Below are positions 1-64,000 of a DNA stretch of 64,000 nt, piece by piece (positions within the stretch are counted from its first letter, which is position 1; each line of letters starts with the position of its first letter). The DNA is from Amyelois transitella (Eukaryota; Arthropoda; Insecta; Lepidoptera; Pyralidae). The stretch is taken from positions 2,418,001 through 2,482,000 of the forward strand of contig NC_083513.1 of NCBI RefSeq assembly GCF_032362555.1, read 5' to 3'. The position numbers and the translations under genes were made by a program. Under the pieces are notes generated by a model, which did no database searches, was not told where the DNA came from, and worked only from the letters and a program-made list of their open reading frames with translations.

Positions 1-456
1 GTGAAAGATGTAGTTTCTGCGTACCATTCTGGGTAAGAGGCCTGATTTAATATATGTACATGTATATTTAGTACACAAAAGATTGACCCGCTGTATGCAT
101 CTGGGTGTAGAATCTTTAGTGAAGGACTTCCATTGGATGTTGTAAAGGGAAACTAAAGGAACAAGTATTTTCACTTTGTACATCTACTGTTATCCAACTT
201 GGGTTAGCGTCCCTAGGGTCACACAGATCAGACAGTTGCTTCGGGAAATTACTTGGTTTGCTTTTGGACCGTATACACGGGCAGATTCCGGTCCCCTCCT
301 TAGCGAGAACATTTAGAACAAAAGCGAGGAAGATTGCGGAGGTGATATGGTGTAAGTAACGATTAATTTCTAGTCTAGTAAAACTAACAATTAAGAAAGA
401 TTTTAATCCATAAATCCTTTTAATCACTAAAATTATGCTTATAATTTTTTTTACAG
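1..456. other. intergenic/intronic, repeat fragments
   Basis: Bases 1-70 resemble the 3' tail of a dispersed repeat (repeat B: gatgtagt-tctgc-tacc, then ATG-rich tail) seen again near 17.1k, 33.2k and 59.9k. Bases 128-165 resemble a worn piece of repeat A (cattggatgttgtaaagg). The open frames here have no domain and I do not call a gene. The pyrimidine tract and TTACAG at 445-456 form the acceptor of the next exon. Confidence 0.5.
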
Positions 457-692
457 ATAACGTTATCAAGTTGGTGCCCAGTAATCGCGGTACTGGATAC
501 GTCCTTCTTTACCAGGGCTGTACGTTCTCAAGAAACAATAAATGCGTTAACCGTTGGTACTGTTCTAAGAAAGGTGCTGGCTGCAAAGCGAGGCTCATCG
601 TCTCTGACGACTTCACCACAGCTGATCTGTTGATGAACCATAATCATCCGCCACCTAAATTTCCAACAATATACAAATATCAATTAAATTGA
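457..692 (+). CDS. mod(mdg4): FLYWCH alternative 3' exon 1
   Basis: Terminal exon encoding one FLYWCH zinc finger of about 78 residues, presumably a DNA- or protein-binding tail added to a BTB protein. It follows a pyrimidine-rich TTACAG acceptor and starts in phase 1, the first two bases (AT) finishing a codon. In the peptide Trp34, Cys36, Cys43 (motif RWYCSKKGAGC, C-x6-C), His62 and His64 (HNHPPP) are the aromatic core and the four zinc ligands. It then ends in a short tail (KFPTIYKYQLN) and a TGA. It resembles the next three exons but is more diverged. The in-frame ATG at 435 lies in the intron and is not taken as a start. Confidence 0.9.
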
Positions 693-1826
693 GGAGATAA
701 TATTTATAGTTTCAAGAAAAATATGAGTTAATAAATTTATTATGTAAATACCTACTGTGATTAATGAAAGCAGTATGTATCTGTAGAAATATGAAAATTT
801 TAAAAAAATATGCTGCATATTTTGACTTTACTGGTCGTAATAGTACTGTAATCTTTTAATATATACTTCATAAATATAAACACTGATTATATCTTTTTCC
901 GAGATGGGTAGGCGGAGCTACATTTATTCAGTTGCCACGAGCTCTGCATACTTTTTGCACTTTATTCATATTCATTTAAACATACTAACTAATAAAAATA
1001 TCCCAACACCACTTTAATGTAACCACCTTATCCATTTAATCATATACCATTTTATCTAAAAACGGAAATAAATATTTAGCGTCCGAAAAAGAAAAAAGGA
1101 AGCAAAAGTATAAAACGAAAAGCTGGCAAAAATAAACAAGTTTTTGGAATGTCGGCTCCTGAAAAAGAGAAGCTTGTAAAAGATGGAGGGAATACTTAAC
1201 TACAAATCAGGACAAATCCTACAAAAAGAAAAAGTTTATGACTAATATGAAGAATTAACTTACAAATATTATTTATGTATACGTATGTTTGTCTGTTTGT
1301 ACACGCTTATCTCTGGAACCACTGGACGGAAAAGAATGAAATTTTTTTGTTATTAAAATACTAGGTTTTATCAGCCGCTTGGCCCGTGTGAATCCGCCAG
1401 CGCCATCTACAAAAGTGACGAATTTAACTCCATCTACAAAAAAGGGATGCAAGGGCACCTCCTACAAAAAAGCAACGAACTTAACGCTACCTACAAAAGA
1501 AAGCAGGTATTTCGCAAATCTCAAGGAAATATAGTTTTTACCAGGTTGAAAGGTACTTTACGTCCTTCTTCAGTTGAATTGTATTTTAAATTTATTAAAA
1601 TACTTTTATTAATTAATTAAAATTAAATTAAATTTAAATAATTTTATTTAATGAGTAAGTGATTAAATTTATGAAATGATTAAATTAAATTTAATGATTT
1701 TATTCAATTATATCCAAATAATGTAATTATCTACTATTTGATAATTTTCCTGTTTGACCATATTGGGGTTTAAACCAGAGGTAATAATAAGATAAAAATA
1801 AAAAAAAATCAGGTATCCGCAAAAAA
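693..1826. other. exon-free stretch with worn repeats
   Basis: No FLYWCH signature. Bases 1080-1240 hold a lysine-rich, frameshifted stretch (reading GMSAPEKEKL) that resembles the C-terminal part of the AER-type motif seen at 1827 and 47.6k. Bases 1280-1510 match a dispersed repeat (cacgcttatctctgga-ccactggacgg) seen again near 15.25k. Bases 1575-1720 are very AT-rich. Confidence 0.45.
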
Positions 1827-2046
1827 ATGCCACTCAGTGGTGCGGAACGTACGAGAATCTACCGAGAAAGGCTTAAACTATATCGCCCAGAAGAATATGA
1901 AAGGCAAAGAGCTAAAGACTATCAAGAAAAGAATTTCAGAACTGACACCAGAAGAAGCTGTAGAGAGAAGGCAAAGATGGAAACTAGAAAAAAGGCAGAA
2001 TAGGCTTAAAGTCAAAAGCAGAATGAAGACCAAGAGAATAATTTAG
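1827..2046 (+). pseudogene. frameshifted basic AER-motif gene remnant
   Basis: Two frames together carry one recognisable basic motif. From ATG 1827 the first frame reads MPLSGAERTRIYRERLK followed by a YRPEEYERQRAKDYQEK segment. The second frame (GTG 1837) then picks up KRISELTPEEAVERRQRWK and runs to TAG. This N-part plus 'ISELTPEE' order is the same as in the intact exon at 47611-47924 on the other strand, so I read this as a copy broken by one frameshift. The motif is known from uncharacterised, often transposon-associated arthropod proteins; its function is unknown. A hAT-type element lies about 70 bp downstream. Confidence 0.5.
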
Positions 2047-2115
2047 AGGAAAACTTAAAATCTGAGATGAAATGAGAGGAAATGAGAGCGCTCAGAAGTA
2101 AAATTGAGAGACAAG

Positions 2116-3056
2116 CAGAGCCGGATTAACCCTGTCATGGGCCTGTAGGCACTACCATTTTCGGGCCCCTTTTCTTTACCTATTCTGACTGATAATCATG
2201 TGATGTATTTTTTTTGCCTTCTACTAGGGTTGCCAACATTTTAGTGTCAAAATATAGTATTTTTTAAGAAAAGCTTTTAAAAATATAGTACCTTGCACAT
2301 AAATATAGTATTTTAGTAGGGAACAATAAAACATTACCTAAGTTACATTTTACTAATTAATTTTTTATTTTTTACTGGCCAAAAACTATATTTTTTTGCA
2401 CTTTTTAACAATTTTTTCTCTCCAATAAAACTGGCAGAAGGTTTATCGCAGTAAATTTTTAAATAACTATAAATCAAAAGCTCATTTTTAGTAGGTATAA
2501 AAGATATATGTGCTCTGTTTCTTTCTTCACACCATTTAGAATTCATAATCCTTTCTATGAATGCCGAAATAGCGGGAACACTTTTGTTTTAAATACTTTT
2601 GGTTTTGTGTATGTGAAAATCGTAAGTCTTCAAATACGGAGAACACATAAACTTTTAAAATTTACCTTGCAATCGCAGAACTCATATCACATATTGTAAT
2701 TAAAGATACGTAGGTTATAGGTATTTTGAAAGTTTCGGAACTATTACGCTACAAATTATTATCACCCTACGGAAGCTTACAGAACGCACCCAACAAATCG
2801 GGGATTCCCCCAACGTACATGAAGTCCAGTTAGTTGCGATTCGAAGGATTATATTAGTTCTTATATTAGATACTAGATGGTTCTGTATGTATAAAGTGTT
2901 ACAGGTGTTGAAAAAGAAAGAAAAGTTTTGTTAATTATCATTTTCGTTCAATTAAAAAAAAAAATATTTTCGGAATGCAGTGCAGTGGGCGGGGCCCCTG
3001 TCGATGCTGGGCCCCTAGGCAGTTGCCTACTCTGCCTTAAGGTTAATCCGGCTCTG
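2116..3056. mobile_element. non-autonomous hAT-type DNA transposon
   Basis: A 941-bp element with perfect inverted ends (CAGAGCCGGATTAACC at 2116 and its complement ending at 3056). It is flanked by an 8-bp direct duplication GAGACAAG at 2108-2115 and 3057-3064. The 8-bp duplication and CAGAG..GG ends are typical of hAT elements. No transposase frame is visible, so it would have moved with a partner's enzyme. The intact duplication suggests a fairly recent insertion. Confidence 0.9.
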
Positions 3057-3064
3057 GAGACAAG

Positions 3065-3319
3065 ATTAAAAATAGCGTGAGAAGGGAATGTTGTGATGTG
3101 AAATAAGATCGCCGTTCAGCTGATGGTTACTTTCGATGATTTTCGAGATTTTTGTGGCTATATCTAACCCGTAAGACGCGATATATTTCTGTGAAATATT
3201 CTTTTGTTAATGTTTTATTTGTTATACCTATTTATAATTTCCGTTGATAAGTTCAAATTAATAAACTGAAAAATAGACTGTTCCACTTATTATTTTTATT
3301 TTACAATTCTATTGTTGTA
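3065..3319. other. AT-rich spacer
   Basis: AT-rich sequence with stop codons in all frames; no domain or structure noticed. Confidence 0.4.
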
Positions 3320-3580
3320 GTGCCGTGTGGTTCCCGGCACCAATACAAAAAAGAATAGGACCACTCCATCTCTTTACCATGGATGTCGTAAAAGGCGACT
3401 AAAGGATAGGCTTACAAACTTGGTATTCTTCTTTAGGCGATGGGCTAGCAACCTGCCACTATTTGAATCTCAATTCTATCATTAAGCCAAATAGCTGAAC
3501 GTGGCCATTCGGTCTTTTTAAGACTGTTGGCTCTGTCTACCCCGCAAGGGATATAGACTTGACTATATGTATGTATGTAT
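3320..3580 (+). mobile_element. repeat A (SINE-like), near full length
   Basis: Best plus-strand copy of the commonest repeat in the window. It starts tgccgtgtggttcccggcac, has the blocks catggatgtcgtaaaaggcga, gatgggctagcaacctg and aagactgttggctctgtc, and ends in a (TATG)n tail. The tail and the many fragmentary copies on both strands suggest a retrotransposed short element. I cannot name the family. Confidence 0.8.
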
Positions 3581-3978
3581 AATATCATTGAGGAAGTATC
3601 TCGAGCTACTTATCTACGATCTGCGATCAATAAAGTAATTAATTTTAGGACATCTTTATCTTGTTTTTTTGCAATCTCAAAGATTCATGAGTTTAATTTT
3701 TTTATTGTTATGTTAATGTTTGTTTTTTTTTAATTTTAATGTTTTCATTGCTACGTATTAAGGTTATGAAAACCGTATTGCATGGGTGTCTGTAATGTCA
3801 ACACTGGCAACCCCGGCAGCCACCTTTTTATTAAAGTGTCTATGGTACCCTATCGGGAACACCATTTATTATGTTTCTGTACTAATATTATTTTTTTTTT
3901 TTTTTGCATTGTTATAATTTTTCTCCACACTTTCATACCGTAGCCCCATAACATTCGAATCATATTTTTTAATTGCAG
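3581..3978. other. intron upstream of FLYWCH exon 2
   Basis: AT-rich, with a poly-T run at about 3891-3905, ending in the AATTGCAG acceptor at 3971-3978. No coding signal. Confidence 0.5.
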
Positions 3979-4217
3979 AAAATACCATAGAGTTGATACC
4001 CAGCAAGCGTGGAAATGGCCATGTTCTCGTTTACCGAGGCTTCACTTACGCCAAGATGAGGAACAACAAGAGATGGTATTGTTCCAAGAAGGCTTCTGGC
4101 TGTAAGGCCCGCCTCGTAACTTTTGACGACTGCACATCTGCTGAGCAGCTGGGGGAACACAAGCACGCACCGCCGACGCTGTACAGACTAGCTGATGGGT
4201 CACTTTGTCGAATATAA
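3979..4217 (+). CDS. mod(mdg4): FLYWCH alternative 3' exon 2
   Basis: FLYWCH exon with phase-1 acceptor (TTGCAG|AA). Peptide core: VYRGFTYAK, then RWYCSKKASGC (C-x6-C), then EHKHAPP. It ends LYRLADGSLCRI-stop. It forms a close trio with the exons at 4651 and 5494: all share PSKRG-G, YRG-T-AK, CKARL and the tail LYRL-DGSL. This points to local tandem duplication. The frame could start at TTG 3993, but splicing into the acceptor extends the match with the trio upstream (NTIEL), so the spliced start is preferred. Confidence 0.92.
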
Positions 4218-4650
4218 TGGAATCTCAATATATTTTATTTTCTTTTCAAGTGTTGTAATCGGCTACCTACCCGCTTCGGTTTTGCACGGGTAAAATGCTA
4301 TGTACTATTATATTATAAACTTTTTTTTAATCAATCTATCTATTAAAAGAACCCGGAACAGAATACGTTGCTAATTTTTAAGGGACAGATAGCGTAAAGC
4401 TGTAGTTTTTTCTATGCTATGTAGTGACAGGTTCATTAACAACATAAGACAGGAGGGGTAAGCTATTGGTTTATCTGTCCCTAACTATACTTATTAAATT
4501 CTCGCAAGGGTTAACGCACGGATAATTAGTTTTATTTTCACCCTTGGCTATTTATTCCACATTACTTGGCACTGGATATGATTTCCCATATCCAGAATAA
4601 TTTATACTTACATCAGATGAATTTCACAGTTGCAATGGCCTGGTTTTCAG
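4218..4650. other. intron with repeat scraps
   Basis: Contains a fragment of a dispersed repeat (cccgcttcggttttgcacggg). Bases 4620-4650 (tttcacagttgcaatg-cc-ggttttc) are nearly the same as the sequence just before the exon at 5494, so the duplication that made these two exons included intron sequence. Confidence 0.6.
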
Positions 4651-4886
4651 ATACTGTAGAGTTTATGGCCAGCAAACGTGGGGACGGGAGTGGCCGTATT
4701 CTTGTCTACCGAGGCTTCACATACGCCAAGATAACTGAGAGGTGGTGGTACTGCTCCAAAAAGAATTCTGGCTGTAAGGCCCGCCTCAAAACTTCACAAG
4801 ACTTGAGTAAAGTCGAGTTGTTTGGTAACCACTTTCATCCACCGCCAACTCTGTATAGATTACACGACGGGTCTCTTGTCCGATAA
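4651..4886 (+). CDS. mod(mdg4): FLYWCH alternative 3' exon 3
   Basis: FLYWCH exon after TTTTCAG|AT, phase 1. Core: VYRGFTYAKITERWWYC with CSKKNSGC (C-x6-C) and NHFHPPP for the His pair. The tail is LYRLHDGSLVR. Closest relatives are the exons at 3979 and 5494. The ATG codons at 4566 and 4620 are in frame but lie in the intron copy shared with exon 4, so they are probably not used. Confidence 0.92.
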
Positions 4887-5493
4887 TAATTGTGTCTAAA
4901 TATAGTGCTACAACTTTTAATAGTTTATTTTTTAATGTGCCATTTATGATGTTAGCAACACTGCTATTTAGATGATCTCGTCAGTCAATTCCAATATTAT
5001 TATTGATCCTCACCATGTGGATCACACACAAACCGTCGTCTCACAGGTCTCCGTTGACGTCCCCTGCTCGCTAGAGCTACAAAGACTTAGCAGGTCACAC
5101 GATAAAAGAGTTACGACTACATGATGTTTGTCTGGAGCGCCAATTTTATCAACACAGTAGCCGTCAGCCACCTGGGGCGAACAAACTGTGACACTGCGGC
5201 AGCGGCCGAAGAGGCTGCTCAAGTAATAGAGCTTTAGAACCTTTGGGGTACTAAGCGTATTTAAAAAAAAATTTGAAACAGAATACCTGTAAATCTGGCG
5301 ATTCTACTCGTTTTTTGGCGCAAGGAATGGCGATTTATTATGTACACCTACTTTACCCACTAGAAACGTTACAGGGCATGAATGTTATGTTTATTTTTGA
5401 CACTATTCTGAAATTGCGCAAATTTAAAATTATTTATAATTACAATAGATATCTAATGTATTTCACAGTTGCAATGACCCGGTTTTCTTTCAG
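4887..5493. other. intron with decayed transposon fragment
   Basis: Bases about 5009-5230 have higher GC than the surroundings and read in part like an old coding remnant with in-frame stops on both strands. I see no motif that identifies it. The tract before 5494 repeats the intron end of exon 3. Confidence 0.4.
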
Positions 5494-5729
5494 ATACCAT
5501 AGAGTTGATGCCCAGCAAACGTGGTGATGGGAGTGGCCACATTATTGTCTACCGGGGCTACACGTTCGCCAAGATAAACAAAAGATGGTACTGCTCCAAA
5601 AAGGCCGTTGGCTGTAAGGCCCGTCTCGTCACGTCCAGCGACTTAAAGATCGCCGAGCTGTTGGGGGAACATACTCATCAACCTCCAACTCTGTATAGAT
5701 TACCAGATGGGTCTCTTTGCCGATTATAA
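5494..5729 (+). CDS. mod(mdg4): FLYWCH alternative 3' exon 4
   Basis: FLYWCH exon after TTTCAG|AT, phase 1. Core: VYRGYTFAKINKRWYC with CSKKAVGC (C-x6-C) and EHTHQPP. The tail LYRLPDGSLCRL is nearly that of exon 2. A candidate polyadenylation signal AATAAA lies at 5758-5763, 29 bp after the stop, fitting a terminal exon. Third member of the 3979/4651/5494 trio. Confidence 0.92.
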
Positions 5730-6067
5730 TGCTTTTTTAACAAACATTATTTTATTAAATAAATACCTAAATAATATTAATAACAGGCGACTAAGGAAAT
5801 GGCTAATTAACTTATTCATACGAGTTATTAATTTTGAACCCCTTCTAAATGTTCATTAATAATTTTATGTCAAAATAAACCCAATTAGTGACATGTCTTT
5901 TTAAATTTTAATTTTATTAAGAATATTAAGGATTTTGTCATAACTGTAATTCAAACTTTTGTTTTATTGGAGAAAGTCCTGCTGGTCTTATATTTCCTCT
6001 CTCTCCTTCTAACACGGAAATCATTGAAAAAGTAAGACTGAAAACACCGTACATATTGTTCGGGAAA
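5730..6067. other. 3' flank and intron
   Basis: Begins with the putative 3' UTR of the previous exon, including AATAAA. The remainder is AT-rich without coding signal. Confidence 0.4.
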
Positions 6068-6245
6068 ATTACACTGATTGAGTTAGCCTCGAAGTAAGTT
6101 CGATACTATTTACGAGATTTATTCTCAATGATACTATATTTTATAATAAATACTTATGTAGATAAACAACGAAGGCGAAGACCTATCAGAGAAAGTTCTT
6201 AGTCATCATGGCTTGACCGAGGATCGAACCCGGGAACTTTTAGAA
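6068..6245 (-). mobile_element. tRNA-derived SINE, minus orientation
   Basis: Contains gatcgaacccgggaa (6223-6237), the complement of a Pol III B-box-like sequence. It also has the segment actcaatgatactatatttta-aataaatacttat, shared with the copies at 36.2k and 50.1k. Not a functional tRNA gene. Confidence 0.65.
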
Positions 6246-6624
6246 CTGACAATCCGATATCTGCGCAAAACAGACCGGACCAAAAGACATATACCTACTT
6301 TATCACAGTTGGTGATCAGAATTCCAAGATTTTGCCGTTTTTTTCTAAAAACTGCAATTCCCAGATATATTTTGCATGTTCGTACTCGTTCGTTCGAGTA
6401 CTACATAATTATTTGCGGCGAAAAATCAAACGCTGTACGATACTTTATCTTCTTAAGTTATAAAAACGAAGGTAAAACATTCAACCTTTTTGTCGGCTTA
6501 CAGACAGTCTGCTGCTACTATAATTGTTATTCTTGATAAAATTTTAAGAAAAAAAAGGCTTTTTGTACTCTTTTTTAAATTGTCCTAAATTTTTTGTTTT
6601 GTCTTTAAGATTCGTTGTTTTCAG
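6246..6624. other. intron upstream of FLYWCH exon 5
   Basis: Part of a 107-codon open frame (6213-6536) crosses this region, but it begins inside the SINE and has no domain, so it is not called. A TTTTCAG acceptor ends the stretch. Confidence 0.4.
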
Positions 6625-6881
6625 GCCTAAACGAAGTTGCTTTTTTGCCGACTGCAAAAGGTGTCCCGCTGATTATGTTCAATGATTACACATTTTCGTA
6701 CAGAAATGGCAAGAAACAGCTGCGGTGCTCGAGTAGAGTCAGCAAAAACTGCAAAGTTTGTCTTAAGCTTGCAAAAGATGGCAAAACAGTGCTGTCTTCG
6801 TCTTTTGAACATAATCATCCACCCCCTAATATTCATAAGTATGCTAACGGATTGTATATAAAAATTCACACATCTGATTAA
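6625..6881 (+). CDS. mod(mdg4): FLYWCH alternative 3' exon 5
   Basis: FLYWCH-type exon after TTTTCAG|GC, phase 1. Core: MFNDYTFSYRNGKKQLRC, then C-x7-C in CSSRVSKNC, and EHNHPPP. The usual Trp two residues before the first Cys is replaced by Leu (QLRC), a change shared with the next exon. The C-terminus is longer than in its neighbours (NGLYIKIHTSD). The zinc ligands are all present, so it is likely functional. Confidence 0.88.
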
Positions 6882-7762
6882 AGACTTAAATGAACCTTTT
6901 TTCTAAACTATGGAATTAATTAGTTTTATTTATTTGTGTCAGTCGATTAATGTGACATGTGTAAGATTAAGTGTGCTTACATACATACATAAAATCACAC
7001 CTTTTTCCCGGAGCTGTAGGCAAAGACTACATCTTTCTAAAATAAGAGTGTCAAGGCATGAACGAATGAATCTTGATCAAATTTGAAATAAATCTATTCT
7101 ATTTAATTAAGATTCATTTGTTTAGGCCTTCCCACTCCGACCTCTCCCTCCACACTCTCCATGTATATCTGCTTAGTCTACCTGCTTTCATTCATCCTCT
7201 CCACATAACCAAACCATCTTAACATACCCTTTTCTATTCCTGTAACATCTTCTTTCACATCGCATCGCAACATTTCCTTATCACGCTGTTCTTTATCCGG
7301 TCACTCAATTTCACATCATCACTATCACACTTGCCATCTGATGTAAACCTTGATTTGTTCTATTATTACATATACGATTATTTTGCGTGTCAGTTCAAAT
7401 AAAATGACATAAGTATTTACACGCTTTCTCTTTTCAATATAATAGTGCTTTGAAATAATAGTGAATATATTTTATTCGTATACTACGACATTCGGACATT
7501 CGAAAAGTTTAAATTATTTGAAGATTTATATAAGACTTATTGAAGACTAATGTATTCGTTAGGCGTGGCTCATAAACTGGGTGTTAACTTGATCAGAAGA
7601 CCACAAAATTGCTGTAATTTCACTATTTGATCAATAAAAATATCCCTTTCTTCACATATTGGTACTACATTAACTAACTAAGCAGTTTTAGCTTCTTACG
7701 GCGGCGGCAAGATTTGATTATTTAAGAAGAACTAATACTACAGTAGGTACATCATTTTACCA
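6882..7762. other. intron, repeat fragments
   Basis: Bases 7000-7040 look like a minus copy of repeat B (tttcccggagctgtaggcaaagactacatctttc). The remainder is AT-rich, with no FLYWCH or other domain in any frame. Confidence 0.4.
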
Positions 7763-7962
7763 TATGCCGTGTGGTACCCGGTACTTAAGAATATAACCAC
7801 TCTATATCTTCCCATGGATGTCGTAAAAGGCGACTAATGGAAAGCTAATAATTTTGGAATTCTTCTTGTCTTTAGCAACTTGTCACTATTTGAATCACAA
7901 CTTTCAGTCTTTTCAAGACTGTTGGCTTTGTCTACCCCGCAATATAGTCGTGATTATATGTT
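7763..7962 (+). mobile_element. repeat A copy
   Basis: Starts atgccgtgtggtacccggtac and ends gattatatg. It contains catggatgtcgtaaaaggcgactaatgg and tttcaagactgttggctttgtctacc, with some internal loss. It lies just upstream of the next exon's acceptor. Confidence 0.75.
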
Positions 7963-7998
7963 TTTCTTTATCGATACACATATTTGGTATGTTTTCAG

Positions 7999-8240
7999 AT
8001 CAAGTACAGTTCCTGCCAATTCAACGTGGAGGATGCGCTATTATGTACAATAAGTACACTTTTTCTTATAGAAATGGGAGGCGCCAACTGATCTGCTCGA
8101 GCCAGATCAGCAAGGGTTGCAAAGCTATGCTGAAGGTTGGCAAGGATGGTAAGACAGTGTGGGGTGGGTGTGTCGACCATACCCACCCACCACCCGTGTA
8201 CCGTCAGAGCAAAAACGGATTCTATATTAAACTGCGGTAA
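7999..8240 (+). CDS. mod(mdg4): FLYWCH alternative 3' exon 6
   Basis: FLYWCH-type exon after GTTTTCAG|AT, phase 1. Core: MYNKYTFSYRNGRRQLIC with CSSQISKGC (C-x7-C) and DHTHPPP. The tail is NGFYIKLR. It is the sister of exon 5: FLP near the start, YTFSYRNG, Leu in place of Trp, KDGKTV. The open frame continues 48 codons upstream through repeat A, but that part is intron. Confidence 0.9.
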
Positions 8241-8724
8241 CAATTCTTATTGGTAAGGTCGGAAAAGTTGTGTATTCAAGGAAAATTTAAAGCGAATTGA
8301 CGTTCTTTCAGTTGCTTTTTTTTAAATTACATAGATTATTATCCTTGCCGGTGCTTCATTTCATTTATAAGACCTGTAAATAATTATGACAGACAGATCA
8401 TTTCCAAAGAGTATAAAACGCCTTAATGAACATTTTTTTAACGATATATTTTTTATATATGAATTGATATATATTTTTTATAATTATAATCTGATATAAG
8501 AATATTATTTTGAATCAAAAAAGATATAAGGTAGGTATATACATATATGCCTTTACGATTATTCAGAATGCAGTCATAATGATTTCAATTAGCAACATTG
8601 TCCGTAAAGCAAATATTTTTTTTCTCGTCTGTTATAATCTATTCCGCTTAACAAAACGGAAAGGAGTTTAAGATTCTTACTTATGGCAAATTTTCTTTTC
8701 AACGTATCAATTTTTAATTTACAG
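8241..8724. other. intron
   Basis: AT-rich, with runs of TATA-like sequence at 8440-8560; no coding signal. Ends in AATTTACAG. Confidence 0.4.
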
Positions 8725-8960
8725 AAACATACGAAATGATAAAAGTGAACGGCAGGTTGGTCCTTCTTTATGATGGCCACACGTTTTCTAAACATGGTCC
8801 TTCGATCTGTAACCAGTACTGTTCCAAGAAGATATCTGCTCAATGTCCAGCTAAACTGAAATTGGATAAGGAAGGCAATATCCGTACTGCTCTGACTAAA
8901 CACAATCACCCGCCTCCTAAGTTGATTAAGACAGCGGAAGGGAGTTATATAAAATTGTAA
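8725..8960 (+). CDS. mod(mdg4): FLYWCH alternative 3' exon 7
   Basis: FLYWCH exon after TTTACAG|AA, phase 1. Core: LLYDGHTFSKHGPSICNQYC with CSKKISAQC (C-x7-C) and KHNHPPPKL. The tail is GSYIKL. Trp is replaced by Gln (NQYC). First of a run of five related exons (7 to 11) that share KLNG-like starts, QYCSKK and Q/KCPAKLK-D. An in-frame ATG at 8736 is internal to the domain's lead-in. Confidence 0.92.
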
Positions 8961-10669
8961 ACATTTAAGAATATAAACTGTCTTTTTATCCTAAAATATT
9001 GTTTTTTTGGTTTAAACAAAAGTGCACACCATTAAAACACTATGGTCAACCGCATATCAAGTCCCCTGCAAAGATCTCTTTAGTAATAGAGACGAATTCT
9101 CGTGAATTTGGATTACTTAATGTGTTGTTGACTGTAAATAATAGATCAGAACGTGTTCGTGACTGTTATCTAGTACAATAAAGAATGAATAATTTATGTT
9201 TTTTTTTAACAGTACTAACATGATTGCAATTTGATACGAATTACTTGATTCATATATTTTTTTCGAATCGACATGTATAGCAAATTTTGTAATTGAACCG
9301 ACACAATTTGAACGTGCATGAGCGATTAATTGTATTACATGTACTGTATTTTTATTCAGCAGTACGAATATTGAAATTAAGGAGGAACGAGTTAAAATTG
9401 AACGGTTATATATTGAGGCGACGCGACGGTTCGCTAGAGTTATTACATGCTCCGTCCAAAAGAGCCTAGTTGACACCAGTGCCAAACTACAAAACGGACA
9501 AAGGGATAATAGCAGGCCCTCGCAAGATTCGCAGGGTTAAAATAATAAGGATATAATTCTAGTCAGCTAAGACATTATTGTTATTGTACTTACTACAGAA
9601 TATGTAAAAGTATTAAATAGTATAGAAAAACGACATTGTTAGAAGATAAGAAAGAGGCATGAGACTCGAAACGACTGCAACTTTTTTCCAACTATGAGAA
9701 TTTTATGCAGTGTGGTGCTGGAATAAAGAAAAAATATATTTACGAAAATATCATATTTATTGAAGAGAAAAAAAAATTCGCAACCATCATAAAGGAAGTG
9801 ACTTATCTTGAAATTTTGGTTAAAATAGTTAATTTAGGTAAATTGACATTGATTTATTTGGTTATTGCGTAAAAAGATAAAAGTTTCGATGCAGATGAGA
9901 GCAGAAGTTTTCATTTTTAAGCAAGTTGCGCCAATGCTGGAAACGCTCCAAAAGTGTTACAATAAATTGCGTTTTCCAATGAATCATCGTTTTCGGGTTA
10001 GGTCATTTTCATAGTATGCGTGCGAAATATGTTACACATTTACGAGTATTATACGAGCATGTATTGATAACAGATTCTATTTACCTTATTATTCTCAACA
10101 GATTCTAGTGATGTAATAAGTACTATCTGTCTTTGATCTTTGCGCTGTTCAAATTGTACTTTTAGTCGCTTAAATTTAGAACTCAAGGTGCGCTAATTTT
10201 ATCATTATGAAATAAGGTGTTCAAATTTATGTCAAATACATATATTATATCTAAGATAAATTGGTGTTTTATATAATATTAAACAAATAATTACAAATGT
10301 GTAAGTACTTATAAACTCGGAATTCTTCTTTTAGTCGATAGGCTATCAATTTGAATATCTAACTTCTATCATTAAGCCTAACAGCTGAACGTGACCTATC
10401 CGTTTTTCCAAACAGCTGGCTCTGACTACCCCGCAAGGGATATAGACGTGATTATATGAGTGAATGAATATTAAAATACAGAAAATTCAAAACAAAATAA
10501 AATCCGATAATAATATAAAATATTGATAAATACTATCCCGTTCTCGTATCTGATTTACATAATTCCAGCAGCTACGAGTATACCTCGCTGTAGAGCTTAA
10601 GAAATTACATACATACATTTTCAACTTTTTTCTTTTTTGTAATGTGTTTTTTTTTCCTTTTTTTTTCAG
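8961..10669. other. long intron
   Basis: No zinc-finger signature on either strand. Bases 9370-9540 have a more GC-rich, transposon-like feel but no readable domain. Bases about 10312-10470 are a partial plus copy of repeat A (attcttcttttagtcgatagg to gattatatgag). The stretch ends in a long pyrimidine tract and TTTCAG. Confidence 0.45.
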
Positions 10670-10902
10670 ATAACTATGAGCTAATCAAATTGAATGGTCA
10701 TAAGGTCATTTACTACAAAGGATACACTTTTGCAAGGAAAGGATCGTCCGTGAATTTATTTTACTGTTCAAAAAAAGCGCAAGCGCAATGTCCCGCCAAA
10801 GTGAAATATGACGCATCCGGCCTTATGTTACAATCGAACGAACATAATCATCCGAAGCCCAAGTTACACAGGTGTCCAAACGGGGAATATTATAAGATTT
10901 AG
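10670..10902 (+). CDS. mod(mdg4): FLYWCH alternative 3' exon 8
   Basis: FLYWCH exon after TTTTTTCAG|AT, phase 1. Core: IYYKGYTFARKGSSVNLFYC with CSKKAQAQC (C-x7-C) and EHNHPKPKL. The tail is NGEYYKI. Leu replaces Trp two residues before the first Cys (LFYC). AATAAA occurs about 10 bp after the stop (10914-10919), a likely polyadenylation signal. Confidence 0.92.
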
Positions 10903-11514
10903 GATTTTAATTTAATAAAATAATTCTCACGTCAACATTGTATCATTTATTAGGGTTGGAATCACTTTATTGGAAAATTTTGGTAGAAAATAAATATAAT
11001 TCTACTACCAGTTGAATCATCTATGCGGGTAAGGAAAAAATCGTACGTAACAAACTAAGTTTATACTTAGCACTCTTACTTTTACCAAGTGGCACACATA
11101 GGTAAAGATAACCATATTAAAGTTTTCTTTGCGGTAGATAGAGAAACCAAATAGTGCCGTGTGGTTCCCGGAACTTATAGAAAAAAGAATAGGACCTCTC
11201 CACCTTGTTCCCATGGATGTCATTAAAGGCGAGTTAGGGATAGGCTAGGCTAATAAACTTGGTATTCTTCTTTTAGGCCATGGGCTAGCAACCTATTTAA
11301 ATCTCAATTCTTTAATTAAGCCAAAGAGCTAAACCGATTTGAAGTAAATATCTTAATGAAAGATATTAAAAAAAAGCAAGAGAGGAGAGCGCAAATGGAT
11401 TTGTTTAGGAAATACTATGATCAGTTAGATAATACTCGTATCAAATCCAATGTTCTGATTTTCTCAAAAACGTTTCATGATTAATAAGATAAAATAGGAG
11501 AGCAAGAATTTCGG
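10903..11514. other. intron with repeat A copy
   Basis: Bases 11154-11340 are a partial plus copy of repeat A (gtgccgtgtggttcccgga, catggatgtcattaaaggcga, gggctagcaacct). The rest is AT-rich without coding signal. Confidence 0.55.
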
Positions 11515-11800
11515 TGGTGAAATCGGTAACGTGCCAGGTTATCAGCACGTTATACGTGATCCGCACAAAGTCACAGGTTCAAATCCCACCAATGAATATT
11601 TGCGAAGTTATGTACATTAGTTTTAATATCAACCGACGCTCTTACGGTGAGGGAAAACACCGTGAGTAAACAACCTGCACATTCAGGCAACTGGATGGGT
11701 AATGTAACCATGATCGATCCAATATAAATTTAGGTTTACCTGTAAGGATTCCGGAGGTCATTGGAATGATATTCTGATTATCATTCTTAGAGAAAACCCA
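11515..11800 (+). mobile_element. tRNA-derived SINE
   Basis: Has gtggtgaaatcggtaacgtgcc, then ggttcaaatccc as a B-box-like element. It is followed by the shared body (gttatgtacatt, ctcttacggtgagggaaaacaccgtga, cctgcacattcaggcaac) also found at 25.4k and 36.0k. Confidence 0.7.
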
Positions 11801-12120
11801 GGGATCGCATGTGACCATGATCTTGGATAATCTTGGATCTACCTAAGTCAGGTTTTTACATGAAGCCACTGTCGTCTAACATTGCAGCGGAATTTAACAA
11901 ATTTGTATCATGGTTTTAAAATTTGATCAAGTACTCGTTTTTATTGTTTAGTTTGCATTGTACATTTATGCATTGATCCGTGTTCAAGAAAATATCATAA
12001 GACATTAGATCTCTGAAAAAGTAAATTGTCTAAATACATATTTTTATCTAAAACCTTAAATGATCCTCGACCTGGAATATTTTGCATATTTTTTTATTTA
12101 TACAATTATTTTATCGACAG
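11801..12120. other. intron upstream of FLYWCH exon 9
   Basis: No coding signal; ends in ATCGACAG. Confidence 0.4.
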
Positions 12121-12359
12121 ATTGGTACGAGTACGCCACAGTAGACAATCGGCGTGTTCTATTATACAAAGGCTATACTTATTCGAAACAAGGTCTGTCC
12201 GATTTTCTCCAGTATTGTTCCAAGAAAAAAAAGCTAAAATGCACGGCGAGACTGAAAATCGACAGGTTTGGTCTCATATCTAAGGCGGACACAAATCACA
12301 ATCATCCACCCCCTAACCTTATTAAATGCTCTGATGGAATATATTACAAAGCAAAATAA
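12121..12359 (+). CDS. mod(mdg4): FLYWCH alternative 3' exon 9
   Basis: FLYWCH exon after ATCGACAG|AT, phase 1. Core: LLYKGYTYSKQGLSDFLQYC with CSKKKKLKC (C-x7-C) and NHNHPPPNL. The tail is GIYYKAK. Trp is absent (LQYC), as in the other members of the 7-11 group. Confidence 0.92.
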
Positions 12360-12860
12360 AAAGAAGTATCTCCATGGTAATGTAATGAGTTGGTTTCAGA
12401 GTATATTTAAAAATTTATAACATAATTACAAAAACTTTTAATTAATTTTATATATTATTAAAATTATGATTTATTGTTAATATAATAAAGTAAGTATTGT
12501 ATTGTTTTCTTTATATGTTAATTTTAGTTTTCGTTCTTTGTATTATAAATTTAATTGATTTATTACCAAAAAAAAATTTGATAGATTTCGTTTCCTTATT
12601 TATTTTATTAATAAAAAAATTTGATCCCATAGGACGTCATATTCCTAGCCCGGTGTAATAATGACAACTAAGAGGCTACATTACCTACTTATTTAGATTT
12701 TTATGGACTATGATGTGAAGGGCTAAAAATATTTTAAAATCTTTATGTACCGTTGAGTATATGTATAAAACCAGTTAAATATGAATAAAAAAAATTTTGT
12801 AGGTAAAGAAAAATGTTAACTTAGCCATTTATTTTGTGACATTTTTCATTTCCACCACAG
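12360..12860. other. very AT-rich intron
   Basis: Nearly all A and T between 12400 and 12620, with stops in all frames; ends in TCCACCACAG. Confidence 0.45.
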
Positions 12861-13102
12861 ATCTACATGTCATCAATATAGGCAAAAGGTCAGTTCTTTT
12901 ATACGATGGGTTTACTTTTTCCAAGACATCTTCAGCCAGAATACAGAAGTATTGTTCGAAGAAAGTCACAATGCAGTGCCCGGCGACTTTGAAAGTAGAC
13001 AAGAATGGAATACTTATATCTGCTAACAATAACCATAATCATCCACGCCCCACTCTTGTTAGAAATTCTAATGGAGAATATTACAGGTTGGATGGATGGT
13101 AA
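12861..13102 (+). CDS. mod(mdg4): FLYWCH alternative 3' exon 10
   Basis: FLYWCH exon after CCACCACAG|AT, phase 1. Core: LLYDGFTFSKTSSARIQKYC with CSKKVTMQC (C-x7-C) and NHNHPRPTL. The tail is GEYYRLDGW. Trp replaced by Gln. Member of the 7-11 group. Confidence 0.92.
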
Positions 13103-14548
13103 TAAGTTTAAAAAAATACTGAAATTTGACTAATCTGGAAAACGAACAAAAATTAAAAATGTTATTCCATGAAATGAAAGTGGAATTTCGTATGGCCTTT
13201 TATCTATTAATTCCATATTTTTTATTTAAATTATGGCATTTAGGGAAATACTGTCATTTTTCAATTAATCTCCGTTTCTTTCCAACAGCTACAGACGAAG
13301 TAAAAATTGGAGGTGAATTTTTTTCTTCCTCATTGGTTATATTTCGATGATAAACTTGATTACCGTGATAAATTCGCTTGAGCGGAATTATGCATCAAGT
13401 CTGTACCTGACCTGACCTCCAATCATTTACACGCTGGACTTGAGTGTCGCCATTTTGGCTCTAATGACAGATACGATTCTCCATGGAGCTAAAATTAGTG
13501 ATGTGTGTCTGTGTGTAGTGAGTTTTACAACGTACACATTTTTTACTTACATACATACAGTTTATTTAGCTCAATTTTCACAAATAAATATGAAATTTCA
13601 CTTAAAAAGCACGAAATAAAATTAAGATTTCCAAAAAAATTCGCCAAACTTACAATCCCATACGGTAGACATTAGCAATGAACGTCAAAATTTGTGCTCA
13701 ATACTCACATAAAATTGTCATTTTTATAGAGATAGAGGTCAGTGAGTCTGTAGAAAATGTATGCATAAGTTCATTAAGCTTTCCCAAAGTTTCCCTTTCT
13801 GTCATTTTTGATTCGTCAGTAATTAAAAATCTGGTGCCGGATACCAATATGTCCCCTTCTTGACCTGCTTTCAAAGTCCACGTTTTACAACTTTGTCCTC
13901 GCAAAAAAACTAAGAGTAGAAGGTGTAAAGTGTGTTGGGACACAGAAGAAACGAAAAGATAGGTAGATTATGAAAAGCCTTGTTTATACATCGTGAGTTG
14001 CTTTAAAGCGTGTCATGGTTATTGATAAAAGGTTTTTTTTATATAGTTGTCGGAAATGACTTAATTTCTTTTTTAAGTTAATGTGTCCCAATCGTTGAAA
14101 TAAACAACTGTGTTCTATCGAGCTGTTTTACTATTCCGACTAATATTATTGTTATTATTTTGTTTGTTATTTCTTCACAGGTTCTCTACGATATACTCGT
14201 ACTAAATTAATCTTCTTGAAATATCACAAATTCTCAGGCAATATATCAATTGTTCAGATGTTTTGCTTTCATTGTTTGTTACCCATTACAATTACCTAAC
14301 TACAGATATTCGATAATACGTATATAAACTATCCTAGCTTTTAAGTTAGACCTAATTTCAGGCATATATTTGACTAAAATTTGTTCAGCGTTTTCAAAGT
14401 TTATAAATGATAGTTTCTATAGTTTAGGCTAGTTGTTGATCAGAAAGTCATCCTTGTTCTTTTATAAGTAGATTATAACATCACGACAAAAGATTTCCAT
14501 TTACATAGTTCAATGTTACATATTTTTATATAGTTGCCTTTTTTACAG
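13103..14548. other. intron, no called gene
   Basis: A good-looking acceptor (TTTCTTTCCAACAG ending 13290) opens a phase-1 frame of about 20 codons (TDEVKIGGEFF...) with no zinc ligands; possibly a dead exon, not called. Bases 13867-13963 read LCPRKKTKSRRCKVCW, slightly like the start of a piggyBac Cys-rich domain, but stop at once. The rest is AT-rich. Confidence 0.35.
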
Positions 14549-14784
14549 ATACATGTCATCGCATAAAACTTAACGGCAAATCGGTGTTATATTACAGAGG
14601 TCATACATTTTCTAGGCGAGGCGCATCTTCCAGCAACCAATATTGTTCGAGAAAGCTAACTACCCAATGTACAGCCAAATTGAAACTTGATGAAGAAGGC
14701 AACATTTTGTACGCCAATACCCACCACAATCATCCCCCTATAAAAATGTACCAATCTGAGGACGGAAATTATCATAAAGTGTAG
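14549..14784 (+). CDS. mod(mdg4): FLYWCH alternative 3' exon 11
   Basis: FLYWCH exon after TTTTTTACAG|AT, phase 1. Core: LYYRGHTFSRRGASSSNQYC with CSRKLTTQC (C-x7-C) and HHNHPPIKM. The tail is GNYHKV. It is nearest to exon 7 (KLNGKSVLYYRGHTFS against KVNGRLVLLYDGHTFS; both NQYC). The domain lacks an ATG near its start, so only the spliced reading gives the whole finger. Confidence 0.92.
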
Positions 14785-15982
14785 ATAGGTTAATAATACC
14801 ATCGACAAACTCAAAATCTCATTAGTAGCTTCTCTGGTCGTCTTATAAGTATACATCCACAGTATCAGTTTTGAGTACAGACAAACGCATCGGTCACTTA
14901 CAATTTATATATTATAGGTTTCATTATAAATATAAATACATTAATACATACATTAAATGTTTACTGGAAGAAATCCTAATTGGAACAAGTCCGCCATTTT
15001 ACTTATACTTATAATGTTACGAGTATAATATGCAATTTGTTTTTTTTATGTGCAATTAGAATAAATGAATGAAAGCTAGAATTATAGAGTTTTTACACAA
15101 ATATTTAGGTACCTAATTAAATAGTAAAAGAGAAATTTCAGTACATTGAATTGCTATTCCGTGTAAAGAAATTTATTTTTTAAAAATTTAAAAATAATAA
15201 ATCTGGGCGATGAAGAATCAGAAGTACTAATTTTAAAAAAATGTTTGTTTGCACACGCTAATCTCCGAAACTTCTGGACGGTTTCGAATGATTTTTTAGG
15301 CTTTAAATATTTTTTTAATTATGCGAATAAATATCTTGACGGCAACACGTAATTTTTTTTTCAGATTTTTCTCTTAAAGATCAAGTAATTATTTCTTGAC
15401 ATTAAGGTACTCGTATATCCCAAAGAAATCTTATGATGTAATAAAATGTTTACTAAACGATTGTCATAATTATTATTTGTAACTAGCTTTTACCCGCAGT
15501 GAATTTAGCGCCATTTGCAAAATTAGGAACACCAACAAAAAGCAACAAATTAAACGCCACCTTGTTACAAAAAGCGACGAATTTAGCACCACCAATACAG
15601 GTTTTTCGCAAATTCCAGGGGAACTATAGTTATTAACGTTGTGAAAGGTACCCTATGTATTTCGCCAGACTTAATTTATAAGGTACGGTATATTTTAAGA
15701 AGATTAATTCAATAGACAACCCGTGAATAGGTAACAAACAAACAAATAAAGTCACTTTTGGTTGAGATTGGGTTTTTTTACTTTGGTTTCCTTTTTTTCC
15801 CCATTAAACCCGAACTTCTTTATATGTTTTGAACAACCTTTTTCCTTTATTTTACCTCCATATTCATTTATCATAACTGTGCAGGTTACCGAGAATTTTT
15901 AGCCTTTTAGAGACTGTTGCTTCTATCTTCCCCGAAAGAGATAAATACGTGATTAGATGTTAATGTTACTATTTTTCCTCAG
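14785..15982. other. intron with transposon scraps
   Basis: Bases 14966-15010 (tactggaagaaatcctaattgga-caagtccgccatt) match the phrase near 52.5k, which looks like a LINE 3' end. Bases 15240-15660 match the repeat at 1280-1510. No domain. Confidence 0.45.
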
Positions 15983-16224
15983 GTCTTAATTACCGGATCG
16001 TGACGTCATCTCGCGGTAGCCAGTTACTGATGATAAATCACTTCTCCTTTTACAGAGTTAACAAAATATCCAGGAATTGGTTGTGTTCCAATAAACACTC
16101 AAGTCAATGTTCTGCTAAAGTCAGGCTAAATGCTAATAATGAAATTGTGTATCACGATTTGAACCACACACATCCTCCTCAGAGATATTTTATGACAAAA
16201 GAGGGTAATTACATTCGAATTTAG
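15983..16224 (+). CDS. mod(mdg4): FLYWCH alternative 3' exon 12
   Basis: FLYWCH exon after TTTTTCCTCAG|GT, phase 1. Core: LMINHFSFYRVNKISRNWLC with CSNKHSSQC (C-x7-C) and NHTHPPQRY. The tail is KEGNYIRI. Trp is present. Its closest partner in the window seems to be the minus-strand exon at 62869-63101 (LMVINGYTYSKY, HNHEPPQYY, TKKGKYL), at the other end of the array and on the opposite strand. Confidence 0.9.
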
Positions 16225-17156
16225 ACAAATAGAATAATACAGTAAAGTAGGTACTTGAATGATTTTTATTAATTTTTAGTTTCATTCTTTATTTAAAGTT
16301 TAAGATGTAAAAGCTCTGAAAGTAATTTACCAAATTTCGTTGTCATGGAAAGCAGTGCACCACCGCCTTGGTATCTTAAGCTGCGTACACACTGGGTCAA
16401 CAAATGTGTTTCGCTAGCCTTCTTTGGTCCTGTTTGAACATACATGTTCAAGTCGAGAGCTAACGAATTTGTGTATGTTTTACGCAACACTTGAACCGGG
16501 TATCTGGGTACATTTTCTAAACTGACCAGTCTGTTATAAAATAAATATTATAATAAATAAATGTAAGTAAATATTAAATGGATCACACAAAAGTTGTTTT
16601 ATTTAATTTGGCACACAGTAAACAGTGGACTATTCAACTAAGTAGTTTTGGGGAATCTTACACAATGGACAACCACACACTAGTATTGTTCTTACAACGT
16701 TTATTGACGTCACATACAGACAACACTTAAACTATCACTAGTGAATGCCGGGGTTTGTTTTCGTGTCGCGAGTCGGCTCAGCGGGCTTTGAGGCCGGCGA
16801 GCGTTCTCAGCGATGTAGAGAAAACAAACCTAATTGTCAGAGACGGGTGGGGTCACGACGAGGCAAGGGTAGCTGTGTCGGGCGTTCTGGCGTGGAGGGA
16901 GGCCAACTCTTGCATGTGTGGTAGGGTCGACTCTCCTGTTCGTTGGAACTGCCTTCTAGCTAGATGCCTAATAAAAGCTCTCCATCCGCAATCTCCTGTG
17001 AATCAAGGTAATTCGCACATAGCGCGGGGCGTTAGTTATAGTTCTAATAGAGAGAGAAGCTGGCGCGGCGTAAGTTAAGCGTGGGCGTATGTAGGTCCGG
17101 GAAAAAGGCGTGAAATTATGTATGTACGGATATAAAGCTACTTAGATGATCTTCAG
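16225..17156. other. unassigned, GC-rich block
   Basis: Bases about 16740-17080 are clearly GC-richer than the surroundings and contain a 107-codon open frame without any recognised domain. The block ends in a repeat-B-like tail (17078-17125), so I take it as part of a mobile element rather than a gene. Confidence 0.4.
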
Positions 17157-17310
17157 AGGGGTTAGTGCGAGTTTTAGTCGGTCAAACGCGTCGAGCAAGT
17201 AAACGCGAGTTTGTATGGAGTTGCATTAGTGCCTTTGGGTTACCACTAGGTGACGCTGATCACATATAAATTCGCGTTTACTACATCGACGCGTTGGTGA
17301 AGTGAGCAGA
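17157..17310. mobile_element. MITE copy, same family as 25.2k
   Basis: Starts aggggttagtgcgagttttagtcgg and contains tcaaacgcgtcgagcaagtaaacgcgagtttgtatgga, then taccactaggtgacgctgatcac. The same blocks occur at 25191-25360. The right end here is worn. Confidence 0.7.
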
Positions 17311-17733
17311 AGTGAGAACATTTTACTACTGTGCCATAGATATACGATTTAGCTTCAACACCCATTTGACGTACTAGACAGCCTTGTCTGAAACGAAACG
17401 TAACTGTCACAGTGACAATGACGTAACTTGTTAGTCGTCAAAATAGTGTTGAGTTCCTTGCAAGTTGAAACGAAAACAGTGTAATGTTTCTTTTAAAAGT
17501 ATAAATATTAGAAAGTTTTTGCAAATTATATTTTGCTTTATAAGCATCAATTAATCGCACTGTGACTATCAATCGTTTTTGTGTGTTCTTCTCTTTAAAA
17601 CCTAACCTTAATCGGTGTGTTTCGTAGAGTAAAAGTTATTTTGTGATTGTTAATTTTTTTTAATGTTTAATTTTCATACTATAATACGTTTATAATACAC
17701 ATAACTTACTCTTTTTTGCTGGCCGCACTTTAG
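17311..17733 (+). promoter_or_regulatory. possible internal promoter and noncoding first exon
   Basis: Inference only. The stretch has little repeat character. It holds a GC-balanced block with gtcacagtgacaatgacgtaac at about 17407. It ends in CACTTTAG followed by GTAAGT (17734-17739), a strong 5' splice-donor consensus on the same strand as the H2C2 exon at 18602. Independent transcription start sites are expected where 3' exons are supplied in trans. It could equally be the 5' end of a separate small gene. Confidence 0.3.
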
Positions 17734-18601
17734 GTAAGTTTTTGATGAAATAATTGTGGTGAAATCGGTTTTTCCAATTAACGACATTAAAGCATAAAGT
17801 AGGTCATTTACCCTTCCGCTTGTACTCATAGATTAATTCAGGCCTACTTGATTATAGCATATGTTCGTGTTAGGTGGGTTTGTATAAGAAAATTAAAAAA
17901 ATGTTAACATATTAGTTATTTTTAAGATTTGTATGATTTGAAAATGTAGGTACATTTTACCTGTGTCTATTCAACTTTTCATGTTTTTGCCTCTTTTTAT
18001 AGTAGATTTATATAAAAGAACATATGATTTATATACAAAGAATACAAATCTGATGTTTAAATTTATTTTTGGGTAAATACATATTCAAACATTGATTTGA
18101 ATTTGCCTACTTTCCCAAATTTTATTAAAGAACTGATATTTTTCTATCAATTAATAATTCTTTATGATCATTATAACATGTACAAGTAATTATCTATTTA
18201 AATACTTTGAAAACACAGAGTGGATGAAAATGTGTGAACATGTATGCATTATGCAAACAAAGAAATATATATGCATAGCTAATTTAAAATAATAGGCTAT
18301 ACAGCTTTTATACATGATAAACAATATTCTCTAAGATATGACGTAAAAAGCAAATTTTTTCTTTCCAAATTAATTTCTGATGTTAAATTGAGCAGTTTGC
18401 TTATTCTTTGTTGTTGTTTAATAAATTATAAAAAAAATGTTTTGTGTTTGTTACTTATAATTATTTTGTGAACTTTTTCTTTAATAAAAATTACTTTGAT
18501 ATTTTTTGTATTATTTAAAACAATCTTCATTTTTATTAAATCATTCTTTAAAATATTGTATCTGTAGTAAATTAGTAATATAAAAAAAAAATATTTTGCA
18601 G
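17734..18601. other. AT-rich intron
   Basis: Follows the candidate donor and ends in ATATTTTGCAG at 18591-18601. No repeats or domains noticed. Confidence 0.4.
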
Positions 18602-19047
18602 GAGTAGAGTTGTTTGCTAAAAACAGAGTAGCTCCGATGAAGAAAGAATTCAACGATAAACTTGAGAGAACCGTTGTTCGTAAAAAGGGAAATAGTATTT
18701 TTTTTATTGACTCTGACAGATACGAAGAATTCATTTCACAAGTGAAAGACATCAAGCAGCGCTACAATAAAACATATGAAGACTACAAAATGCTTGCCAA
18801 TTACGATGTGACCGAAATTAGTGGAAGGGAACGTTTGATAAAACCACAGGATGAAGCAAACCCAAATATAAAATTTTATGTCCACATTGATGAGTTGTTT
18901 GGAGTTCTTCACACCATACACTTGTTGTTTAACCATGCCGATAAAGATGTAATGGATGCAGAGTTGAAAACAAAATATTGTAATGTTTCCAAAGAGGTTA
19001 TTAAGATTTATTTGAGTTGTTGCCAATTTTGTAATAGTAAAAGCTAA
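18602..19047 (+). CDS. H2C2 integrase-type zinc domain exon (KRBA2-like)
   Basis: About 148 residues in phase 1 after TTTTGCAG|GA. The N-terminal half is basic (KKEFNDKLERTVVRKKG, then FIDSDRYEEFI). The C-terminal half has the HHCC zinc-binding order of integrase N-terminal domains: His-x4-His (IHLLFNHADKDVMDAELK), KYCNVSKEVIKIYL, and CQFC. This arrangement is familiar from KRBA2/SCAND3-like, transposon-derived proteins. No catalytic integrase core follows; the frame stops seven residues after the first Cys of CQFC. Two readings are open. It may be another alternative exon of the array, since phase and acceptor fit. Or it may be a small domesticated gene starting at ATG 18637, with its 5' exon near 17.7k. 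Confidence 0.7.
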
Positions 19048-20693
19048 TATAAATATATAGAAAATTATTATAAAGTCATTAATTTGTTAATGATGGGTGT
19101 AGGAAAAAGTAAGGTATGTAGACTCTGCCCACCCCAAATTAGCCTAGCGTTGCAGACTTTAAAATTGTACCCTCTATGCTATCATGCCTACCCCAGAAAA
19201 GTTTAGTTACCCACCCAAAAAAATATGGACCAATTGAGGAGCTAGAACCAGTTTAAGCATTCACTCTGTAACTACGCCTATGGCCATACAGGCTGACAGA
19301 TACAAAGGAAAACACTGTGTTGCAATATCTTCCAGGTACCTACTAATAATACTAAAAGTAGGGAAGTGACTTTGTTTGTCCTTCATGTCTTGATGGAGCA
19401 ATGAAGGAAAGTACCCGGCGCCATTTAGTAGCTAGTAGTATGCAGCTACTCGCTAGTAGATGGCGCTAATTTGTTCGGGCGAAATCATGAGTTATCTAAA
19501 GTAGGCTGTAAAAATTTGAGGATGTATGGCGTATGACTGACGAAAGACAGACGTCAGGCGAGTGACTGACTAAAACTTTTCAAATCAATCATCATTTGCG
19601 GATCGAAAAGGAAAGATTTTTAAAATGTAAATTCACGAACGTTGAATGAATAAGGAATATCATCTTCAAATCCCTAACAGAGGGAAAATAAGATTATCAA
19701 CGTTTGTCATTTACCCCATGAGTGTGGGACCTCAAACAGAAACACGCTTGTACGGTGGTACCACACTCGTAGTTGTCTGTACAAAAAAAGCATACACCAA
19801 TATTCATCTTTATTATGGTAAAATAAATTTGGTCATAGTATCGTATAGTTATTACAAGTTCGCAAAAGGTTAATTATAAAAAAAGAAATACCAACCTCAC
19901 ATTGTTATTTTTAAACAAAATGATAAGTAGGTCTTATGTATGTTTCGGAAATACATATTATAATGACATTTTTATTCCTTTCGGGGTTGACAAAGCCAAC
20001 AATCTCGAAAATACTCAAAGGCCAGTTCAGATTAACAGTAATGGATTTTAAATTCAAATAACAGGTTGTAAGTAATGACAAAGTGGACAAAATGAACCTT
20101 GTTTTGGCATTGTGTAAAATGCATGTTTAATTTAATGTTTCTTCTATGTAGCGCGTGTTATTGATAAGGTAGGAATGCAGGTACGGTACGTGCTCTCAAA
20201 AGTACAAATGTATCTATATAGATATGTCTAAACGCACTCGGCCACAGTTTAGTGGAACGTAAAAAAATATTTCTTGTATTACTTAAATGAAGTTCACTAG
20301 GACGTGGTAGTATAATAAGTATAGTTAATAAATGAAATTAACATATATGAAAAACCTATGTGTGTGTTGTTTAGTGGATGGTCGCTTTAACCTCAAAAGC
20401 AGTCAGTTTATAGAGTGATGTGAATGAAAATGTGGCTAGAATCTAGAAACTTACAAACTTAATTCAGCTGTAAACTGTGCCTTCTTTAACTTAGGCGTAA
20501 TAAGATCTTTATCTATAATAGGCAATATTAAAAAATATATCATTAAAAAGAAAATACTGTATATAAATTTAAAGCCAATGAATTACAATAAACGTTTAAT
20601 AAAATTGAAACCGTATTTTAATTTATAACGGCACCAAAACTTTTAGTTTTTACTTTCAAAACGTACTTAAAATTCTGTGGCATCTGTTTTCAG
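19048..20693. other. intergenic/intron with repeat debris
   Basis: Bases 19120-19350 and 19350-19560 look like worn transposon sequence. Bases about 19940-20050 are a degenerate minus copy of repeat A (cctttcggggttgacaaagccaacaatctcgaaaa). No zinc-finger frame. Ends in CTGTTTTCAG. Confidence 0.4.
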
Positions 20694-20896
20694 TAACTTT
20701 CATGATCTCCCGAGACGGGGAGAGGTTGATGAAACTTGGAGACTTCACTTTCATCAGGGACTCTCCTGGCGACCACGGCTGCTGGTCGTGCTACACCCAC
20801 AACGACGGGTGCCCGGCGAGGGTCCTCACCGAAAAGAACAAAGTGACTTTCGCCAAGAACTCGCATAATCATCCCCCTACTGAATTTTTCGTATGA
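20694..20896 (+). CDS. mod(mdg4): FLYWCH alternative 3' exon 13
   Basis: Short FLYWCH exon (68 residues) after CTGTTTTCAG|TA, phase 1. Core: LMKLGDFTFIRDSPGDHGCW, CYTHNDGC (C-x6-C) and SHNHPPTEFFV-stop. It is GC-richer than its neighbours. The segment between the Cys pair and the His pair is shorter than usual. ATG 20702 is in frame near the start, but the acceptor just upstream and the common phase argue for splicing. Confidence 0.88.
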
Positions 20897-21568
20897 CATT
20901 GCGGGGATTTAGGATTTTTTAATTTTTTTTCTTATCTTTTTAATGTGAAATTTAATTTGAGAGAAACCAATGCAATCTGCCCTTATTGTTTTTACTTATT
21001 TGATAATATTAGTCTAAAAGAAAGATATATTTTAGGAATTAAATTTTCAGTAAAAAATATATTTCAACGATATTTTTACCTAACTTGTTGCAAAAACTTC
21101 TCAACTTTGTCTTACTATTATTTTAGATCTTAAATCGAAATCACCATTTACCAAGAGTTCGTGGTGCTTTTTTTACTAACCTACCTAGACCTAGACCTAA
21201 AAGCCTTTACTGTGTCCTAGACCATTTATTTAAACTCTCGATTTATAATAATAGGTGCTAATTTGTGATAAAAACTAAAGATGTGATCTCTTTGTAGTTC
21301 TTGCCTCTTTCTTTAAGTAGTTTAATTTTAACCATGGAATATCTGATATGTTTTCAGTATTAGCTCACACGTGTTCTATAGCTCTCTATTCGTAGAAAAT
21401 ATATTAATTATTTTGTACATTGTCTTTCATTTGTACTCGTATCCTTTACGGAAATCATAAATAAAACTAACTATTGCATGTGTTTTTATATACTATTTGC
21501 TTTTAACCTATTTTGCTTTTTAACAGTTTGAATGTATGCAGTATTCAACTGATGTTTAATTTTTACAG
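20897..21568. other. intron
   Basis: AT-rich; no coding signal. Ends in TTTTTACAG. Confidence 0.4.
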
Positions 21569-21813
21569 GCAAAAAGGCTTTCGTCATTCAATCTCTGCGC
21601 GGCAAGCCTTTGATCGTGTTCAACAATTTCACGTACTGTCGCCATTCGGTGCGCAATGGCATCGTCAGGTGGACGTGCTCCACCCACTCCTACAAATGCT
21701 GCAAAGCTGTCGTGAAGACGGAAGGAACCACAATCATTGAAGTCAAAGGGTTCCATAACCACGACGCCTCGGAATTGTTGATCAATCGCGGAAAGAACTG
21801 TTTATTTGTTTAA
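21569..21813 (+). CDS. mod(mdg4): FLYWCH alternative 3' exon 14
   Basis: FLYWCH exon after AATTTTTACAG|GC, phase 1. Core: SLRGKPLIVFNNFTYCRH, VRWTCSTHSYKCC (C-x7-C) and FHNHDASE. The tail is NRGKNCLFV. The 14 residues before the first possible start codon (KKAFVIQSLRGKP) belong to the domain lead-in, supporting the spliced start. With its RW-CSTH core it belongs to the same subgroup as exon 16 and the minus-strand exons around 36-43k. Confidence 0.9.
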
Positions 21814-24148
21814 TGTTTCATAAAATTCAATAAGCTGGTCTTATGTTTAAAGAAATGTTTCAAATGTGACCATTGGGTCAAATTGATAACTTGAGCACAC
21901 CGTTCGCCATTAAACTGGTGGTCCAATACCTCAAAAAGTTGAAACCAGATGGGACTTCCTAGGACAGATTTATATGTCGCAAGTTAGTAAGGAATAATTC
22001 AGAAAAAAGTAAAAAAATGGGGATGGAGGTGGACTTAAAATAAGAGAGCAAGATACATTTGTTATGTTACCGGTTAGGTGGTGGCGTTAGGCGTTTAGAA
22101 ATCATTGCTGCATTTCTTTGCATCGTTTATACGCACAAATTCTGATCAGTTTCCTAAAGTTTTTGCGTTGTTTTTATTTTGAAAAAAAAAAAATAGATAA
22201 AGGTAAGATTTGAAACGGACCGCGTGCGCTGTGTGAGAAATGAACTACGTAAATGAAAGTGTTCGTGATTGTAAAGTATATTACAATAAATCGCTTCTGA
22301 TCAATCTAGTCATTCGAGTCAGTTTTACTGAAGAGTTTTCTGAATTTTCTACACCTGAAAGAATAAATTCTTCATGTTTTGGTACTGTAGGTTTAAAAGG
22401 TATAGTACAAAATTAACGTTGTAATTCGATGAAGTGGATAGTGTCATTGTTACCAAAATTTAATTATTAATTTGATTTATAATGCTTGCTGACGAATATT
22501 TTTTGCAATAAAATGATACTGAAAACTTATTTTATTCACAAATCGAATTCTACGAAATTTAGTCAAAATGATTGTTCCACCTTCTTTGTTTACAAGTTCT
22601 AAAAATTTTCTATAATATCTTAATCTTAAGTTTGTATATACATACATAGTCTTTGACGTAAGATGCTTTTTGGTCATTTATTTTTGGTTGTGATAGTATT
22701 CTATTGATAATTTAAAGACTGGACTTATACTCATATCATATTACTTATTTATTGTTATTTTATTTAAGTAGAAACTTTATTATTTAACAAAAAAACAAAA
22801 AAAAAATCAGGCATTCGTACCTACGATCTCTTTAGCACCTTAAGATTTTCACTTACTGTATAGATAAGGAAACTCGTCATTGAAATATTTAAGTATTTTA
22901 TACTAAACTGGTTAAAATTTATAACATAATTATTTACAGTTCTGTAAAAACTAAATATTTTAATGAGTACTTATTTTTACAAGTCATCAAAATTTTCGGC
23001 AAGAATTTTATTCTAACTAATTTATAATTGTTTGCTGAAAATTTTGATGACTTGTGAAAATTAGTAATGCCTACAATAAATTAGTAAATTTGTAATGAAA
23101 ATAAATTAGTTAGTACTACGTAATTATGGAAACTAAACTTTTCTTTGTGAGTTGCGCCGCATTGAAACGACTCTGGTTGTTTATTGTTCAGGTTCTGTTA
23201 AATAAATAGTCCCATCAATCATCAAGTTTTGTAAAAGATTTTGATTTCTTTTTTAGTTTTAAGAAAGAAAGAAACATAGACCATATTGTAACTATTTTTG
23301 CAGAGTCGGGGTAGGTTTCCTTGTTTTACCATGTGATTAATTCCCCCATATATTAACTAGTCCTGGATCGGGCGCATAGCGTGCTTCATATGGGATGCAC
23401 ATGTTGCAATAATTGGTGGTATGATTACAGTTAAGGACATAGTTTGCTAAGATTCAATAAAGTAGATAATTCTTGTATTCTCAATAATTATTGGAATATG
23501 GTTTTACTGTACCCGAAATTTGAGTTGATCTAACATGCAATAGTTTTCAGTAGGTATGTGCACGTGCACTAAGTACAATTTTTATTTTTTCATCTCTAGT
23601 TCAACATGAAAGAGATTTCGTTTGCGATCCGCCCATTGTACCTACTTGTATTATTATTTAGATTATTATGATTTTTTTTTGTAGCGCAATAAGTATTTTA
23701 ACTTATTTACGCTTAGGTCAACTAATATCGGGTCCTTAATGTATTTTGTGATAGGACGAAATATTAACGCAATAATGCACATTGAAGCTGTGAATATACC
23801 TACATCTATTGTAAATGTAGTTTTATTCGTAAATGCTGTGAGTATGTGAAAATAAATGGTAGCTTTTTGATTTTTGAATAAAAGTGACCATCATTTGTTT
23901 TGTCTTTTTTATTAACCAATCAGAAACGTCATGGTTAACATAGACTAGAAGCCTCGGAGCTATGAATTAATCAGATTTGATTGAGCCAGGAGCAAGTTCT
24001 CCGTAAAGTTTAATAAATCGACTGAAAACGAGTCGTGTGACAAATTCCTAATAAAAAAGAATCTTTTATCCCAGTACTTACCTTTTATATGGAGATACTT
24101 AGCCTATCCCTTAGAGACATTTTGAATTATTTTATTCCTCATTTTCAG
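21814..24148. other. long intron before the nuclear-receptor exons
   Basis: 2.3 kb with no zinc-finger frame on either strand. It holds the hairpin listed at 22976-23060 and otherwise AT-rich unique-looking sequence. Ends in CTCATTTTCAG. Confidence 0.4.
22976..23060. repeat. inverted repeat, hairpin-forming
   Basis: The arm tttttacaagtcatcaaaat with ttcggcaa after it is matched in reverse complement by ttgctgaaaattttgatgac plus ttgtgaaaa, around a ~30-bp loop. It may be a small MITE or a structured RNA element; no gene is associated. Confidence 0.7.
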
Positions 24149-24426
24149 AACAGCAATATAATGTTAAATTATGTCCTATTTGTGGAGACCCAGTCAATGG
24201 GATGCATTACGGTATTCGCTCATGTGAATCTTGCAGGCTGTTCTTTCAAAGGACCATCAACAAGAGTAGAAGTTACGTGTGCAATAGCGACGGGCACTGC
24301 GTTTTGAACCGTGTTACCAGGACACTATGTCCAGCGTGTAGATTTGATCATTGTATACTAGCAGGGATGTCGCCATCTTTAGTGCGTTCGAATAGGCGCG
24401 GTAGAAGATCAAGAAATGTTCCATAA
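24149..24426 (+). CDS. nuclear-receptor-type C4 DNA-binding domain exon 1
   Basis: Phase-1 exon after CTCATTTTCAG|AA, about 92 residues. It contains all eight zinc Cys at canonical nuclear-receptor spacing. Finger 1 is CPIC, 13 residues, CESC; finger 2 is Cys-x5-Cys-x9-Cys-x2-Cys (VCNSDGHC ... LCPAC). Also present are HYGIRSCESCRLFFQRT (P-box ESCRL) and CRFDHCILAGM. After Met-Gly the basic stretch VRSNRRGRRSRNVP resembles the A-box of FTZ-F1 (NR5) receptors, which helps half-site DNA binding. No ligand-binding domain follows; a stop comes directly. If spliced like its neighbours it would give a BTB protein with a receptor-type DNA-binding tail. Homology to receptors is clear; membership in this gene is inferred from phase and position. 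Confidence 0.85.
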
Positions 24427-24583
24427 TTTTTTTTTTTTTAATTTTGGTTTACCCTACGTCTTGCCTATCTACCTTACGTACTAAACCTACTTTATTTGAA
24501 GTAGTTTTCTACCATAAATTGCCCGATTTATGATTTCATGTTAAAAATAAGCGTGTCTAAATAACTTTTTTTTTATTTTACAG

Positions 24584-24678
24584 TACGCAATATCAAAAAA
24601 GGAAGGAAAAAACTCGTTTGTGAGTATACTTACATAATAAATAACGTTGGTTCAGAAAAATATGATTCAAAATCATGA
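24584..24678 (+). pseudogene. decayed FLYWCH exon remnant
   Basis: After a good acceptor (TTTTATTTTACAG|TA) a phase-1 frame reads RNIKKGRKKLVCEYTYIINN, which looks like the front half of a FLYWCH domain (basic G-K-x-L then Y-T-Y). It then loses the motif and stops after about 31 codons, with no Cys pair or His pair. It lies between the two nuclear-receptor-type exons. The match is short, so this is tentative. Confidence 0.4.
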
Positions 24679-24887
24679 ATTGATTAAAATAAAGCATGTT
24701 TAATATTGATAAAAAGATGATATTTATTTGTTATTTTTTATTTTTATTGTGATTTTGATGGCGCACGTTGCGGGATCACAGTTTTATTTATATGTACTTA
24801 TATATTTTGTGCGTAGATTCGATTCTTGTTTGACAAAACGTTACGTTTTTATTGATTAAAAATAATGATTCTTATTGTATTTTTCAG

Positions 24888-25138
24888 CTTCAAATTGTCC
24901 AATCTGCGGTGATGAGGTGAGCGGCTACCACTACGGGGTTAAAACTTGCGAATCATGTAAAGGATTCTTCAAACGGACTTTTCAAGGGAACATGTTTGAA
25001 AACTATCGGTGTAAGAGAGGCGATGGTAAATGTAGAATTTCGATGAGCAACAGGACCTCCTGTCGACTTTGTAGATACAACAAGTGCTTGTTTGTTGGCA
25101 TGCTGCCTGTCTTTAAACAGGACGCCTTATATCTCTAA
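24888..25138 (+). CDS. nuclear-receptor-type C4 DNA-binding domain exon 2
   Basis: Phase-1 exon after TATTTTTCAG|CT, about 83 residues. Finger 1 is [20 protein letters not shown] (CPIC, 13 residues, CESC) followed by CKGFFKRT; the P-box ESCKG is that of FTZ-F1. Finger 2 has an unusual Cys-x6-Cys (CKRGDGKC) and a 17-residue link between fingers, 2 longer than usual. [14 protein letters not shown] closes the domain. The last 11 residues before the stop are encoded by a MITE (see 25099-25383), so the A-box-like basic tail of the sister exon is missing. DNA binding may therefore be weakened. Confidence 0.83.
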
Positions 25139-25383
25139 AATAAGGATTTTAAGGAAATAAGGATTTATTTTAGAGATATAAGGCGTCCTGAGGGGTAAGT
25201 GCGATTTTTACTCGATCAAACGCGTCGTAAATAAAGGCGAATTTGTATGTGATTTGATCAGCGCCATCTAGTGGTAACGCGATGGCACTAATGCAATTCC
25301 ATACAAATTCGTGATTACTTGCTCGACGGGTTTGGTCGAGTAAAACCCGCATTAACCCCTCTGTTTAAAAACAGGCAGCATAT
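25099..25383. mobile_element. nested palindromic MITE at exon end
   Basis: Outer inverted ends: catgctgcctgt-tttaaacag at 25099-25120 and the complement at 25361-25383. Inside them is a perfect hairpin (aggacgccttatatctctaa and continuation, 25119-25143 against 25165-25189). A second MITE follows at 25191-25360, starting aggggtaagtgcg and ending in acccct, of the family also found at 17157. The left end begins within the Gly codon of the exon's GM motif and supplies the stop. Confidence 0.8.
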
Positions 25384-26420
25384 GTGTAACTCCCCCCGAA
25401 AAAGTCCAGTTATCTGACTGACTAATAGTAATCTGAGTTACATTTGTTTGAGTGCTAACCGATGCACATGGGGTGAAGGAAAACATCCATCGTGAGGAAA
25501 CCTGCAGATTCAGGTTCCTGGATAGTGTCTCCATGATCCGATAAGGTTTCTCCTGCAAATATTGCGGAGGTCAGACTGTTGTCGCTCCGTATTAAACCTT
25601 GACTTTGCCATCTAGGATGGTGGCAGGACCCTGGGCTCCCCTCTGTGATGCAAAGTCAAGTAATATTCGAACATTGAGACGAATGTAGTCATCCAGTAAT
25701 GTCTCTGCGATTATTTTCTTAATCACATTGTTAATTGTAGTATGTTCAGTACATACGAAGAGGCTATGCTTTATTTTCTCTCTTGTTCTATCTCTTCGGT
25801 TCTGTTAGATTCTATGATAGATTAATCAGACCCGTACTTACATATGTATTCATGTTTTTTTTTTATAATTCATGTAGACAGATTCTTGAATAATAAAAAT
25901 AATAGGAAGTATATATACCTCTGATTGGTATCAGTTAAATCTGTTAATTATTATTATTATTAAAAAGGATATGAAAGAAAAATATTTGTAATTTCGAAGA
26001 TATATATTATTTAAATTTTTTTTGGATACACTATTAATAATTAAGGTAGGTACTTAAGCAACAAGTTTTATATATAAGTAATTTTTATACTTAGATTATT
26101 AGAAATTTCTATGAATATTATGAATTAGAGAGAATGTAATAAAATTTTATAATAAGTTTATATGAGTATAATAAATATCATGGTTACGGTTTACTGGTTT
26201 TTATTTCCTTTGCACACTCCCACTTATATGACGTTTTCAGACATTACTTAATTCTTTTATGAATGACGTACATGTGATGCAGGTGATGCAAAACAACGTG
26301 AAACTATTTCCGCACTCAGCATCATTGATAAGGCTTATCTCTTCGTTCCTTCTTCCCCTCGAAGCCACGTTTAGCTGTAGCTTAATGATATAATTAATCT
26401 TCAAAGAGAGGTTGTTAGTC
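25384..26420. other. intron with SINE fragment
   Basis: Bases 25430-25690 contain the body of the tRNA-derived SINE (gtgctaaccgatgc, ggaaaacatc-atcgtgagg, cctgcagattcaggttcctg). Bases 25840-26200 are very AT-rich. No zinc-finger frame. Confidence 0.5.
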
Positions 26421-26424
26421 CGTC

Positions 26425-26490
26425 ATTGGGATTCTTCTTTTAGGGGACGGGCTAGACACCTGTCACTTTATATGATTCTCAATTCTATCA
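26425..26490 (+). mobile_element. repeat A, left half, split by LINE
   Basis: Reads attcttcttttaggggacgg then gctagacacctgtcac to caattctatcat. The repeat resumes at about 27887 (taagccaaacagttgaacgtgg), exactly where the consensus continues. Confidence 0.75.
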
Positions 26491-27886
26491 TGTATCATAT
26501 TTGACCGACAAGGTGGATAGGGGGACGCAGGTAGATGCTATATACACTGACTTTAGTAGCGCCTTTGATAAAGTTAGTCACTCTCTTCTGCTTGATAAAC
26601 TATTAGCATATGGCGTATGTGGCTCGTTTCATGAGTGGTTGGCTTCATATCTGCAGGCTAGGAAGTCGACAGTGGCAACAAACGGTTACTCCTCAAAGCC
26701 ATATGTCGCAACATCAGGCGTGCCCCAGGGTTCGCATCTCGGTCCGGTCTTGTTTCTAGTATTCATGAACGACATTGTTGATTGTATAAAACATAGTGAA
26801 TACTCACTATTTGCCGACGATATGAAAATATATAAAACTATATCTACTATGCAAGATGTGCAGGAGCTTCAGTATGACTTGGATCGTGTTAGTGACTGGT
26901 GTTTAAAAAATAGTATGACTATAAATCCCAGTAAATGTTTTCATATTAAGTTTACCAGAAATAAAAATAAGCTAAGTTCCTCGTATGCAGTCAACAATGT
27001 TATGTTGGGGGAGGTGAAGCAAATCCGCGACTTGGGTGTGACTCTGGATAGTAAGCTGAGTTTCATACCTCATTATGATGCCATTGTCACAAAGTCCTTC
27101 CAGATGCTCGGGTTCATTAAACGCAACACTAAAGATTTTAAAAACGTAAATACTCTAATTGTTCTTTTTAATGCACTAGTTCGCAGCCACCTGGAATTTG
27201 CGAGTGTGGTTTGGAATCCATTTTATAAAAAACATAGCGACAGCATTGAGCGTATTCAAAGGGCATTTACCCGTCAGCTAGCATTTAGAACCCCTAACTT
27301 TAGTTACAGAAACGATTATAGCCAGCGACTATCTAAATTTGAGTTGTTTTCTCTTGATAAGCGACGCCAGATTTTGGATTTAATATATTTATTTAAGTTA
27401 ACTAATGGCATAGTCGACTGTCAAAATGGCACGGTTAGGCTTAAGTACACGGTTCCTAGGCCAAACTGTCGGAGAAAACTATTTAAGACCTTCGTTGTAC
27501 CTATATCGCGTACTAACCTCGGAAGAAGTGCGCCCTTACCGCGAATGCTTACTGCCTATAATAAGTTAAACGAAAAGTGTGACTTAGATATTCACCATGA
27601 TTCCCTTTCGAAACTCAAAAGTAAATTAAATCAGTTATTTAATCAACTGTAAATAATTCATATTAAATAAAAAAAAAATAAATAAACAAAAAATGTAAAT
27701 GAAACTATGTAAATTATTATATTATGTATATTATGTATGAACTGTATTTCTACTACTACTTTTATTGGTAAATGCTGTGTTCACCTTTAATTGGGTTGCA
27801 TGCTAGATTAAGTACTTTTGAATGTATCATATAAATGTAAACATGTATCCTGTTGGTGTACCTTAAATAAATAAATAAAATAAAAT
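26491..27886 (+). mobile_element. 5'-truncated LINE with reverse-transcriptase frame
   Basis: An open frame (26501-27652, 383 codons) holds the later part of a non-LTR reverse transcriptase: DFSSAFDKVSH, SGVPQGSHLGPVLF, the catalytic FADD motif (LFADDMKIY), and GVTLDSKLSF followed by the thumb region. The endonuclease and the first RT blocks are missing, so it is a dead-on-arrival copy, though the remaining frame is open. It ends in an AT-rich tail with aaataaataaataaaataaaa. The type is like Jockey/CR1-related elements; I cannot be more exact. It sits inside a repeat A copy. Confidence 0.85.
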
Positions 27887-27990
27887 CAGTAAGCCAAACA
27901 GTTGAACGTGGCCTATCAGTATTTTCAAGACTGTCGGCTCTGTCTACCCCGCAAGGGTGAACGTGATTATATGTTTGTATGTATGTAACC
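27887..27990 (+). mobile_element. repeat A, right half, split by LINE
   Basis: Reads taagccaaacagttgaacgtgg, tttcaagactgtcggctctgtc and ends in tatgtttgtatgtatg. It completes the copy begun at 26425. Confidence 0.75.
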
Positions 27991-28165
27991 CGTCATCTAA
28001 AAGAAGATTCCCTAATTTTTAAATCCCTTTTCTCGATTGACGTTTACAATATGCTCGGGAAGGTAAGAAACTGGCACACACTGTTTTTTCTTCGCTAACA
28101 GACACGGTAATTCGGTTTATAATTTAGATTAAGCTTGATTATGAACATGTTATTTTTTTTTACAG

Positions 28166-28401
28166 AATCTCTCATACCTCGGTACAGCTGGTCGCGTCTC
28201 GGTAACGCCATTATAATCCTGGGGGAGCATCGTTTTAAGAAACGCTCTAAGCATATAAATCAGAAGAAAGAAATACATTGGGTTTGCAATAAGAGTGATA
28301 AAGGGTGTAAAGCGAAATTGACGACTTTGAACGATGCTATAGTTAAAATGTTTAATGAACACGACCATGATGGGTCGAGGAAGAACAGATCTAACTTATA
28401 G
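28166..28401 (+). CDS. mod(mdg4): FLYWCH alternative 3' exon 15
   Basis: FLYWCH exon after TTTTTTTTACAG|AA, phase 1. Core: IIILGEHRFKKRSKHINQKK, HWVCNKSDKGC (C-x6-C), and EHDHDG for the His pair. The tail SRKNRSNL is short and basic. The LTTLNDAIV segment matches the minus-strand exon at 41713 (YTLNDVIV), placing it in the subgroup around the strand switch. Confidence 0.88.
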
Positions 28402-29131
28402 CGTTCACTGTAAACATTATATAAGTATGTTACATATTAATTTAGAATTATAAATATGCCTTGAAGCTGAGAAGGGTACCTTTTCTGTACATACATAGTT
28501 TAATCCACGGTAATAGAAAATTTATTGGGATGAAAAATACTCTCCGTTCTTTAAGCCCTTTTCGGTTCCAAATACATGTCTTTACCTCTTGCGTCGTAGA
28601 CAGGGTCAATAGTCTCGAAAAGATTGAAGAAGAAGGCCACGTCCAGGTGAATGGTTTAATGATGAAAATAAAGTTCGCATTTTTTTAACATAATTCTTTT
28701 TCCTCATATTGTTTGACTTAACATTGTGCGAACTTGAATTTAAGACATACAGACTAATGGGACCCCCTTTAAATTTATTTGTGCAAAATATTGGCGAACT
28801 TTAGTTAATCATGTACTTAGCCCGTGAATGGGTGACAATATGTGAACAAATATTTTGAACGGTTGAATGGAATAGTTGAGTGTGGGTTATACATAATAAA
28901 ATAAAACAAAAGTGACTACATATTTTTATTACTTAATATATACATACATATTTTTATTACTTAATAATATAAAAGTGACTACATATTCTTTTCTTAGAAC
29001 AAATCAAAAGTCCGAATGACTGCGTATTTTTAAAAATTAAATACAAAATAATCTTACGATATTGATTTTAATCAAATCAATACATTTTTTGTATTTATTT
29101 ATTACCTTTATAAAACATTGGAAATAAATAT
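28402..29131. other. intron, worn repeat
   Basis: Bases 28572-28665 are a degenerate minus copy of repeat A. The rest is AT-rich with no coding signal. Confidence 0.4.
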
Positions 29132-29385
29132 ATACATACATATGGTCACGTCTCTATCCCTTGTGGGGTAGACAAAGCCAACAGTCTTGAAAAGACTGAT
29201 ATGACACGTTCAGCTATTTGCCGTAATGATAGAATTGAGATTCAAATAGTGACAAGTTACTAGCCCATCGCCTAAAAAAGAATCCCAAGTTTGTAAGCCT
29301 ATCCCTTAGTCGCCTTTTACGAAATCCATGGGAAAGAGATGGAGTGGTCTTATTCTTTTTTGTATTGGTGCCGTGTGGTTACACG
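29132..29385 (-). mobile_element. repeat A, near full length
   Basis: Minus copy starting atacatatggtcacgtctcta with the (TATG)n tail on its left. It includes gccaacagtcttgaaaagac, gactagcccatcgcc-like text, and ends ggtgccgtgtggttacacggc. Confidence 0.8.
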
Positions 29386-31268
29386 GCTATATTGGAAATC
29401 TTTGTCATGTTAGGAACGCCCGCAATGCTAAGCGTGCGGCATTCCTTGTTCTGTGGAATATTCAGTATAACACCCTATACATTACATTTATAAGTGCCTC
29501 TAATGTTTATAACTTTAATTAGAACTAAAATTACATTGTTGTTTATGCTTGCGTAAGCTCATTGTTAAATTACAATTAATGAACTGTTGGTTGTAAAAAA
29601 ATGACTTGTTCGTACTAAATTTTTGTGGTGAAAGTTTCTAAATGTATTGTTATGTGGTATATTTTTCATCATGACACATTATTATTATATTTAAGTTTAT
29701 GTGTATACCATAGTAAAATATTAGTGACTAGAATACGAAATGTTTTTCATAAGAAATCATCTAGACAATAAGATTTGATAAGGAACCACCAGGAACCCTT
29801 TTTGCATACAATCTGGTATTTTCTGACTTTCACTTATAAAAATAAAAAAAGAGCTAACAGAATGCGGTTATTTATTCTACGTAGAAAAAATATGTAATGT
29901 CCAAGTAAATAATAAATTTTTGTATGGAAAATCGATTGCTGGTGCTTCCGCTAAAATTTGTACATTTGTAAAAAACACAATATTTGTATAAAATATTTAT
30001 TCCATTTTGTGGAAATCGAAACATTCCAGAAAAACGTACAATTTTATACGTACCATTGTATATACCAAAGTTGTATAGAATTTGCTTAATTTACCAATAA
30101 TTATTGCTTACTTATTATTATTGTTATTTATGATGTTAAAATTTTGGTTTAATTAAAAAATTTGTTTGTGACCTATTTAGTGCAAACCAATTGAAATTCA
30201 TACTTACTTATAGTTTTACTAGTTTTCACCCGTGGCTGCGCCTGCGTCAAAAGTTCCCATTTCCTTCTCCGTACAACTGTATGTATGCAAAATTTTATGG
30301 AGATCGGTTCAGTGGTTTTAACGTTAAAGATACACTTTCACATTAAAAGATAGACAGATAGACAATGTGACAGTTTCTCCAGTTGTCGGAGCCGCTGAAA
30401 TTTTTGCCGTCGATTTTGATAACATTTTTGTACGAATTTAATATAAGTAGTGAAAATCACAGTACATATCCGGAACTAACCTATGTATATCTAATTTATT
30501 CGGTTTGACCCTAGCGTAGCGTTATACTTAAAACATGTTTCGTGTTATTAATAAGAATAAATGTGTAACAACAATTTGTGATGTTATCAATAAATGTTAA
30601 ATGCATTGAAATAATTTGTTGACTTTCATTTACTGCATTCTCCGTTTTCAAGTACCTACTATTAAAGTACCTAGAATTTTTATCTAAAAATACAATTTCT
30701 AAATAATTGTATAGGTACTCATATACTTACTGGTATCACGTCAATATTCCTTACTGGGAAGTTACAGCTAATAGTTACAAAAATCGAAGGGCCACGTGAC
30801 CTATTAGGGAAACTTAATGATTAATTTGAGATTCAGTGAAAGTGACATATTTCTAGCCAATCTTCTAAAAAAGAAGTATCTTAGTCTTTCGATTTTCTTT
30901 AAATCTTACTTAAGCAAGACATCTAGACCTTCGAAATATTAATCTTTTCATTAAGGGAGCATTAGCGCCATCTATTGGTGAGTAACTAGTAATCTAGGGA
31001 GTGGCGCTTGTTGGTTTATTTATTTTACAGCTCCTGTAAACAAGCGACCCGCTCGAACTTCAAACAGGTAGAAATAATAGATATAAGCCTTCTTTAGGAA
31101 ACCCTCTTTCCAATATTTTAAACAGGAACGAAATCCGTCCACAACTTTTCAAGGTTAGCGCATACATACAGACAGAGAAAAGAGTAGTCTAAACTAAGAA
31201 TAAAACATTGAAATACCATTTTAATTCTTAAAACTAAATTGTAATGCTGGTTTTTTTTTGTTCAACAG
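29386..31268. other. long intron with LINE-tail-like sequence
   Basis: Bases 30225-30370 (cacccgtggctgcgcctgcg, tggagatcggttcagtggtttt) look like the 3' part of a LINE. Bases 30960-31090 carry gcgccatctattggtgag, a phrase common in insect repeats. No FLYWCH frame. Ends in a T-run and TTCAACAG. Confidence 0.4.
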
Positions 31269-31423
31269 TGGCAATTTCTGATGGTGTTAATGGACACTTC
31301 CCTGAAAAGCTGCCGCGCCAACTGCGGTGTGTGGAATGTCATAAGAAAGCTCGATGGCAGTGTAAAAAATGTTCAAAAACGTTGTGTATACATAAATGTT
31401 GTTTTGAGAAATATCATACCTGA
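31269..31423 (+). CDS. piggyBac-type Cys-rich domain exon
   Basis: Short exon (about 52 residues, no start codon) after TTTTTTTTTGTTCAACAG|TG, phase 1. The peptide reads EKLPRQLRCVECHKKARWQC, then CKKCSKTLC, then a final CCFEKYHT-stop. The order Cys-x2-Cys, Cys-x2-Cys, Cys-x3-Cys-Cys-Phe and a final YHT matches the C-terminal zinc-binding domain of piggyBac transposases. No transposase catalytic sequence is next to it. With clean acceptor, shared phase and intact ligands it looks like a captured domain used as an alternative tail. It may instead be a lone transposon remnant that by chance kept its frame. Confidence 0.75.
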
Positions 31424-32036
31424 AACGGAAGCCATTTTGACGTAGTATATTATAAGTGAGTATGAATTTTTTAACACCGAAAAATGTGGTTTTGACTAAT
31501 GGACCGTTCAGGTATTGATGGAAAAGAGTCTGATCATTTAGGAGAGGTCGATGACTTTGTTGTACTATAAATCATACATAAACAAAATGACGAGAGAGAG
31601 AGAGAGAGAGAGATGAAAGTAATTATGTTTTATAATTTAAAAATAAAATAAGTTATTAAATTATAAATCAAATAAATAATTAAAATCAAGATTGTAGAAA
31701 ACTAATAAAAATATATTACACAAGGAAATTATCATTTGATTTGTACGATCGTCTTGGTTTTCCTTTTCTCATAAAGTGTGCTTTTCGGCACTTAAGAATA
31801 GGACCAGTCCATTCCTTTCCCATGGATGTCGTAAAAAGTGACTAGGGGGAATAGGCACCTTCATCTAGGGAAAACGGTGTTCGCTTCGTGTAAAAATCTG
31901 ACTAATCCAAATTAGGACCATTGTCTGAAAACGCACTCCGGGATCCCTTCCAGAGATGCGAGGATATAACCGAGACTGACGCCAGAAGATAAGTCTTGGT
32001 CTCTCCCGTCCGATTCAGAAGTAATTATATCAATAT
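31424..32036. other. spacer with repeat A scrap and GA microsatellite
   Basis: A (GA)n run lies at about 31593-31613. Bases 31770-31855 are a partial plus copy of repeat A (catggatgtcgtaaaaagtgac). No coding frame. Confidence 0.5.
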
Positions 32037-32230
32037 CTAATGATTATGGCCATGTTTAGTTGACATCAAGTCATCGTTGAAGGTGACAGCTGTCATGCAA
32101 CATCCGAGGTGCTGTTTGCTACAACGCCATCTCTTGGTCGGCGCGGCAGGGCTGCTTCTCAGAGTAAACTTGTGTCCGTCTAGGATCAGGTTGATGTAAC
32201 CCTTTGAACTTCTGATTATGGAGGCGCGAC
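32037..32230 (-). CDS. mod(mdg4): FLYWCH alternative 3' exon 17 (minus; no start codon)
   Basis: Leftmost minus-strand exon. On the complement it follows ATTTACCAG|GT in phase 1 and runs 65 residues. Core: LILDGHKFTLRSSPAAPTKR, RWRCSKQHLGCC (C-x6-C), then KHGHNH-stop. The chain ends at the second ligand His pair with no tail. It reads through without stops but has no ATG near its beginning. TFNDDLM links it to the subgroup of exon 16 and the 36-43k exons. Confidence 0.87.
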
Positions 32231-32927
32231 CTGGTAAATAATGGAAAAAATATTAAATACACATTGATGATCTTTATATGCCACTAGCTTTTGCACGAGG
32301 CTACGCTCCCGTGGGAAATTAGTTATTCATTAAATTAGAAATTAGGCTGTCACTCCATAAGGTCTATTTCATATCTGTGTCTTAGTTAAAAATCTCAGTT
32401 TAGTCCAAAGGTTCGACTGGCAGAGAATGCCTTGTGGCATTATGTCCACCTGTTGTACATTTAACGTGCATTAAGTTTAATAAATAATAAATAAAAATAT
32501 TTTTTGTTCAAGTTCTTTTTTATTAAACTATGTAGTTACAATGATGCATGAGATATACATTATCATTCAACCTACATTTGTACAAGAAACCATTTATATA
32601 TACGATCACGTCGACATCTCTTGCGGGGTAGACAGAGCTAACAGTCTTGAAAAGACTGATAGGCCACGTTTAGCTGTTTGGCTTAATGATAGAATTGAGA
32701 GAAAAAAAACATTCTGAGGAAAAAATTAATCTATTATAGTCACTGAACCAAATAAACAAAATGATAGTGTTGAACACTAAATATAACTAACAACGAAATA
32801 CTTCCTTATATTTTGTAGTTAAATAATAAATGATTTTTTAAATTTGCCGGGTTTTTGTTACGCCACGACACGCTTCAGGACTCGCTAGACAGACTTTACT
32901 ACTACTAAATTCTCAAATCGCAAGACG
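32231..32927. other. spacer with repeat A copy
   Basis: Bases 32600-32702 are a partial minus copy of repeat A (acgtcgacatctcttgcggg, acagtcttgaaaagactgat). Bases 32283-32325 carry cttttgcacgaggctacgct, a dispersed repeat scrap. Confidence 0.5.
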
Positions 32928-33136
32928 TTAAAGTTTTTTAGGTGGCGGATGATTGTGCAAGGTGTTGCACTTGACAATCTCATTGCCGATCATAAATATA
33001 GAAGCTCTGCATTCCTTGCGGTTAAAGCTACACCACCAACGTGTTTTAGCACCAGAAGCATATTGTTTTAGAAATTTGTGCCCCTCCAAATAGATGATTT
33101 GGGCGCCGCCGCGAGATGATCGCGCGAATACTGGAC
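32928..33136 (-). CDS. mod(mdg4): FLYWCH alternative 3' exon 18 (minus; no start codon)
   Basis: On the complement it follows CATTTCAG|GT, phase 1; 70 residues. Core: IIYLEGHKFLKQYASGAKTR, RWWCSFNRKEC (C-x6-C), and LHNHPPPKKL-stop. All ligands are present. There is no in-frame start codon near the beginning, so it only makes sense as a spliced exon. It lies only ~250 bp from a plus-strand FLYWCH exon, so the two directions interleave here. Confidence 0.88.
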
Positions 33137-33387
33137 CTGAAATGTGAAATAAAAAATGTTAAAAAATAAATGTTGAATGTGGATGAAGCGAAGGTAGTAT
33201 GCAGAGATCGTGGCAAGTGGAAATAGTCTCTGCCTACTGCCTCCGGGAAAGAGGCGTGATTTTATGTATGTATGTTAAAAAATAATATTTCTAAGTCTAA
33301 AGCTACGTTGAGTGATTTTAATGATTTAAGCATTCTCTTTAGGGAAAAGCTTATAAATGAGACCTGAAATATCAAAATGTTTTTCAG

Positions 33388-33605
33388 ATGTGACTTTCAC
33401 AAGATCGGTCAAAGGACGACCCATAATCCTCGTGGGCCAATACAGGTTTAGCTGTTGTTATATAAATAGTCATAAAAAGGGGAGCAAATTAAGATGGCGT
33501 TGTTCAACCCACCATAATAAAGGCTGCAAGGCATTCGTCATAACTTTCAACGACGAGATTCTTAGGAGCTGGAACGGACATAACCATGAGCCAGTCATCC
33601 TATAA
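33388..33605 (+). CDS. mod(mdg4): FLYWCH alternative 3' exon 16 (last plus-strand exon)
   Basis: FLYWCH exon after TGTTTTTCAG|AT, phase 1. Core: SVKGRPIILVGQYRFSCCY, LRWRCSTHHNKGC (C-x7-C) and GHNHEPVIL-stop. Although on the plus strand, it is most like minus-strand exons at 36482, 38024, 40928 and 41713 (RW-CSTH--KGC, ND-I segment). Repeat B lies at 33190-33270 just upstream. Confidence 0.9.
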
Positions 33606-34738
33606 AATTCAAAATTTGTATAGTAATATTAGTATACAATGTAAAAAGTAATATAGTATTAATATTTAACTTTAAATTAGAACCACTCCTTATCTTTTCC
33701 TCGTCGTCAAAGGCGCTTGTGATTCTTCTTTAGGTGATGGGCTAGCAACCTGTCACTAATTAAATCTAAAAAGATCTATCATTAAGCTATACAGCACGTG
33801 GCCATTCAGTTTAGTCACCCCGCAAGGGATATAAACATTATTATTATATGTATGTTGTTTATTTTTCACACTAATCTATTACAATGTTACGGTAATTACA
33901 ATATGTGGTAGTGTTGAAACATTTTAGATTATGAGAGGCGGGTGTCTGAACTATACAGAGCCTGTGTTTCAGTAAACCAGCTTCTCGAACAAAAAATATT
34001 TAAATATTATTATAAATATAATTAGGTTTTATGATGGTAACACTGTGGAAGTAGAACGATGTAAATGAATGTTAATACATTGTTCTTCTTATCTCCTAGG
34101 TATATATTTAGCTCAAATGATGCGAAATTCGCCGCTAATGTATATTCTTCTTCTATTTTACTTTAGTATAGAGAATACCTATAATTATGCACATGTTTAT
34201 AACAATTATGCACAAGGTTACAATTATGGGTTACAAAATAATGCCCATTAGTACAGACTAATACATTAACTATAGGTAGTAACTATTTGATATGCCTGAA
34301 ATAAATTAACAAATTACGTCTTATTCATAATTTATACGTATGTATATGTCGTATTATTATTAAGATTATTCAGAATAAACATTCTTAAAATGAGAATGAG
34401 ATTTTAATTTATTAAGAGAATTTATTTCGACTGAATTTAAGGGTAACACATTCCTAGGAATGCACAGTGATTATTCTTATTTATTTAATATAGGAATATT
34501 GTAAGTGATAATTAGACAGACTAGAATTATTGACTATATGACTAATGCCTTTATTTGTTCTATAACCATTAAAATATTAAAGAAATCTCGCTAATGGCCG
34601 ATTCACACTCAGACGAAATACGACGCGATATTTTAATATAATGACTAGAATTTAACTTCATATTGCATACTTAGAGTGTAGTACCTACGTAAAGGACATG
34701 ATACTATTCTCACTAGCGGAGTCGCGGGCGAAAGCTTC
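33606..34738. other. spacer between plus and minus arrays
   Basis: Bases 33676-33860 are a plus copy of repeat A. A 60-codon frame at 34069-34251 rich in Tyr and Asn has no domain and no phase-1 acceptor, and is not called. The rest is AT-rich. Confidence 0.45.
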
Positions 34739-35169
34739 TTACTCAAATATCCGAATCTTCTCATGTAAATTTTCGACGTGAACTTTCAAATTGTATTTCT
34801 TCAAAAACCTCCGCTGGCATATATGACATTCAAACGGCTTCTCGCCAGTATGGGTCATTCCATGTTTACCTAAATCGTGTTTAGTTTTAAAGCTACGGTT
34901 GCAAATATCACATTTAAACGGCCTCTCTCCGGTGTGAAGAGCTATATGTCTTCCCCACAAAGTTTTTTTCGGAAACGATTTGGTGCAGATGTTGCATTGA
35001 AAAGGATTCACGCTCTTGTGTTTGTTGCGCATGTGTCGGCTGAAGTTGGAAACGCTAGCGTATCTGTGCTTGCACAGATGGCACTCATATTTGCGATCTG
35101 CCGAAGCGGGATTCTCGGCTGCTGAATTTTCACGTGTTGTTTCACTGTTTTCTTTAGTTTTGTTGCCAT
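34739..35169 (-). CDS. four C2H2 zinc fingers, alternative 3' exon
   Basis: On the complement a phase-1 exon follows TTATGTTTTCAG|AT. A polar leader (about 30 residues, Lys/Glu/Asn/Thr-rich) precedes four C2H2 fingers: YECHLCKHRY with H-x4-H, FQCNICTKSF, FKCDICNRSF and FECHICQRRF. Linkers are TGERP and TGEKP, typical of DNA-binding finger arrays. It ends in ENLHEKIRIFE-stop. Such C2H2 tails are the usual type in lola, another BTB gene with alternative 3' exons, but are unexpected among FLYWCH exons. The same phase and same acceptor style suggest it belongs to the array. A separate C2H2 gene whose last exon happens to lie here remains possible. Confidence 0.8.
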
Positions 35170-36481
35170 CTGAAAACATAATTGCGATCTTATTAAGGAG
35201 CTTCGGAACACAACTTAAAAATTATAAGGCACATCATATATTATGTAACTTTACAAATAACTTATTCCTATGTTTACTATTACAATTTGTACATCATTCA
35301 ATTTTGATGTACTTGTACTTAGACATAAAATATTAAACTTTAAGCCCAAAATAAGTTACATCTAGTTTCTAAGAAAGGGGGGAGAGGGACAGGAATAAAA
35401 CAAATGGAATCTGAGTTTTACTTATTACCTAGATCATTCTTTTAATAATTTGGGATGGTCGTGGAAAATGCAATTGTAAACTACTCGACAATAGATGGCG
35501 TTAATGTATATAAGCAGTATTAAATTAAATAAAAATACTAGTAGTAAATCAAATAACTAGTAATTTACTATTGATTTAATTTGCTACTAATTTAATTTCT
35601 AATTTAATTAACTACTTCTACTTATATACATTAACGCAAAATAAAATTGAAACTCATAGTAATGATATCACTAAGCCATCCAGCTAATCGTGGCCATCGA
35701 GTCTGTTTTGACTATTGGCTCTGTCTACCCCATGAGGAACAAAGACGTGATATATTTGTGTGTATAACGCTATGGAGTTAATAAACATACAATGAAAGTC
35801 AAATAAGTTTAATAGGGGCAAGTGTTGAATTTATTATTATTATTTTACATAAAACCTCATTTATAATAAATATTCACATCAAGCAATCATCAAAATCTAA
35901 CATATAAAATAGAGGACATTGACTAACTGATTGACTGATATATTATCGTACATCGTCAAATTCTTACTGAAATTTGGCATGTTGGTTTCTTATGTGGACT
36001 CGCGTCGGTGATTGAATCGGTGACAATGCGAAGAAAGGCGCAGGTTCGAAACCCGCCTCGACCGTACCGATGACTGATGTCGAGGTTATGTACATTCGTT
36101 TGAATACTAACCGATGCTCTTACGATGAGGGAAAACATCGTGAGTTACCTGCACATTCAGGTAACCAAAATCAATCATACGGGTTAGGGGTTCACCTGCA
36201 AAGCTAACTCAACGATACTATTTTTATAATAAATACTTATACTATAGATAAACATCCAAGACACAGACCACAGAGGCCGTCAAATGCCAGGAGGAACAAG
36301 GATAAGTATTGTATGTGGACAAATAAAGGATAACCGAAATTACATACGAATGGAAATAATCGGAAGATTCATAGATTGAGAGTAGATAGGGAGAGAGATT
36401 CCTCACGATGTTTTCCCTCACCGTAAGAGCACGGCACCGTAACATGCAAAATTACAATGTTTCATCTCAAAAAGGCTTCAT
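35170..36481. other. spacer with SINE and repeat A copies
   Basis: Bases 35460-35640 contain AT-rich near-palindromic text with repeated ctagtaatt/attaaatta blocks. Bases 35660-35765 are a partial plus repeat A. Bases 35995-36245 are a tRNA-derived SINE (gattgaatcggtgac, ggttcgaaacccgcc, ctcttacgatgagggaaaac). Bases 36395-36440 repeat its body in minus orientation. Confidence 0.6.
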
Positions 36482-36702
36482 TTATCTTCCATATGGGGGT
36501 GGATGATTGTGTTCGCAGGTAAGTGAAGTTATCATGTTATCCAGTACATGAATCGACGCTCTACAACCCTTGGAGTAGTGGGTGGAACACATCCATCTAG
36601 TTTTGCCCACCCCTGACTTGGAGTGAGAAGCGTAGGCCCAATAGTATGTGTAGCGGTTGTACCTTATCAGCTGCCTACCCTTCTGGGACATAATGAATTC
36701 CA
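36482..36702 (-). CDS. mod(mdg4): FLYWCH alternative 3' exon 19
   Basis: On the complement, after TATGTTTTCAG|TG, phase 1; 74 residues. Core: LIRYNRYTYYWAYASHSKSG, TRWMCSTHYSKGC (C-x7-C), EHNHPPPYGR-stop. The start (EFIMSQKGRQL) matches the next exon at 38024 (EFVMSRRGNRL), so these two are a recent-looking pair. Confidence 0.91.
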
Positions 36703-38023
36703 CTGAAAACATAAGTTTATATAATAAATGCCATATGTACAGGTTGACTTTATATATGTATCAAATTGTATTTCGCTAGGCTATTATATATTATACATTA
36801 TACGGCTTTATGATGGTATTTAGAAACAGTGATAACATAGAAGATTTTGTATCGTAAGAGACGGAAAAATACGTATTTACAAATAATATGTCATATCGTA
36901 TTTGGGCTAGCAACCTGTCACTACTTGAATCTCAATTCTATCATTAAGCCAAATAGCTGAATGTGGCCATTCAGTCTTTTCAAGACTGTTGGCTCTGTCT
37001 ACCCCGCAAGGGATATAGACGTGACCATATGTATGTATGTATTTCGCTACTCTATCAGCTTGGAAACTTGCTGAACTGGATGGATATGGCTGTAGCGGGA
37101 GCGATGATTCGGGGTCGACCGCCACAATGGTAAGATCTTTCCGAAGGTGTGAGGGGAACCGCGCGACAGACGATGTTGAGTCGGAGGTTGTGTAGCCCCA
37201 ATCCATGAAATCTTTGATAACGCGATTTAGCATACACACTGTGATAGGCTGGTGGCATGTGACGTTTGAAATGTCGTCATAGACTCTTCGCTGCTATTGG
37301 CTGAGCGTCGTATTCTAACTATGATTGGCTGATGGCGTGTTATGTTAGTTGAAGTCATCACATGCCCTTAGCTTTAGCGACATCCGTGTACTGGGATCCG
37401 CATCCGAAAGGAATGGCATTGGCTTATTCTAAAATGCCAGGAATCACACGGCACGGTAAGAGATAAGGACGAACGAGACAACCCGATACGTGTGAAGCGA
37501 TATAGGTAAGGCTTACTTTGTAGAAGATGAAGCGGAGTCGGGAGAAGGAACGATTTTCAAGGTATTTAAACTTTATTGCACCTATAATAATGTTGTTGGT
37601 TGGTTTAATGTTTTTATTATATTTTACAGTTAGCTCGTGAAGTGATGTGGATCGCCGTACATTCTTCTTTTTTTTCTAAAGCCTGTACCTAAACCTTCGC
37701 ATACAGTCAATGAAAATACAAAATGATAATAGTATTACGCAAGTCTTGGACTGATTTTGGGCTAGCGCATCTGTACATACTTACATATGATCAAGACAAA
37801 GCCAACAGTCTTGTAAAGGCTTAAGGGTCACGATCACGATAGTATGGCTTAATTATGAAATTGAGATTCAAATAGTGACAAATTGCTAGCCCATACACCT
37901 ACAAGAAGTATCCCAAGTTTATTAGCCTTTTCTTAGTCGCCTTTGACGACATCCATGGGAAAGATATGGAGTGGTCCTATTCTAACGTACCGGACACCAC
38001 AAGGTTTATGAGCCCTATATAGA
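36703..38023. other. spacer with repeats
   Basis: Bases 36904-37042 are a plus repeat A with its tail. Bases 37130-37480 share the blocks gcgatttagcatac-c-ctgtg and ggtggcatgtgacgtttg with 39900-40020, another dispersed element. Bases 37775-38000 are a minus repeat A ending next to the following exon. Confidence 0.55.
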
Positions 38024-38232
38024 TTATTTATTGGTACTTGGATTATGGTTATGAATACCGCGTATAACCGCAACCTGGTTGTCTATGGTGAGGATAGAAG
38101 CCAGACAACCCTTGGAGTAGTGTGTGGAACACCTCCACCGTGTTTTGCAACTGCCTTTGTTAGCTATAGCTGAGTAAGTATACTCATGCAATTTCAGAAG
38201 CCGATTGCCACGTCTTGACATTACGAATTCCA
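38024..38232 (-). CDS. mod(mdg4): FLYWCH alternative 3' exon 20
   Basis: On the complement, after TTCTGCTTCCAG|TG, phase 1; 70 residues. Core: LLKLHEYTYSAIANKGSCKT, RWRCSTHYSKGC (C-x7-C), IHNHNPSTNK-stop. Paired with the exon at 36482 by sequence. Confidence 0.91.
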
Positions 38233-39197
38233 CTGGAAGCAGAAATTAAATACAATTACTGTAAAATTACATTACATTAATATCACGTCTTTATCTCTTA
38301 CGTGGCAGATATAGCCAAGTCTCGGAAGTCTCTGTTTAATGATGGAATTGAACTTCAGTCAGTGGCACGTGGCTAATCTATCCCTTAAAAGAATCACAAG
38401 TTTGTAACCCGTTCTCTTGTACAACTTTTAAATTCTGCATGAAATGGAAGTATGCCACACGCTATGTTTTTATAACATAGCGTGACAAAAGTTTACCTAT
38501 TACAACATTAAATTCTGTAATCACAAAAGAAATTGATTTAGTTCTTACAATTCAATTTTTCTGAATGCGCTCAATTCAAGATAGAAATGTTACTTTTATT
38601 AATGTTCAAAAGACACCAAAATAACTTTCATGGCGTTAACAAATTTAATTTGTTTTCCTTATATAAAAGCTACACTATACATACACGAGTTTTAATATAC
38701 ATAATACTTTATGATGCACAGCATCAAATCATGTCAAAAACAATATTCACAAACGTATGTATAACGTAAAATTCATCATTCTTTACCTTCTACTGGCGTA
38801 AATTACAGTTACGTACTCACCTCTATGGAAAAGAGTCCGGGGTTTGCGTTTCGACCATAATCCTGAACTCGGTAAGTCAGGCTTTTACACGATACATCCC
38901 TTGTCAGATATCCGCAACCTTTGCCGGGAAACCTAACTTACATTGGATTATTCCTTTAGGCGCCTCTTATGACACCCAAGAAAAAAGGAGCGGTCGTATT
39001 CTAAAGTACGGATGACAAAACGCCACGCATTTATGTCATTACTGCAAACTATTAAAAAAATATGTGTCAACTTTCAACTTGCGAGCGTCAACGCTCATAT
39101 AATAGTCAATAAAATCACTCAACTAAAGTGTTCCGGCGAACGCCTTAATTCAATAAACCTTCAAAATTCAAGATGAAAGGTTAAATATTTTTATTAT
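38233..39197. other. spacer
   Basis: Bases 38280-38405 are a worn minus repeat A. Bases 38800-38990 (tacgtactcacctct-tgg, ggcgcctcttatgacaccc) look like another repeat also hinted at near 31.9k and 54.1k. A short inverted pair gctatgtttttataacatagc sits at 38461-38481. Confidence 0.45.
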
Positions 39198-39394
39198 TTA
39201 ATGATGTTGAGGCGGATGTTCATGCATTCCTTTCATGATAACAATATGATCATCAATCGTGCGCACGCTAGCTTTGCACAGTTTGTGCGATGCGCACGCC
39301 CATCTTAAAGTTGTGCCCAAAGTAATGTGATACCTATACCGGTACCCCCTGTATATGAGCAAGGGTTTGCCTGACCGCGTCGTACTATATATAG
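39198..39394 (-). CDS. mod(mdg4): FLYWCH alternative 3' exon 21
   Basis: On the complement, after ATTCTTTTCAG|CT, phase 1; 66 residues. Core: LLIYRGYRYRYHITLGTTLR, RWACASHKLC (C-x5-C, shorter than its neighbours' x7), and MHEHPPQHH-stop. The last residues add extra His. ORF extension upstream of the acceptor is intronic. Confidence 0.89.
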
Positions 39395-40927
39395 CTGAAA
39401 AGAATTGGTATATTAATAAGTGATGATTATGTTGTAGTTCCACCGATTTGCATTAGACGGCATTTATTTGTTTAGAGATACAAAAAGAAAACAGGACACT
39501 ACGTGTGAAAGCCGTAGGCAAAACTTAAAAAATAATGTAATATTTACTTTAAAAATATCAACCATAAAAGCGATAACAAAACCCTGCTAAAACATTATTT
39601 GTTAGAACAAAAAAGAAGCAAACAACGCAAGAATAGGTGTCAAAATTGTACACATAGGTATACACGTGATGATACCGTACGTACCCTACGTACCCTTACG
39701 GGGTAAGAGCCCAGTATCACAATGTTCCAAGGCCACGTTTGGTAAAATGGTTCAAACCCGGTTTCCACCAAAGCGAAGGGGAAAGGAGAAGATGTGCTGC
39801 GACGCTGGCAGTTTATTGCCACCAAAGCAGAGAGGAGATGTAAGCTATGCGTAGCAGAGATATAAGCTATATAAACGAAGTCTACGAAATCGCATACGAA
39901 GGGCGGGCCCGAAGCTGGAGTCGGATGTTGTATTTATGCTCCAATCCGTGAAATTTGCTTGCGCGATTTAGCATACGCGCTGTGGTAGGTTTGGTGGCAT
40001 GTGACGTTTGTGAAGTCACCACATATTTAAGAATATCAAACGCATATTTATGTATATCGTAGTTTAGTATATCGAAGTTTGAAAGAGAGTCTTAAGAAAA
40101 TCAAAGACAAATACAACATAAATATCACTTTAATTTATAAGAATTTGAGGTATTTTTATAATGCATTTTTTTTCAAATACGACTAACATACTGCAGTATA
40201 ATTTAAACTATACTATTATTATATGACTATTAGGAACCATTATTGTATAAACATCATGAGAACTTAATATAGTAACTGAGCAAGCTGAAAGAGTATAGGT
40301 AATTTATCATTTCACATGTCCCTGTTATACAAATTGAATTAATAAATATTACATATATTTCATAATAGGTATGTGTATGAGGTATCAATTCATTTTTGCT
40401 CAAGGCGATAACTGTCTTCGCTCAAACAGATCAAGAAGTGTTGTAGCATTGTTGTGTAATTTGTAAATATTAATCTGGATTAATTTAAAAAATATGTCTA
40501 TTCAATGGTCGTCTCATTTAATCGCCTCCCCTACATGGCGACCCTGCCAATATTTTGTATTTTTTTGGTACACCGTTTGACTTTAATTAACCATCCTTAT
40601 CATTTAAGACTGCTCATAGTGTCGAGTTATTCAAGCCTCTCGTTACATAATTTTCACATGTTGAAAAAGCTCTAAAACTAGGTTACATACTATTACTTTG
40701 AAAAAAGAACATTAAAGCAAAAAGAGAGGAACAATTTTAAATATAGTAGTGAATAAGGTATAATAGATATTGAAATTTTCAATTATTAAATTGCTCTGAA
40801 TCGTGGCGAGGACAGACGCACTGGAAGGGTCACCCTGAGAGATAACTGTGACGTTTTAAAAAGACGACGATTGGAAAAAGACTTCAACTACACAACCACA
40901 CTACGGACGAAATCATCATTCTCCTTG
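39395..40927. other. spacer with dispersed element
   Basis: Bases 39640-40030 are GC-richer and share blocks with 37.1-37.5k, probably copies of one mobile element. Bases 40040-40800 are AT-rich without coding signal. Confidence 0.45.
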
Positions 40928-41136
40928 TCAATTACCGAACATCATCGGTTGATGATTATGACTGTTGTTGAACTTGATAATTCTGTTACCGCTCGTGTGC
41001 ATTTTAGCTTTGCATTGCTTGTGGTTGTGTGTCGAACAAACCCACCTAGTCTTCTTGCCAGACACGTTCTTGGAACAAAATGTGTATCCTCCGACGCTTA
41101 GTAACGTCTTACCTCGTCGACTTAACACGAAATGCG
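40928..41136 (-). CDS. mod(mdg4): FLYWCH alternative 3' exon 22
   Basis: On the complement, after TTTTCTCCTTAG|CG, phase 1; 70 residues. Core: LLSVGGYTFCSKNVSGKKTR, RWVCSTHNHKQC (C-x7-C), SHNHQPMMFGN-stop. The acceptor ends TAG rather than CAG. Member of the RW-CSTH subgroup. Confidence 0.91.
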
Positions 41137-41712
41137 CTAAGGAGAAAAAATAAATAAGTTAATACTCGTCTCAGTAGAGAAAAACTTGTGTAAATAAAAA
41201 ATAAAAATATACTCATGCATATTTATGATTTATTAGTTAATTAGACAAAAATAACTTACGTACAGACATTTTTAATGATTATACGATTGGTAGATTTAAT
41301 TTTTTGATTTTGTTAAACTATAGTCAACATTTTTTTTTTAATTAGTTTTGATAATATGTTAAAATATATTAGCAACTCAAAGATGGGATGCCGAAGGGGA
41401 TGCTAACTTTACGATACTGTATTTCACAACAAATACATAATTAGATGTTATAAGATAAGGTAATAAAGAAGAAAAATAAAGAGTAAAGCCATAAATGAGA
41501 TAGAAGGAAGTCAACAAGACTGTGGCGTGCAGCAAATGGATACTAACAGCTCAGAATAGAAAGTGGAGGGAGTCGAAGATGGCTTTCATCAAATATTTGA
41601 AAGAAAGAAGAAGACAAAAAGGTTAAGAAGAAGAAGAAATAAATAGAGAAATATTGATGGCCCGAAGCAATCATAAAAAAAAAAACATTTTACATCTTTA
41701 CGCCAATGTAAA
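41137..41712. other. spacer
   Basis: AT-rich; bases 41450-41640 are purine-rich (agaagaaaaataaagag and gaagaagaagaaat). No coding signal. Confidence 0.4.
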
Positions 41713-41921
41713 CTACCGCCTATTTGAATTATAGTGGTCATGACTCGAATTTCCATGGACTATTACATCGTTTAGAGTGTAGAGGAAAGCCTTACAGCCC
41801 CTGGAGTGGTGGGTACTACACACCCATCTCTTCTTTTCCTTGTAAGTACTCTTGTGAAAAAATGTGTAACCGTCTAAACTAATGTGCGGCTTGCCACTTC
41901 TTGACAGTATCATTGAACACG
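41713..41921 (-). CDS. mod(mdg4): FLYWCH alternative 3' exon 23
   Basis: On the complement, after TTTAATTTTAG|CG, phase 1; 70 residues. Core: ISLDGYTFFHKSTYKEKKR, RWVCSTHHSRGC (C-x7-C), SHDHYNSNRR-stop. Similar to the exon at 40928 (both begin with a -LSR-GK- stretch and use a TAG acceptor). Confidence 0.91.
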
Positions 41922-42496
41922 CTAAAATTAAAATAACATTTGAATAACATATTAAACTGGAATAAATTGCATAATGCGATAAGGCCGCCTTTTGTACATT
42001 ACCTTAACATAAGCTTAGGAAAATCTATTTTTATAATTTTATGTGCAATAAAGGGTATTTTATCTAACTATTACTTATAAAAGGGAAAACTGAAAAGTGA
42101 ATGTGTGTACTATTTTTTATTTATTGATATATAGGCAATTACACTTATTTTGGCTTGTCCGGAATAGAGTTATTTATTACAAAAAGGCGTTTAAATTAAA
42201 AAAAAAGATAAAAAGTTTAAAATAAAACTGAAAAGTGAATATATGTACTATTTTTAATAACTTATATAAAAATCCACTTACGATTATTCAATACAAAATA
42301 AAAAAAAGTTGCGAACATGAACTTCCGTTTTAAAGGTGGTTGAAAATACAGCAGTAAAATATATATTTAAATAAATTTTGTTGTTCATAAGAGTAAGAAA
42401 TTTTGGATCATCCAGCTCAACTTATAGACAAGAGCTCTGTTTTCTTAAAATTATCTTTTTGAATACTTATATGTCTTCGAGTAAGGCATTGCAGTC
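41922..42496. other. AT-rich spacer
   Basis: The phrase aaaactgaaaagtgaat-t-tgtactattttt occurs twice (about 42086-42120 and 42225-42258), a short local duplication. No coding signal. Confidence 0.4.
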
Positions 42497-42750
42497 TTAA
42501 TTTTTACCCGAGAAATCGAAAACACTACTGATGTGACCATAAAATGTATTAAAATGTTCATGAACATTATGTATCCTGACCACGTGGTCGTGTTCCGTGG
42601 TGTGTACGAAGGCTTTGCACCCTCTCGAATGGTGTGAAGAACACGCCCATTTCTTTATATTAAGTCGCTTGCTCGCACCCTTATGGAAGAACTTGTATCC
42701 TCCAATTAATAAGTGTTTCTTGCCAGAATTTGAAAATAATTCGACAAGAC
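42497..42750 (-). CDS. mod(mdg4): FLYWCH alternative 3' exon 24
   Basis: On the complement, after TATATCTTTCAG|GT, phase 1; 85 residues. Core: LLIGGYKFFHKGASKRLNIK, KWACSSHHSRGC (C-x7-C), VHEHFN. The tail is longer than in its neighbours (TFYGHISSVFDFSGKN). Confidence 0.9.
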
Positions 42751-43371
42751 CTGAAAGATATAAGAAAATCATTATTTACATACTACTGAGCGAAACAAGC
42801 ATGTCAAATAACATGTACCGTAGTTATATATTTTATTTACGAGTATGGTTAAATAGTTTTTAATATTTATAAATACATACATATAGTCATGTCTATATCT
42901 CTTGCGGGGTAGACAGAGCTGACAGTCTCGAAAAGACTGAAAGGCCATGTTCAATTGTTTATCGCCTAACATAATTAATTAAGTTTTACGTACCTATAAT
43001 TATATTTGTCTCTTACGAGATAGAAAGAGCCAAGTTTGAAAAAGTATCGAAGGCACCATCAGCTCCATGGCTTAATGATGGAATTGAGATAGTGACATGT
43101 AACATATTTACTATTAAAAACATCATCATATTGAGAGGAGAATGACGGTGCTAGAGGCTAAGGTACATTCGATGGATCTGGCTTAATAGAACACTTTAAT
43201 CCGCAAATTTTTTACGACAAATTTATTCCACAGAAAAGTTATTTATATAAACGAGGAGGATTGGTTGTTAAAAGCATAACCATTTATAAAAATCTTTATT
43301 CATGTATTAAACATATTTTCTGAATTTATTGAAGGTAAGCTTGTAAGTAAACAATATGCTACTGGTTTTCA
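42751..43371. other. spacer with repeat A fragments
   Basis: Bases 42874-42965 and 43000-43105 are minus fragments of repeat A (cttgcggggtagacagagct; ccatggcttaatgatggaatt). No coding signal. Confidence 0.5.
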
Positions 43372-43634
43372 TCAGTACTCGTCCTCGCTTTGATCTTTCA
43401 CCTTCAACTTGTTCCTGTCCGGCCATGTCTTGACATGTTCATTGATCAAGTAAATAACTCTATCCTGGACCGTGTGTGCTATAGCCCGACATCCGAACTT
43501 GCTGTGGCTGGTACACCTCCAGCGCACCTTGTCACCGGTGAATCCATTCACCCTGTATCTGAAGCCATCTAATACTAGAACGGTCTTCCCTCTAGAGTTT
43601 AATTCGAATAAAGCTTTGATACCATTGCTTTCGT
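43372..43634 (-). CDS. mod(mdg4): FLYWCH-like 3' exon 25, last His ligand missing
   Basis: On the complement, after ATTAATTGCAG|AC, phase 1; 88 residues. Core: LVLDGFRYRVNGFTGDKVR, RWRCTSHSKFGC (C-x7-C), then NEHVKTWPDRN, where the second His of the HxH pair is Lys. The tail is charged and acidic (KVKDQSEDEY). It shares NG-TGDK-RWRCT with the exons at 44237 and 46337, which also lack the second His. The frame is intact, so this is a subgroup trait rather than decay. Confidence 0.87.
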
Positions 43635-44236
43635 CTGCAATTAATATTGAAAACAACATCTACATCAATATATATAACCACGTATTTATTCCTTACGAAG
43701 GCAACAGTTTCGAAAAGAGTGAAATGCCACGTTCAGCTGTCAGGTTTAATGATAGAATTGAGGTTCAAATTGTGACAGGCTGCTAGCCCATCGCCTTAAA
43801 GAAGAATCCGAAGTTTATTAGCATTTCCCTTGATACCTAGAGCCTTTTCCAAAATCTTCCTACATTGAAGGGAAAATACTTTGGACTTTCTTTTAAAGAG
43901 TTGTGCATAATATGTATAGTTTATTAAATAAAGTTATTGAATAAAGAAATATATTCTTGTTTCATAAATAAACAAATTACTAATTAAGTTTGTAACGAAA
44001 ATTTCGATGTTATTATATTTTTATTGAACAAAAAATGTTTAAAATTAGTTTGTAAGTCACAGCTTAATCGCCCTGTCAGCTTTTAACTATTATTCCAATT
44101 CTTCGTTACTCTGATATTATTTATTTTTTGGAAAGAATTGAAAATATAAAAAAAATCACCAAAATCAGTGAAACAGACTAAAATTTTTGAATAATACTAA
44201 TAAATCAGTATTACATTTTATCCAGCGTATGTAACT
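43635..44236. other. spacer with repeat A copy
   Basis: Bases 43670-43840 are a minus repeat A copy (cgaaaagagtgaaatgccacgttcag, ggctgctagcccatcgcc). The rest is AT-rich. Confidence 0.5.
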
Positions 44237-44445
44237 TTATTCCGTATAACTAGTGGTGTGCTCATCTCTATAAAACACGATGTCATCGAACACCGTATGG
44301 ACAGACGCTCGACATCTGAATTTGGCGTGCGTTGTACACCTCCACCTTATTTTGTCGCCAGTACTGCCATTAATACGGTATTTATTGCCATTAAGTATCA
44401 AATTTTTTTTGCCATTCAAATTGGTTTGTATCATTCCTGTTGTAC
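44237..44445 (-). CDS. mod(mdg4): FLYWCH-like 3' exon 26, last His ligand missing
   Basis: On the complement, after TTCTTTCACTAG|GT, phase 1; 70 residues. Core: NLILNGNKYRINGSTGDKIR, RWRCTTHAKFRC (C-x7-C), FYRDEHTTSYTE-stop; HxT replaces HxH. It is a close duplicate of the exon at 46337 (both carry TNxNGKKNLILNGNKYRING and end DEHTTSY-E). The DNA around the stop (tataactagtggtgtgctca) is nearly the same too. Confidence 0.89.
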
Positions 44446-45795
44446 CTAGTGAAAGAAAAATCGAAAAGTGAATAATGAAGAATATACAAGTGTTAAAAAG
44501 TAATATTTAATTAATTTATCTCGACAAATTTAATGTCAAGCGAAAAAAAATACGAATAATGCAAATACTAATGTTGCTGTTAAATAGTCAACTAGATAGA
44601 TAGATAGATAAAAGCTTTATTCACCATCACAATACATTAGTTGGACACATACATAATTAACAGTAATAAACAATGTGAATGTGCAATGTGCATGAATGTA
44701 CCACAAACAATGATGGACAGTGAAAAGGTCCTGACTCAGCATAATGTCGCAGGTGTAGGCACCGCGACGCTGATGATTCTGCCAGAACCTTAGATGAGCT
44801 CAGCGAAGCCACACGAAGAGGAGATAAATGTACTAGTTATAGGGCGAGTGTCCAGTAAAGTTTGTTAATGGCTCAGCAAAAAAGAAATAAATAAGTGCGA
44901 ATGTAATAAATATTTTCATTTACTGTTGCTTATTACTTAAGTGTTAAAAAAAAGCGCATGCACGTCACTTTAACAATCAAATAGTTCAATAATTAAAGAC
45001 TGTAGCCACACTAGGAAAACATGCGAGTAATGTTTGTGTATATATTTGTATATTTAACTTTGTGATTGGGTCAAACGTTTGCCATTCCAATTGCATTTGA
45101 CATAATAAATTCCTTAAATTTAAGTTTAAATGAAAAGAGTGATTTTAAATTTCGAATAGGAGGGGGGATATTATTCCATATTTTAGTGGCATTATACCTA
45201 AAACTACAACAGAACGCAGCTGTTCTGTGTCGAGGCACGACGAGAGGAGGGACACATGTTCTCAACCCCTCCGATCCTCTCGGATATCTCAATTTTATTT
45301 TGTCATACAAATACATAGGCGACTTCTTGTTGATCACACCAAACATAAGGGTTGCCATGTACAGTTTCTGTCGATCTCGCATTTTTAAGAGATTTGAGGA
45401 GTAAATGAACGGACTAACACTTGTGCGAGGTGGAATTTTAAAGCAATATCGTGCACAGGCATTTTGTACCCGCTGTATTAGTTTCTGCGATTTAGCTAAG
45501 AGACAAGGTCCGTATACAGTAATGCAATAATTAAGCTTAGATAAAACCAGTGCCTCACACAGAGAGATACGTAAATCTACGCATATGAAATCTCTAATAC
45601 GGTATAAGACTTTCAGTCTATAAAAACAACTCTTCACCACCCCCGCCACATAATCCTCAAACCTAAGTCTGCCGTCCATCAGTACTCCCAAATTTCTAGC
45701 CTCTTCTACCATATCAACACTGGATACATTATCGATAATCGTAGTTCGGCGACAGTAGCATATAAAAAAATAAGACGTGTTGAGTTTGTACTAAG
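44446..45795 (-). mobile_element. truncated LINE, minus strand, between duplicate exons
   Basis: A frame on the complement (45071 to about 45792, over 230 codons) reads ARNLGVLMDGRLRFEDYVAG, LSKLNYCITVYGP, VQNACARYCF and RYNATKIWNNIP. This is the thumb and C-terminal region of a non-LTR reverse transcriptase; the catalytic core is missing. The 3' UTR side (toward 44590) ends in a (TAGA)n run at 44591-44609. It is a different family from the LINE at 26.5k. It lies between the two near-identical exons at 44237 and 46337, so the insertion probably came into one of the duplicated units. Confidence 0.78.
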
Positions 45796-46336
45796 TTTAC
45801 TTATAAATAAGAAAAATCAACACAGCATGGTAATAACATCTTCAAGAATTCCTGGTGGTCGACCCCCTTTCTAAGAAATTTGACTTTTTGGCAAAAGACC
45901 CGATATATATACATGACTATATGAACCTATGTACTGGTATATTGACAGGTTGCTAACCAATTGTCTGAAAAATAATACCGAATTTATAATACTTTCCATA
46001 GATTTCTTAAGCCTTTCCCATATTTTTTGAATTTCTTTTAAATAGTTGTGCACAATTAGAACCATCATTGTATTTATATAACGAAAAATACGTGTAAAAA
46101 CCTGACTCACCCAATCCAATTTTTTGCCCCTCAGATTTTTTTTCAGTAAAAAATTGCCTATTTTGAACTTTGATTAATTAAAAACACATCTTTAAACTTA
46201 TATCAAAATCGGTTAAATAGAGACCTTCGCTTTTATTATATTACTAAAAAATATGGATTAGGTCAAATACATTGGTGTTTTATTTTTTCCTTCAATATTC
46301 CAGCGATATATTGGGCTTAGCTCGCGTATTGTCCCT
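45796..46336. other. spacer
   Basis: AT-rich. Bases 45940-46080 resemble worn repeat A next to text also seen at 43780-43900 (aattgtctgaaaaataatacc, tttcttttaaatagttgtgcac). This supports duplication of a unit that included the 44237/46337 exons and flanks. Confidence 0.45.
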
Positions 46337-46545
46337 TTATTCCTTATAACTAGTGGTGTGCTCATCTCTGTAAAACACGATGACATCGAACATCGTGTGG
46401 ACAGAAGCCCGGCATTTATATTTCTCGTGTGTTGAACACCTCCACCTTATTTTATCGCCAGTGATGCCATTTATCCGATACTTATTGCCATTAAGTATTA
46501 AATTTTTTTTGCCATTAAAATTGGTGCGTATCGTTGCTGTTGTAC
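46337..46545 (-). CDS. mod(mdg4): FLYWCH-like 3' exon 27 (no start codon), last His ligand missing
   Basis: On the complement, after CATTTTCTCAG|GT, phase 1; 70 residues without any in-frame start near the beginning. Core: NLILNGNKYRINGITGDKIR, RWRCSTHEKYKC (C-x7-C), FYRDEHTTSYKE-stop. Near-duplicate of the exon at 44237, same HxT ending. The frame is fully open, so selection may still act on it. Confidence 0.87.
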
Positions 46546-47610
46546 CTGAGAAAATGGAGAAGTGAATAATAAAGAATATAAAAGTATTAAAAAGGAATCA
46601 AGAAAAAGATAACTTAATTTATTATCATAATAATATATGTATGTGTCCAGCGAATGATTATACGAATAATGAATCTTATGTCGCCGCTCAAAAGTGAAGT
46701 ATCGAAAGATTATCGATAGACTGACGATAGTCGTAGTTCATCAACACTAGCATGAAAATACACATTGTTCAGCTTGAACATGTACTTTGTAAAGATTACA
46801 TATAAACAAGAAACTTAGAATCAACATAGCCTGATATTAACAAAATACTCTTAATAAAATCTTTTATTTATTCCTATTGGTTGATTAACCTTCCTAACTG
46901 ATACAGTCAATGATCAAAAAAGTAATGCTACGAGTAAGAACGTTTTGCTATCTCAATGGAACTTTACATACAGCATAATATAAAGAGTTACATCTTTGTA
47001 AATCTTTGGCATTCTTACAGTATTATAGTCCTCCTACAGTTAAAAAGACTATAATTAAATAGAGAGATAGAGAGAGAAAGTTTATTACTACCTCATTAAA
47101 ATTAACGAAACAACATTCTTCTACACTAACGTACACACAAATAAGCACCTAAAATTCAAGTTTTAAAGTTATTTTTGTAACACTTACAGATAAGTAATTT
47201 TTAGGATCATATAAATATTAAAAATTACTTAACCATGTATAAAATATTTACATGTCATTTGACTTGCTTGTTGGCACAGTTGTCGGATTTTCGCCTCTTA
47301 ACCAAAATGGTCCCAGGTTCGAACTCGGTCAGGTCATGATAGAAAAATGACTTTTTCCATTTGGCCTGGGTCTTGAATGTCTATCTATATAAGTATTTTT
47401 ATAAAATATAGTATCGTTGAGTTAGTATCTTGCAGCATTATAGCTCAGTCCGACCAAAACCAAATTGTTAACGTATGAAATAACGTGAATGCTCTGCAGG
47501 AAAGATATCAAGAGCGAATTCCTACATTGATACAACACTGATGACTCCATTCATAAAGAAATCCATCTTTACTCGACGCAAGTGTCCTGCATCCAAATTT
47601 CCCGCCAATC
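46546..47610. other. spacer with SINE
   Basis: Bases 47050-47130 (agagagatagagagagaaag tract then tttattactac) look like another LINE 3' end. Bases 47275-47440 are a tRNA-derived SINE (ggttcgaactcggtcaggtc, gtatcgttgagttagtatct). No coding frame. Confidence 0.5.
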
Positions 47611-47924
47611 TTAATAAAAGTAATCTATATTTTTCCATTTATTTTTCTGGTAGAACCTTCTCGAATATTCCCTCTGTTTGTCTCTAGCTATTTTCTGTTC
47701 TTCAGGGCTCATTTCACTTAAAGCCTTAACTTTTCCTAATTCTTTGTTCTTCTGATATCTGAGTCTGTCTTTTTCAAGAAGTTGAGCATAAAGTAGTGGG
47801 TCACTTCTTATACGTTTTAGTCTGCGGCGCTCTGCATCTCTTTTTTTCCTTAGTCTCTCTGATTCTGCTTTCTTTTCTTTACTAAGTATAACGGGAACAC
47901 ACACTAATAATGTGAGTATTATTA
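47611..47924 (-). CDS. basic AER-motif domain exon, function unknown
   Basis: On the complement, a phase-1 exon follows GTACTTACAG|TA (a second in-phase acceptor, ATTATTAG|TG, lies 18 bases further in); about 105 residues. After a hydrophobic lead (IILTLLVCVPVIL) comes a strongly basic, probably helical stretch: KKRDAERRRLKRIRSDPLLY, LLEKDRLRYQKNKE, KALSEMSPEEQKIARDKQRE, YSRRFYQKNKWKN. The motif order is that of uncharacterised arthropod proteins often linked to mobile elements; a frameshifted relative lies at 1827-2046. There are no zinc ligands, so as an array exon it would add a quite different, perhaps nucleic-acid-binding tail. If the inner acceptor is used the hydrophobic lead is shorter. 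Confidence 0.6.
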
Positions 47925-48191
47925 CTGTAAGTACATTATGCTCTTGCCACTTTATGTTTATCTGTATAAAATCTGTATTAAAAAAACAGTTAAATGTTTA
48001 ACACACAGTTTTATTTATTCGCAAATATGTATATAAAACATTTTCCTGTTTTCTTTTTAAATAACAGATTTCTATTTTTATTCAAATTGTCCTTATTAAA
48101 ATTATCATGTAACTCGTGTAGTATATCATTAACTCACCTTACCAACCAAACTACTAAATAGATCAGGTTTCGCTTCTGTGAACTATATTCC
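47925..48191. other. short spacer
   Basis: AT-rich; nothing noticed beyond the 3' flank of the next exon. Confidence 0.4.
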
Positions 48192-48433
48192 TCACAGTCT
48201 TATGATAACATCATCATGTATAATAAAATTAGCTCTTTGGTGATTATGCGTCGTGTTGTTCCTCACGACAGCTCTGTGTTGGCGAGGCTCGTTCGTCGTG
48301 GAGAATCTTGCTCTGCATGTATGGCACTTGGTACATTGCCAACTGATCAAGGACTTGCTTTTCTTGTCCACGTGGAACGTATAACCGTCAAAAACCGCTA
48401 TCTCGTTACCGAACTTGTTCCGGGCGTAAGTGA
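48192..48433 (-). CDS. mod(mdg4): FLYWCH alternative 3' exon 28 (no start codon)
   Basis: On the complement, after TTTTCGTTCTCAG|TC, phase 1; 81 residues. Core: IAVFDGYTFHVDKKSKSLIS, SWQCTKCHTC (C-x5-C), TTHNHQRANF. The tail is IHDDVIIRL. An extra Cys sits inside the loop (CTKCHTC). Start (TYARNKFGNEIAV) and tail place it with the five exons that follow up to 55.7k, all with a short Cys-Cys loop. Confidence 0.87.
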
Positions 48434-49702
48434 CTGAGAACGAAAAGAAAAAATAAATAAATTTCGATTTAATAATTTGTGTTAAAATTATTCATTTCAA
48501 AAAATTTACGTATATTTTGAATCTATTGTCGAAATGAAAAAAAAAATAGAGGTGTGTGTAAGATGTTTGTATTATTCAATATATTATCACTATCACTACA
48601 TAGTATAAAACAAAGTCGCCCATTTTGTCTGTAGTCCCTTCGTATGCATAAAACTTTAAAACTACGCAACGGATTTTGATGCGGTTTTCACTAATAGAAA
48701 GAGTATTTTCTCCGACAGGTTTTTATATATAATTGAAATACATTAAAACTATATTAGCTGAGTTATAGCGATTTATGTCCAAGAAGTCAGAAAAAAAATC
48801 TAATTGAAGATTGCATTTGTGCGTGCGCCGCTTATACCGTTTACCAAGTAAGAACAATGTATAGCAAAAACATTGGTCTTTATTAGTTCTACAAAAAAGT
48901 CCGCGATGACATATATCCAGCTTTTTTATTTAAGTCACAAAAACTACTTTTCTGTATTAAAAAAACATTTAATTCGTTGGGTGATGTTTAACTGGTGATA
49001 TAACCAATAATACATATATCCTTATCAAAATAAGTAAGTTCATCATCACGAGCATTTAATTTAGATTTTTTTTGCAGTTTACAGTGTGTTATTTAGACAT
49101 ATAGTTTAGGAGATATCACGATATTAGTATTGCGGCACGGTACGGGCCGGCCGCGGCGGCGGGGGCAGCGTCCCTATAAAAACGGTACATAAAAAATAAA
49201 TAATATTAAAAAGTAGGTACTACGACTTTGATCTATGCATATAAGACAAAAAAAAAATCTGTACATTACTTAAATATTTTTTCCAAAAACTGATAGGGGG
49301 GACGATCAAAGAAGAGTCACAGAAACCAAAAAACATTTTAATATTTTAAACGCGGTTAAGGGAAAGAGAAGTTATTGTGAATTGAAAATTAGTATCCAAT
49401 ATGTGTTGGTGCGTTGACTGTATTTGTCGAAGTAGCGGGATACACGCAAACGAAGTTGCGCGGGTCAGCTAGTTACTTATATTTATTATAAAGTCTCATT
49501 ATATAACCTTATTTTTTACTACTACGATAAAAAAAATAAATAAACAGAACTAAAATAAATTCATTAGGAGTTATTTTGTTTTTATTAATTTTACATTTAT
49601 TTAACTTTCTTAAATATATATTGAAATGAATTTTGTCGTCGAACAAAAATCGTACGAGCACGGGGAATTTCAAAAGGCGGGTCCGATTCACCTTTGCTTT
49701 GA
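48434..49702. other. spacer with dispersed repeat and GC-rich patch
   Basis: Bases 48580-48790 (gtcccttcgtatgcataaaactttaaaactacgca, gcggttttcactaatag) look like a common LINE-type repeat. Its likely other end lies at about 49420-49475 (cgcgggtcagctagt). Bases 49130-49170 are a GC-rich patch (gggccggccgcggcggcggg). No zinc-finger frame. Confidence 0.45.
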
Positions 49703-49944
49703 TTAATATTTAATAATTGATCCGTCGCGTATTGTAAAGTTTGGTGGTTTATGGCAGTGCATCAAGGAGCTCCTAACAATAATTCTGCTTTGAACAGTTG
49801 TATTAGAGGTGGTGAATTTCGCGTTACACTTTCGTCCCATGGTGCATGTCCATCCTAATGTTGATTTTGTTATATTTTTGATGTTAAAAGTATAGCCATT
49901 TAAAATCGCTACCTCTGCTCCGAGCCTGGTTACAACGTAAGTAA
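49703..49944 (-). CDS. mod(mdg4): FLYWCH alternative 3' exon 29
   Basis: On the complement, after ATTATTTCAG|TT, phase 1; 81 residues. Core: VAILNGYTFNIKNITKSTLG, GWTCTMGRKC (C-x5-C), MHCHKPPNF. The tail is IRDGSIIKY. Member of the short-loop subgroup (start TYVVTRLGAEVAIL). Confidence 0.89.
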
Positions 49945-50084
49945 CTGAAATAATTATATAAATTAGATGAACACCGCATAACAATGGAATCTTATTTTAA
50001 CTGACTCTTATTAATTGCTTTTGCATATGAATGAAGATATTAAAAAATATACATGAATAATAATAAATATGTATATACAGTACA
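49945..50084. other. AT-rich spacer
   Basis: No coding signal. Confidence 0.4.
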
Positions 50085-50265
50085 AATTACACAGATTGAG
50101 TTAACCTCGAAGTAAGTTCGAAACTTGTGTTACGAAATACTAACTCAACGATACTATATTTTAGAAAAATACTTATATAGATTAACATCCAAGACCCAGG
50201 CCAGTCCGAGAAAGTTCGTTTCTCATCATGCCCTGGCCGGGATTCGAACCCGGGACCTCCGGTGA
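50085..50265 (-). mobile_element. tRNA-derived SINE, minus orientation
   Basis: Ends in ccgggattcgaacccgggac (complement of a Pol III B-box). It includes actcaacgatactatatttta-aaaaatacttat, shared with the copies at 6.1k, 36.2k and 47.4k. No tRNA cloverleaf is complete. Confidence 0.75.
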
Positions 50266-51610
50266 CACAGACAAGCTCACATGAGTCTAGACTCTATTTG
50301 TGTCCAGCCTGTAATGATAAGTACTTAATAAGATTGGAGCCAAAAGCTACATAAAGGTTATTGTACAATCGGCTGATTGCCAAAAAACACAAAAGGTTTC
50401 AACTGAAATAAATAAAACTTCAATTTAAAACGACCGTGAATGTATGGGTTTAAAAAGTTAGAACAAACAGACATCTTTTTTTTTTTTTGAAATTACTCGT
50501 TCTTGCCTGAAGGGCTTAACAACTTAACCGGACTTTTAGTGGCGGGGCCTGAAGGGCCTCCTGCCGACGCAGTGGCTGCTCAAAGGGTTCCCAAAGTGGG
50601 ACGAACCTCGGCTTTGACGCCACCCGTGTAGGTTGAACCTAGTGTTCAACTGCCATAAGGGCCGACTAAGTGGCGGATCCACCGGGTGCCGCCGCGGGGC
50701 GGTACCTAGTGAACCGGCCACTAGGCGTTCGCCGGCGAACGCGGTGTATGAACGCGAGAAACAGACATCACTTATCAAAAACAAAAACACTATATACATG
50801 ACAAGAGACAAACCATAGCGCGTAATGATAGAAAATTCAAACAGTATATTAAAGTTGAGCTTTGTAGGAAAGCCTATTACAGCACGGATGATTATATTAA
50901 TGATAAACATGTGTGGCCCGAGCTGGACATAATGGCCTCTTAAATGTTTGTGTATTTTTGACATGATCTGGACATAATTTGTACAGTATGTACATATTTT
51001 ATTTTATATTTATTTTATTTGACGAAATATTCGTATTGACATAATCAGTTCTACATTCATACATGTTTTTTAATGTAGACAATGTGCATTCGTCCACGAT
51101 TTAGATTTAAGAGATCTATATTTGTAAATTGACGTCCTATGAAAATGCTGCAGTGTAGTTTGTTCCGCCGCTTCTTCTACACATGCGCTTTGGAAGCGGT
51201 AGTAGTTATTAATTAGATTTAAGTTATGTGACGTCAATAAGTGATACCTTGTATCCAATTTTGAAAATAAATCTATTCTATTCTATTCTATTCTAATAAT
51301 AAAGCACACCGCCATCTATTAGAACAAAAACAAAAATAAAGTTTCATACGATTGAACAGTTATTAATAATATTTGAAAAAGGAAATTGTTTATAAATAAA
51401 CTATGTTATTATTATAATTATTTGGAAACCGGGAATTAACGCGAACCGTTTAACCGTTTTTTCCTGACATTTCGACCGGCTTGTGTCGACAGTGGTCCTG
51501 CGTTAATTCTCAGTTGTATTCAAACATTATTAATCTTGTAACGCGAAATTTATTAATTTGTCTTATTATTATAATAATGCATTTTTAACATATTGTTTTT
51601 CTTAACTGAA
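50266..51610. other. spacer with GC-rich repeat
   Basis: Bases 50490-50760 are GC-rich (cctgaagggcctcctgccgacg, gatccaccgggtgccgccgcgg) and look like the start of a mobile element, without an identifiable domain. A (TATTC)n stretch lies at 51270-51293. Bases 51440-51520 hold a further repeat-like block (ttcgaccggcttgtgtcgacag). Confidence 0.45.
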
Positions 51611-51849
51611 CTATATTAATTGATAATATATTCCATTCTGAATAACGAATTTTGGTGCGGGATGTGTATGTTTCGTGTTTCCTTTGATTATTTTAGGTTT
51701 ATCAGAATGGTCAGTAATGAGCCGCGCCTTGCATTTCTTTTTCCTGTTGCATTGCCATCCATAAGTGTGGTGATTTCGATTATCACAGATATAAGTATAT
51801 CCATCTAACAATATGTACTTTTTTCCTGAAGCAGTCTTGACGATTTGCG
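51611..51849 (-). CDS. mod(mdg4): FLYWCH alternative 3' exon 30
   Basis: On the complement, after TTGATTCTTACAG|CG, phase 1; 80 residues. Core: ILLDGYTYICDNRNHHTYGW, WQCNRKKKC (C-x5-C), KHTHPAPKF. The tail is IQNGIYYQLI. Short-loop subgroup; note the extra Cys in YICD, shared with the exons at 53294, 54231 and 55467. Confidence 0.9.
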
Positions 51850-53293
51850 CTGTAAGAATCAATACATAGTACTATAAATAAAATGATCGTTTTTTTGTGC
51901 AATTATATAACATGGGTACTGGAATGTGTTCCCCTCTGCTTTTTCTAAGGCTGACGAGTTACAGCTATCCTACCCGTATAGGAACCGTCCATTCATTAGG
52001 ACCGTCTGAAGCAAAACACTATTATTGAGTAACTTTCATTGCGCCTTGGAAATAAGCTGCCAATAAAAAAGCATATCTATATTAAAAAGAAGGTGTGTCT
52101 CTATTTAAATAAAATAAAAGTTATCTTAACACATTTATGCGTTATAATTTTAACCTAAATATACCTTTTTTTTTAACTATATCCCGAATATCCCCGTGAT
52201 GTGTGTAGTGAAATACATGTGTGAAACAAAGGCAACCTAGTTGCGTTTGTTACAAAAATTATATATACAAAAAAAACTATGCCTGTATCACTAAAGTACC
52301 TTAAACGTAACTTAAAGAAAAACATCAATACCAACTTCAAAAAACACTAAACAGCAAAATTTTTTAAATAAAATTAACAATACCTCGTACCTAGGCTATT
52401 AGTGGTTTTGTACCTTACTTCACCTAAATCAATTATAACGCATCCTAAATGCTTTTTATGTGCGCTGCTTTTTTGATTATGAATTTCCCTTCATATTTTG
52501 GTTGACTGGAAGAAATCCCAATTGGGATAAGACCGCCATTGTACATATTCTTCTAAATTCAATGACTATTTTGTAATTAGTTATATTTTTACGTGCAATA
52601 AATAGTTTACAAAGAAACAAACAAACAATTTCTGGACCCGATGTCCGCCAATGCAATCATAATATCACATAAATATGAGTCAATTCTTGGTAGATTGCAT
52701 TGGCGGTAAAAATACCAAAACAGTATTTCTTACTATAAATAGTATTTTTTGGTGTTGGAAATGATACGGCTATTGTGTATATTCCAATGTTTTATTTATT
52801 TCGGAATAACTTATATTTAATTATAAATTAATTTGTATATACTCAGTTCTTTATCAAAGTGTAGGTGCGATGGTCCTACTTACATTTTTCGAGAATTCCC
52901 AAGGCTTGAATAATTCAGAATCATGTAGTCAAAAAATAAAAGGATGATAGAGTGAATATAAAATACATAATGAATACTTATAAAAAGAATTATTGAAATC
53001 GGATTAGAAATACTAATAATAATATACCGCAACAAATATACAAAAGTACAGTAGAATTGAGAGTTTTGAGAATTGGTCGCGATCATCCTTTTTTGAAATC
53101 GGTGAATCAAAGCAATGTACAGGTAAAGATAGTGTCTCCCGTACAACCTCTATAACTTAGCTTAAATAATAGCCATTATACTTGTTAAAAACCTAGTTCT
53201 TGACATTAAAAGTAGGTATAATCTAGTATAATATAAAACGTTTAGACAATTATAAACATAAATTCAACTGGTATTATCCAAGGTGGCTTCAAT
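51850..53293. other. long spacer
   Basis: Bases 52500-52550 look like a LINE 3' end (actggaagaaatcccaattggg). Bases 52648-52707 carry an inverted pair ccgccaatgcaatc / gattgcattggcgg around a ~30-bp loop, perhaps a small MITE. No zinc-finger frame. Confidence 0.45.
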
Positions 53294-53535
53294 TCAATTT
53301 CGGAATCTGAATATCATTCCTTTTATGACAGAGAAAGATGGCGGCGGATGAGTGTGTACTGTGTAGCTGCGCAGGATTTCTTTCCGTTCACAGCTGGTGG
53401 TGATGAAGCTGGCTTTGCAGGTCGTCCTCCTGGTGCACTGCCATCTGATGGTCTTCTGTTGACGAGAGTCACAGTTGAAAGTAAAACCGTCCAGTATTGC
53501 CACAGTTTTGCCAGCGCTGTTCAAAGCGAAATTCA
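53294..53535 (-). CDS. mod(mdg4): FLYWCH alternative 3' exon 31
   Basis: On the complement, after TTCTTTTTCAG|TG, phase 1; 81 residues. Core: VAILDGFTFNCDSRQQKTIR, RWQCTRRTTC (C-x5-C), VHTHPPPSF. The tail is VIKGMIFRFRN. Short-loop subgroup. Confidence 0.91.
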
Positions 53536-54230
53536 CTGAAAAAGAATAGTTGGTTGTTAAATAAACCGATACGCACACATAAATAGTAGAATGCAAAAAC
53601 ATTATTGTTGTAGCGGCCGTTCAGCCTACATGGACAAACACTCTTTGACTTGACAATTTAGATGACCAAAACCGACTGACAGACTTATATATATATATAT
53701 TATTTAAGATGAGACGACGACAAGACGCATCTTGAACAGCCGAAATTGTTTTTATTTAGACTAGACCTAAAAGACCCTCGGCCCGTTCAATTGTATAAAA
53801 AAAAATATTTCAAATTATTGTTACTATAAATTATATTTAATACTCTTGGCTAGTTAGTGGCATTAGCTGTAAATTGTGTGACATTTAATTAACCTATAAA
53901 TAATATAATAAAATTGTCGATAAGCGGACCCCAAAACATAGGTATTTCTGACAAGCTATAAATATACCTTATTATATATAAATGTACATCAAGGAAAATA
54001 AGAATAAAACTTAAAATAAAGAGAAATTCAGTACAGGGGCACTATTTATTTCTAGAGAAATTTCTTCCAGTAGGCACATGTCAGTTACAGACCTTAGTGG
54101 TTGTAAGGCTCGTTTGCGTACTCACCTCTTTAGAGCCCGAGGAGCCCGATTGACCAATTAATTATACGTTAAAAAAACCAGGCGTAATAACGCTGCAGTT
54201 AAATTATGACTTAGTTTATTAGTAAATTGT
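53536..54230. other. spacer
   Basis: A (TA)n run lies at about 53689-53702. Bases 54060-54150 carry text seen also near 38.8k (gcgtactcacctctttaga). No coding signal. Confidence 0.45.
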
Positions 54231-54460
54231 TTACAACTTCACGTAGAAACCATTGTGAACGGTGAATTTAGGCGGAGGATGTCTGTGGTCTCTGCAGAAG
54301 GCTCTCAAGAACTGTTGCTGCTTAGTAGTGGAGAATCTGGCCTTGCAGGAACTCGCACTACACAGCCAAATGTTCGTGGTCTTACTACGGCCGTCACAAT
54401 AGTAAGTAAAGCCGTCCATAATTGCTATCACTTTACCGTTGCTCTTGCGAAGTAACGTCA
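54231..54460 (-). CDS. mod(mdg4): FLYWCH alternative 3' exon 32
   Basis: On the complement, after ATGTGTTTTTAG|TG, phase 1; 77 residues. Core: IAIMDGFTYYCDGRSKTTNI, WLCSASSC (C-x4-C, the shortest loop seen), DHRHPPPKF. The tail is VHNGFYVKL. Nearest to the exon at 55467. Confidence 0.9.
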
Positions 54461-55466
54461 CTAAAAACACATTTAATACATTAATTTATGCGCGAAAAAT
54501 GTAGGGTTCTTCCTAAAATATATTTTTGGCTCACCACTAAAGTATGACGGAATAATGTGCTTCAATTAGATTATGCTTTGAGAATAAAGTACTCATAAAA
54601 TTGGTACTAAGTGGAGACCTTTCTTTGTGGTTTAAAATCTCTTTCTCAGAAACATGCGTTGACAAATAATCTTTTAAAACTTACTTATTGTAAATAAAAA
54701 ATAATTTATTCCTTTTTGATTAACATCATCTTAATCATTATCATAAAATAGTAATTAAGGCATTAAAATCTTGCAATACAGCGTTAATATTGAAATGAAT
54801 ATCGGTAATGGTCATGTAGTTTCGTCGATTCATATTTTAACAATTTTAAGGGTGATTTTTTACTTTTTATTTAATTTATTTTGATAAACATTGTTACAAT
54901 CACCTAAAAAAGAAAAAATCAGAAATCTCTTGGGCGACAGTACGTTAACCATTTACCAGAACCCAACTTTCTGAAGTTACAGAACGCCATATTCAGTTGT
55001 CACGTAATAAAAAAAATTTTTTGGCGTTCGTCACCCAGATGAGATGAGACAAACGACAAAAAGAAATTGATTAATAAATAATCAACTCTATGATATAACA
55101 AGTCAAGGAGATATTTGAATTGACGGACAAAATTAAGAGCAGATACAAGGATAGAGAGAAAAAGAAGACAAAGTTTACTTAGCAAATTAGGTATGTCAAT
55201 TGGATTCCCGTGGAACTCCTACGCATAAGGCTTATTTTGTTTAACCACAAGAATAAAGAAAATGAATGATACTTAACATGCCTTATCGAAGTACGTGAAT
55301 AGATCATCTGAGACCAAATAATACTAAATCCATTTTTTACTTAGACGATAATAATATTAAAAATCATTACACATCTGTCTAAAAGTGACTTAACATTGTT
55401 ATTTCTGTTTAAATTAAAATAATTCAAAATTTTGACAATATTCGGAAGATAGATAATAAAAAGATG
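54461..55466. other. AT-rich spacer
   Basis: No repeat or coding signal that I can support. Confidence 0.4.
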
Positions 55467-55693
55467 TTAAATCTTAAAGAAAACGCCATTACGAATGACA
55501 AAATCAGGTCGAGGATGGTTGTGGTCACAGCTGACTCTTACAAGTACTTGGTCCTTCGTGGTGGTCAGGCGCGCCCTGCAGGAGCCATTGCTGCATTTCC
55601 ACCCATTGGTGCGTTTGCAATAATCGTTACAGTAGAAAGTGTAGCCTTTAAAAATAGCAATCTCTTTGCCGTTCACTTTCCGTACGAACGTAA
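55467..55693 (-). CDS. mod(mdg4): FLYWCH alternative 3' exon 33
   Basis: On the complement, after CTTTTTTTTTCAG|TT, phase 1; 76 residues. Core: IAIFKGYTFYCNDYCKRTNG, GWKCSNGSC (C-x4-C), DHNHPRPDF. The tail is IRNGVFFKI. Two extra Cys lie in the lead-in (YCNDYC). Sister of the exon at 54231. Confidence 0.9.
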
Positions 55694-56320
55694 CTGAAAA
55701 AAAAAGCAAAGTCCTAATGAACTGCGTTTACGAGGAAGACAGATAAGGATATGACATTTAAATCATCCAGGTGGTGGTAGACACCGAAACCTCACCGCTT
55801 TGGAGAGGAGCAATGGATACAATGATAGGGGATGAAATACAGAAATACATGAAGAAAATACAACCCAAATTCTCAAATATTTTAATATAATGTGCATGTG
55901 GTATTTATCAGTAAATGGTTGTGCAATTAGTTTTTACGGTGATGATTTTTGTTCATTGTTGTAACAACTGGTGGCAAATCAAATAAATATAAATGAAAGA
56001 TAAGGCATGTTTAAATACATTTGGTCTACATCATGCCCCGTCTAATTTCAAGAAGTACAAAGTCACAAGTACTAGCTAGTTTATTAATGGAGTAATTATT
56101 AATGTTAAAACCACAGAACTAGTTTATTTCCGTTTTTGTGAGAATTTCGGGAAATCCTCTCTTTGTGAACCCTGAGACTAAGGAATTAAGGCGACATCTC
56201 ATTGTACACTACAGACAAGGCAGATTTCAAATCCATAGTTCCACCGAATTGGGATTTACTTGCGTTGTCTCTTAGTCAGTTTATCACTCAGTGACAAAAA
56301 CGCAACACCACGTATAAATG
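55694..56320. other. spacer left of the triplicated unit
   Basis: Mostly AT-rich, no domain found. The repeated unit begins at 56321 (cgctaacctgattccc). Confidence 0.4.
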
Positions 56321-56578
56321 CGCTAACCTGATTCCCATTTTTACGTTTTCTGAAGTTTAAAGACCCGAATTCCCCCAGCAGTTCCGAAGTCAAGCAGCTT
56401 AAACTCTTTGAAAAGTTTTCCCAAGCCCTATTATAATGTAATGTAAAATTCTTTTACATAATTATAAGATAAAAGATTCAATGTAATAAATTTAATCAAA
56501 AGAATGCATAGTGGGCTATAAACAATATTTAAAAAAAAAGCACTTATCATTCCGTTACCAGTTTAAAAAACATAAATA

Positions 56579-56766
56579 TTAATGGTTATGATAACCACTG
56601 CTTCTAGAAATGACATTGTTGATCGTGAAGATGGCTGAGTTACAACCCTTGTTCTTCTCTACACATCGCCATCTCGTCTTCAGATGGTTACTGTAGTGCT
56701 TCCAGTATTTGTAATTATTAATTCTGAGTATAATCTTCCCTCGAGCTGTTGTTTCGAAAACTAAAT
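56579..56766 (-). CDS. mod(mdg4): FLYWCH 3' exon A, copy 1 (no start codon)
   Basis: On the complement, after TAACTTTACAG|AT, phase 1; 62 residues. Core: IILRINNYKYWKHYSNHLKT, RWRCVEKNKGC (C-x6-C), SSGYHNH-stop. The chain ends exactly at the second ligand His, as in the exon at 32037. There is no start codon near the beginning. Two more intact copies follow in the other units. Confidence 0.87.
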
Positions 56767-57220
56767 CTGTAAAGTTAAAAAAATCTAATTAACTATTCTT
56801 AGTGAAGTATTAAAAGACCAACAACGCAATTTAGTTTGGTATAAAAAAAACGGTTAGCAATTTAGCTGGTCGTATATTTCCAGTTCATCATATGTATATT
56901 TGATTGCTTAACCGAGTGTTTTTCGTAGATTAACACATAAAAAATTGTTGAGCAGATATTTCTTAATTTAAACACAATACAATTTTGTGAGTGATAATGT
57001 TTTTATACATTACCAATATATGTATTTATTATTTAAAAACAAATAAACAAATTTTTTCAGCATAACTTGTTTCAAATTATTCCACATAGACTGTCGAATT
57101 GCCGATTAAATTGCTCGGGAGCCAGACGCCATACGATGCATAGTTTTTAATACAAACAATTTTCAACCTTAATCTACTAACTATAAATGTTCAGTGAGAT
57201 TAACCGTTTTATACAAGATT

Positions 57221-57427
57221 CTACGATGTCACGTTTTTGGACGTGAACCGTGTCTCAGTAAATTCTCCAGCTATATTGCTCATTCTGGGTTGAGTCCTGG
57301 AGTGGTGATGTTCGTTGATCGTCTCGATCACCAAGTACTCGTGCGTGGTGATGATTCCCGCCTTGCACCCCGTGTGGTATCTGGTGCAGTACCACCGCCA
57401 AGTAGAATGCTTTGCCGTCTGTTTTCT
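57221..57427 (-). pseudogene. mod(mdg4): FLYWCH exon B, copy 1, 5'-truncated
   Basis: Keeps the part from ENRRQTAK-like RKQTAKHSTWRWYC through CTRYHTGC, NEHHHSR and the stop. The first ~25 residues and the acceptor are replaced by the start of the next unit. Candidate AG sites in the joined sequence either meet a stop at once (CAG|GT-TAG; TTAG|CG-GAC-TAG) or enter the wrong frame. It is therefore very probably dead. Confidence 0.8.
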
Positions 57428-57689
57428 AGTCCGCTAACCTGATTCCCATTTTTACCGTTTTCTGAAGTTTAAAGACCCGAATTCCCCCAGCAGTTCCGAA
57501 GTCAAGCAGCTTAAACTCTTTGAAAAGTTTTCCCAAGCCCTATTTTAATGTAATGTAAAATTCTTTTACATAATTATAAGATAAATGATTGCATGTAATA
57601 AATTTAATCAAAAGAATGCAATGTGGGCTATAAACAATATTTAAAAAAAAAGCACTTATCATTCCGTTACCCGAGTAAAAACAAAAATA

Positions 57690-57877
57690 TTAATGGTTAT
57701 GATAACCACTGCTTCTAGAAATGACATTGTTGATCGTGAAGATGGCTGAGTTACAACCCTTGTTCTTCTCTACACATCGCCATCTCGTCTTCAGATGGTT
57801 ACTGTAGTCCTTCCAGTATTTGTAATTATTAATTCTGAGTATAATCTTCCCTCGAGCTGTTGTTTCGAAAACTAAAT
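57690..57877 (-). CDS. mod(mdg4): FLYWCH 3' exon A, copy 2 (no start codon)
   Basis: Same as copy 1 with the acceptor and all ligands kept. The one amino-acid change noticed is His to Asp just after TyrTrpLys (YWKDY for YWKHY). Confidence 0.87.
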
Positions 57878-58319
57878 CTGTAAAGTTAAAAAATCTAATT
57901 AACTATTCTTAGTGAAGTATTAAAAGTCCAACAACGAAATTTAGTTTGGAATAAAAAAAAAATGGTTACCAATTTAGCTGGTCGTATATTTCCAGTTCAT
58001 CATATATTTGATTTCTTAACCGAGTGATTTTCGTAGATTAACATATAAAAAATTGTTGAGCAGATATTTCTTAATTTCAAAATAAATACAATTTTGTGAG
58101 TGATAATGTTTTTATACATTACCAATATAATTTAAAAACAAATTAACAATTTTTTTCAGCATAACTTGTTTCAAATTATTCCACATAGACTGTCGAATTG
58201 CCGATTAAATTGCTCGGGAGCCAGACGCCATACGATGCATAGTTTTTAAAACAAACAATTTTCAACCTTAATCTACTAACTATAAATGTTCAGTGAGATT
58301 AACCGTTTTATACAAGATT

Positions 58320-58526
58320 CTACGATGTCACGTTTTTGGACGTGAACCGTGTCTCAGTAAATTCTCCAGCTATATTGCTCATTCTGGGTTGAGTCCTGGA
58401 GTGGTGATGTTCGTTGATCGTCTCGATCACCAAGTACTCGTGCGTGGTGATGATTCCCGCCTTGCACCCCGTGTGGTATCTGGTGCAGTACCACCGCCAA
58501 GTCGAATGCTTTGCCGTCTGTTTTCT
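58320..58526 (-). pseudogene. mod(mdg4): FLYWCH exon B, copy 2, 5'-truncated
   Basis: Same truncation and same junction sequence as copy 1. The remaining protein-coding part has not drifted, so loss is recent. Confidence 0.8.
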
Positions 58527-58530
58527 AGTC

Positions 58531-59608
58531 CGCTAACCTGATTCCCATTTTTACCGTTTTCTGAAGTTTAAAGACCCGAATTCCCCCAGCAGTTCCGAAG
58601 TCAAGCAGCTTAAACTCTTTGAAAAGTTTTCCCAAGCCCTATTATAATGCAATGTAAAATTCTTTTACATAATTATAAGATAAATGATTGCATGTAATAA
58701 ATTTAATCAAAAGAATGCAATGTGGGCTATAAACAATATTTAAAAAAAAAGCACTTATCATTCCGTTACCCGAGTAAAAACAAAAATATTAATGGTTATG
58801 ATAACCACTACTTCTAGAAATGACATTGTTGATAGTGAAGATGGCTGAGTTACAACCCTTGTTCTTCTCTACACATCGCCATCTTGTCTTCAGATGGTTA
58901 GTATAGTGCTTCCAGTATTTATAATTATTAATTCTGAGTATAATCTTCCCTCGAACTGTTGTTTCGAAAACTAAATCTGTAAAGTTAAAAAAATCTAATT
59001 AACTATTCTGAGTGAAGTATTAAAAGACCAACAACGCAATTTAGTTTGGTATAAAAGAAACGGTTAGCAATTTAGCTGGTCGTATATTTCCAGTTCATCA
59101 TATGTATATTTGATTGCTTAACCGAGTGTTTTTCGTAGATTAACACATAAAAAATTGTTGAGCAGATATTTCTTAATTTAAAAACAATACAATTTTGTGA
59201 GTGATAATGTTTTTATACATTACCAATATATGTATTTATTATTTAAAAACAAATAAACAATTTTTTTCAGCATAACTTGTTTCCAAATTATTCCACATAG
59301 AATGTCGAATTGCCGATTAAATAGTTTTTATTACAAACAATTTTCAACCTTAATCTACTAACTATAAATGTTCAGTGAGATTAACCGTTTTATACAAGAT
59401 TCTACGATGTCACGTTTTTGGACGTGAACCGTGTCTCAGTAAATTCTCCAGCTATATTGCTCATTCTGGGTTGAGTCCTGGAGTGGTGATGTTCGTTGAT
59501 CGTCTCGATCACCAAGTACTCGTGCGTGGTGATGATTCCCGCCTTGCACCCCGTGTGGTATCTGGTGCAGTACCACCGCCAAGTCGAATGCTTTGCCGTC
59601 TGTTTTCT
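58531..59608. repeat. triplicated unit, copy 3
   Basis: Third copy; it lacks about 30 bp near 59320 (the gctcgggagccagacgccat block of the other copies). It runs on without a break into the original sequence of exon B, so this is the copy that kept the ancestral right flank. Confidence 0.88.
58789..58976 (-). CDS. mod(mdg4): FLYWCH 3' exon A, copy 3 (no start codon)
   Basis: Intact; compared with copy 1 it has Ala to Val (TTVRGK) and Ser to Thr (HYTNH) plus silent changes. Acceptor TTTACAG and zinc ligands are kept. Confidence 0.87.
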
Positions 59609-59670
59609 GTTGAACGTGTGGCCTTGGAATAGTAAAAGCTGACTGCCATTGTTTTTTGTAATTATTTGCC
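59402..59670 (-). CDS. mod(mdg4): FLYWCH alternative 3' exon B, complete copy
   Basis: On the complement, after TTCTTTTTTACAG|GG, phase 1; 90 residues. Core: QLLLFQGHTFNRKQTAKHST, TWRWYCTRYHTGC (C-x6-C), NEHHHSRTQ with three His in a row. The tail is long and polar (MSNIAGEFTETRFTSKNVTS). Only this copy keeps the first exon half and acceptor. Confidence 0.87.
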
Positions 59671-60163
59671 CTGTAAAAAAGAATTTTAACTTGTTATCAA
59701 ATTCTTAACTATATTGTTATCTTGTAATATAAATATAATCAATCAGTGTAATTTGTCCCGTACCATATATTTATTTATTTATTTACTATTATTTATTATT
59801 ATCTTGCTTTCATTTTTCATTTAAATAAAAAAAACACTCAACATTCAAATTTGTTTGCAAATAACAGAGTTGTTGCAAGTGGAAGCATGTGGTCTCTGCC
59901 TACCTTTCCGGTAAAGATGTGTCATTTTAATGTTGCGATCCCTAACAGCTATATGAAATCGGGAACAGTTACTATATTTCCCTTTATAGACAGAAGAACA
60001 ATAGAAAATTAAATCATTGACTGACTGACTAATCAACTAACCGCCGAAACTAGTCAAGAGATTTGAATTTAGCATGCAGGAGTGGACTTATGTAGACAGG
60101 ATTTCCAGAATTTCCCACGAGTTTGTTCCATGTATTCCAGTGATGATGTAACAGTTCTGTTAA
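59671..60163. other. spacer
   Basis: Bases 59868-59930 resemble repeat B (gcaagtggaagcatgtggtctctgcctacc). An A/T run lies at 59765-59835. No coding frame. Confidence 0.45.
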
Positions 60164-60347
60164 CTAACCAGGTTCTGGTGCCGGAAGCGGGATCCCCCCA
60201 CAGATTCCCCTCATGCTGGGGTCGAAGGAGCAGCTGGGAGTGGGTGTGGGGGGCAGGTGCGCATGGTTGCCAAACAATCTGATAACAATATTTGCCTTAG
60301 TCGTGGTCACGCTCGCTCTGCACCCAAAGTTGTATTTGCTGCAGTAC
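60164..60347 (-). CDS. mod(mdg4): FLYWCH exon 34, second part (split by an intron)
   Basis: Second half of a FLYWCH domain whose first half lies at 60933-61029. On the complement, after CCTTCTCAG it begins G-TAC-TGC. Joined to the TG left by the first part, this restores the Trp codon of WYCSKYNFGC (C-x6-C). GNHAHLPPTPTP follows as the His pair, then a Pro/Gly/Cys-rich tail (SCSFDPSMRGICGG and on) before TAG. The region is GC-rich. The only array exon with an intron inside the zinc finger. Confidence 0.8.
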
Positions 60348-60932
60348 CTGAGAAGGGAAGGGCTATATTAAACCATACATACAAAGATTTGCAACAGAAA
60401 TGATTTATATTTTTGCTTGTAACAGTAAATTTAAAAGTTAATAAGCACGCATAGCAAGACCATCAGAAGTAATTATCGGCTGATTTACGAGCGAAGCTCT
60501 CTTGTGACGACAAAAGATAAATGTTAAAACAACTTGTTTGTAATTGTCGTGTGGTTTCCGGCAATTTAGAATAGAACCACTCGTTATCTTTCCCATGGAT
60601 GTCGTAAATGGCGGCAATCGGATATGCTTATAAACTTGGGATTCATCTTGTAGGCGATGGGCTAGCAACCTGTCACTATTTGAAACTTAAATCATTATAT
60701 GTTTGTATGTATATATGTAACCCGTCATCTAAAAGAAGAATCCCTAATTTAATAAGGTATATCATAGAAGTGACTGTATGTATGTTGTCTTATTAGAAAA
60801 AAAAAACAAAATGTTCTCATTTTTAAACCAAATCAGTAAGTGTAACAAATCCTTTATATGTCGCAAATAATGATCACCGATCAACTAATCTTACCAATGA
60901 AAGGTATAAAGTAAAAAAAAAGTTACTCTTAC
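60348..60932 (-). other. intron within FLYWCH exon 34, holding repeat A
   Basis: On the complement it starts GTAAGAGT at 60932 and ends CTTCTCAG at 60348-60355, both good splice sites. A plus-orientation repeat A copy (about 60547-60700) lies inside, so repeat insertion has lengthened the intron. Confidence 0.7.
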
Positions 60933-61029
60933 CAATGGAAGGTGCCATGCCTCCCGACCTGTTTCCTGCTGTACGTGTAGTCATTGAATAATAAACCCTC
61001 GGCCCCTCTTGTTAGTGCTATTATTTTAC
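60933..61029 (-). CDS. mod(mdg4): FLYWCH exon 34, first part
   Basis: On the complement, after TTTATTACAG|GT, phase 1: KIIALTRGAEGLLFNDYTYS, then RKQVGRHGTFH and the TG of a split Trp codon. It is followed directly by the donor GTAAGAGT. The lead-in (G--LLFNDYTYSRKQ) is like exon B (G-QLLLFQGHTFNRKQ), so the two are relatives. Confidence 0.8.
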
Positions 61030-61768
61030 CTGTAATAAAAAAAAAGTAATAAGAAATCATTTTAGTTTCCTTTGAATTCAGAGTATTAAATATAGGTACT
61101 ATTTAACTTTCTTAAAGAAAAAGGGATGCATGATCGTTAAATATAAAAGTGTATGTATTTTTTTATTCAATTAAAAACTTAATATAGTACATTACACAAA
61201 ATAGTTTAGTTATAATGCTCAATTAAAAATAGAAGTAACTGCATATTTTGTATGTACACAACACAATAATTAGAAATTGAACGTAATTTTGCAGTTATAT
61301 TAATTGTTAATAAGTCATGTAAATTGTTTGAAATTAAATCGCAAAAAGGTCAAAAGAATATCTTATATGAGTTTTTGTTTTAGATATTTTTCAACAGATT
61401 TCCTACGTTAATGAAAAAAAAAATGTAACAAGTAAATTTAAAAAAAATCAAGGGCGTTTCATTCCTCTTTTGTGCCGATGGTTTCATCCTCTGATCCATA
61501 TAATTCCTATCAGATACTACATACACCTGTGATTTTCAGAATAACAGATCCCCTTATCTGTGATGGTTCATGATGATGATTCATCATAACAATATACTGT
61601 CGTGCACATTTCTAATTTTGACAGGTTGCTAGCCCATCGCCTAAAACAAATAATCCCAAGTTTATAAGCATGTTACTTAGTCGCCTTTAACGACATTCAT
61701 TGGAAAGAGATGGAGTCGTCCTATTCTTTTTTGTTTTGCCGAGTGGTTCCCGGCACTAATACAAATAG
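61030..61768. other. spacer with repeat A copy
   Basis: Bases 61615-61765 are a minus repeat A copy with its gttttgccgagtggttcccggcac end. Bases 61560-61590 have a small run of catgatgatgattcatca. No coding frame. Confidence 0.5.
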
Positions 61769-62010
61769 TTATATTCTATGATAAACTCCCCCCGCCCCAA
61801 CTATATACTTCTGCGGCTGATGGTCGTGCCCTCCACCGCAACTCACGGCTATCAAGTCCTGGGTGGTGACGAGGGTAGCCTTACAACCTCGGTGGTACCA
61901 AGTGCAGTACCATCGCAGTCTGTTAAAACTGGTCGCCCGCCTCCGATTGTAGGAGTACTGATTGTGCATTAATAGTTCTTTGCCGTTCCCCGATTTTACT
62001 AGTTGACATT
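61769..62010 (-). CDS. mod(mdg4): FLYWCH alternative 3' exon 35
   Basis: On the complement, after AATTTTTCTTTTAG|AA, phase 1; 81 residues. Core: ELLMHNQYSYNRRRATSFNR, RWYCTWYHRGC (C-x6-C), GHDHQPQKY. The tail is AGGVYHRI. Gly-rich just before the His pair (CGGGHDH). Cys-Trp-Tyr-His in the loop links it to exon B (CTRYH). Confidence 0.9.
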
Positions 62011-62868
62011 CTAAAAGAAAAATTAAAATATTGTTACAATTTAAGACACATTAATTTTTATAGATATTTGCCTACTTAAGAAACGGAGTAAGAAAATTTT
62101 AAAACGTATTTGTGCTGGCTTTATAGAGACGACAAAAAAAAAAATAAAACAAATATGAATTCAATAGAAAAAAAGTGCAAAATTAAAAAATAACAAACAA
62201 AATCGTTATATCGTCCATCCCTTGCTAAAAAGTCTCAATAAAATGATTGTTTTCGATATTATTATTTCATAAGGAACGTACAACCAAAAAAGAAAGTATT
62301 AGGTTTGATTTTTGTAACAATTTTGCTAATAAATAGGATGACCGTTTTAACTGTATTTTAAATATCCCTGAAACTAGTACATCCCGTTTTTCACAACTTA
62401 ATTAAGCTTATTGGCGTAGGCCTTTCAGTTTTTTCAAGACTGTTGGCTCTGTTTACCACACAAGGGATAAAGACGTGACTATGTGTATGTATATAGATAA
62501 TGATTATATCGTACTAGATTTTACCCCGGCTTCGCCCGTGCGAAATCAGCGTCACCTACAAAAAAATGCAGGTTTCCGCAAATCCCACGGCAAATATAGT
62601 TTCTACCAAGATGAAGACTATGTCCTTCAGACTTTTAATTATTTACATACATACATACATATGGTCACGTCTATATCCCTTGCGGTATAGGAATAGGCTT
62701 ATTAACTGAGATTATTTTAGGAGATGGGCTAGCAACCTGTCACTATTTGAACCTCAATTCTATCAATAAGCCAAACAGCTGAACGTGGCCTATCAGTCTT
62801 TTCGAGAGTGTCGGCTCCATCCACAGTTTTTATTTCAAATCTTATACAGGTCTCGAAATATTAATAGC
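62011..62868. other. spacer with repeat A copies
   Basis: Bases 62405-62490 and 62690-62825 are partial plus copies of repeat A, with a short minus piece at 62643-62690. Bases 62515-62620 carry accccggcttcgcccgtgcg, a dispersed repeat scrap. Confidence 0.5.
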
Positions 62869-63101
62869 CTATCTAGTATATAAATATTTCCCTTTTTTAG
62901 TAACATAATACTGCGGCGGTTCGTGATTATGACTTTCATCCAAATAGGTCAATGAGCCCGAAGGGTCCACTCTGGCTCTTGCAGTACAAGAAAGGGTCTT
63001 CCTTTTGGAACAATACCAGCACCTCGGGTTGTACTTGGAGTAAGTGTATCCGTTGATCACCATGAGCTCTCCTTTAACATTCATGAATTTGACAATTTCA
63101 A
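62869..63101 (-). CDS. mod(mdg4): FLYWCH alternative 3' exon 36 (rightmost)
   Basis: On the complement, after AAACATTTTCAG|TT, phase 1; 78 residues. Core: ELMVINGYTYSKYNPRCW, WYCSKRKTLSC (C-x7-C), SHNHEPPQYY. The tail is KKGKYLYTR. Similar to plus-strand exon 12 at the other side of the array. Confidence 0.9.
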
Positions 63102-64000
63102 CTGAAAATGTTTAATAATATTAGTAGATATGCTTGCTGTTTGATTTTTCAAAAATATTGCAGGAAATGTTGTCATTTTTTCTATAATGCATACATACAT
63201 ATAATTACGTCTTTATCCCTTGCGGGGTAGACAGAGCCAACAGTCTCGCAAAGACTGATTACAAACGTTCAGCTGGGTGGCATGGTTTGAAGATGAAATT
63301 GAGATTTAAATTATGATAGGTTGCTAGCCCATGAGGAATCCCAAGTTTATAAGCCCATCCCTTAATCGCCTTTTACGACATCCATAGGAAAAAGATGGAG
63401 TTTAGAACCACACGAGACTTCTACAATGCTGAATAAAAATTTGTAATCAAAAGAACAAGGATTAAAAGTACATAAGTATTCGAATAAAATATATTTCGTT
63501 ATAATATATATTTGTACTATTTGTACGTACTTTTTAATAAAATACAGAAAGAGAGTAAAACAAAGGACATTTTTTAGGATAATCTGAGGAAATTCAATGC
63601 AAAAGGATCATACTAGATTAGTCCATTTCCTCAGGTTACTAACAAAATAAAAGTAAATAAGTTTACTTTGTTTTTTTTTTTGTTGGAAAAATAAATGGTA
63701 TCAACAGACCAGAAAAAAAAATTAATCAAATACTAAATCAAACCAAAGGCCTTTTCATCAGGATAAAAAATATTCATAACGACAATACATTTCAAAAAAA
63801 TATTAACTTTTATTTTTTTTAATAATTAGTGTTATTATTTCTATCTTCTGGAAAGAGAGAACGCCAGTACAAAGTAGATAATTTGTAAAAAAAGAAACTC
63901 ATTGAAAATAACTGATTCCATTTTTTGATGACGTTATTAGACTTTTTATATTTTCATTTGTTCTCTTACATCTTAATATATTGGCCGTCTTTAGTTACAT
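63102..64000. other. right flank with repeat A copy
   Basis: Bases 63190-63420 are a minus repeat A copy (tatccettgcggggtagac-like text, gttgctagccc, ccataggaaaaagatggag). The rest is AT-rich, with no domain on either strand. The array may continue beyond the window. Confidence 0.5.

Follow-up and report, generated by a model that had tools for sequence, protein, structure and literature searches.

The locus raises the question of whether two nuclear-receptor-type (NR) DNA-binding domains (DBDs), lying in an array of FLYWCH exons in Amyelois transitella, can be assigned to mod(mdg4) as alternative terminal exons. The genome searched comprises 327 Mb in 33 contigs, and the window, i.e., the whole 64-kb stretch that was analysed, is C9:2418001-2482000. 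The first-pass annotation placed the two domains at 24149..25138, and both are confirmed there, with Pfam zf-C4 matches of E 4.6e-25 for NR exon 1 and 3e-26 for NR exon 2. All eight zinc cysteines are present in each exon, as it had stated, and the two P-boxes are the ones it had read. The A-box-like tail that it had assigned to the first domain is likewise found, the basic stretch after the fingers (RRGRRSR) being short. The two domains share 48% identity over 71 columns. The solved structures closest in sequence to both are those of the NR5A receptors NR5A2 and steroidogenic factor 1, and the models predicted from 25-row alignments (mean pLDDT 78.1 and 79.8) matched receptor DBDs in the PDB. 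The rows for these alignments, and for the constraint count given below, were 23 of 120 listed proteins. No in-frame ATG precedes the first Cys in either NR exon frame, so each exon requires an upstream exon.

Table 1. Coordinates of the features discussed. Positions are those of the window unless a contig (C9) or segment (L026) is named.
Feature	Position	Strand	Description
NR exon 1	24149..24426	+	Phase-1 acceptor (...cattttcag before 24149); coding 24151-24423; zf-C4 domain, P-box ESCRL; basic A-box-like tail VRSNRRGRRSR; stop TAA 24424-24426
NR exon 2	24888..25138	+	Phase-1 acceptor (...tttttcag before 24888); coding 24890-25135; zf-C4 core (P-box ESCKG) to ~25102; last 11 codons and stop (TAA 25136-25138) in repeat
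Candidate 36-nt internal exon RNIKKGRKKLV	24584..24619	+	Phase 1 in, 1 out; precedes NR exon 2
Foldback, MITE-like repeat	25100..25381		Arms 25100-25120/25361-25381 plus inner perfect hairpin; interrupts NR exon 2 after the core; partial copy 17154-17295 (82% identical)
FLYWCH exon upstream of NR exons	21569..21813	+	Same strand and phase as NR exons
FLYWCH exon downstream of NR exons	28166..28401	+	Same strand and phase as NR exons
C2H2 exon, four fingers	34739..35169	-	Phase 1, in minus-strand part of array
zf-BED exon	L026:5737-5964	-	Phase 1, E 3.5e-10, in array
mod(mdg4) common exons, three coding	C9:2763488-2764485	-	mod(mdg4)-type BTB, phase-1 donors

A comparison with a Drosophila BTB revealed no BTB in the window or in 200 kb of its flanks. 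A search of the whole genome gave 83 BTB matches, and those closest to the array were two pieces at C9:2764057-2764419 on the minus strand. Here lie the common exons that the first-pass annotation had postulated without seeing them. The three exons, found within 6 kb (segment L033), are 211, 555 and 75 nt long, each ends in phase 1, and together they encode 280 aa, from MASDEQFSLCWNNF... to ...GGAVGDAQ. Across 116 aa their BTB is 70.7% identical to the Drosophila BTB (Pfam BTB 3e-25). Among solved structures the best matches were human ZBTB17 fusions, and insect CG6765 came tenth among the 60 matches listed.

The phase-1 donors of the common exons are in frame with both NR exons. Joined to NR exon 1, the common exons give an open frame of 372 aa, the junction of which reads ...GDAQ-E-QQYNVKLCPICGD, and this composite scores as BTB (3e-25) plus zf-C4 (5.9e-24) in Pfam, the combination expected by the first-pass annotation; with NR exon 2 the frame is also kept, giving 363 aa. 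The donor locus and the NR exons are 321 kb apart on the same contig and on opposite strands, the donor on minus and the NR exons on plus, so that only trans-splicing could join them. We consider it probable that the NR domains are alternative mod(mdg4) terminal exons, joined in trans to the common exons to give proteins with a BTB and an NR5-type DBD.

The intron that follows the last common exon (L033, ~1640-2290, minus strand) contains 13 GGTAA and 16 AGGTT in 650 nt, which resemble 5' splice sites; on both strands of the 264 kb, no stretch of 650 nt has more than 4 GGTAA, the donor-intron stretch having been picked after reading. A conserved U1-binding intronic sequence has reportedly been found in Drosophila. 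The GGTAA/AGGTT cluster is a candidate trans-splicing element and is in line with the intronic motifs needed for trans-splicing of Drosophila mod(mdg4), which according to a passage of PMC11727487 lie in the corresponding intron, downstream of the last common exon. A passage of PMC12692577 states that all mod(mdg4) mRNAs of Drosophila are trans-spliced and that the acceptor exons are transcribed from their own promoters.

The array itself is far larger than the 64-kb window. A total of 185 FLYWCH ORFs were found in the 264 kb of C9:2318001-2582000 (the window plus segments L009-L028), arranged in blocks of alternating strand and reaching both edges; the window holds 44 of them, or 43 by a narrower search. 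Putative terminal exons occur on both strands, in the phase 1 of the donor. A frame-blind acceptor scan of the 185 ORFs gave 162 with a usable acceptor and 23 without, and phase 1 was found in 147 of the 162 (109/120 outside the window and 38/42 inside). Because the acceptor weight matrix was trained on window exons (37 FLYWCH acceptors, hand-chosen from the 43 FLYWCH ORFs), only the count from outside the window is independent. With this matrix, 25/37 FLYWCH acceptors score no higher than that of NR exon 1 and 30/37 no higher than that of NR exon 2, and only 0.7% and 0.4%, respectively, of 6456 AGs score as high as these two. The clean acceptors and array phase described at first sight are borne out: the NR acceptors score within the range of the neighbouring FLYWCH exons, and both NR exons have the array's phase 1 and the strand of the flanking FLYWCH exons.

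Non-FLYWCH candidates other than the NR exons also occur in the array. Strong phase-1 acceptors followed by at least 45 open codons number 120, 95 of which overlap FLYWCH ORFs and 25 of which do not. Pfam was run on 10 of these 25 candidates and revealed two zf-C4 domains, one four-finger C2H2 and one zf-BED; one weak FLYWCH and one weak family of unknown function fell below the cut-off, and four candidates had no family. The NR type is therefore one of at least three non-FLYWCH zinc domains in the array.

Much of this layout resembles mod(mdg4) of Drosophila and Lepidoptera: BTB common exons, terminal exons on two strands, a FLYWCH majority, phase-compatible junctions and a motif-rich donor intron. 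The use of exons of both strands in lepidopteran mod(mdg4) is stated in a passage of PMC4667647, which also gives FLYWCH in 37/40 isoforms of D. plexippus. The same source counts 31, 9, 40, 41, 35 and 34 exon combinations in six species, against which our 185 is a count of FLYWCH ORFs in 264 kb and not of used exons. Unlike known mod(mdg4), the locus here has NR-type, C2H2 and BED exons in the same phase. The NR exons differ from the usual tail in carrying zf-C4 only and no FLYWCH; the published minority of isoforms (the few in D. plexippus, PMC4667647) also lacks FLYWCH. In the part of PMC11426971 that treats Mod(mdg4)-type BTB transcription factors, the tails described are C2H2, HTH or FLYWCH; lola, a trans-spliced BTB-C2H2 gene of Drosophila, swaps tails in the same way, but these are C2H2 and not FLYWCH or NR. 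A passage of PMC5094011 refers to one Mod(mdg4) isoform that carries a BEN domain. No description of a BTB-NR isoform was found among the titles, abstract beginnings and passages covered, which belong mostly to the open literature and to articles without their supplements.

Among the 39 zf-C4 matches in the genome, only the two window exons lie on C9. The genome's own FTZ-F1 (L001) and HR39 (L005), named from sequence, share the P-box CESCKG with NR exon 2; NR exon 1, with ESCRL, lacks it. The first-pass annotation had called ESCKG an FTZ-F1 feature; this is right for the FTZ-F1 of this genome, but HR39 has it too, and the label therefore widens to NR5 (FTZ-F1/HR39). Trees were built from 15 of the 120 listed proteins and one GCNF domain, on 66-89 columns with long branches. 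In the first tree, which included the tails, NR5 did not form one clade, and the test did not reject (p-AU 0.308) a constraint uniting NR5 with both window rows. For the second, core tree, eight rows were dropped, namely four receptors that were long or distant and four NR5 rows that were near-duplicates. There both domains fell within NR5 (92/94, not starred) and closer to HR39 within it (84/87), a grouping of the two with each other was unsupported (46/11), and a topology holding both with HR39 alone was not rejected (p-AU 0.131). The branch of NR exon 1 is the longest of the first tree (5.27) and is long in the core tree (2.7). For NR exon 1 the nearest receptor is HR39 (53% with the genome's own copy and 55% with a Drosophila HR39), and all of the ten best matches of NR exon 2 belong to NR5, at 58-67%. 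Judged by these comparisons, the window domains are probably of NR5 type.

With the NR5 receptors (FTZ-F1, NR5A; HR39, NR5B) the window exons share the DBD and, in exon 2, the ESCKG P-box; the DBD exon of HR39, too, starts just before CPICGD. Unlike these receptors, they were found without a ligand-binding domain (LBD). The HR39 DBD exon has a phase-2 start and a phase-1 end after KLE, the end point also of the FTZ-F1 DBD exon. A plain copying of the HR39 DBD exon as the source of NR exon 2 is not supported, because the 5' phases differ. NR exon 1 runs through the KLE exon border without an intron and is therefore no simple copy of the DBD exon; it may have arisen as a retrocopy or from an ancestral exon that was longer. 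On the best reading, the tail exons were probably captured from an NR5 receptor. The lack of an LBD, already remarked upon at first, agrees with a search by an eight-protein NR5 profile, which among ORFs of at least 25 aa in 264 kb matched only the two DBDs and no other receptor part; because the search ran on single ORFs, exon by exon, short distant exons could escape it. Nine ORFs near the NR exons gave no Pfam family.

The two exons differ in preservation. The zf-C4 core of NR exon 2 is whole, but the C-terminal extension is absent, as the repeat starts there, and there is no FTZ-F1 box or A-box. Its last 11 residues come from the foldback repeat, so its stop is not the original exon end; the first-pass view of both domains as terminal exons ending in a stop holds for the TAA found in each, but not for exon 2 as an original end. 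NR exon 2, having lost its extension to the repeat, is the weaker case and is perhaps weak or dead, and NR exon 1 is the stronger case for use.

This state of exon 2, the long branch of exon 1 in both trees and a reverse-transcriptase ORF downstream would all fit an alternative in which the array received a copy of an NR5 domain that has since fallen out of use, leaving decaying fragments. We regard this as unlikely, as both cores are intact, the acceptors are good, and agreement with NR5 is far more frequent at the invariant columns than at the variable ones. NR exon 1 keeps 25 and NR exon 2 keeps 30 of the 31 columns invariant across the 23 NR5 rows, a count that favours exon 2 because the rows are hits of its own search (23/120 listed); at the 38 variable columns the commonest residue is matched in 9 (exon 1) and 10 (exon 2). 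Five comparisons involving the two domains gave pN of 0.28-0.38 and pS of 0.77 to 1.01, the latter near saturation. This pattern argues against long neutral decay and gives no capture date; the constraint may predate the capture. A further reading, compatible with the splicing part of the preferred one, is that the isoforms are made but that the NR tail is a protein-protein module and not a DNA binder. Three of the six changes of NR exon 1 at invariant columns (K to R, G to L, K to Q) affect the recognition helix or its immediate neighbourhood and would alter base contacts; the loss of basic residues there (K to R, K to Q) speaks for this reading and fits relaxed as well as changed use. It is also favoured by a passage of PMC11426971, according to which FLYWCH tails may bind DNA, RNA or proteins. 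However, the invariant columns kept by NR exon 2 include the recognition helix, and NR exon 1 keeps its A-box-like basic tail; we hold a pure protein-protein role to be rather unlikely.

The two exons could instead belong to a separate small receptor gene, either DBD-only and knirps-like or with distant exons, that lies between FLYWCH exons by chance. Insects do have receptors with a DBD only, the knirps family, which likewise lack an LBD; unlike the window exons, they have their own gene, another P-box type and no BTB. The two NR exons stand together, and a candidate internal exon lies between them, which would suit such a gene. The acceptor of this small exon scores at least as high as 35/37 FLYWCH acceptors and is paired with the donor GTGAGT, which ranks only 323rd of 3693 GT under a set of donor weights. 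One such exon was counted in the window, compared with 0.10 per window in simulations; the exon is not unique, as a scan of the 264 kb gave one more in-phase case outside FLYWCH exons, and for this reason the candidate is suggestive only. Splicing of NR exon 1 to it was considered and rejected, the phase-1 donor near the 3' end of exon 1 (24401) being weak. Against a separate gene stand the missing in-frame start codon ahead of the fingers, the lack of any other receptor part in the ORFs of 264 kb, and the strand and phase shared with the flanking FLYWCH exons, and we consider it quite improbable.

On the preferred reading of trans-joined terminal exons, the NR exons would be transcribed and would follow the route of their neighbours. 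The donor transcript from C9:2.764 Mb would end its common exons in phase 1, and the plus-strand NR exons would be joined to it in trans, as the adjacent plus-strand FLYWCH exons must be. The product would have a multimerising BTB at its N-terminus and a ligand-independent NR5-type DBD at its C-terminus; for TTK-type BTBs, including that of Mod(mdg4), a passage of PMC11426971 gives hexamers, from experiments or from models. Through the NR tail, which would need no ligand, Mod(mdg4) complexes would be directed to extended receptor half-sites, and the product would possibly compete with FTZ-F1 or HR39. If the exons are used, two kinds of transcription factor are fused in an unusual way, by domain shuffling at the RNA level without gene fusion, and a trans-spliced receptor-type tail would be a new route to a ligand-free receptor-like factor. 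More tentatively, and with considerable doubt, the array might be an exon-capture platform in which an exon with a phase-1 acceptor can become a BTB tail by trans-splicing and which took up NR5, C2H2 and BED domains, the BTB-NR proteins competing or insulating at FTZ-F1/HR39 sites independently of hormone and tying chromatin architecture to the ecdysone programme. At this locus it can be tested directly whether an array of this kind takes in domains from elsewhere.

Protein searches for relatives used each exon in its own frame, with length ranges that include the predicted isoforms of 372 and 363 aa. NR exon 1 (316-aa frame, lengths ~174-553 aa) gave no candidate. NR exon 2 (337-aa frame, ~185-590 aa) gave 1092 hits among 1093 candidates, the best 120 of which contained only zf-C4 or receptor LBD and no BTB. 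A short chimera of exons 1 and 2 (~60-190 aa) gave one candidate and none significant; because the window's own exons were not returned either, absence in relatives is not implied. Viral contigs gave 13 pattern matches, none of them a relative, and phages gave none.

Several other ORFs were noted in and around the array. A reverse-transcriptase ORF at 26456-27652 (+) matches RVT_1 (5.3e-22), and an ORF at 45074-45790 (-) looks RT-like by eye. The phase-1, Cys-rich ORF of 50 aa at 31269-31423 (+) has no Pfam match; its zinc ribbon appears to resemble the C-terminus of a piggyBac transposase. A second BED-like ORF, at L026:2382-2567, was recognised by eye and matches no Pfam family, and a 158-aa ORF at 18571-19047 (+), between FLYWCH exons, has none over the cut-off. 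Three basic ORFs that look alike by eye, at 1791-2000 (+), 47617-47997 (-) and L024:2112-2672 (-), also remain below it. At 56579-59704 (-), FLYWCH ORF pairs are repeated in tandem about 1.1 kb apart (56579/57690/58789 and 57221/58320/59402), and these nearly identical copies are a recent amplification.
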